NCBI RefSeq assembly: GCF_000004075.3
Contig: NC_026660.2
Span: forward strand, 10,726,001-10,790,000
From: Cucumis sativus
Lineage: Eukaryota > Streptophyta > Magnoliopsida > Cucurbitales > Cucurbitaceae
DNA: 64,000 nt
Direction: 5' to 3'
Each line of letters starts with the position of its first letter. Positions within the stretch are counted from its first letter, which is position 1. Position numbers and translations under genes: made by a program. Below the pieces are notes generated by a model. The model was not told where the DNA came from and made no database searches. It saw only the letters and a program-made list of their open reading frames with translations. This document shows, piece after piece, positions 1-64,000 of the stretch.

Positions 1-2150
1 AGTCCACAATGGCCCATCATTTGCCTCTTAAATTACAAGGTTACTGCTGACTTTTAAATTTTTAAAAGTTCAAATTACAAAATTGGTTTCTATGGTTAGG
101 AAGAAAGAATTGTAAGAATTTAATCTCTATATGCTTTATAATTTGAATTCATTCTCAATACTTTATAATTTTTTCTTATTTATATATATATATAGTATTG
201 GTACAATCTCCAAAACTATTTGTCAGGTTTTATCAAATTACAAGAACTAAGCTCTTATTTTAAAACTACAGAGACTAAGGGGTGTTTGGAAGATTAACGG
301 GATGAGATTTAATACAATGTAATAAAAATATTTATATATGGATTGATAGTTTTAAATTTTTTTTATTACTGTTTTTCCGATTTTATTTTTATTCTTACTC
401 GTACTCTTGAACACTCCTTTGATTCTATGGATTACGTTCTAGCTTTTCAAACAACTTTTTTAAAGTTTAACTTTCTATTAATTATATGGATCAAACTTGT
501 AATTTAACATTTTTAAAAAATGTTTTGTAAAGGGTGTTTTAGTAACTAGAAGAATAAATTATCGGTAAGTTTTTTAATTTTTAAGTCCATCTTTTCCTAT
601 AGTTCATAGGCTTTTAGAAATTTTAATGTCATATTTAATAGGTTTGAAAATGTTTAAATACTTACTAGATCAAATAGATATAGATAGAATAAATATTAGA
701 AGAAATGTTATGGATCGAAAATAAAATGAAACTATTTAAAATATAATGAAAAACTTAAATTGAGTAGAAAAAAATTGTTGGTAAATAGTTTTGAAAATAT
801 CCTTAGATATATATATACAATCATCGAGTAAAATCTTGAATTAACATAATTTTTGCGAGCCAAGGAAAGAAACATAAAGATAAAATCAAAGATCGGTATA
901 ATGCCGTTGAGCCTCAAAAATCCAATAAACAAAGTTTTGAGTAGAAGATATTGTTTAAACACAAATTTATTGAATTTAGATATAATTTGTCATGCATGTG
1001 AAATTTATTATTGTTTTTTTATAACATTAATTGATAATAAAAGTATATGTTAATTGAATTATATTGAAGTATTTAAATATCAAAATAATGAATAAACATT
1101 ATGATTTAAATTGTTTGTCTATAAAAGGATAGACTATGTAAAAATTGTTTAAAAAAAACTTGAGATATCATATCAATTTTTTCAACATTTGAGCATTATT
1201 TAACTTTTTATGGTGAGTTATTGAATCATCTTAGATAAAAAAAAATGCTTATTACCACATCGATCTCACCCCACCAACCCAAGGAAGACAAAAATAAATA
1301 AATAAATATAATGCAACATTGAAATTGAAATATTCAATCTTTACTTTCTATAAATTGAGCCAGTGTTAATGTATATACATTAAATATTAATTAAAAGTTT
1401 GTTTTGCTTCATATATAGCAGAAATCAATACTAATGAATTTAATTGGATGTTATAATTTGATAACAAATGATAATTTTATACCAAATTGATCAATAAGTT
1501 AGATATTGATTACTATGATCAATATTAATGGATCCCAACCAACTGTTAACTATTGCATGACAATAGTTGTTGTGATGCATTGTACGAATTACATTATTGT
1601 AGTGTTACATCTCAAAATAATAATAATAACAACAACAATAATTGATTTACTATTTACGAGCGGTTTGGACAATAGCTATAAAAAAAAATTCAATTAACTA
1701 TACTAAACTTTCTATTCTAAAATTTTTATTTGCTACAAGAGTTACTTTTTTCTTCCTAAACTAATAATCTATACCTCAAACTCAAATAACAAGTCATTTA
1801 TAGATAAAGAAATGAACACGTTACTAATTAAGAGATCAATTGGACAGTAGTATAGTTGTTTATTTTAGATGTAATGTTCAAGTCGTGGAAGTCTCCATTG
1901 TTCTACTTAATGTCTTATGCTAGTATTATCCTTAGAAAAAAAAATGAAAAATAGATTTTTAAGAAAAAAAGAAGAAGATAATTTTCAGAAACAATAAAAA
2001 AGAGAATTTGAGAAAATATTTACCCTTTGATTTTGTTTTAGGTTATATATATATATATATTTTAAAAACCTATATTTTTATATTACCTAAATAAAACAAA
2101 ATAATATCATTTTAACTTTGTAATGTTTAAAACGTCACTCTCTTTTAGAG
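1..2150. other. AT-rich intergenic spacer
   Basis: No coding region can be supported here. Open frames are short, AT-rich and have no recognisable protein family. The stretch contains TA runs (around 181-194 and 2046-2060), homopolymer A/T tracts, a possible small MITE near 277-420 and a sentence-like dispersed motif (fragments resembling the foldback at 4688-4895) near 200-280. It ends just before the transcribed leader of the XS-domain gene. Confidence 0.6.
277..420. repeat. possible short MITE with terminal inverted repeats
   Basis: The left end reads AAGGGGTGTTTGGAAG and the right end is CTTGAACACTCCTTT, whose reverse complement is AAAGGAGTGTTCAAG. The two ends therefore form an imperfect inverted repeat around 144 bp of AT-rich sequence. 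The GTGTTTGG type of end is common in hAT-like plant MITEs. I could not see a convincing target-site duplication, so this is only a candidate. Confidence 0.35.
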
Positions 2151-2229
2151 TATGAGTAGGGTGGGGGGAGGATCTCTGTCGCACGTGCCATTATCGTACG
2201 ATCGTGCAAAGTTCGATACTCGCTCGTTA

Positions 2230-2628
2230 TGCCACAATCTCTTCTTCTTCTTCCTCTTCAATGGCGACCATTACCAATCCTTCTTCTTCTTCTTCTTCTT
2301 CAATGATGACCATTACCAATGCCAGTATCTCAACAAAACCACTAACACTACCTTCAACATAACTCTCGATTTTCAGACCCACTCCTTCTTCTCCGATCAA
2401 TATCACTCGCTGATCGAACTTTTCTTTTCCCTTCGTCCCCTTGCATTCACTTTTAATCGTTTTTTTTTCTTTCTTTATGTTTTTCGTATTTGTTTTCAAC
2501 TCAATCTTGCTTACTGACCATTTTGTTTTTTGTTTTTTGTTTTTCTTTGCACTGTTTTCTTTTTAGTTTTTTTATTATCTTTTCTTCTAGGGTTCTTAGT
2601 TTTTGTTTTACTTAGTGAAAATAATGCA
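2230..2628 (+). promoter_or_regulatory. 5' leader of the XS-domain gene with CTT repeats and an upstream ORF
   Basis: The region just before the XS start codon has two CTT-rich tracts (about 2238-2252 and 2278-2299), typical of plant 5' UTRs. It holds a 33-codon upstream ORF from an ATG at 2261 to a stop ending at 2362, rich in Ser/Thr. The start of transcription is not certain. The uORF could dampen translation of the main frame; this is inference from position only. An alternative is that the uORF belongs to another, unseen splice form. Confidence 0.4.
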
Positions 2629-5430
2629 ATGAACTCTAGAGAAATGAGTCAGGATAAGAGGTCTCAGTCTCCGTTGTTGTTTGGACGGATGTAAGTTGAG
2701 TTTAGTAATGGGGAAATATGCGTCTAGCCAATTAGAAACAATTTAACAACAATATGGAACATTTTAGATACTTGTATAGAAAACACTTGGAAAATGCCTT
2801 TTTTTTTTGTGTGACTGTTTAAAGAAAAAGTAATTCATATAAACACTACTCTCAATGTTCATATTAAAAATCATGTTTAATATCTTTCACAAGGTCAAAA
2901 CTATTCAAGCGTGTGAATTGGAAAATGCTTTTGATCCGTTGATAGTAGTTAGTTTAGGGAAATGCTGGATTTGGCGATCCTAGGTTTGTCCGGATAGATA
3001 TATAATAAATTTAGGTGTTGCTTTGGTTAAGAAGTTGAGAGGAATGAAGTCACCCAAAGAGTTAGGTGAAGTATAGGATCTAGGAGTACAACTCTACTCC
3101 ACACCTTGCACGAGGAGTTGGGAAAGGAAGTCGAAGTTTCCCCAAGAAATTTTTTGATCCCATGATTAAGAAATGTCAATTTTATGCCTTGTTTTTTTAA
3201 CTCCCTACAATATGGGTCCCAAAAGTTCACAACTCCACTCCTTACCGTTAGATGATAATTATAGAAACATTTTCTATTATTATGAACTTCTCTGATGTAA
3301 GTTTGAATTGAGGAAGACTTTTGTATTCAACTACTATTTACATATTTCTCTCCTTTCATATATTTTATTAATTTTTTTTTAATGAAGCTTCATTTTGAAA
3401 TGAAATTGATGGGACTCCGTGGAGCTGGTTTAGGCTTTTTGGAATCAGTCTCTTGTTCATTTCAAATGATCAGTGAAAGAGTTATCTTTGAACTTTGTTT
3501 TGATTTTCAATTGAGAAATCATAGAAATTTAGACCATGTTTAATTGTGTTTTCAAAGAGAACGAGTGTAATGCATGCTAAAAAGTTTCTTGGAATCAAGA
3601 CTTTAGTCTGAGTTTTCTTCTACACTCCCGTGACTACATAATTTCTTGCCTTGTATTGTTGTTTTCATATCTTCTTTAGAAGATATTTATGAAGTTCAAC
3701 CGATGCTCTAGTATTCCACCTCTTCTTAAGTTTGTAATGAATGAATAATTTGAGGTTCATATATTCTAGTATGCAAGACGTTTTTCATGGATTGCCATTT
3801 ATTTTGGCAAAGCCTCTTTATCTTGGTGCACATGTTTCAGGTTTCTGTATATATATTGCTTGCTAAATTTACTCGCATTTTTATCAGCAAGTCCAAGGAG
3901 TTTGTAGATGCACTAAGCTTACCACAACATGCCTCTCGGACGCTGGAAGGATCTAGGGCAGAACACTTGGGTCTTCATAAAGCACTTTGTTGGCTCATGG
4001 GATGGAGCAGTGAAATAGCGCCAAATGGTCTATGGGTACGAATGATATTACCTCCTGTAGAAGTACTTGCTTTGAAGGAGGATCTCATTATATGGCCCTC
4101 CGTTCTTATCATTCATAATAGTTCTATTGCAATTGATAAACGATATGAAGGGGTAGCCATAAGCTGTGAGAAGCTTGAGGCTGCTGTAAGAGGTAAACCC
4201 TGTCTTTGCTGTAACTATGAATTGCCCCGTCTTTCCATCTAATTTTCAAGTTGCATGTTGATGGCACATCATTCAAGAGTTCAAGTCGTCTTCTCAAGTT
4301 GACCAAAGATGTGGTTTATAGACATGCTCAATATATTTTTAAAATAGTGCTCCCTTGGTTGTTTTTATGTTATCGGAGCTGGAATCAATCAATTATATAG
4401 ATGGTTTTTTCTTTGAGATACTTACAACTCACACCTCTTTGTCTTCCCTATTTTGCAAACTATATTATTTTATTTTATTTTTAGAAAAAATTCATAAATA
4501 CTCATGTGAATTCCAAAATCTAAGTAACGGTAAATATCGGTTAAATATTGCAGTTAAATTTAACGGAATTGGTCAGTGGACTAAATTCTAGTTCTAGGTT
4601 TGCTATGTGGATCTACGTTACTACAGTGGACTCACATAAGAGTTTGATTTTTAAAGTACTCAAAGTATATGCATGTAACTCTTTTCGGTTAAATTGAAAA
4701 TTTGATCTTTATAATTTAGAAAAAATTATTGCTTTTAAAAGTTAGAATTTTGTACTTTAGTTTTGATAAAACCTTATAAACAGTCCTTATACTTTGATAG
4801 AATAGTCTTGCAAAGATTATTTCAAAAAGTTTTATCAAATCATAGAAACTAAATTCTAACTCTCTAAATCATACGGACTAAATATTCAATTTAACAGTCT
4901 TTTTTCTTTTGCTTTGGTTACTACAGTCCTGTTAGATTAGTCTTCACCAACTCGGGTGAATTATGCATGTTTACCTTTGTTAATTTATTCGATAAAAGTT
5001 AAAAGCGTTATTGGTTGTTTAGTCTTTTGGTTTCACCATAGTATGAGTTTGACCCGAAACAAAATGAGCAGCAATGGGTTGTGGAGGGAAGTTCAAAGTG
5101 GTACGTGGTAAAGCTGTAAACCAGAGTATTATGGTTGTAACTTTTGGTGCGATGTTTTATGGGTTGCAAGAAGCAGAAAGACTACACAACAACTTTGCAG
5201 ATAAGAGTCACGGCAGGGACGAGTTCCATAAAATCAATTTGAGATGTCTCGTTGACAGCAACGTGGATATGCATAAAGCAACAGGAGCAAACACATTGGA
5301 GAGTGTACGTTATGGCTACTTAGGCCTCGTCGAGGACTTGGATAAACTCGACTTTGAGACCAAGAAGAGATCTGTGGTGAGAAGCAAGAAAGAAATCCAA
5401 GCCATTGTGCATGCATCTCTTCAGTGTTAG
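2629..5430 (+). CDS. XS-domain protein (SGS3-type RNA-binding domain)
   Basis: Three exons join in frame: 2629-2690, 3888-4192 and 5072-5430, giving 241 aa. The first intron starts GTAAGT; the phases match exactly (2 nt then 1 nt; 1 nt then 2 nt). The middle and last exons encode an XS domain at roughly residues 35-170. Its signs are the LIIWPSVLIIHN strand, the central glycine/basic segment before SIMVVTFGAMFYGLQEAERLH, and the HGRDEF end. XS domains bind RNA in SGS3 and FDM/IDN2 proteins of RNA-directed silencing. Unlike those, this protein has no zf-XS, XH or clear coiled coil, so it is a bare XS protein. Its role is unknown; RNA binding is inferred from the family. The start at 2629 is the first in-frame ATG of the first exon; a second Met lies five codons on. 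Intron 1 is about 1.2 kb, intron 2 about 0.9 kb, and both carry repeat remnants. Confidence 0.82.
3030..3240. repeat. MITE-like remnant in XS intron 1
   Basis: The stretch has GGAGTTG/CAACTCC-type blocks facing each other (for example AGGAGTACAACTCTACTCC near 3082-3101 and ACAACTCCACTCC near 3229-3241). These resemble ends of hAT-like MITEs seen in cucurbit-type genomes. No clean target duplication was found. The call rests on pattern only. Confidence 0.35.
4688..4895. repeat. foldback MITE (about 208 bp) in XS intron 2
   Basis: The element begins GTTAAATTGAAAATTTG and ends CTAAATATTCAATTTAAC, which are inverted copies of each other. The pairing continues inward for about 80 bp on each side: TTATAATTTAGA faces CTCTAAATCATA, and TTTTGATAAAAC faces GTTTTATCAAA. 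Related sequence lies around 200-280 and 12420-12600, so it is a dispersed family. It has no coding capacity. Confidence 0.6.
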
Positions 5431-6028
5431 TGTTTACTAAGAGTTAGTTTTGTATAGAAAGTCTCACGCATTGGTGTTGGTTAAGGTACCCAAACCCACG
5501 ACCGTCATCTTAGTTTTGTATTTGGGTCAACTAAACTAGTTTCTGTAGTCTTTTATTTTTTCTTTTTGTTGGTGGGAACACAATTTTTTGTCAAGAGCTT
5601 GGTAACAGAGAAGAGTTCACCTGGATTAAGTTAGGGGAATGAATTCACATTGGCTTCTTGCCATCATTGATCTGATTTGAAATGCTAGTTGTATATCAAA
5701 AAATTATCCCATGCTTATAGTTTCCTTGGATAATTCTATTTTCTTCTGATTGTATCAGCTCCACTATACTATACTATACGTGTTTCTTTCATGTATCATT
5801 GCACACTTTAAATGGGGGGGAGAGAGAGAGAGTCAGAAATTGTAAGGATTTTAGACTGAATCTTTTGTGCACTTATATAAAACTTTTAACAACTTTCATG
5901 AAGAACATCCCAAGTTTCTACTAAAAATGATTGCACATTTTGAATGAATAAATAATTTATACACACAACAATTGAGCTATTGTTTAAATTTGATTATGCA
6001 ACTCCTAATAGTTTTGTGATCGAGTTTC
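5431..6028. other. convergent 3' spacer between XS gene and PDR transporter
   Basis: The two genes converge here and this stretch must hold both 3' UTRs. It contains a short G/GA run (5813-5833, G tract followed by AG repeats). I see no further gene. Confidence 0.55.
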
Positions 6029-9000
6029 TCATCTTCGTTGAAAGTTGAGGAATTTAATGCCGTATGCAAACACGAATAAGAAAAGAAGAACCCAACCGAG
6101 GTGGCCGATAACAAGTGGGACTAGAAAGTCATGATCAAAACCCAAATTTTCCTTGAGGAATTCATTTACTCGCATCGGTTCCGAACCAGGAATCTCTATG
6201 AAGTTGGTTTTGTCTCCTATTTGTGATGCGAAAATGCCATAGATTGTCCAAGCAACTGGTGAAGCCCAATAATACCATCTCCACCACACAGGAATTAGCT
6301 GCAAGCAATTTAAGAGTTAAACTTTCAATTAAGATTACATTTTCAATTTTGAGGATCAAACTTATTTACTTTATTTCCAAGTTAAGGTTCTGATTCTCTA
6401 AAAAACTTGTATCAAGGTTTGGGATCACGTACCATCCTGGGGATGAGGAAACCAGAGAACAAGTTCCAGAAGTTGAGAAAAAATGACATAATAACTGCAG
6501 CAACTTGAGGGCCTGGAGTGAGGGCAACAACCATCATCCCGTACATAGAGAAGTAAGTGAAGCACATGAATACAAAATAGTAGAAATAGAAGAACTTGTC
6601 TGCCTTCCACTCGAACCCGATCATCGAGTATAGAAGCAACACATAGACGATAGTTTGGATAGCAACATATATTGTCTCAATGGCCACCTGCAGAGCAGTC
6701 ATTTTCATCAATCACACATGTTATTTTTCTACATTGATAAAGGAAAATATGATATTGAGAGATATAATTTGTTAATTTGATATTGATTTTCATCTCCTTA
6801 CTTGAGCAAATGCATATGGTAACTCAGAATACATCCCTGCAGCTCTTTCTCGATAGAATACCATCCTTTCTATCGAAACAACAGTTTGTGCAGCCGAAGC
6901 GTTGGTAGCTCCAAGGAAGAGAACTGCAGAGTATATAGCTCCTAAAACATTCATTAGGTCTTGTTGTTTCTCTCTGTCAACAGAATGAAGATCAAGTTGA
7001 AACTTTTAAGTTCATCAAATCATCTGAATTATTCTTTCAACATTAAAAAGGGGAGATATCATATTCATAGGAACATTATATTAAGAATGTGGTTGAAAAT
7101 AAAAGAACTCGACTTACATTATGTTTCCTTTACCCCAGAAGATTATACCAAACAAAATGCCGATAATGATAGTCATGAAGAATCGGATTGCATTGTACCG
7201 CGAGTTTCTCCAATACGACCAGTGTTGTTTCCAGAAGCAAGCCTTGCACTGAGTTATGAAGCCTTGGGAATATTTTGTAGGGAAATAAAGATCATTGGAC
7301 TCTTCTTGTGGAGTGCTTAGTTCTTTTATGAGGATCTGATTTGTCCTGAGGAATGAAGGAAAAAATTCACCCAAGAAAAAAAAAATCAATTCACGCATTT
7401 ACTGGAGGATAAGAAGTTTCATGGGGAAATGAGTTGCATCATAATTTCACTTACTGGTAGAGATTGGAGTTTGCATATATTTCTGCAAAATCGACATCAA
7501 GTTGAGCTTCTACAGTGGCAGAGCTCACCTCGAGCATCCATGTAGCAGGATTGTAGCCCTCTTTAATTTTTGGAACCCCTTGAATGGCCTGCAAAAGTAC
7601 TCATGTGGGAAGTATTAATAGACAAATCTATTATAATCTGATCGTGCTAAACGTGAATATAAATGTGTAAGAATCAAGTATGTAAATATGATTCGATGAC
7701 CAACCATACCTCAAAGTATTCGATTAGTAGGTGAGAATGGCGACCAAGTGGTCCTGCATAAATCACTTGTCCTCCCCTTTTCATTAGCAAGAGCTACAAG
7801 TGACAACAAAGAAAAAATCAATTTATGAAGATCACGCTTCACTCACACCTTAAGGTTGAAACTATGTCAATGAACTTAAATACCTCATCAAATGCTTCAA
7901 AGATATCAATACTTGGTTGGTGAATTGTGCAGACAACTGTTCGTCCCGTGTCAACTGTGTTTCTTACCGTGCGCATTACAATAGCAGCAGCTCTTGCATC
8001 TAGGCCTGATGTTGGTTCGTCCATAAAGATGATAGAAGGATTGGCAACTAACTCAACAGCGATTGTGAGCCTCTTTCTTTGTTCAGTTGAAAGACCGTTC
8101 ACTCCAGGAAGTCCAACTAGAGCATTTCTCAATGGATTAATCTCAACCAACTCCATCACTTCCTCGACAAACATCTGCATAGATCATCAATAAAAATTTT
8201 AGTAACATCATCAGTTGTTGCATTCTCTAAAAGCATTTTAGAATCTAGTGTGTACGAATCATACCTTTCGTGTTTCCGTTTTTACATCAGATGGAAGACG
8301 CAACCAGGCAGAGTATAATAAGGACTCGTATACTGTGACATATGGTGAATGGATGTCATTCTGTTCACAATAGCCACTAACTCGAGTAAATGTAGTTTGG
8401 TTCTTTGGGTATCCAGAAATTGTTATACTTCCTTCAATATAGCCACCAGTTTTTCTTCCTGCTAATACATCCATCAAGGTGGTCTTTCCAGCACCACTTA
8501 CACCAACTAATGCTGTAAGAACACCGGGCCTAAAAGCGCCACTAACGTCCCTCAACAGTTGTAGTCGTCTTTCATCAACCCCTTGGCTCTTCATTTCCTA
8601 ATAAAGGTACACAAAATTCAATGAGTTGGATTTTTTTTTGTCTCAAACATATGCTGCAACTATAAGATATGTAGAGAGAGATATAATTGTAGGTTCTAAA
8701 ATAAAGGTACTTACTGGAGGCATGTCAACATAATAGTTCACATTGTTAAAAGCTAAAGAAAGAGGTTGAAACGGCAAAACCATTCCTCGGTTAGTACGAT
8801 TATTTGCCACACCAACACCTGATCTTTTATTTCCGGTTAAACTCGACGTCAGTTGTTTCTTAGAGTTACTTTCTGAGTTGTCCTCTGATATCACAACTTT
8901 GTTATCACCAAAAGCTTGAACCAAGAAGAAAGCAAAAGGTCAATAAAAAAATTCAATTCAAAAGAAAAGAAAGATGAGTTTGTAGTATTGACTTACGATT

Positions 9001-12000
9001 CAAAAAGGTGAGGGCGGCGATGAAAAGAAGATTGAAAAGAAGAGAAAAACCAAAAAGTGCTCCAATACAAATCCAGAACCAATATTCATCAGTAAACAAG
9101 CCTCTTTCCTTTAGAAGGATCTTTCCTACTGTCGAGTTGAGAATTGGCTGAGCCAAAGAAAGATGGTAAGCATGAAGGATGAAATTCTTTGAATTTTTAA
9201 GTTTCAAATTTTGAATGTTCTGATGTTCAATAGATGTTTAATAGGAACTTACAGCACTCCATCTCTTGTCCAGAAACTCGTTGATGGCGATGGCATTTTG
9301 TCCATACATCATAGGAGAAATGTAGTAGGCCCATTTTAGCCATGGTTTGATGTCATCTACATAAAGAAAGGTAGCAATTACATATTATTATTAGATGTAT
9401 TTGAATGTATTTTATCTAATATAAGATAGTGAAAAGAGGATGGTTATCAGATTGATTCTTTTACTTTTGGAGACGATGAAGCCACCAAGCACAAACACCA
9501 TCTGCAAAGTGAAGGTACCGAGCGTGTTTACAACAACCTCTGCTCTTCCGAGGGCTGCAATGAAGCGAAATAGACCCAAAGCCATTTGATGGATTCCAAT
9601 GAAGGCCAGCAGCTGTTTGAAGAACCTGAAATGTTGGAAGTGATGGTAGAATTTAAGCATCATTCATAACTCGTTTTGATCTTGTTGCTCTATGATTAAT
9701 TTTACTTTGTTGTTTTTCTTACCTACTGGCGGCAGGTGCATAACCGATTGTGTAGTATGTAAGACCAATCCAGATCGTCGATTCCACTAATGAGATGGGA
9801 ATCTTCAGTAGCCAAATGGGTAAGCCAAAAGCCCACGCTGGATAGAAAAAGAAATCTCTTTGTTTATAGAACACAGGAAGCCTAAAAACTGTCATTGCCA
9901 TTTCCATTGTTCCATTGAACATGACATTTAAAAGACTGAAAAACAAGGCTCCCCAAAACTTCCCACTCTCTTGGATTGAACCCGGTTTCATCTCTGTTCT
10001 TAAGAACACTGTGAATGTAATTGTAGCCATGACTGTGATCTGACAAGTCTTAAAAATGTAAATGAAAGAGTTTCTTTTCATCAATAACCATTCCCTTGAG
10101 AAGCAAGCCTTGAAGAGTGCCCAATTGGAAAGACCATACTTTTTTGTTACTAATGCAGCAGGATGAGTTCTAGATTTATCAAAAGGAACTCTAAGATCTT
10201 CTATGAGGTGTTGGGCTACATGAAAAGAAGTAAATGCTTGGACGAAATCTGACACAGAGATGTAATGGTAAGGCTGGTTTTTCCTACTCCAATATTGCTC
10301 TTGGTCCTTTTTGGAAGTAACTTCCTGCAGAAAGTCTGCAACACCCTTCCTTTCTGGGCATTTGAAACCGACATATTCGAAGAACTCGAGAATATGCTCA
10401 CGTGGACCTTGGTACACAATCTGACCTTCAGAAAGAAGGATTATATCATCGAAAAGATTAAATGTTTCAGGTGCGGGTTGTAGTAGCGATATCACCATGC
10501 TGATGTCCATAATGTGAACCATTTGCCTCATAAACTTAACAATCTGAAAAGTGGTAGAACTGTCCAATCCTGTTGAAATTTCATCCATGAAAAATGCCTT
10601 TGCAGGTCCAACCAACATTTCCCCTAAATTTTAACACACAATAAAGATTCTTCAAAACTAATAAAAACCAAGTGAGAAATTCAAAACATAAATTTCATAA
10701 TCTATAGCTAACACACCAGTAGTTACTCGCTTCTTTTGTCCGCCCGAGATGCCTCTTGTCATATTATCTCCAACCATTATATCCGCACAAATATCAAGAC
10801 CAAGTATCTGAACGAAGTTGAAATTGTTTTAATATGTCTTAAATTTGTATAGATATAGCATGCCTGAAAAGGGTATATAATAGACAAACCTTTAGAACAT
10901 AATCTGTTATCAGACTAGTTTCCTGGCCAGCCATAGCTGTGGCTTTCATGTATGCATCGATCTCAGGATCTGGTTTAATTCCTGCTTCTTTCTCCCTTCT
11001 AGACAATTCAACTAACAAGTCATACCTCGTTCCAACTCCGAGACAGCGTCCAGAGAAGTCTAATGTCTCACGAACGGTCATTTCACCGTAATGAAGGTCA
11101 TGCTGGCTAATATAAGCACCGGTTCTTTGAGGTATGAATTCATCAAGATCATGACCACAATATGTAACTTTTCCACTTAACTGTTTGAAAACTTTTAATT
11201 TGTCAGTTAGAATGAAGAAACAATTGGATGCATTAAAGGTCAAACAGAGAGAAGTTGTGGTTGACCTTTAGATCATCATCTAATTTTCCGGCAAGTGCTT
11301 TTAGAAGTGTTGTTTTTCCTGAACTAGGAGGACCGAGAAGCAATGTCATCCTGAAAAACGTTGACAATAGAATAAGTTGCAACAAAATGAAGGTGTGCAT
11401 ATAGTTAATCACTTTCCTTCTTAGAGAAAGAAGATAGCAAAAGTCATAAGAGAAGCAAAGTTTACACTTAAGATCCGTAGTAACCTGATCGCTCTACCTA
11501 AACCAATCGTTATAACGGTCCCTAAGCTCCATTACTGCAAAGACTTTCGCCTTTAAATTTTCAGTGTCTTATACTTTTTCTCCATAAACTTCCTTTGACA
11601 CTTGTTTTGGTCATTTTCTTCATGAAATTTTTGTGCATTCCAAATCTTAAGTTTGGAATGTTTTTAATTTGTTATCTAGCGCTCCAAACTAACCAAGTAG
11701 AGAGATCTCACTTTATCTTTCTAACGTTTAGAGGAGGATGCTAAATAAACTTTCTTTAGAAGTCCATCTTACAATTGTTTATGTCCATCCTCCTCACTTT
11801 TTTATTGTTGATTTCTTAACTCAAAACACAAATCTAAGTCATACTATGTGATCTTAGATTAGGTATGACTTAGATTCAAAGACGTATGAAAGTCTAGAAG
11901 CAGGAAAGTTTATAAAATCAAAATGGGATGGTGAAAGAAGGTACCTTGAGGGCTTTATTATGCCACTAACATCTTGGAGTATCTTAACAACTCTTTTCTT

Positions 12001-13974
12001 CGATGGAGAGAGCCCCATTGCTCCAAGAACAGCCTATTTAGTTTAACATTTTTTTCTCAGTCCAAAAAATCACAGAAAGGCTCCAAAACTCAAATGCAGA
12101 TGAACATAAATGAAAGAAAGAACAGTTTTATAAGCACCTCTATTGCATTCATGGTGGAGTTGAGGAGTGTTGGAAGTGCTCTGCCTCCAACATGTGCATT
12201 ACCTTCAATGGACAATTTCTCATATCTTATTTCAATTTTGGGAATTTCAACTCCTACCCTGTCAAGATCAATATGATATTTACTAACTTTGCATCTTTCT
12301 CACCGACCAAACAGATCATTCCCAAAGCAACAAGTTCAAAGAGATCAAGATATGTGGGAGTAAAATGTTCAATTGCAACAAGTCTGTTCTCTATTTAGTT
12401 ACCATCTCGGTTAAATTTGAAATTTTGGTCCATATAATTGGAAGAAAGTTAGAATTTAATCACCTTCACAAAACAGTTTATTCAACATGAACTATTTACA
12501 AGAATTTTATCCAACCATAAGGACTATTCATGAAGATTTATCAAATAATAGAGACTATATTATAATTTTTAAAATTAAAATTCACAATTTTATTTTTAAC
12601 ATTTTATAAATGTGTGTTTGTTCAATTGCTTATATATTTATAAGTTCAAAATCTACCTTCTCCTAATAATCTTTTGATATAAAATAGAGATACAATTTAT
12701 AAGTTCCCTTATAGATTTAATGATGTAAAAAATAGGCAGTCACATTGTTTTCCCATCCCTTAAATATTTTTTTCTTAATTAAAATAACTATCAAGATTAA
12801 TCATAAAAATATTAGACATATATCCTAATATATTTATGTTATTAAATCACACTGTTCAATCCAAGAACATTACTACAACTCAAATTTTAAACTAGTTTTT
12901 TTCATCATAATTTTTTAAAAATAAAACTATCATCTAAAATTATATTCAAAGCAATTTCACCGAACAGACCTATACCTTAGAAGTATTAATAATTTCACTC
13001 TTAATTTTCTATTTATGATATTTTTGTTAGATACCGTTATAAGTGAACACTTTTTTTAAAAAATAAACATCAAGATTTTTTGAGAAATTATTATAATAAT
13101 GATAAAACTACTGAAAATATTTATAACTTACACCAAAATTTCATGTTATATCTATGATAAATATGGCTAAATGTCCATAGAAGTCTACCTCTGTATGTAA
13201 CAATTCAATAAAATTTAAAATTTTACTCTATTTTGTAAAGATTTTTTTTAGAAATGTCATTTTTTTTCAAATTTAGAACGGAGTAAAAAAAAAAAGAAAC
13301 TCATCGATAAAAATAACATTTATAAACTTATTTTTAAAAAGAAAAAATAAACTAAAACCGAATAATAAACCATGGGAACCGTAATCTTTTTAAAAGTATA
13401 TATATACAAAAGATGATGATCCTTACAACCATCTAAAAATTATTCAAGAAACCATACTAAATACGAACAAACAAGAATAATATCCATTATGATTATCTAA
13501 AATCATTCAAGAAAGAAGAAACTATACTAAAATTCGAACACACAAAGTATGTTCCAAAAATCATTGGAGAAACTGTACTGAATAGGAACGAACGTATGTA
13601 TACCTGTCAGTTCTAGCCCGAATTCGGGCGAGAAATCTTTCATTATCTTCCTCAACAACCTTGAGAATATTGTTAATCAACAGCTTTTTATCCTCATTTC
13701 CAATCTTTGTAACGTCAACTTCTTCATGAACAACTTTCCCCCCGCTTCTCACATGCTTCAACATCCCTTTTCTCACCCTTTCATACGTCGGCAGCCTCTC
13801 AATCGCCGCCCATTTCAGCTCCTCCTCCTCCTCCGCTGCCGTCTCTCTCCTGCTACTCCGCTCAAACACCTCCGTCGGCGCATTCCATATCTCCCTCATA
13901 CTCGCCGCCGACGACCTCCAGCTCCTGCTACTCGTCTGCCGTAGAAACTCATCTCCGGTGAACGCCGATGCCAT
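6029..13974 (-). CDS. full-size PDR-type ABCG transporter
   Basis: Nineteen exons join in frame to 1443 aa: 13604-13974, 12138-12258, 11945-12033, 11266-11350, 10890-11180, 10717-10807, 9723-10623, 9465-9625, 9253-9356, 8997-9147, 8715-8914, 8265-8597, 7884-8174, 7710-7793, 7455-7588, 7118-7345, 6802-6973, 6433-6687, 6029-6298. The layout is NBD1-TMD1-NBD2-TMD2, the reverse order typical of plant PDR proteins. NBD1 has Walker [10 protein letters not shown] (about 200-208), signature GISGGQ (338-343) and Walker B FFMDE (about 360-364). NBD2 has Walker [10 protein letters not shown] (887-895), degenerate LSTEQ (994-998) and [12 protein letters not shown]. The PDR blocks [18 protein letters not shown] and YYWASPVAW are present. 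It should be a plasma-membrane ATP-driven exporter of terpenoids, phenolics or hormones; the substrate cannot be read. It resembles the PDR1/ABCG40-like group, but I cannot fix the subclade. The length matches the family, and no frame breaks were seen. Confidence 0.95.
11630..11850. repeat. short hairpins in PDR intron 3
   Basis: Two small inverted repeats sit in the 594-bp intron 11351-11944. One is ATTCCAAA facing TTTGGAAT near 11637-11661. The other is AATCTAAGTCATAC facing GTATGACTTAGATT (about 11832-11876) with an 18-nt loop. They may be MITE remnants. The second extends slightly beyond the span given. Confidence 0.4.
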
Positions 13975-14070
13975 TTTATTGATCTAGCTAATTATCACGT
14001 GAACCTCCGATCTCATTAATTATTTTTCTAAGTGGGGTTCTTAGTTTGAATTTGAACACTCCCTCTCTCC

Positions 14071-14102
<32 letters not shown>

Positions 14103-14182
14103 GTATTACAACCTTGAAAGAGAAAATTAGTGAGTGGTGATAGTTATTTATCGTTCATGAACTAATAATGCTTCTATTTATA
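13975..14182 (-). promoter_or_regulatory. PDR transporter promoter and 5' UTR
   Basis: Read on the minus strand, a TATAAATA box lies at 14175-14182, about 200 bp before the ATG. A long CT tract (14062-14101) lies downstream and would fall in the leader. A G-box core CACGTG is at about 13996-14001. Farther upstream are ACGT cores near 14337-14352, TTGAC W-box cores near 14218-14225, and RY-type CATGCATG runs at 14312-14330. ABA/stress input is a family expectation; the motifs alone do not prove it. Confidence 0.55.
14062..14101. repeat. CT microsatellite in PDR leader
   Basis: CCCTCTCT-type units pass into a pure CT run. It lies between the TATA box and the start codon of the transporter, so its length may vary between accessions and could affect the leader. 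Confidence 0.8.
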
Positions 14183-14530
14183 CAGAAATCGATTTACGAG
14201 ATTATACGACTGGCCAACTTTGACTTTTTTAATGTTGGTCAGTTTGGTGAGGTGGACTTCTAGAAGGACGAAATGAGTTGTTGTAATATTATTGGTGTAG
14301 ATATCTATATGTGCATGCATGTACATGCATGGGCTTACGTGTCACTCACGTAACAAAATTGCTTTGCTGCCTTCTCATAAACAATTTATACTCATTTGCT
14401 CTCCGTTTCACGTTCATATTTTGACAGCTTCTACCTCATCTATCCATCTTTAAGAAATTGAAAAATCCATGACGTGATACGCAAAAAATGAAATTTTCTT
14501 ATATATAACCATTTTCACTCTATGATTCAA

Positions 14531-14531
<1 letters not shown>

Positions 14532-14581
<50 letters not shown>
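14532..14581. repeat. AT dinucleotide microsatellite
   Basis: About 25 perfect AT units lie in the upstream region of the PDR transporter. It is a likely length polymorphism. Confidence 0.9.
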
Positions 14582-14582
<1 letters not shown>

Positions 14583-16666
14583 TTGAAAAATATTGTTTTG
14601 ATAAATAATTGTATAACTCGTTATACACCTTTCGTTTATATAAAGTTATGTGATTTGAATTACTTGATCAAACCTTTATAATAGAGTACATGATTCTTTT
14701 TCTATTTAAACATTTGACATTTATCATTGGATTGTACACTGCCGTGTGCGTAAGATAATTGTAAATATGTACTAAATACCAAATTTTAGGTTTGTTTGGT
14801 TAATTAAGTTTTTAGAATGTACCTAATAGTACTTTACCTTTGAATAATTTTTTATAAAAAAGATAATCATTAATATATTTGATATAAAATTAAAACTTGT
14901 ATCTTATTAAAGCTTTGTATGTATTGGAAAATATCAAATAAGTCATAAATGGTTAGGCATAAACTTAAGAACTAATTCATGAAGAAAACTTTTGATCAGA
15001 TTGATTGGTCCTTTTTCCCAAAAGCTTAAAATCTTAGATCCTTCCACCTTTTCGGTCAATTTTTTATTTTGTAAAGAACCTTTTTGGCTTATTTTATTTT
15101 ATTTTATTTAAACCTTTTCGGCTTATTCATTTATTGAACTTTTGGTCAAAGCCTACATTTTATTTGTCTGCCTGAAAATGGATTTTTTTTCCTTTCATAA
15201 CACGTCTGTTTTTTCTAATATAACAATTAAATTGCGGTTTCAAATTTTCTACCATCTCTAAGATGTGAGACAACCGTGGATTTAAAAGTTTTATTGACGA
15301 AATTTTTTACACACGCACGCAAAAATAAAGAATAGAATTTGAATCTAGGATTATAAAGGTACAGTAGATGAAGTTTGTATTCAAGACCTTAAAATTTTAA
15401 AGGAGATACATGCATTATACCAAATATAGAATATAATAAAATTTGTATTTTTAATATATATTGTAATTTAACACTTCAAAATTAATATTAAAACACAAAA
15501 ATTAGGAATGTGAGAGGGGTCTGTGTCCCTGGTCCTTTAATAGATCCGAAAATGAGTGAAACTAAGCTCGCCTTGACGAAAGTTTTTGTTAGTTTTTTTA
15601 TTGTATATTTTATTTCTTTACTTTAAAATTTTTAATCATGGAAATTAGAGTAACAATACTATGGAGTACATAGAATAAAATTAGTAATATAAAATATTTG
15701 ATGGATATGATATTTAATATAAACTTAATTTGACTTTGTAACTAATTTTTTTAATATAAAAACCATGCAGCAAAGGGAAAAAAGCATGGAAGCATGTGTA
15801 AAATAATAATTAAGTTAAGAGTTTATGAACATATGACAATTATTATTATTATTGTTTCTAATAATTCTGTTTATGTATGAGATTTGTTGATTGATTTTCT
15901 TTTTATTATTATTATTATTATTATTAATGAGATAACGTAAGACATGACTTCATTATCCAATTTTATCTTAATTTGGAAATTAGAAAACAATATCTTGATG
16001 GCAAGAATTCAGGGTCTCGAATTTCCAAATGCTTTCTATATATTATTTGATTTCTTTTCTTTAATTTTGAGAAAATTATGAAGAATAAATATAGAAAGTG
16101 TATTCAAATATTATTTCGATCACTTTGACTTCGTTCTCGTCCTTTTACTTTCCATTAGTTTTCATTCTATGTTCATCTTTTTGTCCTTACAATTTAAAAA
16201 AAAAAATTGTTTTTCTCATTTTCATTTTCAATAGATAAAAATTGTGACTTCTTGAAAGTTCAAATGAGAAACCAAGACGAACATTTTAGAAGTAGAGTGA
16301 CTCAAATGAAATCGAAATTCAAAGTAGAAGATCAAAATTGTATATATTTAAAGGTAGAAAATATTTCATTTAGAAGAATATATATCAAGACTGAAAATGT
16401 GATTTGTATATGAAATCCATCCCAAATATCACACTCATTGTGAAGTTATTTTTATTATTTTTGAAAACCAAACTCCACCGCTTTGATAATATTCAACTCA
16501 ATCATATTTAATAAAATAATCAAAATATTATTATATGAAAAATTTTGGATTCTAGCCATAGTCTCTATCAAAAATTATTTTAAATGAAAAACAAATGAAA
16601 ATAGGATTATAAAATATCACATTTTTATCTTTGAAATTAATATTTTATAAACACTTTGGTTCATAT

Positions 16667-16668
<2 letters not shown>

Positions 16669-16705
<37 letters not shown>
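16669..16705. repeat. interrupted TA microsatellite
   Basis: TA units are broken once by TACATA. The run is intergenic. Confidence 0.85.
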
Positions 16706-17152
16706 TTTGTATTTTGAGATTAATATAATATATGTAGCTTTGACATTAATTTTCTGAGTAGATCACATGATGGGTATTAAAAGTAGAGCAACAAAATTCC
16801 AGTTACGTTTTTCTAGAAGTTGCAATTCAAACAATTTTTTAAACCACCCAAAATTATATGTTGTAATTTGAGTCGCACAACAAAATAAGAAGTCAAAATA
16901 TACCTCAGTAGCTAGATAGATTTAACATTATAATATTTAAACTAAAATATATAAAATATAGCATAATCTTTTCCACGTTGAATTTCATATCATATAACCT
17001 AATATACTTTTATTTATGTAGTTTAAAAGAATTGAAATTCTTTCAATCATATAATCATGAAACACGTTTACTCTTGTGTGATTGTAATCTAAGTAATTGT
17101 ACATTTTTTAGAACTTCAATGTAATGTGTAAGAGACTAAATTTTGTGATCTC

Positions 17153-17240
17153 TTGATCAAGAGGTATATATGTTATGAATTATTAATTATTAAGTTATAG
17201 GTTGATCCAGAGGTATATATGTTATGAATTATTAAGTTAT
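17153..17240. repeat. tandem duplication of about 45-50 bp
   Basis: The block beginning TTGATCAAGAGGTATATATG is followed directly by a second copy beginning TTGATCCAGAGGTATATATG. Both run into TTATGAATTATTAA and AAGTTAT. The first copy has an extra TTATTAA. It looks like a recent local duplication. Confidence 0.75.
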
Positions 17241-17400
17241 GTTAAAAATTATTAACAACTGTAAGATGCCTTTTTAAAGAGGATGGACAGCCAATTCTTA
17301 AAAAAACATTTTTTTCAAAGGCAATCTAAACCAACCTCTCATTAAACAAATTTAAATTTATTGAAATTTTCATAAGGAGATAAAATATTTAAATTCTCAC

Positions 17401-18930
17401 CATTTAATTAAAGCATCAAATATAATTCAGTAAATCGCTATTTGTGATGCAATCATTAAGCAAACATTTATATTTGAGTTAACTGAAAGGGAATGCAAAG
17501 TTGTGGGTTTGGGCAAAGGGTTTCTTTTTTTCTTTTATTCTCCCTCTTTTTCTGCTGAAAATAAACACCCAACCAACCACTATCAACGAGACTGTGAGAG
17601 AAAAAGACAACAAAAAAGAAAGAAGCAAGACGATGAGTTAGACGAGAGTGAGAGGAGAAAGCAAAGAACGAGATGGGACATCTAACATGCGTGCAAGGAT
17701 GTCCTCTAGGTAATTTCACCCACTAGACGTCACCAAAGGGTAAAAAAAACCCCTCATTTTCAAGAAGGGAGCAAATCTCATTTTTCCCTCAATCTGGGAG
17801 TCTTCTAGGATAGATGGAAATAAAGAAAATGTAAAATTTAACAATTTACAATCTAGGGAGGACATGACAACCTAGCAAGAACATAAACATATCAATTCGT
17901 ATAACTTATCATCAACCTAAACATAGCTCAACTAGTATAAAATGTGAACTCTCGATAATAAAAGTAAGAATAACGGTGAATCATCGAGTCTATATAACTT
18001 TGGTTTTCTTAAAATAAATAAGAACATATAAATTTGAATCAACTCATTACCACTAGCCAAGTGGAACTAACAAGATTTAAAAAAGAAGATTAAGAAAAAA
18101 AAGAGAACAGAAATACAGTCACTTGAAATCTGAACAAACCACTGCTCTTACCCAACCTCAAACTATGACCAAACATCTGAAAAGAAACTTGACAATTTAA
18201 GATAATTCACAAGTTACACCTCCATTTGATAGCCATTTTATATATATATAAGAAAATTATTATAAATGACAAAAGTTGAAATTTATATAACAAAATTTTA
18301 GATTCTATCAGTGATGCTGATAGACTTCTATCAATGTCACTAATAAACAATTAAAGAAGTTTATCAATGTCCACCAATCTAAACTTTTGTTATATTTTGT
18401 AAATATTTTCATTCATTTTGCTATTTTTTAAAATGTCTCAAACACACACATCATACATATATACAATGTGTTGTCCACCAAAAATCATTAGTAAAGAAAT
18501 TGAAAAAAAAAACAAATATAAATTCCAAAAATAGAAAACGAAAAACAATATCAATATCAAACAAGGATTTTTTTACTTTCATGACCAATTGTGTAATAAC
18601 TTAGGGGCTCTATAAAATCTATGTTCATTGAATAATAATATAACTTCTAATTACCTAAAGCCTATTACTTAAGCAAACATCTGAGCCAAACTATAAAGGA
18701 AAAAGAAACAACTATTCTGATATGTTGCTAATCCTCATTTTCTTATTTCACCACCATTGGGCTTCCAGAATCTCAATATACATTGGCATCACAACTTTAG
18801 GAATCTTAGGAAACCAAACTCAACCACACAATTTCTCAAAAAAGGAGAAAAACAACAATCTGAGACAAACAATTCCAATACACACAACAAAGAATCTGAA
18901 AATGATATTCAAATCAATTGGTAGTTGAGT
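17401..18930. other. intergenic region without a supported gene
   Basis: A purine/pyrimidine-rich patch near 17500-17720 has open frames on both strands but they are low complexity and unlike known proteins. A palindromic dispersed repeat occupies about 18240-18437. The right end passes into the 3' flank of the COX7a-like gene. Confidence 0.5.
18240..18437. repeat. dispersed TATCA/TGATA palindromic repeat (MITE-like)
   Basis: The core reads GATTCTATCAGTGATGCTGATAGACTTCTATCA and is flanked by AT-rich arms ending in TTTTGCTATTTTTT. The same signature (AGACTTCTATCA, AGATTCTATC, TTGCTAT) recurs near 20570-20790, 35260-35395 and weakly 55270-55440. The family is non-coding. Confidence 0.6.
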
Positions 18931-19033
18931 CTGCAACTAAGCAATTATTAGGCAGAGATACTTCAATAACAAAATTAAGAAGGATCCAGAGCATAAAAAC
19001 TCTTCGAAATTAACATGCAAAGAGACTATAACC

Positions 19034-19365
19034 TCATTCTTTCTTCCCAATTCCATGTGACATGTTATAGATCCCCCGTCCCTGCATGAAACAAGAGTAA
19101 GACAGACATTATATGTAATGACAAATACTGTACAAGTAATATCACATTCTTCAAAATAAGGGAGAAAATCTTCAACTGCATTAGAGAGTGGAAAACTTAC
19201 AATAAGATACAACGATGAAGCTGCCAAAGCGATTGGAATGGCAACAGAGGTGACTTTATCCAATGGGCCTTTAAGATATGTGTGCTTATGAATGCTCTGA
19301 AAAAGCTTTTGCCTTTCAATAAGTTTTTCACGAGGCCTAAATGGTTGTTCAATGGCTTCAGTCAT
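19034..19365 (-). CDS. cytochrome c oxidase subunit 7a-like protein, copy A
   Basis: Two coding exons, 19201-19365 and 19034-19081, join in phase 0 to 70 aa. The protein has EQPFRPREKLIE at the N-terminus, a conserved basic HKHTYLKGP motif at about 27-35 and one membrane segment (about residues 38-57). It ends in YNMSHGIGKKE. This matches the plant COX7a-type small subunit (Arabidopsis At4g21105-like). It would be an integral inner-membrane subunit of mitochondrial complex IV, N-terminus in the matrix, no cleavable presequence. An acceptor AG lies just before the ATG, and a non-coding first exon is predicted at 20306 to about 20430. A second copy lies 2.5 kb away on the same strand with the same intron position, so the pair arose by tandem duplication. 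Confidence 0.88.
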
Positions 19366-19760
19366 CCTGCAAAATAATTCAAATAGTAAATTAATAAAAT
19401 TTCATTGAAGCTACTTACAACTCCAAATCCATCCTCGTATGAAGAACAGTTGAATTTGCAAGTGGGTGCTTACAAGTCTGATTTCATCTATACAACAAAC
19501 ATGAAATCAAAGGACTTGGGAAGTTTCCGACATTACTAAAGCTAAAAAACACGATAAATTGCCTACTGACTAAAAATTTAATACAACTCTAGAAAGCAAA
19601 ACAATATAAATACTCGATCATCAGCCATCTCGAAACGATGAGATCCCAATCAGTAAGATTACATTCATTTCGCAATTTTTGGTAAGGATTAGTTCAGGAG
19701 CCACTACTAATTAGCCCCAGTCCCAGAAGATCCATAGAACATCTCGTGCACAATTCTTCA

Positions 19761-19882
19761 TTATTTCTTTAGTAAAAGAAATACTTCATTGATAAATGAA
19801 ATCAGAAGAAAACCTCAAAGCATCTAAAGGTAATTACAAGAGAGAACACCAATTGGCAACCAAAAAGAATAAGCTATAATGC
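19761..19882 (-). mobile_element. short retroposon with 22-bp target duplication
   Basis: The insert is flanked by ACATCTCGTGCACAATTCTTCA (19739-19760) and the same sequence with one change at 19883-19904. Read on the minus strand, the insert ends in CATTTATCAATGAAGT followed by a T/A-rich tail, like the 3' ends of LINEs in this window. It is a 5'-truncated LINE or a SINE that landed in the 5' UTR intron of COX7a copy A. The single difference between the duplications suggests moderate youth. The 22-nt motif quoted here differs from copy to copy only at its seventh base. Confidence 0.75.
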
Positions 19883-20305
19883 ACATCCCGTGCACAATTC
19901 TTCACTTTCAAGAGCCCATTCTCACACGTACATCTGATTCAGCTGCGGCAGAACGAAGTAAAACCCATTTCCACAAAATAGCCAAGAAATTAAGAATAGA
20001 TATTAAAATTACAAGAAATAACCTTTCTCCTTTTTCCTTACCAAAATCAAAAGATCAATTAATCAAAGAGTAAATGATGAAAGTTAATAGTGTATTCCAA
20101 TCCAATAGTAAAACAGCATGTAAGTCCAAATCTCCAAAAATTCCAAGAAGAAATACATAAAAAGCAACAACAATCGTGAAGTAGACTAACCAGAAAATAT
20201 ATAAAATGGTTGAAACATTACGCTAACATCCAATATCAGATTATGAAAGAAGAACCATGAAAACGTAATCCAAAAGAAGAAATAGGAAAAGAGATCCAAA
20301 CTAAC

Positions 20306-20430
20306 GTGAATTTGGTCTGAGGAGAGTAAAAAACCGTCGTTCCGAAGGCTGCCACTGATGGGGGCGAATGATAGACGATGACTTCTTTCGCGATCGGAGG
20401 GGAAGTAGTAAGAACGCCGTATCTTCCTAT
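20306..20430 (-). other. predicted 5' UTR exon of COX7a copy A
   Basis: On the minus strand the segment ends at a GTTAGT donor (exon edge 20306). It aligns by eye with the corresponding leader of copy B near 26178-26290, sharing a TCGTC...TTCG CCCC...GGAACGACG-like course. The upstream edge is not fixed. Confidence 0.55.
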
Positions 20431-20462
20431 TTTCTACTTTTCTTTTTTCCTAATTTTTTAAA

Positions 20463-20501
20463 TGGGCCTAACATTCACTGTTGGATTGACATATCGGCCC
20501 A
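20463..20501 (-). promoter_or_regulatory. paired site II (TGGGCC) elements of COX7a copy A
   Basis: TGGGCC lies at 20463-20468 and GGCCCA at 20496-20501, just upstream of the predicted leader. Site II elements bound by TCP factors are well known in promoters of nuclear genes for cytochrome c and COX subunits. Copy B shows no comparable TGGGCC pair in the about 300 bp above its leader. Confidence 0.55.
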
Positions 20502-20569
20502 ATTTGATAGACCATGTTTGTAGAAAGCTTACAGAAAATGGAGAAATTATAATTGACCAACGTTATACA

Positions 20570-20790
20570 AATAATTATTAAGGATATAGCAAAATTTTAA
20601 AAAAATTGTAAATATAGAAAAACTATGGCTGATAGACTTCTATCACTGATAGAATTGTATGATTTATAATAGATCAATATTTACAACATGATTTATAGTG
20701 ATAGACTTCTATGATCGATAGAATTTGATAAATTTATAATTTTTTAAAATTGTTGCTATATACTTAATTATTTTGCCTCTAATGGCTAAA
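20570..20790. repeat. dispersed TATCA/TGATA palindromic repeat, second copy
   Basis: Two AGACTTCTAT cores with flanking TGATAGA and TTGCTATATAC sequences match the 18240-18437 family. It lies just above the promoter of COX7a copy A. Confidence 0.6.
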
Positions 20791-21908
20791 TTTGCAACTA
20801 TCCCTATAGACAATGTGGGTAAAAAGCTTCGCGGGCGAGTAATGGATATCAAATTTAGAGATAATAATTAAACAAAAAATACCATTTTCAAAAAATCACA
20901 AATATATTAAAATCTATGCAACTATCAACTAAATTAACTTGTTTTTAAATTTAGCAATTCGGAAAGCTAAATCAATCATACCCTCAGTTAAAGACAATTA
21001 CTCTTTATTTGTAACAAAAGTGTTCATATAGTAAATGTTTCACTCTAAGGGCATGTTAAGGATTTCCTAAGATAACGAAAATTAAAAAAATATTTTTATA
21101 CGATGAAGTGATCGTCTTCAAACTCATGTTAAACATACTTGAAATGTTAAAATCACGTTTGTCCGATTTAAAATCATTTGAAAACAAACTACTCAAAATC
21201 AATTGAATGATTATTTAAACATTATCAAACTCAATTATCATACCATCACAATTGTTTTTGAACAATTACAAGTATTTGTTTCATTCAATTTTGTAATTAC
21301 TAAGAAAATGCGATGCTCTCATGAAAATTGTTTGGAGGCTCTCGTGAAAGTTCAATTATGAAAGTTCAAAAGTTTAATTTCTATACAATTATTAGTTTTG
21401 AAGGGTTAAAGAGATTCATTAGTTCAATAGGTTAAATGATTCATGAAACCTCTTCCTCTTGTTTCTTTAGTATTAATTAACATCATTACGAAAGCTTGGA
21501 GTTCAAACTAATGCAAGTGATAAATTCACTTTAACATTTTTCTCAGTATCACGTGCACCGCGTTGATACATGGTTGACATTCATTCTAAGTTATCTTTCA
21601 TAAAGTTTTCTGTCATATAATAAAACCATCAGAACATATGAAAATGTTGAAGGTAAAACCAAGTCATATCAATATTGGATGTGGCTCAACAATTCTAATA
21701 GATACACCAGTATCCCAATACACATCCCCTAAGTCACAATTTCATGAAAGGAAAGCTGAACATCGAGAAAAAAAGTAGAAAGCAGAGCATCATATCCAGT
21801 ATTCTACTAGACGAATAGCATTTATTAAACAAAAATTTCTTCAAGAACAAAATTCACATGAGTCCAGAACCATAATAGTGTTTGAATTTAGTTGCCAAGA
21901 CAGTGACC
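20791..21908. other. spacer between the duplicated COX7a genes
   Basis: AT-rich, with no supported gene. Around 21130-21290 there is sequence rich in AAAATCA/TGATTT blocks that resembles the MITE family seen at 37012-37235. The right part must hold the 3' UTR of copy B. Confidence 0.5.
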
Positions 21909-22224
21909 TCATTCTTTCTTCCCAATTCCGTGCGACATGTTGTAAATTCCTCGTCCCTGTTCAAAAAGACATGACCAAGATCAACACAGTTGTTCGAGTT
22001 GTTTAGCAGTATCTGAAATTGGCAAGGAAATGTTCATCTGCAATGGAGAGAGGTACACTTACGATGAGATACAGGGATGAAGCTGCAAGAGCAATTGGAA
22101 TGGCAACGGAGGTGATTTTATCCATTGGCCCTTTAAGATAAGTGTGCTTGTGGATGCTTTGGAAAATTTTTTGCTTCTCAACAAGTTTCTCGCGGGGTCT
22201 AAAAGGTTGTTCCACTTCTGCCAT
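21909..22224 (-). CDS. cytochrome c oxidase subunit 7a-like protein, copy B
   Basis: Two coding exons, 22063-22224 and 21909-21956, join in phase 0 to 69 aa. It is nearly the same as copy A: EQPFRPREKLVEKQK, HKHTYLKGPMDK, one membrane segment SVAIPIALAASSLYLI, and the same YNMSHGIGKKE end. Copy A has one extra residue at the N-terminus. The intron position is identical. AG precedes the ATG by one base, so a 5' UTR intron is expected; the best upstream exon is 26178 to about 26290, giving an intron of about 3.95 kb. Role: small membrane subunit of mitochondrial complex IV. Most differences between the copies are conservative, suggesting both are kept by selection. Confidence 0.87.
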
Positions 22225-22999
22225 TCTACAATATAATTCAAGCAAGAGAATTAGTGGAACTCAACTTCTGTAAAATCTACTATCCCAAATCTTTTCAGCT
22301 CCCAAACCATCCCATATGTAAACAAAAATATGCTTTTGATATGTTCAGCATAACCCTCGTAAAATAATAAAAGCTCATACAATGGGGTAAAGTCTTCATT
22401 TCCAACTGTTGAAACATAGACGAATCCACACAAACGAAGAGAACATTGAGAGAATCATTCTATGTGAGACTCGACACTGGAACAGAATGGCACTTGAAAC
22501 TTTTACCAATATCAAGCATTCATGAACACTAGCAGATATTAAAACAGAGACACTGGCAAGATTAAGCCCCACACAATTCTCTCCTGTGTCATTTCCAACA
22601 TTAAGCGATGGTGTCTAAAAGGGTAAAGGTAATCTTGAGGCCAAATCTCTAGAAGAGGCGAAGCTCCAAACTTAATTAAGAAAGTGTTAAAGATGCCAGC
22701 TAACAAGAAGACTCAAAAACCAAAAAACACACAGAACACTAAAATATGGATATGTATTGCAATATCAATGAAGAAACAACAATATAACATAGCTTTTCGA
22801 GAAGGCTACTCTCTCCCAATACTTCCAATATGGAAATCCCACATTATACTTCCTACTCTCTCTCAACCCACACCTTCTATTTAAAACAAAAAAAAAAAAA
22901 AAGAACATAACAAATTTACTAATTGATTACTATTTTTCCCTTCTAAAAAAGATACTACTATTCTACTACTAATCTTACTATTTCAATAACTAGGAGTCT

Positions 23000-23990
23000 T
23001 ACAATTTAAGTACTTTGTTTTATAATTCCCGAATGCAAAGGTGAAACTTCAAAGAGGAATTCCAGTTCACACTCCAATTGATCCATCTCAAAAGAAAAGA
23101 AATGCTGAATTTGTCTCCCAATTCAGTGTAAGCAGTGAGGAATTTGACCAGTTTGAGAAATCAGATGAAATAGAAAAGCAAAACCAGCAGCTGAACAACA
23201 AAATTTGGATTGTTTATCTCAAGCTCAACTTTGTGAAGTTCCAGCCCATCTAAAGTCATTGGTAGCCAGTTGCAATCTGATTATGGGCTAATATCGAGCT
23301 GTTAGAGTGGTCCTGATTTGATGGCAATTTTCAATTTTCAGCTTCAGCAATAGGCTTGGAAAGTGTTTGGAGAAGCTTATTATTTGAAAGAAAGATATTT
23401 TTGGAATGAGTTAGCCAAAGAAAAGTATACAAAATTCACTCCGTCAATTCCCACTTAAACAAAAATTCTAAACATTAATAGGATTTATTTATGTACTATA
23501 AACTTTGTCAAAATAGTAAAAGTAGTAGTAGTTCAAAATATCAAAACTCAAACCTTTATAACTTTTGAGAATGAAGCAAACTAATATTATTCTTCTAATC
23601 ATTACAGTTTTCACCAAAGCATAAACCTCGTATGTTTCATCAAAAGCATAAATCTCGGGGCTAAAAGTTAGTCTTCCTTAGAGGCAAGTCAGGCATAAAT
23701 CTCTCAATAGCTTATTAAAGCATTTTGGCCCCAGCCCCACATGCCAGAAACATCTAAGTGCATCGGTTGTTTACTTTAGTAACCATAAAATAACTTCTAA
23801 GAACGATATTAATCTTCATCATCAAACAAATACAAGCCAAAATCCTTACCCCTTCCCAGACATCTTTATTCCCAATTATCACTGTTTTCTCATTGTGGTT
23901 TCCTTGATTGAACACACCGCTTATCATGAGACAAGTACTAACCCTCTATTGCAGGAACCAGGAGTTAGGCTCTAGAAAAGACACACACAT
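23000..23990. other. non-coding part of COX7a copy B UTR intron
   Basis: A 70-codon open frame at 23041-23253 is rich in Gln/Lys/Glu but matches no family I know. The rest is AT-rich. It lies inside the predicted long leader intron, so it is probably non-coding. Confidence 0.4.
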
Positions 23991-24039
23991 GTTACATTGG
24001 TTGCAGCTGGATTTATAAGATAAAGAAACATTCTGATGG

Positions 24040-25330
24040 CTCTTAGCGAACGATATAAAGTACAACTTGTAGCAAAAGGATATTCTAAAAATTAGAGACT
24101 TTTGCCCCTTTAGCTTGAATGATATTTGTTCGATGTCTCTTAGCGGTAGCTACTGCCATACAGTGGTCCCTCTTCAAATGGATGTCAAGAATGCATTTCT
24201 CAATGGGACCTTAATTGAGGAAGTTTAGCTTGTATGAAAACATCTCCAACTACTTCTCTTCCACCCCAAAAGGTGTGTCTTCTTCGTCGTGCATTATATG
24301 GTCTAAAACAGGCTCCGTGAGCTTGGATTGCAACCTTTAGTTCTACAATTATCCAATTTGGGTTTAAGTCAAGTCCACATGATACAACTCTCTTTACACG
24401 CAAAACATCTGACAATATTATTCTGCTTCTGCTATATGTTGATGATATGATTACTATTATTGGCGATGATCCTTAAGTCTATATCTGATTTACAACATTA
24501 CCTTGGGAAACACTTTGAGATGAAAGACTTAGGAGCACTTAATTGCTTTCTTGGGCGTGAGGTATCAACTGTGCCCTGAAGGTTGTTTGATAGTATGAGG
24601 TTCCATCTCAAAACCAATTGGTAATAAGAGGAGTAGTCCATCTATATTATATGGAGTGTGAGTCTCCTTAATTTTTTTCAATGTAGGACTCTTAACATCT
24701 CCAACATGGTCCCTCAAGATGGTGCCTCTTTGATTTCACCTATCTTGAACCGAATACTCGTTTGGATTTAATGAGATCTAATACCATGTTTAATAGTATG
24801 AGGTCTCATCTCAAAACCAATTGGCAATGAGATGAGTAACCCATTTAAAATATATGAAGTGTGAATCTCCTTGATTTTTCCAATGTGGGACTCTTAACAT
24901 CTCCAACACTTGGTGTTATCCCAAGCAAAATGTCTCTTATCTTTTGGCTTGCTCAGGCACCACTGATTCTGCCACGGCGCCAACATCACCCAATCCCATT
25001 GTTCATCAAACTTCGTTTGATGGTGTTCCTCTAAAAGATGCTAGTCTATACAGTCAACTTGTTGGTAGCCTTATTTATCTGACTGTGACTCGTCCGGACA
25101 TTGCATATTTTGACTCCACGGACCGTACATTTTACTGCAGTTCTTTGAATTCTTTGTTATATCAAGGGTACTCTAGGACACGAAGTTCAGTTCTCTTCTA
25201 AGTCATCTTTAGTATTATCTAGCGATAGATGATGTGACTAGCCTCCAAATATTGCATCTATTATTTATTCTTGATTGAACATTGTAACTGAATCAGATTA
25301 ATCAATAATATATTTGTCTATTATCATTGA
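24040..25330 (+). mobile_element. Ty1/Copia retrotransposon fossil
   Basis: Conceptual pieces match Copia reverse transcriptase and the segment after it: a FQMDVKNAFLNG-like block near 24170-24215, LRRALYGLKQAP near 24287-24318, YVDD region near 24437, DLGALNCFLG near 24530, and SLYSQLVGSLIYLTVTRPDI near 25043-25106. The order and spacing are those of a Copia pol gene on the plus strand. Only the latter part of pol is present. The element is clearly broken at many points and old. It lies in the 5' UTR intron of COX7a copy B. Confidence 0.85.
24585..24912. repeat. pair of direct repeats within the Copia fossil
   Basis: A block running from TTTGATAGTATGAGG to CTTAACATCTCCAAC (about 24588-24705) recurs at about 24787-24911 with modest divergence. 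Both contain CTCAAAACCAATTGG and end in GGACTCTTAACATCTCC. Between them is about 80 bp with TAATACCATG. The arrangement suggests a second element, or its two ends, inserted in the Copia fossil between the GRE block and the later pol part. Confidence 0.65.
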
Positions 25331-25344
25331 GAAAAATTAAGGCT

Positions 25345-25690
25345 GATGTTTTATTTGGTTTCTTCCTCAGGCAAGGACGAGCTGGACTGTGGTGGTTTCT
25401 TCCTCAGGAAAAGGCGAGTTGGACCTCGGATTTGGACAAAAGGATCCAGATGGCACAAATGTGTGAGCAGGACACAGTGTTTGCGGCGGAGATCGGATGC
25501 TGACAACGGATCTAATTTTGGTTGAGACTAGAGATCCAAAGATATGAGCTTGATGGATTCTTATGCAGCAGAGACAACAGAGCCGAGTGGAAATGACTGG
25601 GCTGCGACGAATCTAGGCAGAGCAAGTGGTGCGGGGTAGCTGTATTAAGACCTAGAAATGTGACTCTGATACCATGTTCTTTTTACCAGA
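25345..25690 (-). mobile_element. possible second LTR-element fragment, minus strand
   Basis: The sequence is more GC-rich than its surroundings and ends with ACTCTGATACCATG (about 25660-25675). This is the reverse of a TGGTATCAGAG-type primer binding site for initiator tRNA-Met, which follows the 5' LTR in many Copia elements. It therefore may be the start of an internal region facing the other way. No protein is recognisable. Old fragment. Confidence 0.45.
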
Positions 25691-26177
25691 ATGATTGTTT
25701 TTTGTACAAGCAGTGAATGGGGAGTTGAATACTAAAACAACAAAGAAAAATATAATTATAAATAAGAATCTCTAATTTCTTTCAGTTTACCTAAATTACG
25801 TTCACAATGGAAATAAATCAAAATCTAGTAACTTCTATTTCTCCTTCGAAAAATTTCCACTGACTAGTGGTATAACGAACCCAATTCCGTGTTTCAATCA
25901 ATAGGTAAACAGAAACATACAAAAATCGATGCCCTAAAAACACTCATCGGAAATTAACACACCACAGCAACATAAAATAAATAAGGGGATAAATCATTTC
26001 AAGTGCATAGATAAATCACAAATAAAAATAATGGCGAAACAGATTATTAACCAGATAGTGACAGAAAAACGAAAACAAGAACAATTAAACATCGAATACT
26101 GGATCAAATTATCAAGGTGTTCGTGAAATCTTACTCTCAAAACTAACGAAGAAACCAGAGAATGGGGTTAAACTCAC

Positions 26178-26290
26178 GTGAGGAAAGATAGCGGCAAATC
26201 GTTGCTTCGAGAGATGCAGTTGTTGGGGACGAAAGATGACGAAGATTTGGCGAATACCTGCGGTGAGGAGGCGGTTTTGTCTTTAATACT
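26178..26290 (-). other. predicted 5' UTR exon of COX7a copy B
   Basis: On the minus strand a GTGAGT donor follows the exon edge at 26178. The leader shows the same course as the leader of copy A (CATCTTTCG...CCCC...CGAAGCAACGA against CATCGTC...CCCC...GGAACGACG). This supports it as the true first exon and implies a roughly 4 kb leader intron. Confidence 0.5.
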
Positions 26291-26849
26291 CTTTTTCTTT
26301 TGGGGTTAAAACTACAATTTTAGACGGTTTTTTTTCTTTAATCAACTTTTATTCAATTTAATAGATACAAAATTTAGAATTTTATTAATTTAGAGTTTTA
26401 TGAGAGGTAGCAATTAAAGTTTTAAATTAATTTTAAAAACAAGTTTAATAATCTAATTTTTTTTAAATGTGTAAAACACATAAATAAAAAATTAAAATTT
26501 TGTTAAGACATTTTCAAGATGGATGAACAAATAGACCCGACTCAACGTTGAAGAATTAAACTTGTAATTTAATTTTTTATTATATCAATTGATTATTTAA
26601 TTCTAAAAATTAAAATTTATTTAACTCTGCAACTAATTTAATTAACCTTTTAAAATTAATTAACAAATATTGGTACTAAATATTAGAAGCAAAAGTGAGA
26701 TTATGATAAACCGAAAAATTGTTAAAAAGAAATTAATACTTGGGTTTAACGAAAAAAAAGTTTAATTTTCCAGAAAAAGAAAAAATAAAATAATCAGAAT
26801 ACCCACACCAAATGAAAAACCGCGGGATCCGAAGGCTGTGAACGACAAG

Positions 26850-27355
26850 TTGGGAAACACTGTTCGCAGCATCGTAGGCTTCCGCCAAAAGTTCTCCTCA
26901 ATTCTTCTTTTCCGGTCACCGATTTTTCGCTTTACGCCGGCGGTTTATTCCCCTAAGCCACCGAATTCGCACTAGGTTTGCTCCTTCTCCAGTTTCATTT
27001 TCAGAACTTCCGGATCTTCATCCGTCAATTGAAATTCGAGTTTCAATTTTTTGACTCTTTCCTTCATAGCTTCGTTCTTCTTTTTTTCTATATCTGCTTT
27101 GATTTCTCAATGGTGTTATAGAAAAAATCTAATCATTTCATGAGCATCCACTTACTGATTAAATGTTCTCGGGGGGCTTATTCTTAGTTTTATCCGCTTA
27201 CTGATTAATTGGTAATACTGCTAATCGACACACTAAAATTGTCATCCAGTTCAGTTGGTTCAGCGTGTGCTCCGATTAATTACTTTGAAGCTAGGACAAT
27301 GGTGGAGTGTAAACGCCAGTAGCTTGTGGCACCTTTCTGTCGGCTTCCAGCGAAA
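26850..27355 (+). promoter_or_regulatory. HDA9 promoter/leader region
   Basis: The GC content rises at about 26818-26990 (CCGCGGGATCC, several CCGGCG-type blocks), as expected for a housekeeping leader. A GTTTGC-type donor may lie near 26974, so an intron in the leader is possible. Its divergent neighbour is COX7a copy B, about 550 bp away. Confidence 0.4.
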
Positions 27356-30300
27356 ATGCGCTCCAAGGATAGGATTTCATACTTTTATGATGGTATTATT
27401 TAGTTTGCTCTTTCCATTCTGCAGCTATTCATTTGACTTACTATTGATCTAATGCTCAAGTTTTTCTCGATTCAGCTTGGAACACCTTTCTCTAAAATTA
27501 GGAAAATTTTCATAAAATACAGGTGTTGTATTTGCATTTAAATTTCTGTTTTCTTCTTTCTTTCACATCTGTTCATTTCGATTTAATCTTATTTTGCAAA
27601 CCATACAACTATAGCAGGAAATAGCTCATTAAAAGAACCATTGATTTGTTCATTATTTCTTGATTGTATTCAACTATCGTCTATTTCTGCACTGAACTCA
27701 TCCTGATGCCTATTAAGACATTGTATATTTACGGAACTAATGACTTGATTCACCCATTTTCCAGGCCACACTTCTATTTCTTAAAAATGTTTCAAATAAT
27801 CTTATGTTCTGTAAATCACAAATCAATTCCATTTATATGTTCTTTTTACTTTTGTTGGAGTTTGTACATGTAAAAGTAGAGTCATGTATAATTAAATTCA
27901 AATTAACAATAAGATTTTAGGTGGTCATGGATTAAAAATTACACAACTCCCTAAACATATGAAACAAATGCCAAAACACAAGGTAAGATTTGCATAATTA
28001 GCAAACTTATTTATTATTTATTTATTTGAGTACAAGGGGGTGGAGGAAATTTAAAGCTTCGTCAAAGTTCTGTGTTCTGCATTTATCTTGATTTTCAATT
28101 GCAGACTATTTGGAAGTCTAGATCTTAGTTACTCTTTGAGATAAGGAAGTCAGTTGAACTTTAGCCTTACATAAAATATGGTTTTGCAGGGGACGTGGGA
28201 AGTGTTTACTTTGGTCCAAATCATCCAATGAAGCCACATCGGCTTTGTATGACTCATCATCTTGTTCTCTCGTATGAGCTTCATAAGAAGATGGAAATTT
28301 ATGTTAGTCCCTTTCTTTTTTAATCTGTCATTCATTTAAACTATTAACATCTGCTCGTAGGTTTACTGTTGTTTTCTCTTGATTTTTGTTCTACCAGCAC
28401 GGTGTGGCTATACATGTTTTTGTTTCTATGTATAATGCAGCGTCCCCACAAAGCATATCCTGTGGAGCTTGCTCAGTTCCATTCAGCTGATTATGTAGAA
28501 TTTCTGCACCGAATAAATCCAGATACTCAACACTTGTTTGCTAATGAGCTATCTAAATGTATGATTTTTCTTATGATCTCTTTCACCATATCTCAGCAGT
28601 TTCTTGGTGTCTGTAGACATAGAATTTGAGATAAATTTGACAAATATTCACTTTATATTAGATAATCTTGGAGAGGATTGCCCTGTCTTTGAGAACTTGT
28701 TTGAATTCTGCCAAATATACGCTGGTGGAACAATAGGTAATTTCGATAATGGATGCTTGAAATTCATGCCGAGGATATTAAATCCTTCTCAACTCATTAC
28801 TTGCACGCTATTTGCAGATGCTGCACGCAGACTAAATCATCAACTATGTGATATTGCAATAAATTGGGCAGGTGGTTTACATCATGCAAAAAAGTGCGAG
28901 GCTTCGGGGTTTTGCTACATCAATGACCTAGTTTTGGGGATATTAGAACTTCTAAAATATCATTCTCGTGTTTTATATATTGACATAGATGTGCATCATG
29001 GTGATGGGGTAGAGGAAGCATTTTATTTCACTGACAGGTACAACTTCACCTGGACTTTCTAGTTCTACAACGACTTTATACTTTGAAGCAGGAAAACTTT
29101 TATATTGAGTGATTGAGAAAAGAAAATATGTTAGAAGCTAAGATTGTTGTTAACTACACAGACCTTAGCTTTTGTTTGTAAATCCATATTTCTAAATCGT
29201 GGTTGTTGTGGACTGCTTACACAATTTGTTTGTTATTGTTTCTTATTGTTAAAAGAATCATGCATATTTATAGAATGATTTAATACACAAAGGGGGGCTT
29301 TTATCATCTAGCAGTTGCAAATGATGTAATTAAAAAAATTCCTGATATTAAAGCTTCACATGTTAGAAATTCCACAAAATTTTCTGGGGGACCTTGTATG
29401 GTTTGATAGTTCTAGCTGGTGGACTTCAAATTCTTTCTATAAATATTCTTCTTTTTTACTCTAAAGTATATTGAATATATTTTGTGTAATCCTTGTGAGC
29501 TTGGATTGGAGAGAATAGCATGGTCCCATTGTTACTCTCATTGTTTTTTCTCCTTTTGTGATGAAAGTTTGTTTCTTATATAAACTGTAAAGAAAGAGTG
29601 TTCCAAGCCTCCACACATTGTAGATTTATTGTAACATTCTTTTGATCTTTTCAGGCAATCCTTTCTAGAATAGAGCTCTAGTGGCATCCTGCCTGAGCCA
29701 TGTCATTTGTATTTGTTGTTTAATGTCAAAGATTAAAGTGCTTGAACAATTATTATTTTTCTTTTGAATATTCGTGAGTGTTTAGGCCAGCTTACACGCA
29801 CCTCGACTAATCTCACGGGACAACTCGCCAAACCTTATCAAGAAAACTCGTAGGAGATTAGGTGGCCACGATAGAATGAATCTATGACTTCTTAGTTAGT
29901 TATTGAAACTATGTCTCATTTTCTACCACTAAGCCACCCATGATGGTTGCTTAATCAGTTATTATTTATGAACTTTTACACTGGAAAAAGTAGCACGAAC
30001 TGTCACGATATGTCGATCTTCAGTTTTACTGCTTGTTGCTTTCTTACCACTCCATGGATCTAGAAATGGCTGCTGCTTAAACTGGAAAGATGCTATGTTT
30101 TAAGAGATAATTATCAACATTTCACTGTTGAGCTGAAAGGATTTTAAGTTAGTAAAAATTGTGTAATTGCACGTTAGATGAATTACATGAGGTCTTAATT
30201 AATATACATCTATATTCATTATGTTGTAGCTCTCTCTTCTAGTTCTTAATGTTCACAACCCTCCATGACAGGGTGATGACCGTTAGTTTTCACAAGTATG

Positions 30301-33132
30301 GGGACTTGTTTTTCCCTGGAACCGGTGATGTTAAGGTGATCATTCTGTATATTCTCATCTCTTTGGTACTTGTTAGGCTTGCAGTGGAAATATTAGAAAG
30401 TACTCATTAGTTGATATGTGGCCCTCTTTGCTCTGTCTCACTTGTGTACTGCGAACATTCATCTGATGTGTCCTTTGCTTTGCTATCTCTTTCAGAATAA
30501 ATATTGTTGTGCTCCTTCACTTTAGAAGAGCCTCAAGTGAAAGTCTGGGCATGACTTTACTGTTCTTCTTTTAGCTACCTAGGTGGATTTCTTTTTTTTT
30601 TTTTTTGCCCTTCGGCCTTTGTCACGCACACCTTCGTTTGGTACAATAGTCATTTTTCTATTGATTGGTACACTGCCTTCTTACTGTGGTTAACATTTCA
30701 AAAAGCTTAAAATTATTGTTGGTTGGTTGGATTTTGGAGGGATTAAGATTATAATTTCGAGGTTTTCCTTTCAGAGGCAGCACTTTACATTAATTGATAT
30801 TCCTTCAGCTTGTATCAAATATTTTCGTTCTATGATGGGTCTATCATAAATTTTTCATGCTTTTTTTGGTCAGTGCGGCATTTTATTTTATTTTATCTTA
30901 ACACCTCCTAGTGTTGTTCTTCAATTTCTAACCCCCCCCCCCCCCAACCAAAAAAAAGAAGGAAAAAAAGACGGGGGGGACTAGAAATTTCTATTTTGAA
31001 AACCTTCTAAACGTGAACCTGTTGTTCTCTTAATATTGTTACAATTTGGATGCTGGATAATACTCATAGATATTAGTGTTTTGAAGGAAATAGGAGAAAG
31101 AGAAGGCAAGTTTTATGCCATTAATGTCCCACTGAAGGATGGAATAGATGATGGTAGCTTCAACAGACTTTTCAGGACTGTAAGTTCAATGAAAGTCTTT
31201 GGAATTGAGCTTTATGCCTTTGCTGCTATTTCTATTGAACGTGGTATGTTTACTGTGAATTTTGTTCATATAGATTATCTCCAAGGTTGTTGAAATGTAT
31301 CGACCAGGTGTCATTGTTCTCCAGTGTGGAGCTGATTCATTGGCTGGAGATCGCTTAGGCTGCTTTAATCTCTCTATTGATGGTGTGTATTTCATTGTAA
31401 ATAATGCACTTTTTTTCATTGTAATTAATGCTTAGGACCCTCCCTTCCCAAGTGAGGGAAAGAAAAGAAAGAAGGAAAACCACATTTCTATGGCCTTTTT
31501 GTGAGTGTGAAACTCTAATATCTATTTTTCTAGTTATCTAGAAGATCAATGCTTCAAGTAACATTAAGCTCTATATTCTTCCTACAGGGCATGCTGAATG
31601 TGTTAGATTTGTCAAGAAATTCAATTTGCCATTATTGGTATGCTTTTTGGAGGGTCAAAATTTTGTATTTAGTTGAATATAATTATAGCGTGATATTCAT
31701 ACAACTTTTTCGTTCCTATAGGTTACTGGCGGTGGAGGTTATACCAAAGAGAATGTAGCTAGATGTTGGACTGTTGAAACGGGTGTTCTTCTGGATACAG
31801 AGCTGCCTAATGGTATAAACAGTCAAATAGTATTTTCCTCCAACCTTCATAGTTCTTTTTCCGTGTCTGTTTTCCTTTTGTAAGTATCATTGAATTATGA
31901 ATTATAAAAATAGGAACCTCTTTATGATTTATAATGTGTAAGCTGTTCTCTGTGTTTGTTCTCTCGTTTATGAGAATGTATGTTGAAAATCTGTACTTTA
32001 TTGCAGAAATTCCAGATAATGAGTATATCAAATATTTTTCTCCTGACCACTTGCTAAGAATTCCTAATGGGCATATGGTTGGTATTTTCTCCAAATTTAC
32101 ATAATACGGTTTTCTTACCAATTCTCAGCATTACTTGGGTCTCCATCACTCAAACCCCTTCTTGTAATTTTCCTGGCAGGAAAATTTAAATACGAAATCT
32201 TACCTTAGCACGATCAAAACACAAGTTTTGGAAAATCTCCGTTTCATCCAACATGCTCCAGGTGTACAAATGCAAGAGGTGGGTTTGTGGCTGAAGTTGT
32301 ATGTCTAGTCAACCAGGTTCTTTTATCTTTGAGACTAAATTGACTGTGTGATTGATTCCAAATACAGGTCGTTTGATATATCCTTGTTGTGAAAATTATA
32401 GCTAATCATTATCATCATTATTATCCCTTCTGGCTCCACCTTTATTTACCTCCAATTTTATGAGTTCACCGTTGCATCTTTTTTGTTTCTTTTGCAAGAT
32501 TAGGTAGGGAGATGATAGACTCCTGAAAGTTAAAGTGTATTGTATAATCATAAGTGTTTAAATAGTTTCATCTTAGACAGAGTATGTTTGGGAGTGATTT
32601 TGAAATAGTTGAAATCATTTTTTTTATTCAAAATCAATCTTAAAATTGTCTGTAATAAGTTTTATGATTTCCGTACCATCAAAATTGATTTGGGATGATT
32701 AGAAATAGGGTAGTAAAGACATTGGTTGGGTGACGGGAAGGGTATGTGAAAAGTTAGTTTTTGGAATTCTCCATTACGGACCTGTATATGTTATTTGACA
32801 AGATTTAAGCCTTTGATACATAAACCTTATGCTTGAACACATGCTATTGGAGATTGAGAGCCCTTATCTTATGCAGGTTCCTCCTGATTTCTACATTCCT
32901 GATTTTGACGAAGATGGGCAGAATCCTGACGAGCGCATGAACCGTGAGTATCATTAGAACAACAGTCGCAATCACTTTTCTTCTCTGATTAGATCTTATT
33001 TGTTCCTTTTTTTTCTCTCAATTGAATCTAAATTCTGTCATTTCAGGGCACACCCAAGATAAGCAAATCCAACGCGACGATGAATATTATGAAGGAGATA
33101 ATGATAACGATCACGATATGGATGATGCGTGA
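27356..33132 (+). CDS. HDA9: class I RPD3-type histone deacetylase HDA9
   Basis: Fourteen exons join in frame to 430 aa: 27356-27392, 28190-28302, 28441-28558, 28662-28736, 28818-29037, 30272-30335, 31087-31179, 31274-31382, 31588-31637, 31722-31812, 32007-32077, 32180-32278, 32877-32943, 33047-33132. The start [20 protein letters not shown], the catalytic LHHAKK (H136, H137), the zinc ligands in DIDVHHGDG (D172, H174), the late [14 protein letters not shown] loop and the [20 protein letters not shown] region are all as in HDA9. Arabidopsis HDA9 is 426 aa. The acidic tail here is slightly longer. It removes acetyl groups from histone lysines (zinc-dependent) and acts with PWR/HOS15 in flowering, senescence and stress; that role is known from Arabidopsis. 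All key residues are present. Intron 5 carries an Au-type SINE. Confidence 0.96.
29768..29955 (-). mobile_element. Au-type SINE in HDA9 intron 5
   Basis: The sequence contains GGCCAGCTTACACGCACC, CGACTAATCTCACGGGACAAC, GAAAACTCGTAGGA and CCACTAAGCCACCCATG. These are reverse-strand landmarks of the widespread plant Au SINE family, whose left end is tRNA-like. A related copy in the other direction is at about 58905-59115. Boundaries are approximate. Confidence 0.75.
30931..30945. repeat. poly-C run in HDA9 intron 6
   Basis: A run of about 15 C is followed by an A-rich stretch and a G run. It is unusual in this AT-rich intron and may be an assembly-sensitive site. Confidence 0.8.
32583..32720. 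repeat. hAT-like MITE fragment in HDA9 intron 12
   Basis: The left end reads ATGTTTGGGAGTGATTTTGA, close to the TGTTTGGAGGTGATTTTG end of the element at 37012-37235. The inner part has AAAATTG/CAAAATC blocks facing each other. The right end is unclear. Confidence 0.45.
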
Positions 33133-35965
33133 TGTTCATTCTCAATTGTTTTAAAGAATAGACGACTGACTTCGGTAGAACAAATATATGTAAATAGGTT
33201 GACTTGTCTATTATCTTTGTAGTTGAAAGAAAACAGGGTAGAGTGGTGAACAACATTTTGGTCTTCCATTTTAAGAAACGGATAGATTGAACAATTTAGA
33301 CACAATACAATTCATGAACTTACGGAAGCTCTTGGCTTAGATTTGGAGATTTCTGAAGGAGAGTTAAGTTTAGAACATTACGTTATGTGGCTAAAGAAAG
33401 AATGTACTTGTTTGCTGGACAATTGAACCTTGATTATCTTGCTAGTTAGGTTCTAATGCTAACTTGTGTCGTTAATCTGCCAACACTTTGTTGGTGTTGG
33501 TTTCCTGCTGTTTGATCGATCTAAAAGTTAGGTCTATTTGGTAGTATTTCTTATTCCTAGTTTTTCTTTCTTTCTTTTCTTTTTCTTCATAGAGAAAAAG
33601 TTGAAAATGCCTTTCATAACTAACACAAAAGCACAACATTACCAATTTCTTCTTTATTAAGGAAAGAAAATTAATGGAAGTTAAACCAACCGAACTTATT
33701 CAAGTCTATGGACTAATGAAAACTTCGTTTCTGTATGTTATGGTTTGGTTCATCTATTTTAATGAAACTTTGGTTACAATGATATCAAAATTTGTTGGAT
33801 AAGACTTGGATCTCCTTGCTTTTTACTTTTCTTCTCTCTCACTCTACTTTTGGAAAAGAAAACAACCATGAAAATCGAGAAACTAGAAAGAAAAGAATGC
33901 TCTAATCAAAATTGATGTCGGTTTGGGTTAAAATCAGTTTGGTTCAATGGTTACACTTTCTCAAATAAAGCAAAATATCATGTTAGATTTTAGGTTTTTC
34001 TAAGGCTAAACTAGAAATAATTTAACTTATCCTACCAATAGTGTATATAGTGAAAATTTAAGGAGACGTTTGACAACCGATATGTAATTAAGTTGGATAG
34101 GTAAAAAAACTCACTCATCGTCTGAGTGTACCAACAATTTGAGATGTTTATTAACTCATTGTTCGTGTTATTCACATTTTTCACCTTGTTATTTGCATAA
34201 ATTCTATTAACTACTCTCTTATAATAATTATCGGCTCAACTCATTTTTTAAAAGATAATTCTAACCCAATAAACATTCTTTAAAGTAGATATCAAAACAT
34301 TGAGTTGCACGAGTTAGCTAGTTTAAATCACATGAAACACAATATTTTTTCTTGAAATATTAATCTCTCATTTTCAGTCATTTTTCACTCACCGACCAAC
34401 TCATACCCTAGTAAACAAAATAAGAAAAAAAAAGTGTTGAAGTTGTACACCAGCCACGATCACCTTGCATGCAATCAAAGGCAAGCGGTTAGAAATTATA
34501 TTAAATTTATCTTCATCCATCTACTTGAACTTTTGAATTTAAAATAATCAACAAACCAACTAAATTTTAGTCAAAACAATACTTGGTTTCGTAATAATCT
34601 AATTCAGCTATGATTCTGCACAGTAACCGAACCGTTTACACCATTATTCACAAATTTGATTACATTGTGCTATCAAATGAAGGAATCTTTCCAAAATCTG
34701 AAAATAGAAAGAATTCTTGTGGTTTTGGATAATAACAAGGAGGGAGGGAAGATCTTTTGAACTGGATGCTTAACAATGGTGAAATGAAAGGACATTGTTT
34801 TAAACGAAAGGAATATTGTTGGCCGATGGGACAAAAAAAATATATCTCTACTATTTTATTTGCAGCTTTTATATGATAAACTGTATAATTTACCTCTTTG
34901 CTTTTACTTTTACCAAATTTGACTTTGGAGATTCAGAAACAATGGAATCACGTTTTCAATAAAGTAAAGTTCTCTGCCTACTGAAAGCTAGGCATAATCT
35001 TATAAATGTTTTGTGGAGAACCTTAGCAACTTTTTTTTCTTTGTCTTATTTCAAATTCAAATCTCAAATTCGTGAGATTCTCAAAGAGAAAAAAAAGAGA
35101 AAAGATTGCATGAGACCAACAGGTGGTCTATGTTATAGCAACTTTGAAACACAACACTTCTACTTCTGTATTGAGGACTAAATGAGAAAAGAAAAGGGAA
35201 TAGATTTACATGAAAATGTTTGCATAATTTAAAGTTTAATTTTAGATTTTTTAAAGAGGCATTTTCAAAATAGTAAAATAAATTAAAATATTTATAAGTT
35301 ATAGCAAAATTTTAGATTCTATCTATGATAGAAACTGATAGGAATCTAAAATTTTTCTATATTTTATCAAATTTGCTATTTTTGACAATTCATCTTTTTT
35401 AAATGTGATTTTTATGTAATCAAAATTAGGTTTGAGTGGTTAATAGCGTGTTTTAGAGTGATTTTAATTGTTTTAGAACAATCTCCAAACATGACATTAG
35501 ATGCAAAAAAGAACTAGATTTGATTTTTCTTAGACTCTAAGGAGCCATTTGAGTCCCAACTTCAATTGGGTGAAGTGTGTTATTATATCTCACGTTGTGG
35601 TTCTGCACCTCAAACACAAACTATTATAACCTAAAACCTATAATGATCACTGACTATAATAACTAACTCAGTGTCTCAACCATTCTTTGGATAACTGAAT
35701 TTGAAAACACCTTGAATTTTATTCGGATGGCATGATAAAACTACTATTATAGTACAATAGAAACCATAATGAGCGGATACATACCATTTAGCTTGAAATA
35801 TAAAGGCTGTATTCATACATTCAACTTCAAATCAACTTGCTCGAGTAAGGCAAATATTCTTCGGTAAGAATGAACAGCAAACTGACTAGAAATCAATGTC
35901 CATTCCACATAATTTACGGAACTAATTGCTTTAATTGAATAATTTGCATTATTTTGCAAAAATCA
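33133..35965. other. spacer between HDA9 and the tyrosine phosphatase (convergent 3' ends)
   Basis: No gene is supported. It contains the HDA9 3' UTR at its left end, a palindromic dispersed repeat (35260-35395) and MITE-like pieces at about 35420-35500 and 35540-35705. The sequence is otherwise AT-rich and low complexity. Confidence 0.55.
35260..35395. repeat. dispersed palindromic repeat, third copy
   Basis: AGATTCTATCTATGATAG and a facing GATAGGAATCTAAAA, with TAGCAAAATTTT left and TTGCTATTTTTGAC right, make a foldback of about 135 bp of the 18240-18437 family. Confidence 0.6.
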
Positions 35966-38426
35966 TTAATCTGAAATGTGTTTGTTCTCTGCTAAGATGC
36001 TTTCCAACAGTGATTCACAGGCATCTTCAAGCAAGTCCAGAACCTAAAGTGACACATTGCATTGTTCATCAGAAGGAACAAACTAATGGGCATTGAACAA
36101 GCATATAAAAAGTAGATTTTAAGTGGTAAAGAAATTAGACTACCAACTTGATGAACAATGAAAAGATATCATGCATGAGTACTGTATAATCAACTTGGTC
36201 TTAGTCAAAAGTTTCAGAAGATCTTTAGCATTCAAGCTAATGAAACTTGGCATTCATAGAATTGATCTTTTAATGAGATTACAGTCACACTAAATATGGA
36301 AGAAGGGGGAAGGTATTGTAATATTCATATAGAACCACTACATTATTCATGAAAAATTCCTCAAAATGACTTAAAATCCAAGAACTTCTATACAAATGAA
36401 TCCTTTTTTAAAAAGCTTTTTTTCCCCTTTTTGAGTAGTGAAATTATCCTTTTACACTTGTATTATTACCAATAACATCAAATACCACCATAAATTTGAT
36501 CATTCTCTCTCTCTCGATACAACTTCATCTTTTTTGTTAAATGACCACTCGTTTTAGTGTGCTTTTTTAGGTTCTTTTCAATCATGCTAAAAAACAAAAC
36601 AAAAAAGAGCATGATTGAAAAGAACACAAATACATGTATGAAAAAAAAGCAGTCATCTAACAAAAATGAAGTTATAGCGAGAGATGATCAAACTTTTTGT
36701 ATTTGATGTTTTGATTATATCAGGGTAAAATGATAATTTCACACTTAAAAAGGTGGGGGAACACGTTTTTTAAAGAGTTCATTTCTCTAGAGGGTTTTGA
36801 GTTTTACGTCCTTTCAGCAATTTTCCATTATTCACTTCAGAAGAGCAGTCATATGATATGACTGAACAGAGATAAATCACAGATTGCAGGTGCATTGCAA
36901 CTACATTTCTCCAGCAATTGTAGCTTAAAGAGTGTTACTCAAAACATATATAGAATCAGAGTCCCGATCAAAGAGATAGTTGCCTATTTTGTTTTCCCCC
37001 CACAGTCCGATCGTGTTTGGAGGTGATTTTGTAAAGGTCAAAATTAGTTGTCATGTTCAAAAGTAGCTCGAAACATTGCTCTAATAATTCAAAATTAATT
37101 TTAAAGGTGTGAAAATTGCATTTGAAACTGTAAGATGGAACCCTAAACTGATTTTGAGTGAATAAAAATGTGTTCTATAGTGATTTTAAATATGATAAAA
37201 ATTGATTTCAACCATTCTAAAATCACTGTTCAACATACATAAACATATTATAAACATATTTTAAAGTCTTGTTGGATTACCTTCTCAAAACCTTGCTGCC
37301 CTCCGTAATAAGGGTCCGGTACTTCGGTTTCGTCATGCTTTTTACAATAGGAGCACATTAACTTGACCTGACATTATGGCACCAGCATCTTTATGAAGAT
37401 CACAAGATGAAAATAATGGAAAACCATACGAAAACATAAACATCTCTCATTGAAGATCTTGTACTGACCTTTTTATGTGAATCAGGAGGAAGGCCATTCT
37501 TTGTGCACCAACGTTCAAAAGCCCCCAAAATATCCTCTATAGGAACAACAATAAAGACCCAGAAAACGAACAATTAACAAAGTTCAAGCTAATCTGGGAT
37601 GGTCGGATTGTTGTAATACACAGCACCAGCATAAAATTTTCCCCATAATACTTCTCCTACCTCTGTTTTGCTTGTCCATGGCAAGAATAAGATCAAAATT
37701 CACAAAATCGGATGGCTGGATTGGCCTCGAGATGGATGTTATGGCTATCCCACGTCGTTTAGAGGCTGCCCTCATTCTTGGGTCGGCCTCATTACCCTTG
37801 AAAAAGTAATCAAAATCACTTAGAAGTTAAAACCATAAAGAAACATTTGTTGCTCCTAAGAAATTATAGAGGTCGTTTAATTGCAGAAGAAACGAAGGAC
37901 GGAACGTTTTAATCAAATCTACAACAAGAAAAAGGCATCGAGAAATTCTATTGAGCAAATTCCAATTGAAAACAGATGCAATTACCTCATGATAACCAAT
38001 GGTACCAGCAGAATCGATAGTGAATTTGGAATCGAGATCCTTCTTCGTCACCAAGTTCCTGAATACTCCTTCAGCAGCTGGGCTTCTACAGATGTTACCT
38101 AAGCAAACGAAAAGCACAGAGAAAGGTTTTGTCTCTGTTTCTGAGCTTCTGGAAAGAGAAGAATCGGCCATGGAAGAAGCTACGAATGATGTTGAGAAAT
38201 GGGTTCGGCGAGAACTTCGTGAAGGATTGAATTTCTGAAGATGGGGGTATTTTATAGGTCGAAAAGCAATCAATGGCGAGACATTCAGAGATGAAGCAAA
38301 GCAGAGATGACAAAATGGCTTTACGAGATTTGCGTCAACTCTAAGCTGCAAATGCAAAGCCCTCATCACTGCTTTGGATGGAACTCTCAGATTATTGGTT
38401 CCTACAGAATCCCCTGAACTCTTCAA
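35966..38426 (-). CDS. low-molecular-weight protein tyrosine phosphatase, plastid-type leader
   Basis: Five exons join in frame to 269 aa: 37986-38426, 37661-37796, 37469-37536, 37281-37367, 35966-36043. Residues 1 to about 98 are a Ser/Arg-rich, weakly acidic leader like a chloroplast transit peptide. Then comes the catalytic P-loop VCLGNICRS with the CX5R pair C108 and R114. The general acid is D233 in the DPYYGG motif. The enzyme removes phosphate from phosphotyrosine or small acyl phosphates through a cysteine intermediate. The start chosen is the first in-frame Met of the long open exon; a second Met at residue 21 or one at 86 could also serve and would shorten or remove the leader. The last intron is 1.2 kb and holds a large foldback. 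Arabidopsis At3g44620 is the probable counterpart (recalled). Confidence 0.88.
36394..36784. repeat. long foldback (about 390 bp) in phosphatase intron 4
   Basis: The centre is GTTCTTTTCAATCATGCT facing AGCATGATTGAAAAGAAC, an 18-bp perfect pair around an A-rich loop of 19 nt. Pairing continues outward almost to the ends: TTTGTTAAATGAC faces GTCATCTAACAAA, CAACTTCATC faces AATGAAGTTA, TTTGATCAT faces ATGATCAAA, AACATCAAATAC faces GTATTTGATGTT, GTGAAATTATCC faces GATAATTTCAC, and AAATGAATCC faces GAGTTCATTT. Arms are about 185 bp each. It has no credible coding frame and no clear target duplication. It is either a foldback/Mutator-like MITE or a natural hairpin-RNA source. Confidence 0.85.
37012..37235. 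repeat. hAT-like MITE in phosphatase intron 4
   Basis: Ends TGTTTGGAGGTGATTTTG and TAAAATCACTGTTCAACA are inverted copies of each other. The inner sequence repeats TGATTTT/AAAATCA blocks. Similar ends occur at 32583, 35440-35500 and in the 21130-21290 stretch. Confidence 0.55.
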
Positions 38427-38786
38427 ACTCCAACCGTTTTTGGGGTCCTTTTCGAGATAATGCTACGTTGGTTTAATTTGTGTATGAAAATTATGCAAGA
38501 TTTGATCTTCTTCAACGATTAGATATTATGAATTTAATCTCTTTGTAGTTCAATTAGCAGAATCTATTGACGATAAATTCATATACTCTGTCTATATTTT
38601 GAGAGGGAAGGAAAAGATATAGTTTTTCCTTTAGACACGCTATAAATTTATCTATTTCATGTATCACGCTTTACATCATATAGTTTATCTTATCCTTTCA
38701 CGTAGACATTTACATTATAAGCTATAACGAGGATGAGAGAGCTTAGTAAACGAAAACATCTTTGTTCCCTTGAGAGAAAGTAAAAG

Positions 38787-41700
38787 CTAAAACAGGTCGA
38801 ACATTGCTGCATCCGTTTCAATATTTTCGAGATCTCTACGCTTTGTATTCTCCCCAGAATCTACTGGCATTGTACTAGTTGCACCATCAAAAAACTTGGG
38901 AAGCTCAGGTGGTGTTGCACAACGTATCAGAGCCCAATTGAGGCCTTCAAAAAACGGGTGCTGCTTAATCTCAACAGCTCCTTTTGTCGAGCCTAATCGG
39001 TTTTCAGGCTCCTTTGTCAGCAGACATCTGATCAGGTCTCTTGCATGAAAACTAACTAATGGGCAATCAGGGAACTTGAGAGTTTGAGATACTATGTTCG
39101 TTAATGTGTCCTCGTTTGCTGAACCTTTGAAGGGAGTCCTACCGTAGAGTAGCTCAAACAGGAAAATGCCATATGTCCACCAATCAACAGCGCTCCCATG
39201 GCTTTCACCCTTGACAATCTCAGGGGCGAGGTATTCATGGGTTCCTACAAATGAATTCGACCGTGCGCCAGTTGGTTCGACTATAAGCTGTGGTAATAGA
39301 CTAGCCTGATAATCTGCTTTTGTTCTCCGGGATTTGTATGGAGCAGATAGAACTTTGGGAGTGAAGCACGAAACCTGCCAGGATGGATGGAGGCAGAAAG
39401 GGTCAATGCAACTAGATTCATCACAAGGATTCAATGTCCTCTTAGTGGATTCCACAACTGGAAATGATGATTGAAGCAGCGTTGGGTTAACAGCACATCT
39501 AAGGGACAAATCAAAGTCCGTGAGCATGATGTGCCCATCTTCTCGAACCAGGACGTTTTCAGGTTTCAAGTCTCGGTAAACAACTCCTAGCATGTGTAAG
39601 TACTCCAGTGCAAGAAGAACTTCGGCAACATAGAACCTAGAATGGACAGATTCAGCGAAGTCCAAGTTGGATCAGAAAGAAATAAATCAAACTTAGTGCT
39701 TGATAACAAAAGATGCAATGTTCTATCAATGAGTCCAACTAATTGGTACGGGAAGAAGAGAACCACATTATCGAACAAAATGTTTCGAGACTACATTCAA
39801 ACAGAAAATACATGAGAGCGTGCTTTTAATCTATCTAATCATCTAAACTCAAAGTTCATTTGCTATTCTAACACCCATCAACATATGGTGAAAGCCTGTC
39901 TATTCTTTTTATTCTCTACTTCCCAATATACAAGAAACGAACACTCTCACATATGCATGAACTAAAGGATTAGAAATCATGAGATTAGATTGGCAGCACT
40001 AGTACATACTATCGTTGTGAGAAAACAAATGTGTAATCATACTGAAGTACTTAATCTAACCTGACTGCACGCTCAGAGAAACTCTTGCTTGGTTGCTTCT
40101 GACGCAGTACATGGAGATCTCCACTGGGACAGTAGTCCATGACCAAGCACAAGTGCTTATCCGTCTCAAAATGTGCATATAATGTAGGGAGAAATGGATG
40201 ATCGAGCATTTGCAGTATCTCTCTCTCAGTTTGTGCTCGAAGAATTTTTTTTCTGCTTTCCAAGAACTCCTTATCCATCACTTTCATAGCAAAAAGACAG
40301 CTTGAATCACAAAGCTCAGAGAGATACACAGTCCCAATATCCCCGAGACCAAGTCTCCTAAGCAACTTGAAGTTTCTTGAACCTAGGCATTTATGTTGAT
40401 CCTGAAGGTTGTGGATAGCTTCCCATTTCAAGTCCTTTGACATGTGAGGCCTAACTCCACTACGACTCGATCCACTGAGAATACTTTCCCCACTGATGCT
40501 TGGGCTACTGCTACATTCACCAACACTACTTTTAGAGCTCTGAGAGAACATCCCTTTCTCTCTTGATCTGGATCTCTCATCAGATGCCATAATAGTTGGT
40601 CTATTCCTGTTAAAGCAGTTGAGAGATGTACCAGGTCTACTAGATTCTGTGTTTACCACATTTCCACTTACTTCAACACCTAAAGTTATGTTACATGAGA
40701 CGGAAGAACCTATATCCTCTTCTTTAATCTCATGAAGTTGTGCATTTTCTGGCATCTGATTCTCAGACTTTTCTGCAATGGTACCCAAATTAGTGTCAGC
40801 CGTTACTGTGCAGACATCAAATATACTAGGAGAGGAATTTGTTTCAAGTTTTGCTTTCTTCTTGACAAAATTCTTGGTCCTGAAAATAGGTTTGATGAAA
40901 CGTGTATTACTGAAAGCTGTTTTGTTTGGCCTGACAGCAGATCCAGAGCTTGATAGAGAAGATAAACAACTCATTGTACCTTTCTCCTTCTCTGGCACTG
41001 AATTTCTTGCCAAATCTTCATTTGAGGAAATGGCCATGCTGTTCGCAGCCAGATCCTTCTCACCAGAAGGAGTAAAGGAAGGAGATTTAAGTTTTCCCAC
41101 CTCACCAGGTGGCTCTATACTTGCCACCTCAGTAGCTGTATTAACTATAAGATCCTTTGACATCAATCTATCCACACTCGCCTCTTCTGATACCCCAGTA
41201 TTCTTGAAAGAAGAAGATTCAGCTCCTTGGTTTGGTATATCAGCCTCGTTTTTATGCAACAATTCAGGCATCTTATTTTGAAAAGTTGACATAAGTCTCT
41301 CTGAAACAATGGAAATTTCTACCAAATTTGCTTTACTTTCATTTACAGGCACACCAAATCCATTGGCCTCAACCACCACAGCCCTATACAATCTTTTGAT
41401 AGTTCCAGCTTCAGAGATTCTGGGTGAAGCTACAGACCTTGTTAACCTCTTTGAAGCAGCCATTTCTGCAGCCTGGGAAATACATAAGCCCCTCAAAGCC
41501 TGCTTTAAACTCGCGGGCTCAGAAATTCCAATCCCTGCCATGTGAGACGGACCTACTCTAACTGGTCTTTTCATTGCACTCTTTCGCAAAGCATCTTTAT
41601 CAGCTTCCCGTTGTTGGCCTGACCTCTTACGCAAGGATCTGATATCAATTGCTTGAAACAAACGATTAATGTCATCCTCTATAGAAAACTTTTTTCCTAC

Positions 41701-41787
41701 ATGTAGCCCATAACTCGTCCCAGCTTTCTCAGAATCAAATTCCTCTGTTGACTCAACAATTTCAGAAGTACTGGCTAATGTAGTCAT
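38787..41787 (-). CDS. AGC VIII protein kinase, KIPK-like
   Basis: Two coding exons, 40061-41787 and 38787-39636, join (2 nt + 1 nt) to 858 aa. Residues 1 to about 470 are a long Ser-rich head of low complexity with conserved patches ([36 protein letters not shown]). The kinase domain starts at the glycine loop [10 protein letters not shown] (about 480-489), with the ATP lysine in AMKVMDK (about 502), YRDLKPEN (596-603) and DFD at 616-618 instead of DFG, the mark of plant AGC VIII kinases. A roughly 100-residue insert lies before [12 protein letters not shown]. The C-terminus ends in FDLF, an FxxF-type hydrophobic motif that may dock PDK1. The gene resembles KCBP-interacting kinase (KIPK) and its kin, linked to growth and auxin transport. 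Non-coding leader exons probably lie at about 42580-43000. Subfamily assignment is from memory. Confidence 0.85.
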
Positions 41788-42835
41788 CTTTTAGGGTATA
41801 ACAATAAAGAAGGAAAGAGAAGTTGTGACCTTGGCTAGAAATGCTAACCCATTTCTAAGGAATCATTTCTAAGATACAATGCGGATATCAAAAGCTGTAC
41901 CAGATGTCCTCTGAAGCTCCCTTCAACCATACTCACTTGCTGAGTTGAACCCATAAGCAATCTTCCAAGAACTTCAAAACGAAACATCAAAATCCTGCCA
42001 GGATTCCAGTTCATGTCAGTAAACCATTGATTATCCTGATGCAGGAATCACACTTTGGATCCGTTATAATTGGAAGAAACACTGCATCAAAAAATAAAAA
42101 ATAAATAAATAATTGTAAGAACCCAGCATGAGAAACCAACAAAACAAGTATATGAACACCAATTACTATTTCTCTTGTAACGGTGACTTTAATACCAGCC
42201 AAGACCATCAACTGAGACTTAAAGAAAGAGTCACAAATGATCCTTTCCTTGGATACACATTCGAGGTTTACACTTGAAAGATACATCAATTGTGAACTTC
42301 ATGTCATCCATCAAATTTTCCGAACTAATACTAAAAAAATGAAAATGAACAAAAGGAAATAATCGAAACAAACACAAAACGAAAAACCAAGAGGGGATTC
42401 ATCACTCAGCAGTCAGCACACTCTAAAAAATATGATACAAATATTTATATACAAAACACCCAAAACAGCAAAATTAAGAAATCCCACAATCTCAAACAAA
42501 CTTGTGAAATTCCATGTAACACAAAAAATGTAGAAAACCACAATTCTCAGAAAGAGGGTTGAAAATCCAAATAATTACCCGAAATTTCCAGTGAAACGAT
42601 GAAAGAAAAACGACCCAGTAGAGAGGTTGAAGGTCAAGATGATCGTAGCGTCTGAAACCAGTGGTTAGAAGATGGGTAAGAAAGGAATTGGAAAATGGAA
42701 AGGGAGAGAGAGTGGATTGGGAAAAAAAAGAAGAAGAAGAGAAGGGGTTTTAGCGTTGGGGAAGTGAATGAGGAAAGAGAGGGAAAAGGAACAGTAGATA
42801 AAGGAAATCACGAGGAATTTGAGAGAGACAACCAC

Positions 42836-42865
42836 GCCAAAGCCAAAGCCAAAGCCAAAGCCAAT
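42836..42865. repeat. GCCAAA hexanucleotide repeat
   Basis: About five tandem copies of GCCAAA lie in the predicted leader of the KIPK-like kinase. The plus-strand open frame across it (Lys-Ala repeats) is a product of this repeat. Confidence 0.85.
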
Positions 42866-43016
42866 GAAGCTACAAAACGAGAGTCTAACGCTATGACTAA
42901 AGACTCGACTTCAGGTCTCTGCTTTTCTATTCCCTTTACGGAGCTCCAAAAATGGTAGAGGAGGAGAGAGAAAACTCGCGGGTTGAATCCGCGGATTTGG
43001 GTCTTTCCAACAGTAG

Positions 43017-43049
43017 AAGAGAAGAGAAGAGAAGAGAAGAGGAGAAGGA
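43017..43049. repeat. AGAAG pentanucleotide microsatellite
   Basis: About six AGAAG-type units in tandem sit at the upstream edge of the kinase leader. Confidence 0.85.
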
Positions 43050-43060
43050 AAGGAAAGGCT

Positions 43061-45011
43061 TTTTGTTTGCCACGTGGGGTCCACCCTAAATTCTTTTTTG
43101 GATTTCGTATTTATATTTTTCTTTTCTTTTTTGTAATTTTGTACCATTTTATTTATTCAAAAATAAAAGAAATTATAAATTCATTTGGACAACAAAAGCA
43201 ATGATATCGGTTTCGTGATTCGGTTCGGCCTTCGGCGTCCAAATAATTTATTTAAACAAAAATTAGTCAACCGACAATCTGTTTCAACAAAAACACACTT
43301 CGTTTCCAAACCTTTTAATCAATGGGTTCAAATGAAAGTTAGTAAATATAATTTGTAATATTTTAGGAATATAAATAATTTCATTATAAAAAGTGAGTTA
43401 ATATAAATAATGACCCAACTCAAATAGATTCTCAACTACCAATCCTACAAATGTTCCTAACAATTAAATTTTTTAGGTTTCATTTGTTTCATTTCTTCTT
43501 CTTGTTTTCGTAAGTTAAGTCTATCTCATTCAAAGATTTTCAATCTTACTAAATTTTAAAAACAAATACAGTTTTTTAAAGCTGTTTTTTTTATTTTTTA
43601 AATTTTGGTTTAGTTTTTTAAACTATAGATAGAACGTTGATAGTAAATAAATAAATTTGAGTGAAAGTAACGTTTATAAACTTTATTTTCAAAAAAAAAA
43701 CGATCACCAAGCTTGACTTTGGAATTTTAGTTTTTGTTTTTAAAATTAAGTTTGTATACACTACTTTTACATTTAAATTTCTTTTTTATTTTCTCGTTTT
43801 TTTGTTAATAGTTTAAAAATTCAACTTTTCACTTACAAATGATGCAAATCACGGTAAAAAGAAAATAGGCTTAGTTTTCAAGAACCAAAGACAACAATGA
43901 AAAAAACAAAAACAAAGCAAAATGATTACCCAGCCGATTCTTTTTTCTTTCGAATTATAGAAATAAAATTTGTAAAGTAACTTGATTAACTTTAAAGTAA
44001 TTAAAGTCTCCTTCATTCACCTTAAAAGTTGTTTGAAAAATCTAAATAAACATAGTTCAACTTATACAGTGTTAGTATTATCAACTTAAAAAAACAAGTA
44101 CTTCATTTATCAACTACATAATTATTAAGACGAAGAAATTTGGTGGAAGAAGGAGTGAAATTGCTACCCTAACAAAGTTAGTTCTAAAAACTTACCCCAA
44201 ATAGAACTCAAAACCACCCCCACATAATTTCTTCCCTACACACTCCCTTATGCCAAATTTAAATTATCAAATTCAATCAACGTTAGATTTACATCAAACT
44301 TCATATCTAAAAATTTGTACTCTCCTGTGACCAAATGAAATGAACCTAAAAGTTGACCATTTAAAATGTGATTTTTAATTTTAAAATTGTTTGCAGACTA
44401 AAATGTGTTTTTTGATTGAAATTTTATCAACTTTTCTTTTATCCTTGTAGTGATGTTAATTGAGTAAACTAAGAAAAGCTTACTTAAATTAAAAATATCT
44501 AATAGATATAAAACTAAATACGTCATTACTCACTTAACAAAAATTTAAATTTTCAATTATAAAGTGATATTAGAAACATATTTGGAAATTAAATGAACTA
44601 AACTTATAATTTAACCTTTAACCTTTTTTCATTTAATAGGATAGTTATATGAGTTTAAACTATGACCACGTTAAGGTTATTTGGACTTAGTTAAAAAGTT
44701 TTTGATACACATCTCAACAATTGTGATAATATATAAGATAAATAAATTAAAAGGATTTTAAATAGAAGAATAATATTTAGATGCGTCCTCGGCTGAATTT
44801 CAATGTGTTCATCTTTAAACTTCCCTTCTCGTTACTTACTTAAAATATTATAAAACACAGTCTTAGTTATTACAAAATATAGAGAACATTGGGGTAAATA
44901 ATTGTTTTAAGATTATAATAACCACATTATATTATAGTAAATACTATTTAAAAGCTTCTAATTAGCTACCGTCATTATTATTTTAAAACTTTCCATTTGT
45001 TACAGTATTTG
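43061..45011. other. AT-rich intergenic region
   Basis: No gene, RNA or well-defined element is recognisable between the kinase promoter and the Cassandra LTR. The sequence is AT-rich with homopolymer tracts. Confidence 0.55.
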
Positions 45012-45340
45012 TGTAACGTCTAAGATTAGGAAGGAGACGTGAATGAACCGGTATCACATTTGAATGGAATGGATTATGAAGACATGAAAATCATGTCGAG
45101 AAATACTTAAAAGAATTAAAAGTTAATACTTATACTAATAAGGTGCACATTTATTTTTGGTGGCTCGATCATATATGAACTCTAAAGTTAAGCATGCTTA
45201 GCTTTGAGCAATTCTATATTGGGTGACCTCCTGGTCTAGGATTCAGAACTCGTGTTAGAAGAATGATATTGTTCGATCGCAGAGGGTGCAAGTGAATGTG
45301 GGGAATGTCCTGATCCGACTCTTAAGCCTGGGGTGTTACA
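45012..45340 (+). mobile_element. Cassandra TRIM solo LTR carrying 5S rRNA-like sequence
   Basis: The block starts TGTAACGTC and ends GGTGTTACA, the TG...CA ends of an LTR. Inside, GGTGCACATTTATTTTTGG, GGTGGCTCGATCATA, CTAAAGTTAAGCATGCTTAG and GGGTGACCTCCTGGTC are the landmarks of Cassandra LTRs, which contain a 5S rRNA-derived internal promoter. The 5-bp flanks ATTTG and ATTTT are near copies and could be the worn target duplication. No second LTR or internal region is seen, so it is a solo LTR. Its 5S part has drifted, so it is fairly old. Confidence 0.85.
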
Positions 45341-48300
45341 ATTTTTATTACTTCATATTTATCATTTTTCTCTTTTCTACAATGTTTACTTTTTCTTTTT
45401 CTTTTTCAAATGGTTAGTTTACACTATAATCTTATACTATTACAATTTAAATATACGAGTATTAAATTAATGTGAGATAAAAGAATAGAAAGGAAAGCTT
45501 AAATATATAAATGATTGGATGTGGAGTGATTTTGAGATTTAAGCTTTTCTATAGCATTAAAAATAAATGTCTATATTTTAATTTTTGGTGCTGTTTGTTA
45601 TTTAAATAAACAAAAATTATTTTAAATAAATATTTATGTTGACAAGTTAAATAATCAATTGAGTTATGTTTACCATCAAACGAGATTGAGACGTTTTTTT
45701 TGTTAATATTTGAAATAAATCAAGAAATATTGATATAGTACAATAAAATTGTATAACAAAATTTTGTAAGACAATTGCATATTTTTACGCCATATGCTTA
45801 GTTTAAATTGAGTTTCTCAACTTCTCAAAAGTATAAAAGAAGTTATCGATGGTTTAGAAAATTGTATACTTAAAATCATCATCCGTTGACCTAATGGTAA
45901 ATGAATAAAGACTTTGATAAAAGGCTCGAGGAAATTAGTTCAGTTTACAATAGCTATCTTACCTATAGTTTAGGAACTTACAAATTGTAAAGTGTTTGCA
46001 TGCATGGTCAAGAATATTGTTCCGTGAGATTATATTATTTGATATATGCACGATGATACCAATAGTTGCATATATAAAAAAAAAAAAGTTGTTTAAAAAT
46101 GATGCATTATTTTTAATTTATGCTTGTCTTCCAAATTTTCATACATTTATCTAATAATTTAAAACAACAATAGACTACTTACTTCTTTTAATAATAATAA
46201 CAAATAAAAAAAACTTGCTTCTTTAGAGATGTGCTTAATAAATTGACAATACTATATATGTGAAAGTAGATTCTTGTAAGATATTATCATAGAAAAATTC
46301 AAATTAAATCTAACATGAAAAGCATACACATAATGACTACATGACTTGCCTAATAATTTTTAGTAGAATACTAAAATAAAATTAATCATTAATAAAGGTT
46401 GAATTTAGGTATATTTTGAGAAAAATCCCCAAAGGGAAACAAGTTAATAGTATTATTCATGATTGGGTTTGAACTTTTTGTGGTTGGTCACATGGTGAGA
46501 ATTACTAAACTTTGTTCTAAATATTCAAATAGTGATTTATGTGTGTAATTATTTCATCCATCATTAAAGTTCCCATGCTATGCTTCTCATTTTAAATCTC
46601 TCTTTAATTTCCATTAAAAAAATATATATCAATAATTATATCAATATAAATCTTAAATATTTGAACTTGTATTAAATTAATTTCTAGAGTTCAAACACAA
46701 CTATTAATTTAAAATTTAAATAGATACCATTTTAAAATTTGAAATTTAAATTTATACAATCTTATAGTCTAAATATATAAATTGATACTCTTATATTTTC
46801 ATATAACATTTTGGTTTTTCTTTTTTCATTGTTTAAATATTTTCACTCTTAATTTGTCTCATTTTTTTTTAACTTTAAATAGAAAAAGGAGAAATATACT
46901 AATACACAATTAAAAAAAAAAAAGTTGACTAGGTAATTAAAAGTTACATGATCAAAGGTTAGACTTGCTTTAATTGATAAATAAACATAAATGTGATCAT
47001 AACAAGTTAAGGGTCTATATGATTGACCATTTGAATTATTTTTAAATTGGCTTTAACTTTCTTTCAAATTTTTAATAATGTTTTTAATCAAAATTATTTC
47101 ACAAAAACAAATTATATTTATATCTCTCAACTTTAACTTGAATAATTACAACTAAAGTAAACAACATAATATAGAAATTTATTATAAAAATTAATAAATA
47201 GATGTTCATTCATCCATTAAGTTTAATGTTCATATAGTCATATGTCACATCATATATTATTTATTTTAATATTATATATTTTCAATTTCCATGTTCTCAA
47301 TTGTCTCTAGTATTTTACAACAATATATATATATAAAAGAGAAAAAAAAAACATAATGTTTTTTCATTTGTAAGTTTTTTGGAACTAAAAAGTGGAAATT
47401 AGAAAACATAAACGGGTAATAAGAAACATTACAAGCATTCAAGTGTACTAGTAATTATAACATTTTATAGTTTTTTTTACATTAGATTGTTGTACTAAAA
47501 AAACTATATTGATATATACATTTTTAGATTAAAAAACAAAAATGAGAAAATCGTCGTCAATTTTACTTTTTAAATTAAATGACATAACTTTGATAATATT
47601 TATAAATCTAGCAAAACGTCACATCTTATTTGTAATAATAGAGTACGATAGATTATTATATGGATCAAACTGAGACAATAGCCTATTCGTAGAACAAAAG
47701 TACAATTTTGCTACATTCATCTAGGAAATCAACTAGCTCCGACAAAATCATGAGGCCTTGTAGTGTAATTTTTTTAAATATAAACGAGAAAAGAGAGTTT
47801 GAACCATGAACCACTTGGTCTTCAACGTACACTAATGTTAATTGAAATAAGTTCATTTTTACCCCAAATGTTTTAGACTTAGTAAAAAAGAGTGTAATGT
47901 GATTGTTTTAAATGAAAAAATTATTGAAAACATTTTCAAATATAGTAAAATGTTACTCTATGATAAACAATGATATTTACCATATTACCCGTAACTAATA
48001 AAGTATAAACTTTAATGAACCCTTTGCCCTAAAAACAAAGTACCAACTCCATTGTTGACCATATACACCCCTAAATTAGTTAGTAAACCATAGTGGAATT
48101 TTTTTAATGTTTATTTAAACCTATTGTTCAATAAAATATAATTGAATCTTTTTAGGGAAAATAATTTAAGCTATCTTCTAAACAAGTAAACAATCTAATA
48201 AATAATACAAAAGTTAAATATTGTTAAAGATTAAAGTCTATGTAAAGACGAAGAAGATGCGTGATAAAACTCCAACTATACTAAGATAAAATTATAACCT

Positions 48301-49780
48301 TTTATTAAATTATTGTGATCTATTGTATATTATTGAAAATTCATATCATATGGCGTTACTTAATGTTGTAGGGTAGCCATTATTGTTATCTATATCTAAA
48401 AAGCATACTCTATCAACATCTATATTTATACAATGTATAAAATATGTCATAGAGTGGATGAGCTTTTTTATTTTCTAACTATTTTTAAAAGAAAACTTTC
48501 TTTTTTTGGTTTTAGAAAAATGCTATTCACAGTGATGTGATTGCTATAACTAAACCCAATGTTTTATATTATCAATAATTTTGGTAAAGCTTCTCTTTAA
48601 ATTATCGTATTATAAAACGAAAGAAAAAAGTTTTAAATTGTTCTTTATAGAACATAATAATTAATAAATAAATCAATTTTGATCTATTTATCAAATAGAT
48701 ATAAATCAACTTTGATTTTTGAATTCAAATGCAAAATTCTTAATTATTTTTATCTCTCTGATTTATTTATTTATTTGCTATTATTATTAAGAATAATAAG
48801 TTAGTTTGAAAGATTTATGCATAAATGGGCGATTCTCATTAAATGTGTGAGAATAACCTATAAATACTCAACCTCTATAATTAAATGAGAGATTGAAAAG
48901 AAAAAAAAAAATCCTATATTTTATTTTATTGTTTATAACGATCTTTTATATTTGTATAAGTTATTTTCTTATTTATTACACCGACGATAATCTTAACTAA
49001 TTGAGATGGTTGGAGGTTCAAAACTCTTCTCTCACATTTTTTCTAAACTTTAATGGGTCAAGAGGAAAAAGAGAAATGGTTTGTAATTATGAATGTTTAA
49101 TTTGAGTTTAAATCATAAATCGATTTGGACTATTTTTCATCTTTGCATTTTTTTTATATCATTTATTGGTATCCTTCATCATTTTTTTCATGGAAGAAAA
49201 TCATTTTAATTATTTTTGTCAACAGTATGGTTGAAATAGGATTCATCTAGTTGGTAGGAAAAAAATAAAATAAATACCAGATCTATCCTACTGTTGAAAT
49301 AAGAAAATTGCATCAGATGATAAAAATATTTAAAAATTTATAGTTCATAAAATCTATTTTTTTTTTTTGCATATTGCTAATATGGAAAAATGAGTGATAT
49401 TAGGACTATAAGATAGTTATCGACTTTTAAATTTGTCATGAGTTATATTATCACAGTCTTTTTTACTATTTTTCTAAGTACTCATTTGAAATAAATACTA
49501 ATTTTTAATATAATTGAGGTATTTTTTCAAAAATAATTAAAGATAAATATTTTATAAATATTATATTTTTTACTATCACTCTAATTTATTTTCTTTCCAA
49601 AGATATATGGAAATATATATGTTATTATATATATATATATATTAAATAGATCCGTAGAGTACAAATACATTTTTTTAATTTTTAATTTAGGAAACTTTGA
49701 GCGTAATTTACGAATAGTCCCCGAAGATACGGCACGTATGATTGGAGATGTCTAATGAACCCGGTCCAACATGGCACCCA
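45341..49780. other. long AT-rich gene-poor region
   Basis: About 4.4 kb without a supported gene. A few stretches look like worn SINE or tRNA-derived pieces: GACCTAATGGTAAA near 45889 and GGAGGTTCAAAACTC near 49014, plus GTTTGAACCATG near 47800. They lack complete structures and I do not annotate them as elements. TA runs occur near 47324 and 49630. Confidence 0.55.
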
Positions 49781-49794
49781 AATTTAGGCAAATT

Positions 49795-49850
49795 GGGCCC
49801 TTCCAAAATGGGCCCCCACTGGGCCCAATTAGCCCATTGACCCGGCCCAG
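49795..49850 (+). promoter_or_regulatory. GGGCCC/GGCCCA cluster upstream of the AGC1-12-like kinase
   Basis: GGGCCC occurs at 49795-49800, 49810-49815 and 49821-49826, followed by AGCCCATT and CGGCCCAG by 49850. This site II-like cluster, a target of TCP factors, begins 155 bp before the start codon. The sequence changes sharply here from AT-rich spacer to GC-richer leader. Confidence 0.6.
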
Positions 49851-49949
49851 GTTTTCCTCCTTCAAAAATCACTCCCTTGCCCCTCTCCTGGCTCCTCAAG
49901 CGCATTCTCGTCTTCCTCTCCTTCTCCTTCTCCTTCTTCCTCTTCTCCA

Positions 49950-52900
49950 ATGGAGTCATCTCCAGACGACATCGCCGACGACCTGCAGAGCCTCAGCTTC
50001 AACTCAACTAACACCAACCGCAGCACCAGCTCCGGCTCCGAGACTACTCTCACCGCCTCCTCTTCCTCCCTTAACATCCCTTCCATTCTCAGTAAACCTC
50101 ACGCGCCTTCCTCCGACCCTTGCTGGTCCGCTGTGAACCGGATCCGATCCGAATCTTCGTTTCGCCAACTCGCCTTCTCCGACCTTAAGTTCTTCCACCG
50201 CCTCGGCTCAGGTGACATTGGCTCCGTCTACCTCTCCGGTCTCAAGTCTGCTGGAACTGACGGATGCTTGTTTGCAGCGAAGGTAATGGATAAGAAGGAA
50301 CTGGCGAGTCGGAGTAAAGAAGGAAGAGCGAGGACTGAGAGGGAGATTTTGGAGTCTCTGGACCATCCATTTCTACCAACGCTTTATGCTAGTATCGACT
50401 CACCGAAGTGGCTCTGTCTCTTGACTGAGTTTTGTCCCGGCGGCGACCTCCATGTTCTCCGGCAACGGCAACCTAACAAACGATTCCATGAACTCGCCGT
50501 GAGGTGCGTACAATAGCAAATCAATGAATCATCATCATCATCATCATTCATCTCTTTAGTTCCGATTCCAATTTCATTATATTATAATTGCACGCACAAA
50601 GTACATTATACAAATTACAACTCCAGAGAGTGAGCTTTTCTCTTTTTTTTTTTGAAATAAATTATTTTGAAATAATGGGATTGGGTAATCGGGTTGGGCT
50701 CTAGTGTGGGCGAGTGTAGAGTAAGAGGGGAAGATGCATGCTCAGGAAAAGTGACGATACGAGGGAAGGGGCCCACATTCTGACATGACCGGTATGAGGG
50801 TCAGAGGTGGGGCCAGCAGGTTGGTCACTGTCGTTTGAGGGATTTGAGAGGAATATGATGTTACTGTGGAAGTGTTGGCACTGGATTATCTTTAGCTTCG
50901 TTAATGGAAGAAGGGTAGATAGGACAGTTAATTTTGAGAGAAACTGGGACTGTTTATGAGTGCTGTCTTGGACTTTGTGATTAGATGAGGCAAGGTCCAC
51001 GTGAGCCCGAGAATCGATGTCTCTCACCTCTCCAATAGGATCCAAATTAGAAGGTCAATGTTCGTTTTCTCTGCTGACTTCTTGGTTTTTTTTTTTTTTA
51101 TAAAAAAAATTAATTAATAATTTTACTGCCAACGGTGTTTTGAGAATTTTGTTCCAAGTGGAGCAACCACGAAAGCTCAAGTCACTGGGTCGACTAGAAA
51201 TGTCATCTTAAGGTGCTGTTTGTGAGTTGTTATTAAAAACTTGTTTTAGAAGGAAGCATCTGAGAAATCAAGTTAGGTCTTTTTTTCTCAATTAATTTTT
51301 ATGAAGGATCCATACGATAAGAGTATTCAAAATTGTTTTTATATTGGTTATTTGAGACAAACTTGTACGTACAAAATTTTTATCCTTCATGACAAGTCGT
51401 GGTTTTGATAATATTCTAAAAATAAATTTAGGATAATGTATGTATAAGTATTTATTGAACTTTTAAAATGCTTTTTTGATGGGTTGTTTTTAGTAATTTT
51501 GTACATAAAACAACTTATGACTTGGAGTTAGATTTGTTTAGTTGGGATCAATAGTGAAAATAGTTAATAAGTTATGAAATTGATGTTTTTAGTTGAAGGA
51601 CCCATAAATTTCTTGATCTAAACAAGAAATGAAGTTATTACTCTTCTCCCCTCGACTCTTATTCCTTAGTCCGAATATGTCTTTATAGTTTACCTTCGCT
51701 TTGTTGAAGGGAAAAAAAGTGACCGATTTAACTATTTTAGTTAGTTTGTACTTTGACCATGTCGGTTTGGATGGCGTTGTGTGTAAGAAGTATATGAGGG
51801 TCCCCATCGCATTAATTCTTTGTTAATTGACAATTTATTCTCACTGGAAACAAAGGCAACTACCCCTAAAGTCTCCATTGGTGGAGAAAAGCCAGCTCAT
51901 ATTGAATTATATCCATCTATTATTATGCCATACCAGCTGGTTAGATAAACTCCTACTAAAATTTCATTTAGTTCATGGCAAGGCGTCATAATTTTTATGC
52001 AAGGTCCCATAAGTTTTTGCAGATTGTCTTAATTTATTATAGAAAAAGTTTGCCACCATACTAGCAAGTAAAGTAAATGAACCAAAATAAATAAATCAGA
52101 GAAAAAGTAATGGTAAGTATGCTTGTTAATGTTTGTCCATTTATTACTATTGCCCACAGAATAGTTTTCTCTCTCTATCTCTCTTCCCCTCTGTTACTTC
52201 AACAATTAGTTTTGCTTTATTTATTACTTTTTTGTGGGGTGAGGACAGTGATGATGTAGGGTCCAAGACAGGCACTATATAAATACATACATTAGAAGTT
52301 CATATGGCCAAAATATCAAACTGGCATACAAACAATTCTAGTGGTTGCTCTTTAGCATCAGTGAGGGGCTCACATGTCCTTTCTTCAAGATTTTGAAATC
52401 TCGAAAGGAATTAGAGTTCCAAATCACCTAGTTCTGCGTGCTTAAGTTGGATTTGTGGGATTATTTTACCAACCATAATAATTACCCAGGACAGCCCTTC
52501 TGTTTCAAATCTCAGACGGCCAATCCCTCATCGTCCATCTCACGTTTGATCAAATCTTTAAAATGTTGTAATAAGTTAATAACCATGTGATATGCAAGAA
52601 TCCAAGGCTTCCCATGTTACAATAATAATGGGGAGGGTTCTCTTTCGGATGATTTAAAATGTGAAAGCACATTATTTTTTAATATCCTTATTGTGTGACA
52701 ACTTTAACTAGCCAGGCTGAGGAGACGAGACATAGATACAATAAAAAGGAAATTTTTTTGGAGCCACTCCACATAACACCATCTATTTAGCTATGTGGTC
52801 GGCCCACAAGCTAAAAGCCTAAAAAGTCTACAGACACTTCGTTATTTCTCTCTTGTTCTTTTGCTATTTTTGTTCTGTATATAGGGCCAATAGAAATAGC

Positions 52901-53856
52901 CATTTCCCCAGACATGCTTGGGTTTGATGTTTTGTTTCTCTCTTTTCTCTCTCTCGCTCCCTCCTGTCTGCTTTTGACTTTGTGTCAAGTCTCCGTCACA
53001 CTGTAGTTTATTATTTCGTATAGTTTTGATTGACATTTGTTGTTTGGTTTGTAGATTCTATGCATCGGAGATAGTGGTCGCTATCGAATACCTTCACATG
53101 ATGGGGATTGTTTACCGTGATCTGAAGCCGGAAAATGTGCTGGTACGATCGGACGGCCATATCATGCTCACTGATTTTGATCTCTCTTTGAAGTGCGAGG
53201 AATCAACAGCGACCCCACAGGTTATCAATGCTAAAAATCCGATGAATGGCACCGCCCCGTTAAAGGACTATCAAATTGATGCCCCTCCTTTCACATCATC
53301 CTCTTGCATACTTCCAAACTGTATAGTCCCCGCCGTGTCATGTTTCAACCCAAAACGCAAGCGAAAGAAGAAGTCTGGACATCGCAATGGACCCGAGTTT
53401 GTGGCTGAACCAGTTGACGTCCGGTCAATGTCATTTGTCGGCACCCACGAGTACTTGGCACCGGAGATTGTCTCAGGTGAGGGCCATGGAAGCGCAGTGG
53501 ACTGGTGGACCTTGGGGGTGTTTGTGTTTGAGTTGTTTTATGGAGTGACACCTTTTAGAGGCATGGACAATGAACTTACCTTGGCCAATATAGTTGCTAG
53601 AGCCCTTGAGTTCCCTAAAGAACCAGCAGTGCCAACAGCAGCTAAGGACCTCATCTCTCAGTTGTTGATCAAAGACCCGGCGAGACGGTTGGGATCAACG
53701 ACAGGGTCATCGGCGATCAAGCACCATTCATTTTTTCAAGGGGTAAATTGGGCATTATTGAGATGTACGTCGCCACCATTTATTCCTCCACCTTTTAGTA
53801 GAGAGAAAATTGCATCAGATGAAAGCTGCACAGAAGCCCCAGTGGACTATTATTAG
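49950..53856 (+). CDS. AGC VIII protein kinase, AGC1-12-like
   Basis: Two exons, 49950-50503 and 53055-53856, join (2 nt + 1 nt) to 451 aa; the split falls in the same place (AVR/FY) as in the other kinase of this window. A short Ser/Thr-rich head leads to the glycine loop [10 protein letters not shown] (from 86), ATP lysine 111 (AAKVMDK), YRDLKPEN (205-212) and DFD (225-227). The activation insert carries a strongly basic block PKRKRKKK (about 284-291), which may aid membrane or nuclear targeting. [14 protein letters not shown] follows. The tail ends VDYY with no FxxF motif, unlike the other kinase. The closest known type is AGC1-12 (At3g44610-like), implicated in phototropism and auxin carriers. 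The single intron is 2.55 kb. Confidence 0.88.
50504..53054. other. 2.55-kb kinase intron with GC-richer block
   Basis: The intron has an ATC run (about 50528-50548), a GC-richer block at about 50690-51050 with CCACGTGA and TGTCTC (an auxin-response core), and a promoter-like CTATATAAATA near 52275. A small hairpin CCTTTC..AGATTT/AAATCT..GAAAGG lies near 52378-52408. The minus-strand open frame at 50701-51045 has no family match and is not annotated. Confidence 0.5.
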
Positions 53857-53981
53857 TGGCTAAAGTAAGCAAGATTGGTTTTATTATGGGATTAGTTATT
53901 TTCAGCCAGCAACGGTCGCACAATTTTCCACAGCCTATTTTGCGAGCACATGGCCTTTGTAAATCTTAATGTGCATATATT

Positions 53982-53987
53982 AATAAA
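53982..53987 (+). terminator. polyadenylation signal of the AGC1-12-like kinase
   Basis: AATAAA lies 126 bp after the stop codon, preceded by T-rich sequence and TGTA-like elements. It is the best candidate for the near-upstream poly(A) signal. Confidence 0.5.
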
Positions 53988-56932
53988 GCACACTTCATTG
54001 AAATATAGTTTTAAGCTATGACCTAGAGAGAGACAACGTCAACCATATTAGCTAGCTGGTTGAGATTTTAGAGTTATATTTATAATAGTTGTACTAGATC
54101 TCGTGCCTTGTTTAGATTCTAATCCAAAAGTTAACTCAACGAGTAAAATATAAAATATCTTATCATGCAGTGGTAAGAAAAATGCCTTGAATTTGATGCA
54201 TTTGATTGATCCAATAAACCCTCTTTAATAGTTGGTGAACTTGGTTACATGAAACAATATTTTCAGGAACGAAAATTATCTCTACAAACCAACATTTCTG
54301 TCCTTTTGACAAAGTTATGAATGTACAGTTGGTCTCGTCTCCCCATCAAACGGGTTTCTAAACTTGTATTGATCTGGCTGGTACGTACCGAAGCATGTTC
54401 TTTTGAACTTTGTCTACTGTCATTTTATACTATCACTATTTCATAATATCTCACATTTTGATATGATGTTGATTCTTCTTGTGTCTCTTCGCCTAGCAGA
54501 AGCCGCCTCTTATCTGTGCTTCCCATGGTGCACTAGCGTCCATTCCCTGTCTTGGTGTCCTCAGAGATAAGTACATAAGGCATACATCTGATCTTCTGTT
54601 GAGGGCTTGCAATAGCAAAGTAGCTGGCGATAGCTGATAGGTCATGGACGAAATAGGTATTATCTAATTTTTGTGTTTATCCACATGGCTTGTTTTGTTT
54701 AGAAGAAAAATGTGGGGTTGTGGACACAAACACGCAATTGTTTCTGAGCAGTTGTTTTCCTGTAGTTTTGCAATGCTTTTGCTTTGATTATTATTCTTTG
54801 TTTTTACCTTTTTGGTTTATTCAATATGTCTGTTTCCCATTGTTTCAATTAGTTGCATGTCTCTCACTTTTCCTAATCTGCATGCAGCCTCTCTCATTTT
54901 CATGTCTGAAAGCAAGAGAGATCATTTGGCAATTCTGCTAAAAGTTTTCTCCACCCAACTTTAAACAATATCATCACATGGAAATGAAGAGCAAAAAAGG
55001 TACAAAACTTGGACAGATCTTCGAGGAGACTGGGTAGATGTAGAATCTTGGATTTGTCAACAGTCTCTCACTCTTTCTTCGAACTCTCTTTATGTTCTAG
55101 AAATGAAATGGAGACATGCAGACACGTTTTGCGCCAAAAGCCATATAATTTTCATCCCAATAATTGAAAGGTGCTATCCAAATGAAACGATTCGTGGCCT
55201 CATTTGTTTGGCTTTGGAGTCTTGATGGCAAAGAGGAGAATATTTCGTTAATTAGATTCAAAATATTTGAACATACATCAACATTTTAAACAAATTACAA
55301 ATACTGTCAATGTCCATCAATGATCAAAATCTATGCTAGACCATAAGAACCTATCAACAATAGACCAATGTTGCTATATACTAAATTCGAAAATGTTGCT
55401 ATATACATCTACATTTTTTTAAGAAGGTTGCTATATACCTAATTATTAACACTAAAATTACAAATTATATAATTATTATATTTTCATTATATTTTCATGC
55501 TATCACAATATGATTTTTTTTATACAAAATCTATTTTGTGTCACATGTACATGATTTTAGAAATAGAATGATACATGATTTTAGAAATAGAATGAACCAC
55601 TACGAAAATAAATTAATAATTTGAACAAGAAGAATATGATTAAGAGTTGTGTGTCAACAGCTACAAATACAGAGTCGTTGGCCGAATGAAGGTAGAAGCT
55701 AAAAATCTGTTTGATAACGTTCTGTTCTTATTTTATTTAATTATAGTTTTTGCATTTTTTAAAATTGCTAATTGACTCATCGACAAGGAAGACATGTTTG
55801 AAACCATTCTTGTTTTATATTACTTTTTTGTTCTCTTTCATCACATGGGCCCTAAAATCCTATAGACTTGTAATTTGTGTAGCCGAGTATTTCTGTTAGT
55901 TTTCACAAAGTGTTTGACATCGTATAGTTCTCATCGGTATCTATAATTTGTAGCGTTCTTCTTCCATTGTAAGCTTTTAGAAAGTGTTTGAACTACAATA
56001 TACTTCCATTGGCCCGAACTCTAAAAAATTAGCTTACACTAATCAGAAAATCCATCCGGGATTGAGTTGATGAGTTATAACTTCTATGGATCCAGGACCA
56101 TATGTAGAAGCCAGACAGTTTGAAAACTAGAAACATCATCTAGTAAGGAAGTTAGAATTGCTCTAGGGTTTGAACACCACTATAACTAACTTAAGGAATT
56201 GGAAATTCGTTATCACTAACATTTTGATGCAAATAGCCCATAAATTATCAGTCTCCTTAATAAGAAACAAGCTTTAGTATAAGGGAAATATTGGGAATGA
56301 TTGTTCAGCCCCTAGAAAACCATAAATTTGATACTATGATTTGAGAATGTCAATTTAATTCTTTACAACCAAATATTTAATTTATTTTCTTTACCATATA
56401 AATTTAATTTGATAAAGGACTCAATTGAATTTGATAACATTCTTTAAAAGGAATCAGAACTAAATCCTAAACATAAGCTGTAGGCATTAAATTCTAACCT
56501 TCTGAACCAAATTGATAAATCGGGTTTCTTGGGAGACTTAAAAATACATTATACAAGCTAAAGTTCATATGAACATCAACGGATACTCTAATGTAAAAGC
56601 ATGAAAATTTACTATCTAATTGTAAGCAAACTGCAGATTCACAAATAATAAAACAAAGTGAAACAACAAAACAATCAGTGATGCAAATTAGCATAAGCCA
56701 AAAAAAATCATGAACAAGGAGATAAGAAACAGTGGAGATTATAAATCACACAGGTAGTCAAATGACAGTAATTACTGAAATATTGAAGTTGAACAAATGA
56801 ACTTTCATCTATCAAAATTTTTGAGTTCCAAAACAAGTCAAAAAGGAAAACCCCTACCAAGCTACCAAAGCCCGGAAACTTGAACGAAAATCAACTAAAA
56901 AAACTAACTGATAACGACACCAAATAAGTTGC
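53988..56932. other. intergenic region between kinase and P2
   Basis: No gene is supported. A GC-richer patch at about 54480-54650 stands out, as does one at about 54950-55180, but neither gives a recognisable protein. About 55270-55440 carries worn copies of the TTGCTATATAC palindromic repeat. The right end holds the 3' flank of P2. Confidence 0.5.
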
Positions 56933-57662
56933 TTAGTCAAAGAGGCTGAAACCCATATCCTGCAGAAAATGGAACATAAAATTTAGGTAACATAGAAATC
57001 ATAGAGCAAATCATTCACAGATTGGAACAAATCAAAGCAAATCAAAATGGGTAAAAGCTTAAACACTTACATCGTCTGATTCTTCTTTCTCCTCGACCTT
57101 CTCTTCTTTCTTCTGCTCGGCTGGGGCTGCTGCTGCACCACCACCAGTGGCACCGCCAGCAGCGGCGGAGACGGCGATTGCACCGCCACCAGACGGCACT
57201 GATGCCAACTTCTCCCGTCCGGAGGCTATCAACTCTGTGATATCCTTTCCTTTCACTTCCGCTAAGAGCAAGGTGATCCTCTCTTCATCTATCTCAGCCC
57301 CAACTGTACATAAAAATTAAAAACCCCACCTTAATGCAAATTCAGTAACACTGCCCATCATTTCATGTCAGACATTTAAGATTTTCACTTAATTTACAGC
57401 TCCTCCCTAACTAAACCACGAACAAAATGCAGTCTAACCTAGACTTTCGAATCGAACCAAGCACAATCATTTCAAATCCTATAGCATCAAATCTATCTAC
57501 GAAAGCAATAAAACAACCCGTGGAGAAGCAAATCAATTTATGATTAAAAGAAAAATAGTTTGCAATATAAGAACCTGAATTAAGAATAGACTTCACATCA
57601 TCGGCTCCGGGGCTGGTGTTGCCACCGAGAACGGCCAACAAATATGCAGCGACCACCTTCAT
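56933..57662 (-). CDS. RPP2: 60S acidic ribosomal protein P2
   Basis: Three coding exons, 57575-57662, 57071-57303 and 56933-56959, join in frame to 115 aa. The N-terminal [22 protein letters not shown] and [14 protein letters not shown] regions form the dimer domain. An Ala/Gly-rich hinge (about 70-90), a Lys/Glu-rich stretch and the conserved tail [11 protein letters not shown] follow. It is part of the ribosomal stalk with P0 and P1, recruiting translation GTPases. AG lies two bases before the ATG and a GTATTC donor lies at 57762/57763, so a non-coding first exon exists upstream. The size is normal. At3g44590 is the likely counterpart (recalled). It is head to head with the polymerase epsilon gene. 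Confidence 0.95.
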
Positions 57663-57762
57663 TTCTGATTAAACAACATCAAATATTAAACACCAGCAAT
57701 GTAAAGAACTTACACAGCAAAAATCAATGGAAAAAACCAAGATTGGGAGATGAAGGAATACT

Positions 57763-57830
57763 TGAGAAAGTTCGGAACAGAAGCCGCAATGAAGAGTGAG
57801 AGATATCGGAGCCGTCAGTCAAAGAGTGGA
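57763..57830 (-). other. predicted 5' UTR exon of P2
   Basis: On the minus strand a GTATTC donor follows the exon edge at 57763 and the acceptor TCAG lies just before the coding exon. The upstream limit is placed only by the TATA box at about 57852-57860. Confidence 0.45.
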
Positions 57831-58135
57831 AGCAAAAATAGAACGGATGGAACTATTTATAATTAGGGTTAAGTTATCGGGCCTTTTAGTGGGCCGAAAA
57901 CGGTGTATGGGCCTTATACGGGCCTGTCTAAACGAGGAGGGCATTTTCATCGTAAGAATAATAAAAAGGTGTATAATTGCGCGGGAAAATCATCTATGGC
58001 GAAGGGACAGTGTCGCGGCATTTCTACTTGGAAGCACAGTTTCTGAAAACTCTCTCTCGCCATTTCTCTTTTTCGTCTCCTGTTTATCGGAAGAATTTTT
58101 TTTTTGGTGTTGGTTGGTGACCGGCAATTTATATA
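57831..58135. promoter_or_regulatory. divergent promoter of P2 and DNA polymerase epsilon
   Basis: Within about 300 bp lie, from left to right: a minus-strand TATAAATAG (about 57852-57860); a telo-box AACCCTAA on the minus strand (57862-57869); four GGGCC cores (57878-57924) in site II style; and GCGCGGGAAAA at 57979-57989, a match to the E2F consensus TTTSSCGC. Telo-box plus site II is the known mark of plant ribosomal protein genes; E2F sites mark S-phase genes such as replicative polymerases. Both programmes sit in one shared spacer. Confidence 0.65.
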
Positions 58136-61100
58136 ATGAGCGGCGAAAGCCGGCGGCGAGGCCGTGCCGAAAAGAGTAGTAGGTCGAAGAAGCAGAGGGT
58201 AATTCGGTCAGCTGAGGAGGAGATTGAATCAAAGCTTGGATTTGATCTCTTCTCTGAAGGTGATAAAAGGCTTGGATGGTTGCTTACTTTCGCTCCTGTA
58301 AGTGAATATTGTAGAGTCTGGTTGCTATTGTAGTTTCTTTTTGCGTTTTCTGTTTCTTTCCACCATGAAATTTTTTGAATTGGATGATTTTGGCTAAAGT
58401 AAGGATAATTTAGGAAGTGGAATTTTTGTCTTGAGTTTGAAGTATAATTTGGCGTTGCTTTCTTTCAACTACTTTTTTTTTTCTTGGAGAAAGAAATTTA
58501 GTGTCCGAAGAGAGGACAAGAAAAATATAAAGCTATATGATGCACCAATTACCCAATTACGAAATCAACCGTAATATGGTGAGCTGTTAAGAAATAGTTC
58601 TAGAGTTTTAGTGGCGGAGCCTTGGAGTATAAGTGAACTTATTAGAGTTTCTTCTAATAATTGTTATTATTTATATTTGTGAATGTCCTGGGTCAACTTT
58701 CGTTCACTTCAACTATTCTCCTAGGACAATTGTTTAGGCTTCTTCAGATAGGAGCCATAATTACACACTTTGGTGCCTAAACTCTGTTGATTCTTATGAT
58801 CTCACAAGACAATGTTAGCTTGTCTCTTAACATATTTTATTTCCGATATACAGGTTGATCTTGCAATTTTAAATTTTCAATAAACGATGTTGGAAAAGCC
58901 ATCATGAGTTGACCTGTTAGTAAAAAGGAGGTAGTATAAAGGAGTTGGCCTAGTGATTAAAAGGGAGACATTGTCTCAATAACTAATTAAGAGGGTCACC
59001 TACCTAGGAATTAATTTCCTATGAGTTTATTTGAAACCCACACTCAAATGTTGTAGGGTCAGATGGGTTGTCCTATTAGATTAGTCAAGGTGGGTCCAAA
59101 TGTTGGACTCACTTTTTAGTTTGACAAGACAATGCCTATATTGTTTATCGTAAGATTGAAGAACAAGAAAAAATTGCCAAATGTTTTTGTTCTATCTTTT
59201 GTATTTTCTTTGTGATCCTTGTTTCACATTTTGTATTCCACAATTTGTATTTACTGAAATTAAAAAGTTAAACTTTGTATTGCGATTCATTGTTTACTCA
59301 TATACAGTTCAGTCTATGGTATGAACAGATTAAAAATTCATTAATTCTTTATTGTAAATTTGCAGTCATCTTTGGAGGATCAGGATACTGGAAAGGTCTA
59401 TAGTTGTATTGATCTTTATTTTGTGACACAGGTAAAATGGCATAACATACCTGTTTTAGATTGTATATAACGTAGAAATTTACAGTGTATCTTTTTTGAG
59501 TTTGGTACAGGATGGGAGCAGTTTCAAGTCAAAATATAAATTTCGTCCTTATTTCTATGCAGCCACAAAGGTATATGACAGCATATAATTAGCATGCTGT
59601 TTGTTTCATCTTCTTCTATCAATTTTGTTGTGAAATGTTTATGTCATTAAATTGGTGCATACGCCGTAGGATAAAATGGAAACTGACGTGGAGGCATATT
59701 TGAGACGCCGTTATGAAGGTCGGATAGCTGATATTGAGATTTTACAAAAAGAAGACCTTGATCTTGTAAGTTTTCTCATGGATGTACTTACTTTGTTTGC
59801 CTGCTTTAGTTAGGCCTTTAATTTTCATTCTTAAATGGTGCTAAAAAATAAATTGTATTTTAGCTTTGAGGTGGGGAGCGTATCAACATGAATGTAAGAA
59901 ACTACCAATTCCAATCATTTGTGCCTTGTATTATTTTGTGAAAATATTATTTACATGTAAAACAAGGACAAGAACTGTGTTCTAGAGTTTAGTTGCTTGT
60001 GGAAGCCATCATAAGTACAGGAACATTTTGCAAGTGTACCCCATCCAAAAGTTAGAATGCTGTTTGTATCGAACACTGCTCCATTCCAGTTGGTTTCTCT
60101 TTGTCAGATGTTCGAATGAATTTCTTTACTTAAAATAGAAGCATTTATTTTAAGAAGAGGAAACTTTGGATCATCTATTTCTACACTCTCTTTACTAAAA
60201 AAGCTTGGAACACTTTGTTTAGGATTTTTGACTTGGAGCTTTGTCTTCCTAGTAAGATTGATAGCTGGATGATTGAAGGACTCAACATTAGAGGTTATAG
60301 CCCAAAAGGAAACATCTTATGGAAATGTGCGGCTCGATCCCTTTTGTGGTGCATTTGGAAAGAAAGGAATAGTAGAATTTTTGAAGATAGATATAATTCT
60401 TTTGATTCTTTTTGGACTGTGTTGCAACACACAACTTCTTGGTGGAGTACGAATTACACCAAACACTTTTGTAATTATAGCCTTTCAATGATTTTCAACA
60501 ATTGGAAGACTATCATTTCTTAGTTCCTTAGCTTCTTCCGGGAAGGGCCTTCTTGTCCCTTGTCCTTAGGTTGTTCTGTTTTGTTATATAAATATACTTG
60601 TTTCTTATCAAGAAAAAAAAAAAAAAAAATAGAAGCATTTACTTAACTAGTAAATTTTTAACCAATAAGTTTGAATATTTCATTAAGGAAAAATCTGGTT
60701 TGGCTTATAATAGTATGCATTTGAGGTGTAAACTATTTTAGTTCGAGAAGTAAATAGTAAACACTAAAGCAAAAAAAAAAAAAAAAATGATGAATGTAAA
60801 TAGTAAAAACCGTAACAAATAGTAAATGTGGTAAGAAATGATGGGTTTTGAAACAATGTTTACTGTAGCTAATTGAGGATTTTTAAGTAGTATTTAACGT
60901 AGCAAGATGTGATGCTATTATAGTCTTGAATAATCCTTGATCCAAATGCCCTCCAAGAGATATCTCTGGGAAAACCTGGCTTTTGAATCACAATTCAGCA
61001 AGTAAAGCTTTAACGAACTTGGCATGCTGATGGAATGAGAAAGAAAATGGGTTGGCAACTCCCTTTATACACATCTTTTTCCAAGACTTTAGATGCAGCC

Positions 61101-63405
61101 AATTGCTTGAACAAAGATTTAACTGAATATTTTATGGTTAACTTTTTTGCTCTCTTTGCTTTACCTTGCTTGATATCCATCCATATCCATCTATTTCCTA
61201 CTTCTGATATATCATTGTTTACCTATTTGCAGAAGAATCATCTTTCAGGATTGCGCAAGACATATTTGAAACTATCATTTGACACTGTTCAAGAATTGAT
61301 GAACGTGAAGAGTGAACTAGTGCATGTTGTTGAAAACAACTGGGCAAAGTCTGATGCTGCAGAAGCATATGATTCTATTTTATTTGGTAAAAGGTGAATC
61401 ATAGAGGTTTAAGTTTAATATGCATTGTATTTGTTTCCATGGCCTTGGTATCGTAGTTTGGTTTCAGACAACATTATCTAAATATGAGTAACTGTGGTTT
61501 ATGCTATTGTCCCTAGAAAAATCGAACATTGAAATGCTAGTTACTGAGAGAAAAAAAAAAGATAGAACACAAGACTGTTTAAAAAAAACCAAGCCCACAA
61601 AGCACCCTACTGAAGAAAGGAGATCAAGAAAGTAAAATGTTTCTCAAAGAATAATTATAGTCATAGAAGCCCAAAGGGAAATCTGGATTTTCCCGAGGCC
61701 TAAATATCATTAAGGTTCCTTTTCACTTCTTAAAATTTTTGTAGATTCTCTCACCCCACAAAACCCCATAACGGAGCACACACTCACAAACCACAAGAAA
61801 TGTCCCTTCTCTTGAAAAAGGTGGATGGAGAAGGAATCTCCTATCGAAGTACATTCTCTGAGGAGTCAACATATAATCAAACCTTTGGAAGAAACGATCC
61901 CACACTGTTCTTGCAAATTCACACCTCCAAAACAAGTGATTCATATTTTCTTCTATCGGAAGGCAGAGGATACAACAGAAAGGACCAACTAATGAAGGCA
62001 ATGTTCTTGATATCCGATCCAAAGTATTCACCTGACCAAGTATAACTTGACTACAAACAAACTAAACTTTTTTTGGAACCTTAATCATACAATCAAAGAC
62101 ATTCTCTAGTGGGAGAGAGATAACATGTGGTGAAAGTAGGATTCACAAGAGAAGCCTTCTAAAGGGTGAAGACTCCAATAGCAAACCTTCTTTCTCCCAA
62201 GCCCAAAAACAAATTCTCCTATCAAATATAGGAGAGAGAAAACCTCCGTTGCTCTGTCTTTATTGTTATTCTAGCTGGTCGTTTTGGTTGTGTATTTGTT
62301 TCACAATTTTTGAATTTTGTATTTTTTTTTATATATTTTTTCTTTTTTGATAATTTTCATCACCTTTGGGAGTTTGTATACTCTGAGCATCTATTCCTTT
62401 CCATTATATAAATGAATAGTTGTTTTTTGTTTGATAAAAGTAGCAACATATAATTTAAAATATTTTTGCATGTAGACAATCTAGGAATTTGGATGCTCGT
62501 GACCTCATTAGGAAAATAATGTAGGAGAAATTGATATTTGAATTCTATTATACCTATCCAATGCTAGATATTTTCCAAACAAGAGCCCCTTTCGGATATA
62601 AATGTTTGTTGTAGCATACAAATCTTACTCTCTGTTTTTTTTTTTCCATTTTAAATTGTTCTCATCAAGGCATGTAATTGACAATCGGTTAGGTACCCAA
62701 TTGCAAGATAACACAAAGATAAAAATATCTTGCAATATTTAGAGATATTACAATAGAATACTAGTTTTCTTTGAGAGGGCTATTTCCCTCCCAAGTTCTA
62801 TTACAGACAATGCCAACAAAAGGATCTCCCTCCCACAAACCCCAACTCCCTTTATTTATAACAACTCAGCCCTACCTAATTACTACCATGCACTTACTAA
62901 TATCCTATTACGATTCCCAAGATATACCTTATTAGTTCCCTTACACAATCATTACAAAGTTCAATTTTATTTGCATATCTTGGACTAATTTGTCTCTTGA
63001 TTACAGGGAACAAAAGCCACAAGATTTTCTAGAATGCATTATTGATCTTCGAGAGTATGACGTTCCTTATCATGTCCGCTTTGCTATTGATCATGGTGAT
63101 TTCTCATTTTATTTAGTTCGATAAGTATTAATACATCTCTAAAGTGATTTCTTCATTTTCTGCTTTTGACACAAATCGATTTGACAGATTTACGCTGTGG
63201 ACAATGGTACGATGTTAGTGTTTCAAGTACTGGTGTTACATTGGAGAAGAGAAAAGATCTTCTGCAACGTGCTGAAGTTCACATATGTGCATTTGATATT
63301 GAAACCACAAAGCTACCATTGAAATTCCCAGATGCTGAATATGATATGATAATGATGATTTCCTATATGGTTGATGGAAATGGGTACTTGATTATCAATA
63401 GAGAG
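58136..63405 (+). CDS. POL2A: DNA polymerase epsilon catalytic subunit (5' part; gene continues past window)
   Basis: Seven exons in frame give the first 284 codons: 58136-58297, 59366-59431, 59511-59570, 59670-59765, 61233-61393, 63007-63095, 63188-63405. The last ends phase 0 at a GTATTG donor; later exons lie beyond 64000. The start [16 protein letters not shown] is basic, then come [39 protein letters not shown] and [12 protein letters not shown]. The 3'-5' proofreading Exo I motif FDIETTKLP is present with D248 and E250. This is the leading-strand polymerase in chromosome replication; plant mutants (TIL1/ESD7) affect embryo cell cycle and gene silencing. Introns 4 and 5 took in LINE and SINE copies without harm to the frame. 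Confidence 0.93.
58905..59115 (+). mobile_element. Au-type SINE in polymerase epsilon intron 1
   Basis: The order GTTGGCCTAGTGATTAAAAG, ACATTGTCTCAATAACTAA, CACCTACCTAGGAATTAA, TGTTGTAGGGTCAGATGG, TAGATTAGTCAAGGTGGGTC follows the Au SINE from its tRNA-like head to its tail. The opposite-orientation relative is at 29768-29955. The right end is drifted. Confidence 0.7.
60148..60625 (+). mobile_element. 5'-truncated LINE with 16-bp target duplication
   Basis: The insert starts inside the last part of a LINE ORF2. An open piece (60215-60523) includes [15 protein letters not shown] and [15 protein letters not shown], the C-terminal zf-RVT/tail region of plant L1-like elements. A 3' UTR and an A-run end it. 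AAAATAGAAGCATTTA flanks both sides (60132-60147 and 60626-60641) as an exact target duplication. So it is a fairly young, truncated insertion in polymerase epsilon intron 4. The frame reads up to its natural stop. Confidence 0.88.
60720..60960. repeat. possible MITE after the LINE
   Basis: Starts near GCATTTGAGGTGTAAAC and ends near ATCCAAATGCCC, which pair weakly as inverted ends. The interior repeats AAATAGTAAA and GTTTACTGTAGC. It is probably a dispersed non-autonomous element, but I could not confirm a target duplication. Confidence 0.35.
61700..62235 (-). mobile_element. LINE fragment, minus strand, in polymerase epsilon intron 5
   Basis: The minus-strand frame reads [38 protein letters not shown] and [13 protein letters not shown], the zf-RVT block at the end of L1-type ORF2. 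Upstream sequence on the same strand continues the domain ([13 protein letters not shown]-like). It lacks the 5' part of ORF2 and has frame breaks (for example between the PLEGF stretch and the VNTLDR stretch). It is older than the 60148-60625 copy. Confidence 0.75.
62240..62440 (+). mobile_element. LINE 3' tail fragment, plus strand
   Basis: The run TTTGTATACTCTGAGCATC, CTATTCCTTTCCATTATATA and AATGAATAGTTGTTTTTTG resembles LINE 3' ends. It abuts the minus-strand LINE, suggesting nested or adjacent insertions. Confidence 0.5.
62680..62995. repeat. unclassified repeat-like block in polymerase epsilon intron 5
   Basis: The strand composition changes to C/A-rich sequence with TATAAC-like and CCCTCCCA motifs and AATATCTTGCAATATTTAGAG. 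It may be a worn LTR read backward. I do not recognise the family. Confidence 0.3.
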
Positions 63406-64000
63406 GTATTGTGTGTAATATCATCCTGACTCCTATGCTGTGGGGAGGATGATAAACTCTTGAAGGCAATTTGTTCAATGCATTTTACTTATAACCAATT
63501 TGGCTTGATTATGCTCATTTTTTTTTGTTATTTGTATAATACTCACTTTAGTTCGACGGATCTACCAATTGGTTTAGCTCTCAGTTAAAACTCATGCAAA
63601 ATCCTGGCTGATGTAATTTTCATGATTCTAGAAGTGTGGGTACCTTAAATAATGATGGATTGACATGATGTCCATTTTAGAAATAATCCTGCATTGATAA
63701 CTTATATAAAATTGGTTTTCCCTATTGCTTGAGGACTAAATGACCAGAATGGCTTATTGGCATGTAAATGTTGTGTTTTCTCTGTAGTTCTGTTAATTAT
63801 TTTGAGATTTTACCACACACTTCGATTGTTATCGTTAATCTACTAGAGATCTACAAGTTATAAAATCATTTATTTTTCGTGTATCTATTAAGGTTCATTA
63901 AGGAAAATTAAAATGAAGGTTCTACTAGTTAGTTAATTTTGCTGATATTTACTTTAATTTTGCTTTCGTATTCAAAACAATAATCATGGTGATTTCTTAC
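63406..64000. other. intron 7 of polymerase epsilon (incomplete)
   Basis: AT-rich intronic sequence. I found no further exon of the polymerase before the window ends. Confidence 0.6.

What the first reader, a model, noticed from the sequence alone, without database searches (positions are those of the whole stretch)
36394..36784. Nearly 400-bp foldback in the tyrosine phosphatase intron
Both arms (about 185 bp) pair almost from end to end around a 19-nt A-rich loop, with a perfect 18-bp stem at the core. Read as RNA it would be a single long hairpin inside a transcribed intron. Such structures are either foldback/Mutator-like MITEs or sources of 21-24 nt siRNAs, and can be the raw material of young miRNAs.
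Basis: seen in the sequence. Interest (0 to 1): 0.7.

Follow-up and report, generated by a model that had tools for sequence, protein, structure and literature searches.

The report
Old Mutator-like foldback transposon in intron
The long hairpin in this plant gene's intron is real and is most likely the decayed remains of a small non-coding jumping gene that landed there long ago; it is an ordinary kind of thing, although it could in principle make small regulatory RNAs.

Summary
The foldback is real and longer than reported: about 476 bp (36350-36825), arms of 238 and 218 nt, 19-nt loop. A 9-bp direct repeat, CATTATTCA, sits exactly at both ends (36341-36349 and 36826-36834), the size of a Mutator-type target duplication. 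It lies in the last intron of a low-molecular-weight tyrosine phosphatase gene on the minus strand; the genome fits cucumber. A sequence profile made from 14 dispersed repeats of the same genome, window excluded, hits both arms in opposite orientation (55 and 25 bits; next best in the window 9 bits) and nothing in 29 control loci. A consensus query finds 33 diverged places, one of them this arm. Some relatives end in a GAAAATTGCCCAAAATGAC-like motif, which the ends here resemble. No second copy of the whole hairpin was found, and no relative showed a paired target duplication. The siRNA/miRNA option was not testable. Known kind, new copy.

The parts
36341..36349 (+). left copy of the 9-bp target site duplication CATTATTCA (10 bp with one mismatch if 36350 is counted)
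   Evidence: identical 9-mer at 36826-36834; in this register (spacing 476) only 3 of 63,350 window positions match over 9 bases, two of them one A-run
36350..36825 (.). foldback element, 476 bp (36351-36825 if the target duplication is taken as 10 bp)
   Evidence: self-inverted similarity 36349-36828, arm alignment, fold
36351..36588 (+). left arm / long terminal inverted repeat, outer end GAAAAATTCCTCAAAATGAC
36589..36607 (+). 19-nt A-rich loop
36608..36825 (-). right arm / long terminal inverted repeat, outer end (read inwards) GAAAATTGCTGAAAGGAC
36491..36606 (+). inner unit of the left arm, homologous to a dispersed repeat of this genome
   Evidence: profile R1 built from 14 other places: 55.0 bits, E 3.4e-16
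36604..36693 (-). same inner unit in the right arm, opposite orientation
   Evidence: profile R1: 25.4 bits, E 6.1e-7
36694..36744 (+). outer module of the right arm (TTTTTGTATTTGATGTTTTGATTATAT, then GGGTAAAATGATAATTTCACAC); the first motif also lies downstream of the inner unit at C4:2336060, C3:1380360 and C3:3998235
36826..36834 (+). right copy of the 9-bp target site duplication CATTATTCA
36044..37280 (-). last intron of the phosphatase gene, host of the element (GT at 37280-37279, AG at 36045-36044)
   Evidence: spliced reading frame across both sides
35966..36043 (-). last coding exon of the host gene ([25 protein letters not shown], stop)
37281..37337 (-). preceding coding exon of the host gene ([19 protein letters not shown])
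   Evidence: spliced 113-aa fragment matches PF01451 LMWPc, E 1.6e-17, 64.5 bits, cut-off 23.2

Best explanation
It is an old, non-autonomous foldback transposon (MITE) of the Mutator-like kind. A transposase supplied in trans from a Mutator-like element would have recognised the GAAAATT-type ends of two long inverted repeats and inserted the 0.48-kb element into the last intron of the phosphatase gene, duplicating 9 bp of target (duplication and ends shown; transposition inferred). The copy has since decayed by substitutions and small indels, so the two arms now pair imperfectly. It carries no gene. Because it is transcribed as part of the intron (inferred; transcription not tested), the RNA can fold into one long imperfect hairpin (shown in silico) that is normally spliced out with the intron; Dicer processing is possible but not shown.
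For: Hairpin far beyond chance. Exact 9-bp direct repeat at the palindrome ends: in this exact register 3 of 63,350 window positions match over 9 bases (this one plus two adjacent positions of one A-run); allowing 6 bases of slack at both ends, 219 of 63,350 positions, in 26 clusters. Both arms match, in opposite orientation, a profile built from 14 other places of the genome; 0 hits at E up to 1 in 29 control loci, 87,638 bases. Consensus query: 33 places including this one. Pattern counts against reversed controls: 19 v 0, 35 v 3 for the terminal motif. Near-perfect outward termini (at most 1 mismatch) in 4 of 26 relatives or flanking pieces scanned (L079, L102, L080, L075), and two of the 35 terminal-motif places (C6:3139879, C7:16558796) are ends of family loci. 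8 of 32 sources carry two or more units in opposite orientation within 400 bp. MULE transposase domains are present in the genome (151 matches).
Against: No second copy of the whole hairpin: the full query, the right arm alone and its 27-nt outer end find only this locus. No paired target duplication was found for the 5 relatives with a readable 3' end or for the 5' end of L085, and no relative was seen with both termini. The left outer end has two mismatches and an extra A against the relatives' motif. In most paired relatives the inner units diverge (- then +), here they converge (+ then -); only L085 shows the same outer-inner junction, so this copy is rearranged relative to most. No transposase domain among those compared lies nearer than 36 kb to a family copy. 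The profile is not wholly independent: its first member was found through an 18-of-19-base match to the hairpin core.
Confidence: 0.84

Rival explanations
1. The hairpin is (or also is) a working small-RNA source: the intron transcript is cut by Dicer-like enzymes into 21-24-nt RNAs that methylate or silence related copies, or act as a young miRNA. This works on top of the transposon origin.
For: Long hairpin on the transcript strand, -159.4 kcal/mol for 36350-36825, two perfect 18-bp helices, and 87 of 217 21-nt windows of the 5' arm with at most 4 unpaired nt on each side. Plant inverted repeats of MuDR-type MITEs often make 24-nt siRNAs (486 of 634 gene-near inverted repeats in Arabidopsis, review PMC12595863, passages seen). 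Eudicot MITE-miRNAs come mostly from Mutator (68.5%, PMC12550479, passages).
Against: No small-RNA data here. No Rfam miRNA family reaches its curated score (best MIR837, 32.9 bits against 117, E 2e-4 on the transcript strand; MIR2630 24.6 against 144). PMC12550479 reports no MITE-derived miRNAs in Cucurbitaceae (passage). The arms are diverged and bulged.
Confidence: 0.15
2. A composite: two copies of a dispersed repeat inserted or were duplicated head to head, without one transposition event creating the whole unit.
For: Relatives occur in mixed arrays (+ - + in L083, - + - + in L109), and most relatives are not strong foldbacks by BLAST.
Against: The 9-bp duplication lies exactly at the outer ends of the whole palindrome, and the pairing covers the outer modules and termini, not only the inner units.
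Confidence: 0.08
3. A MITE of another superfamily (for example hAT, 8-bp duplication).
For: Superfamily rests on the 9-10-bp duplication and the terminal motif; no transposase was linked to the family.
Against: Duplication is 9 bp exact; the ends are GAAAATT-like, as in relatives; hAT ends are typically C/TA(A/G)NG (recalled).
Confidence: 0.06
4. An inverted duplication of a protein-coding gene, as in the usual model of young miRNA birth.
For: Two long inverted arms around a short loop in a transcribed unit.
Against: The arms match a dispersed, non-coding, AT-rich repeat family; whole-genome queries with the hairpin and the right arm gave no other locus.
Confidence: 0.02

Closest known systems
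TIR-MULEs and Mutator-type MITEs of plants
   Same: long inverted termini (100-500 bp; PMC3903597, passages), duplication in the 8-11-bp range, no coding capacity, intron position, AT-rich
   Different: arms strongly diverged, whole element palindromic, no second full copy in the genome, no transposase linked
Mutator/Foldback elements such as Tm1 of root-knot nematodes (PMC3169594, passages) and plant foldback families (FARE of Arabidopsis, Tnr8 of rice; seen only as titles in that reference list)
   Same: nearly the whole element is inverted repeat; Tm1 has mostly 9-bp duplications; modular, rearranged arms
   Different: the arms here lack the tandem sub-repeats of Tm1; sequence relation was not tested
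Mu killer of maize (PMC3440606, abstract start seen in listing)
   Same: a transposon-derived inverted repeat that could be read through into a hairpin RNA
   Different: Mu killer is a large recent duplication of transposase sequence that silences MuDR; this is short, old, non-coding, with no silencing shown

Membership tests
Mutator-like MITE / TIR-MULE derivative | 8-11-bp target site duplication directly at the ends | tested here: met
   CATTATTCA at 36341-36349 and 36826-36834; not found in 5 relatives plus L085
Mutator-like MITE / TIR-MULE derivative | long terminal inverted repeats | tested here: met
   arms 238 and 218 nt, alignment score 200 against at most 84 in 967 controls
Mutator-like MITE / TIR-MULE derivative | termini shared with a family of the genome | tested here: inconclusive
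   right end begins GAAAATTGC, left end GAAAAATTCCTCAAAATGAC; relatives GAAAATTGCCCAAAATGAC; but the 27-nt right end is unique at up to 3 mismatches
Mutator-like MITE / TIR-MULE derivative | multiple dispersed copies | tested here: inconclusive
   33 places match a consensus of the inner unit and outer module; no other full-length copy found
Mutator-like MITE / TIR-MULE derivative | mobilised by a MURA-type transposase with matching ends | tested here: inconclusive
   151 PF10551 matches in the genome, nearest compared one 36 kb from any family copy (43 rows scripted, rest of the shown list by eye)
plant miRNA gene | precise 20-24-nt products from one duplex | not testable with these tools
   no small-RNA reads; Rfam matches all far below curated scores
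plant miRNA gene | stem with few mismatches around a 21-nt duplex | tested here: met
   87 of 217 windows with at most 4 unpaired nt on each side; not specific, any long foldback would do this

The most novel reading that the evidence does not exclude
The intron hairpin is processed into 21-24-nt RNAs that act on the host phosphatase gene (for example by methylating or slowing the intron) or in trans on the dispersed relatives, which would be a small-RNA-producing MITE hairpin in a plant family for which one survey reports no MITE-derived miRNAs.
Probability: 0.1. Interest if true: 0.5.

Novelty: new member of a known kind. Interest (0 to 1): 0.25.

Why it matters
Mostly as annotation: it turns a striking hairpin into a dated, bounded transposon insertion with a testable empty-site prediction. 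If small RNAs came from it, it would be a test case for MITE hairpins in Cucurbitaceae, where PMC12550479 (passages seen) reports no MITE-derived miRNAs.

Tried and rejected
Looked for high-copy siblings with the whole hairpin, the right arm and the right 27-nt end: only this locus. The tool warns that its DNA search skips very common words, so rarity is not proven.

Pattern GGGTAAAATGATAATTTCACAC gave 107 places against 5 in the reversed control, but the 29 non-window loci fetched from it do not match profile R1; most carry a GGGTAAAATGGTAATTTGACCC-like variant, so this motif alone does not define the family.

The pattern for the core 19-mer is weak by itself: 24 places against 10 in the control. 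The outer-module pattern gave 13 against 2; 7 of those places were fetched and only short matches were found in them, so they were dropped as chance; the family hits among the 13 are the window, C4:2336060, C3:1380360 and C3:3998235.

Target duplications in relatives L079, L075, L080, L076, L083 and the 5' end of L085: none convincing. MULE transposase near family copies: none within 36 kb among those compared (43 of 151 matches typed in, chosen by eye as nearest on each chromosome). Rfam: nothing above curated scores. Literature on cucumber MITEs/Mutator (listings only) showed no description of this element; that is absence in those three searches only.

Full report
What is there. The window lies at C6:10726001-10790000 of a 226,625,048-base genome in 88 contigs, with C1-C7 as the large contigs in the hit lists and C6 31,125,843 bases long. 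This fits cucumber line 9930 version 3: 226.2 Mb, 7 pseudo-chromosomes, super-scaffold N50 31.1 Mb (PMC6582320, passages seen); the species is an inference, not shown by a name. The hairpin is confirmed: z about -15 on both strands against dinucleotide shuffles, arm alignment score 200 against at most 84 in 967 random placements. It forms within the full intron fold.

Boundaries. Just outside lie two identical 9-mers, CATTATTCA (36341-36349, 36826-36834). In exactly this register 3 of 63,350 window positions have a 9-base match, one being this and two being neighbours in an A-run; with 6 bases of slack at each end 219 of 63,350 positions (0.35%, 26 clusters) do. Beyond the repeats no pairing continues (three 40-nt flank blocks score -18, 0 and -11). 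The ends read inwards are (T)GAAAAATTCCTCAAAATGAC and GAAAATTGCTGAAAGGAC.

Host gene. On the minus strand, exons 37799-37661, 37536-37469, 37337-37281 and 36043-35966 splice into a 113-aa fragment that matches Pfam LMWPc (E 1.6e-17). The element sits in the 1237-nt last intron (36044-37280). Expression was not tested.

Relatives. The core 19-mer at two mismatches gave 24 places against 10 in the reversed control, too weak by itself, but L034 led to a family: a 24-nt pattern gave 19 against 0, the L034 stretch 15 matches, and a 185-nt consensus 33 matches, one being this left arm. A sequence-only profile from 14 of these, window excluded, finds the two arms in opposite orientation with 55.0 and 25.4 bits; the next match in the window has 9.3 bits, E 0.062; 29 control loci give none at E up to 1. 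The relatives are 70-85% alike in most pairwise matches, so the family is old. In 8 of 32 sources (L059, L066, L083, L088, L099, L100, L107, L109) two or more units lie in opposite orientation within 400 bp; L107 is a clear second foldback (260 bp, 71%). The closest match to the left arm is L085 (72% over 132 columns).

Ends of the family. Downstream of the unit, L079, L080, L075 and L102 end in GAAAATTGCCCAAAATGAC-like termini with at most one mismatch (4 of 26 scanned); L076 and L083 end similarly. The motif occurs 35 times against 3 in the reversed control, and two of the 35 are ends of L079 and L075. That this is a typical Mutator-like end in plants is recalled; the 8-11-bp duplication and the 100-500-bp TIRs are from PMC3903597 (passages). 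Against this, no relative showed both ends or a paired duplication, and the right end is unique at three mismatches.

Anatomy and history (inference). Here the order is outer module, inner unit, loop, inner unit reversed, outer module reversed. In most paired relatives the inner units diverge instead of converging, and in the best linear relatives the outer module follows the 3' side of the unit. Only L085 shows the same outer-inner junction. The copy is thus a rearranged, secondarily palindromic form, as is common for foldback elements. The arms differ by K2P 0.19 over aligned columns; with a recalled rate of 7e-9 per site and year this would be about 14 million years if the arms were once identical, a rough figure since gaps flatter the alignment and the arms may have differed from the start.

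Function. The fold on the transcript strand has 362 of 476 nt paired, two perfect 18-bp helices and 87 of 217 21-nt windows with at most 4 unpaired nt on each side, so Dicer processing is possible. Rfam gives only sub-threshold miRNA matches (12 at E up to 1, best MIR837 32.9 of 117 bits), as any long hairpin may. Such inverted repeats commonly yield 24-nt siRNAs in Arabidopsis (PMC12595863, passages), but PMC12550479 (passages) reports no MITE-derived miRNAs in Cucurbitaceae. I take it as a passenger insertion, at most a weak siRNA source.

Verdict. Observation confirmed and extended; interpretation as a foldback/Mutator-like MITE supported; small-RNA role open. Known kind.

Noticed in passing
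window 37008-37245: A second dispersed repeat in the same intron (44 matches including itself, 68-82% to the others), with some copies in inverted pairs (C4:16129605 - and 16129736 +); looks like another MITE family.
   Followed up: partly
window 36723-36744: The motif GGGTAAAATGATAATTTCACAC has 107 near matches against 5 in the reversed control, mostly a GGGTAAAATGGTAATTTGACCC-like variant from other loci that do not match the family profile; a widespread repeat motif of unknown element.
   Followed up: partly
window 35262-35322: 61-bp match at 88.5% to L083:724-784 and a weaker one to L096; another dispersed repeat downstream of the phosphatase gene.
   Followed up: no
L107:355-614 (C3:34856900-34857700): A second foldback of the same family, arms about 71% alike over 271 columns.
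   Followed up: partly
genome-wide: About 27 MULE-domain matches share the same score (77.6 bits) and several the same 810-aa open frame, which suggests a recently amplified autonomous MULE unrelated to this old family.
   Followed up: no
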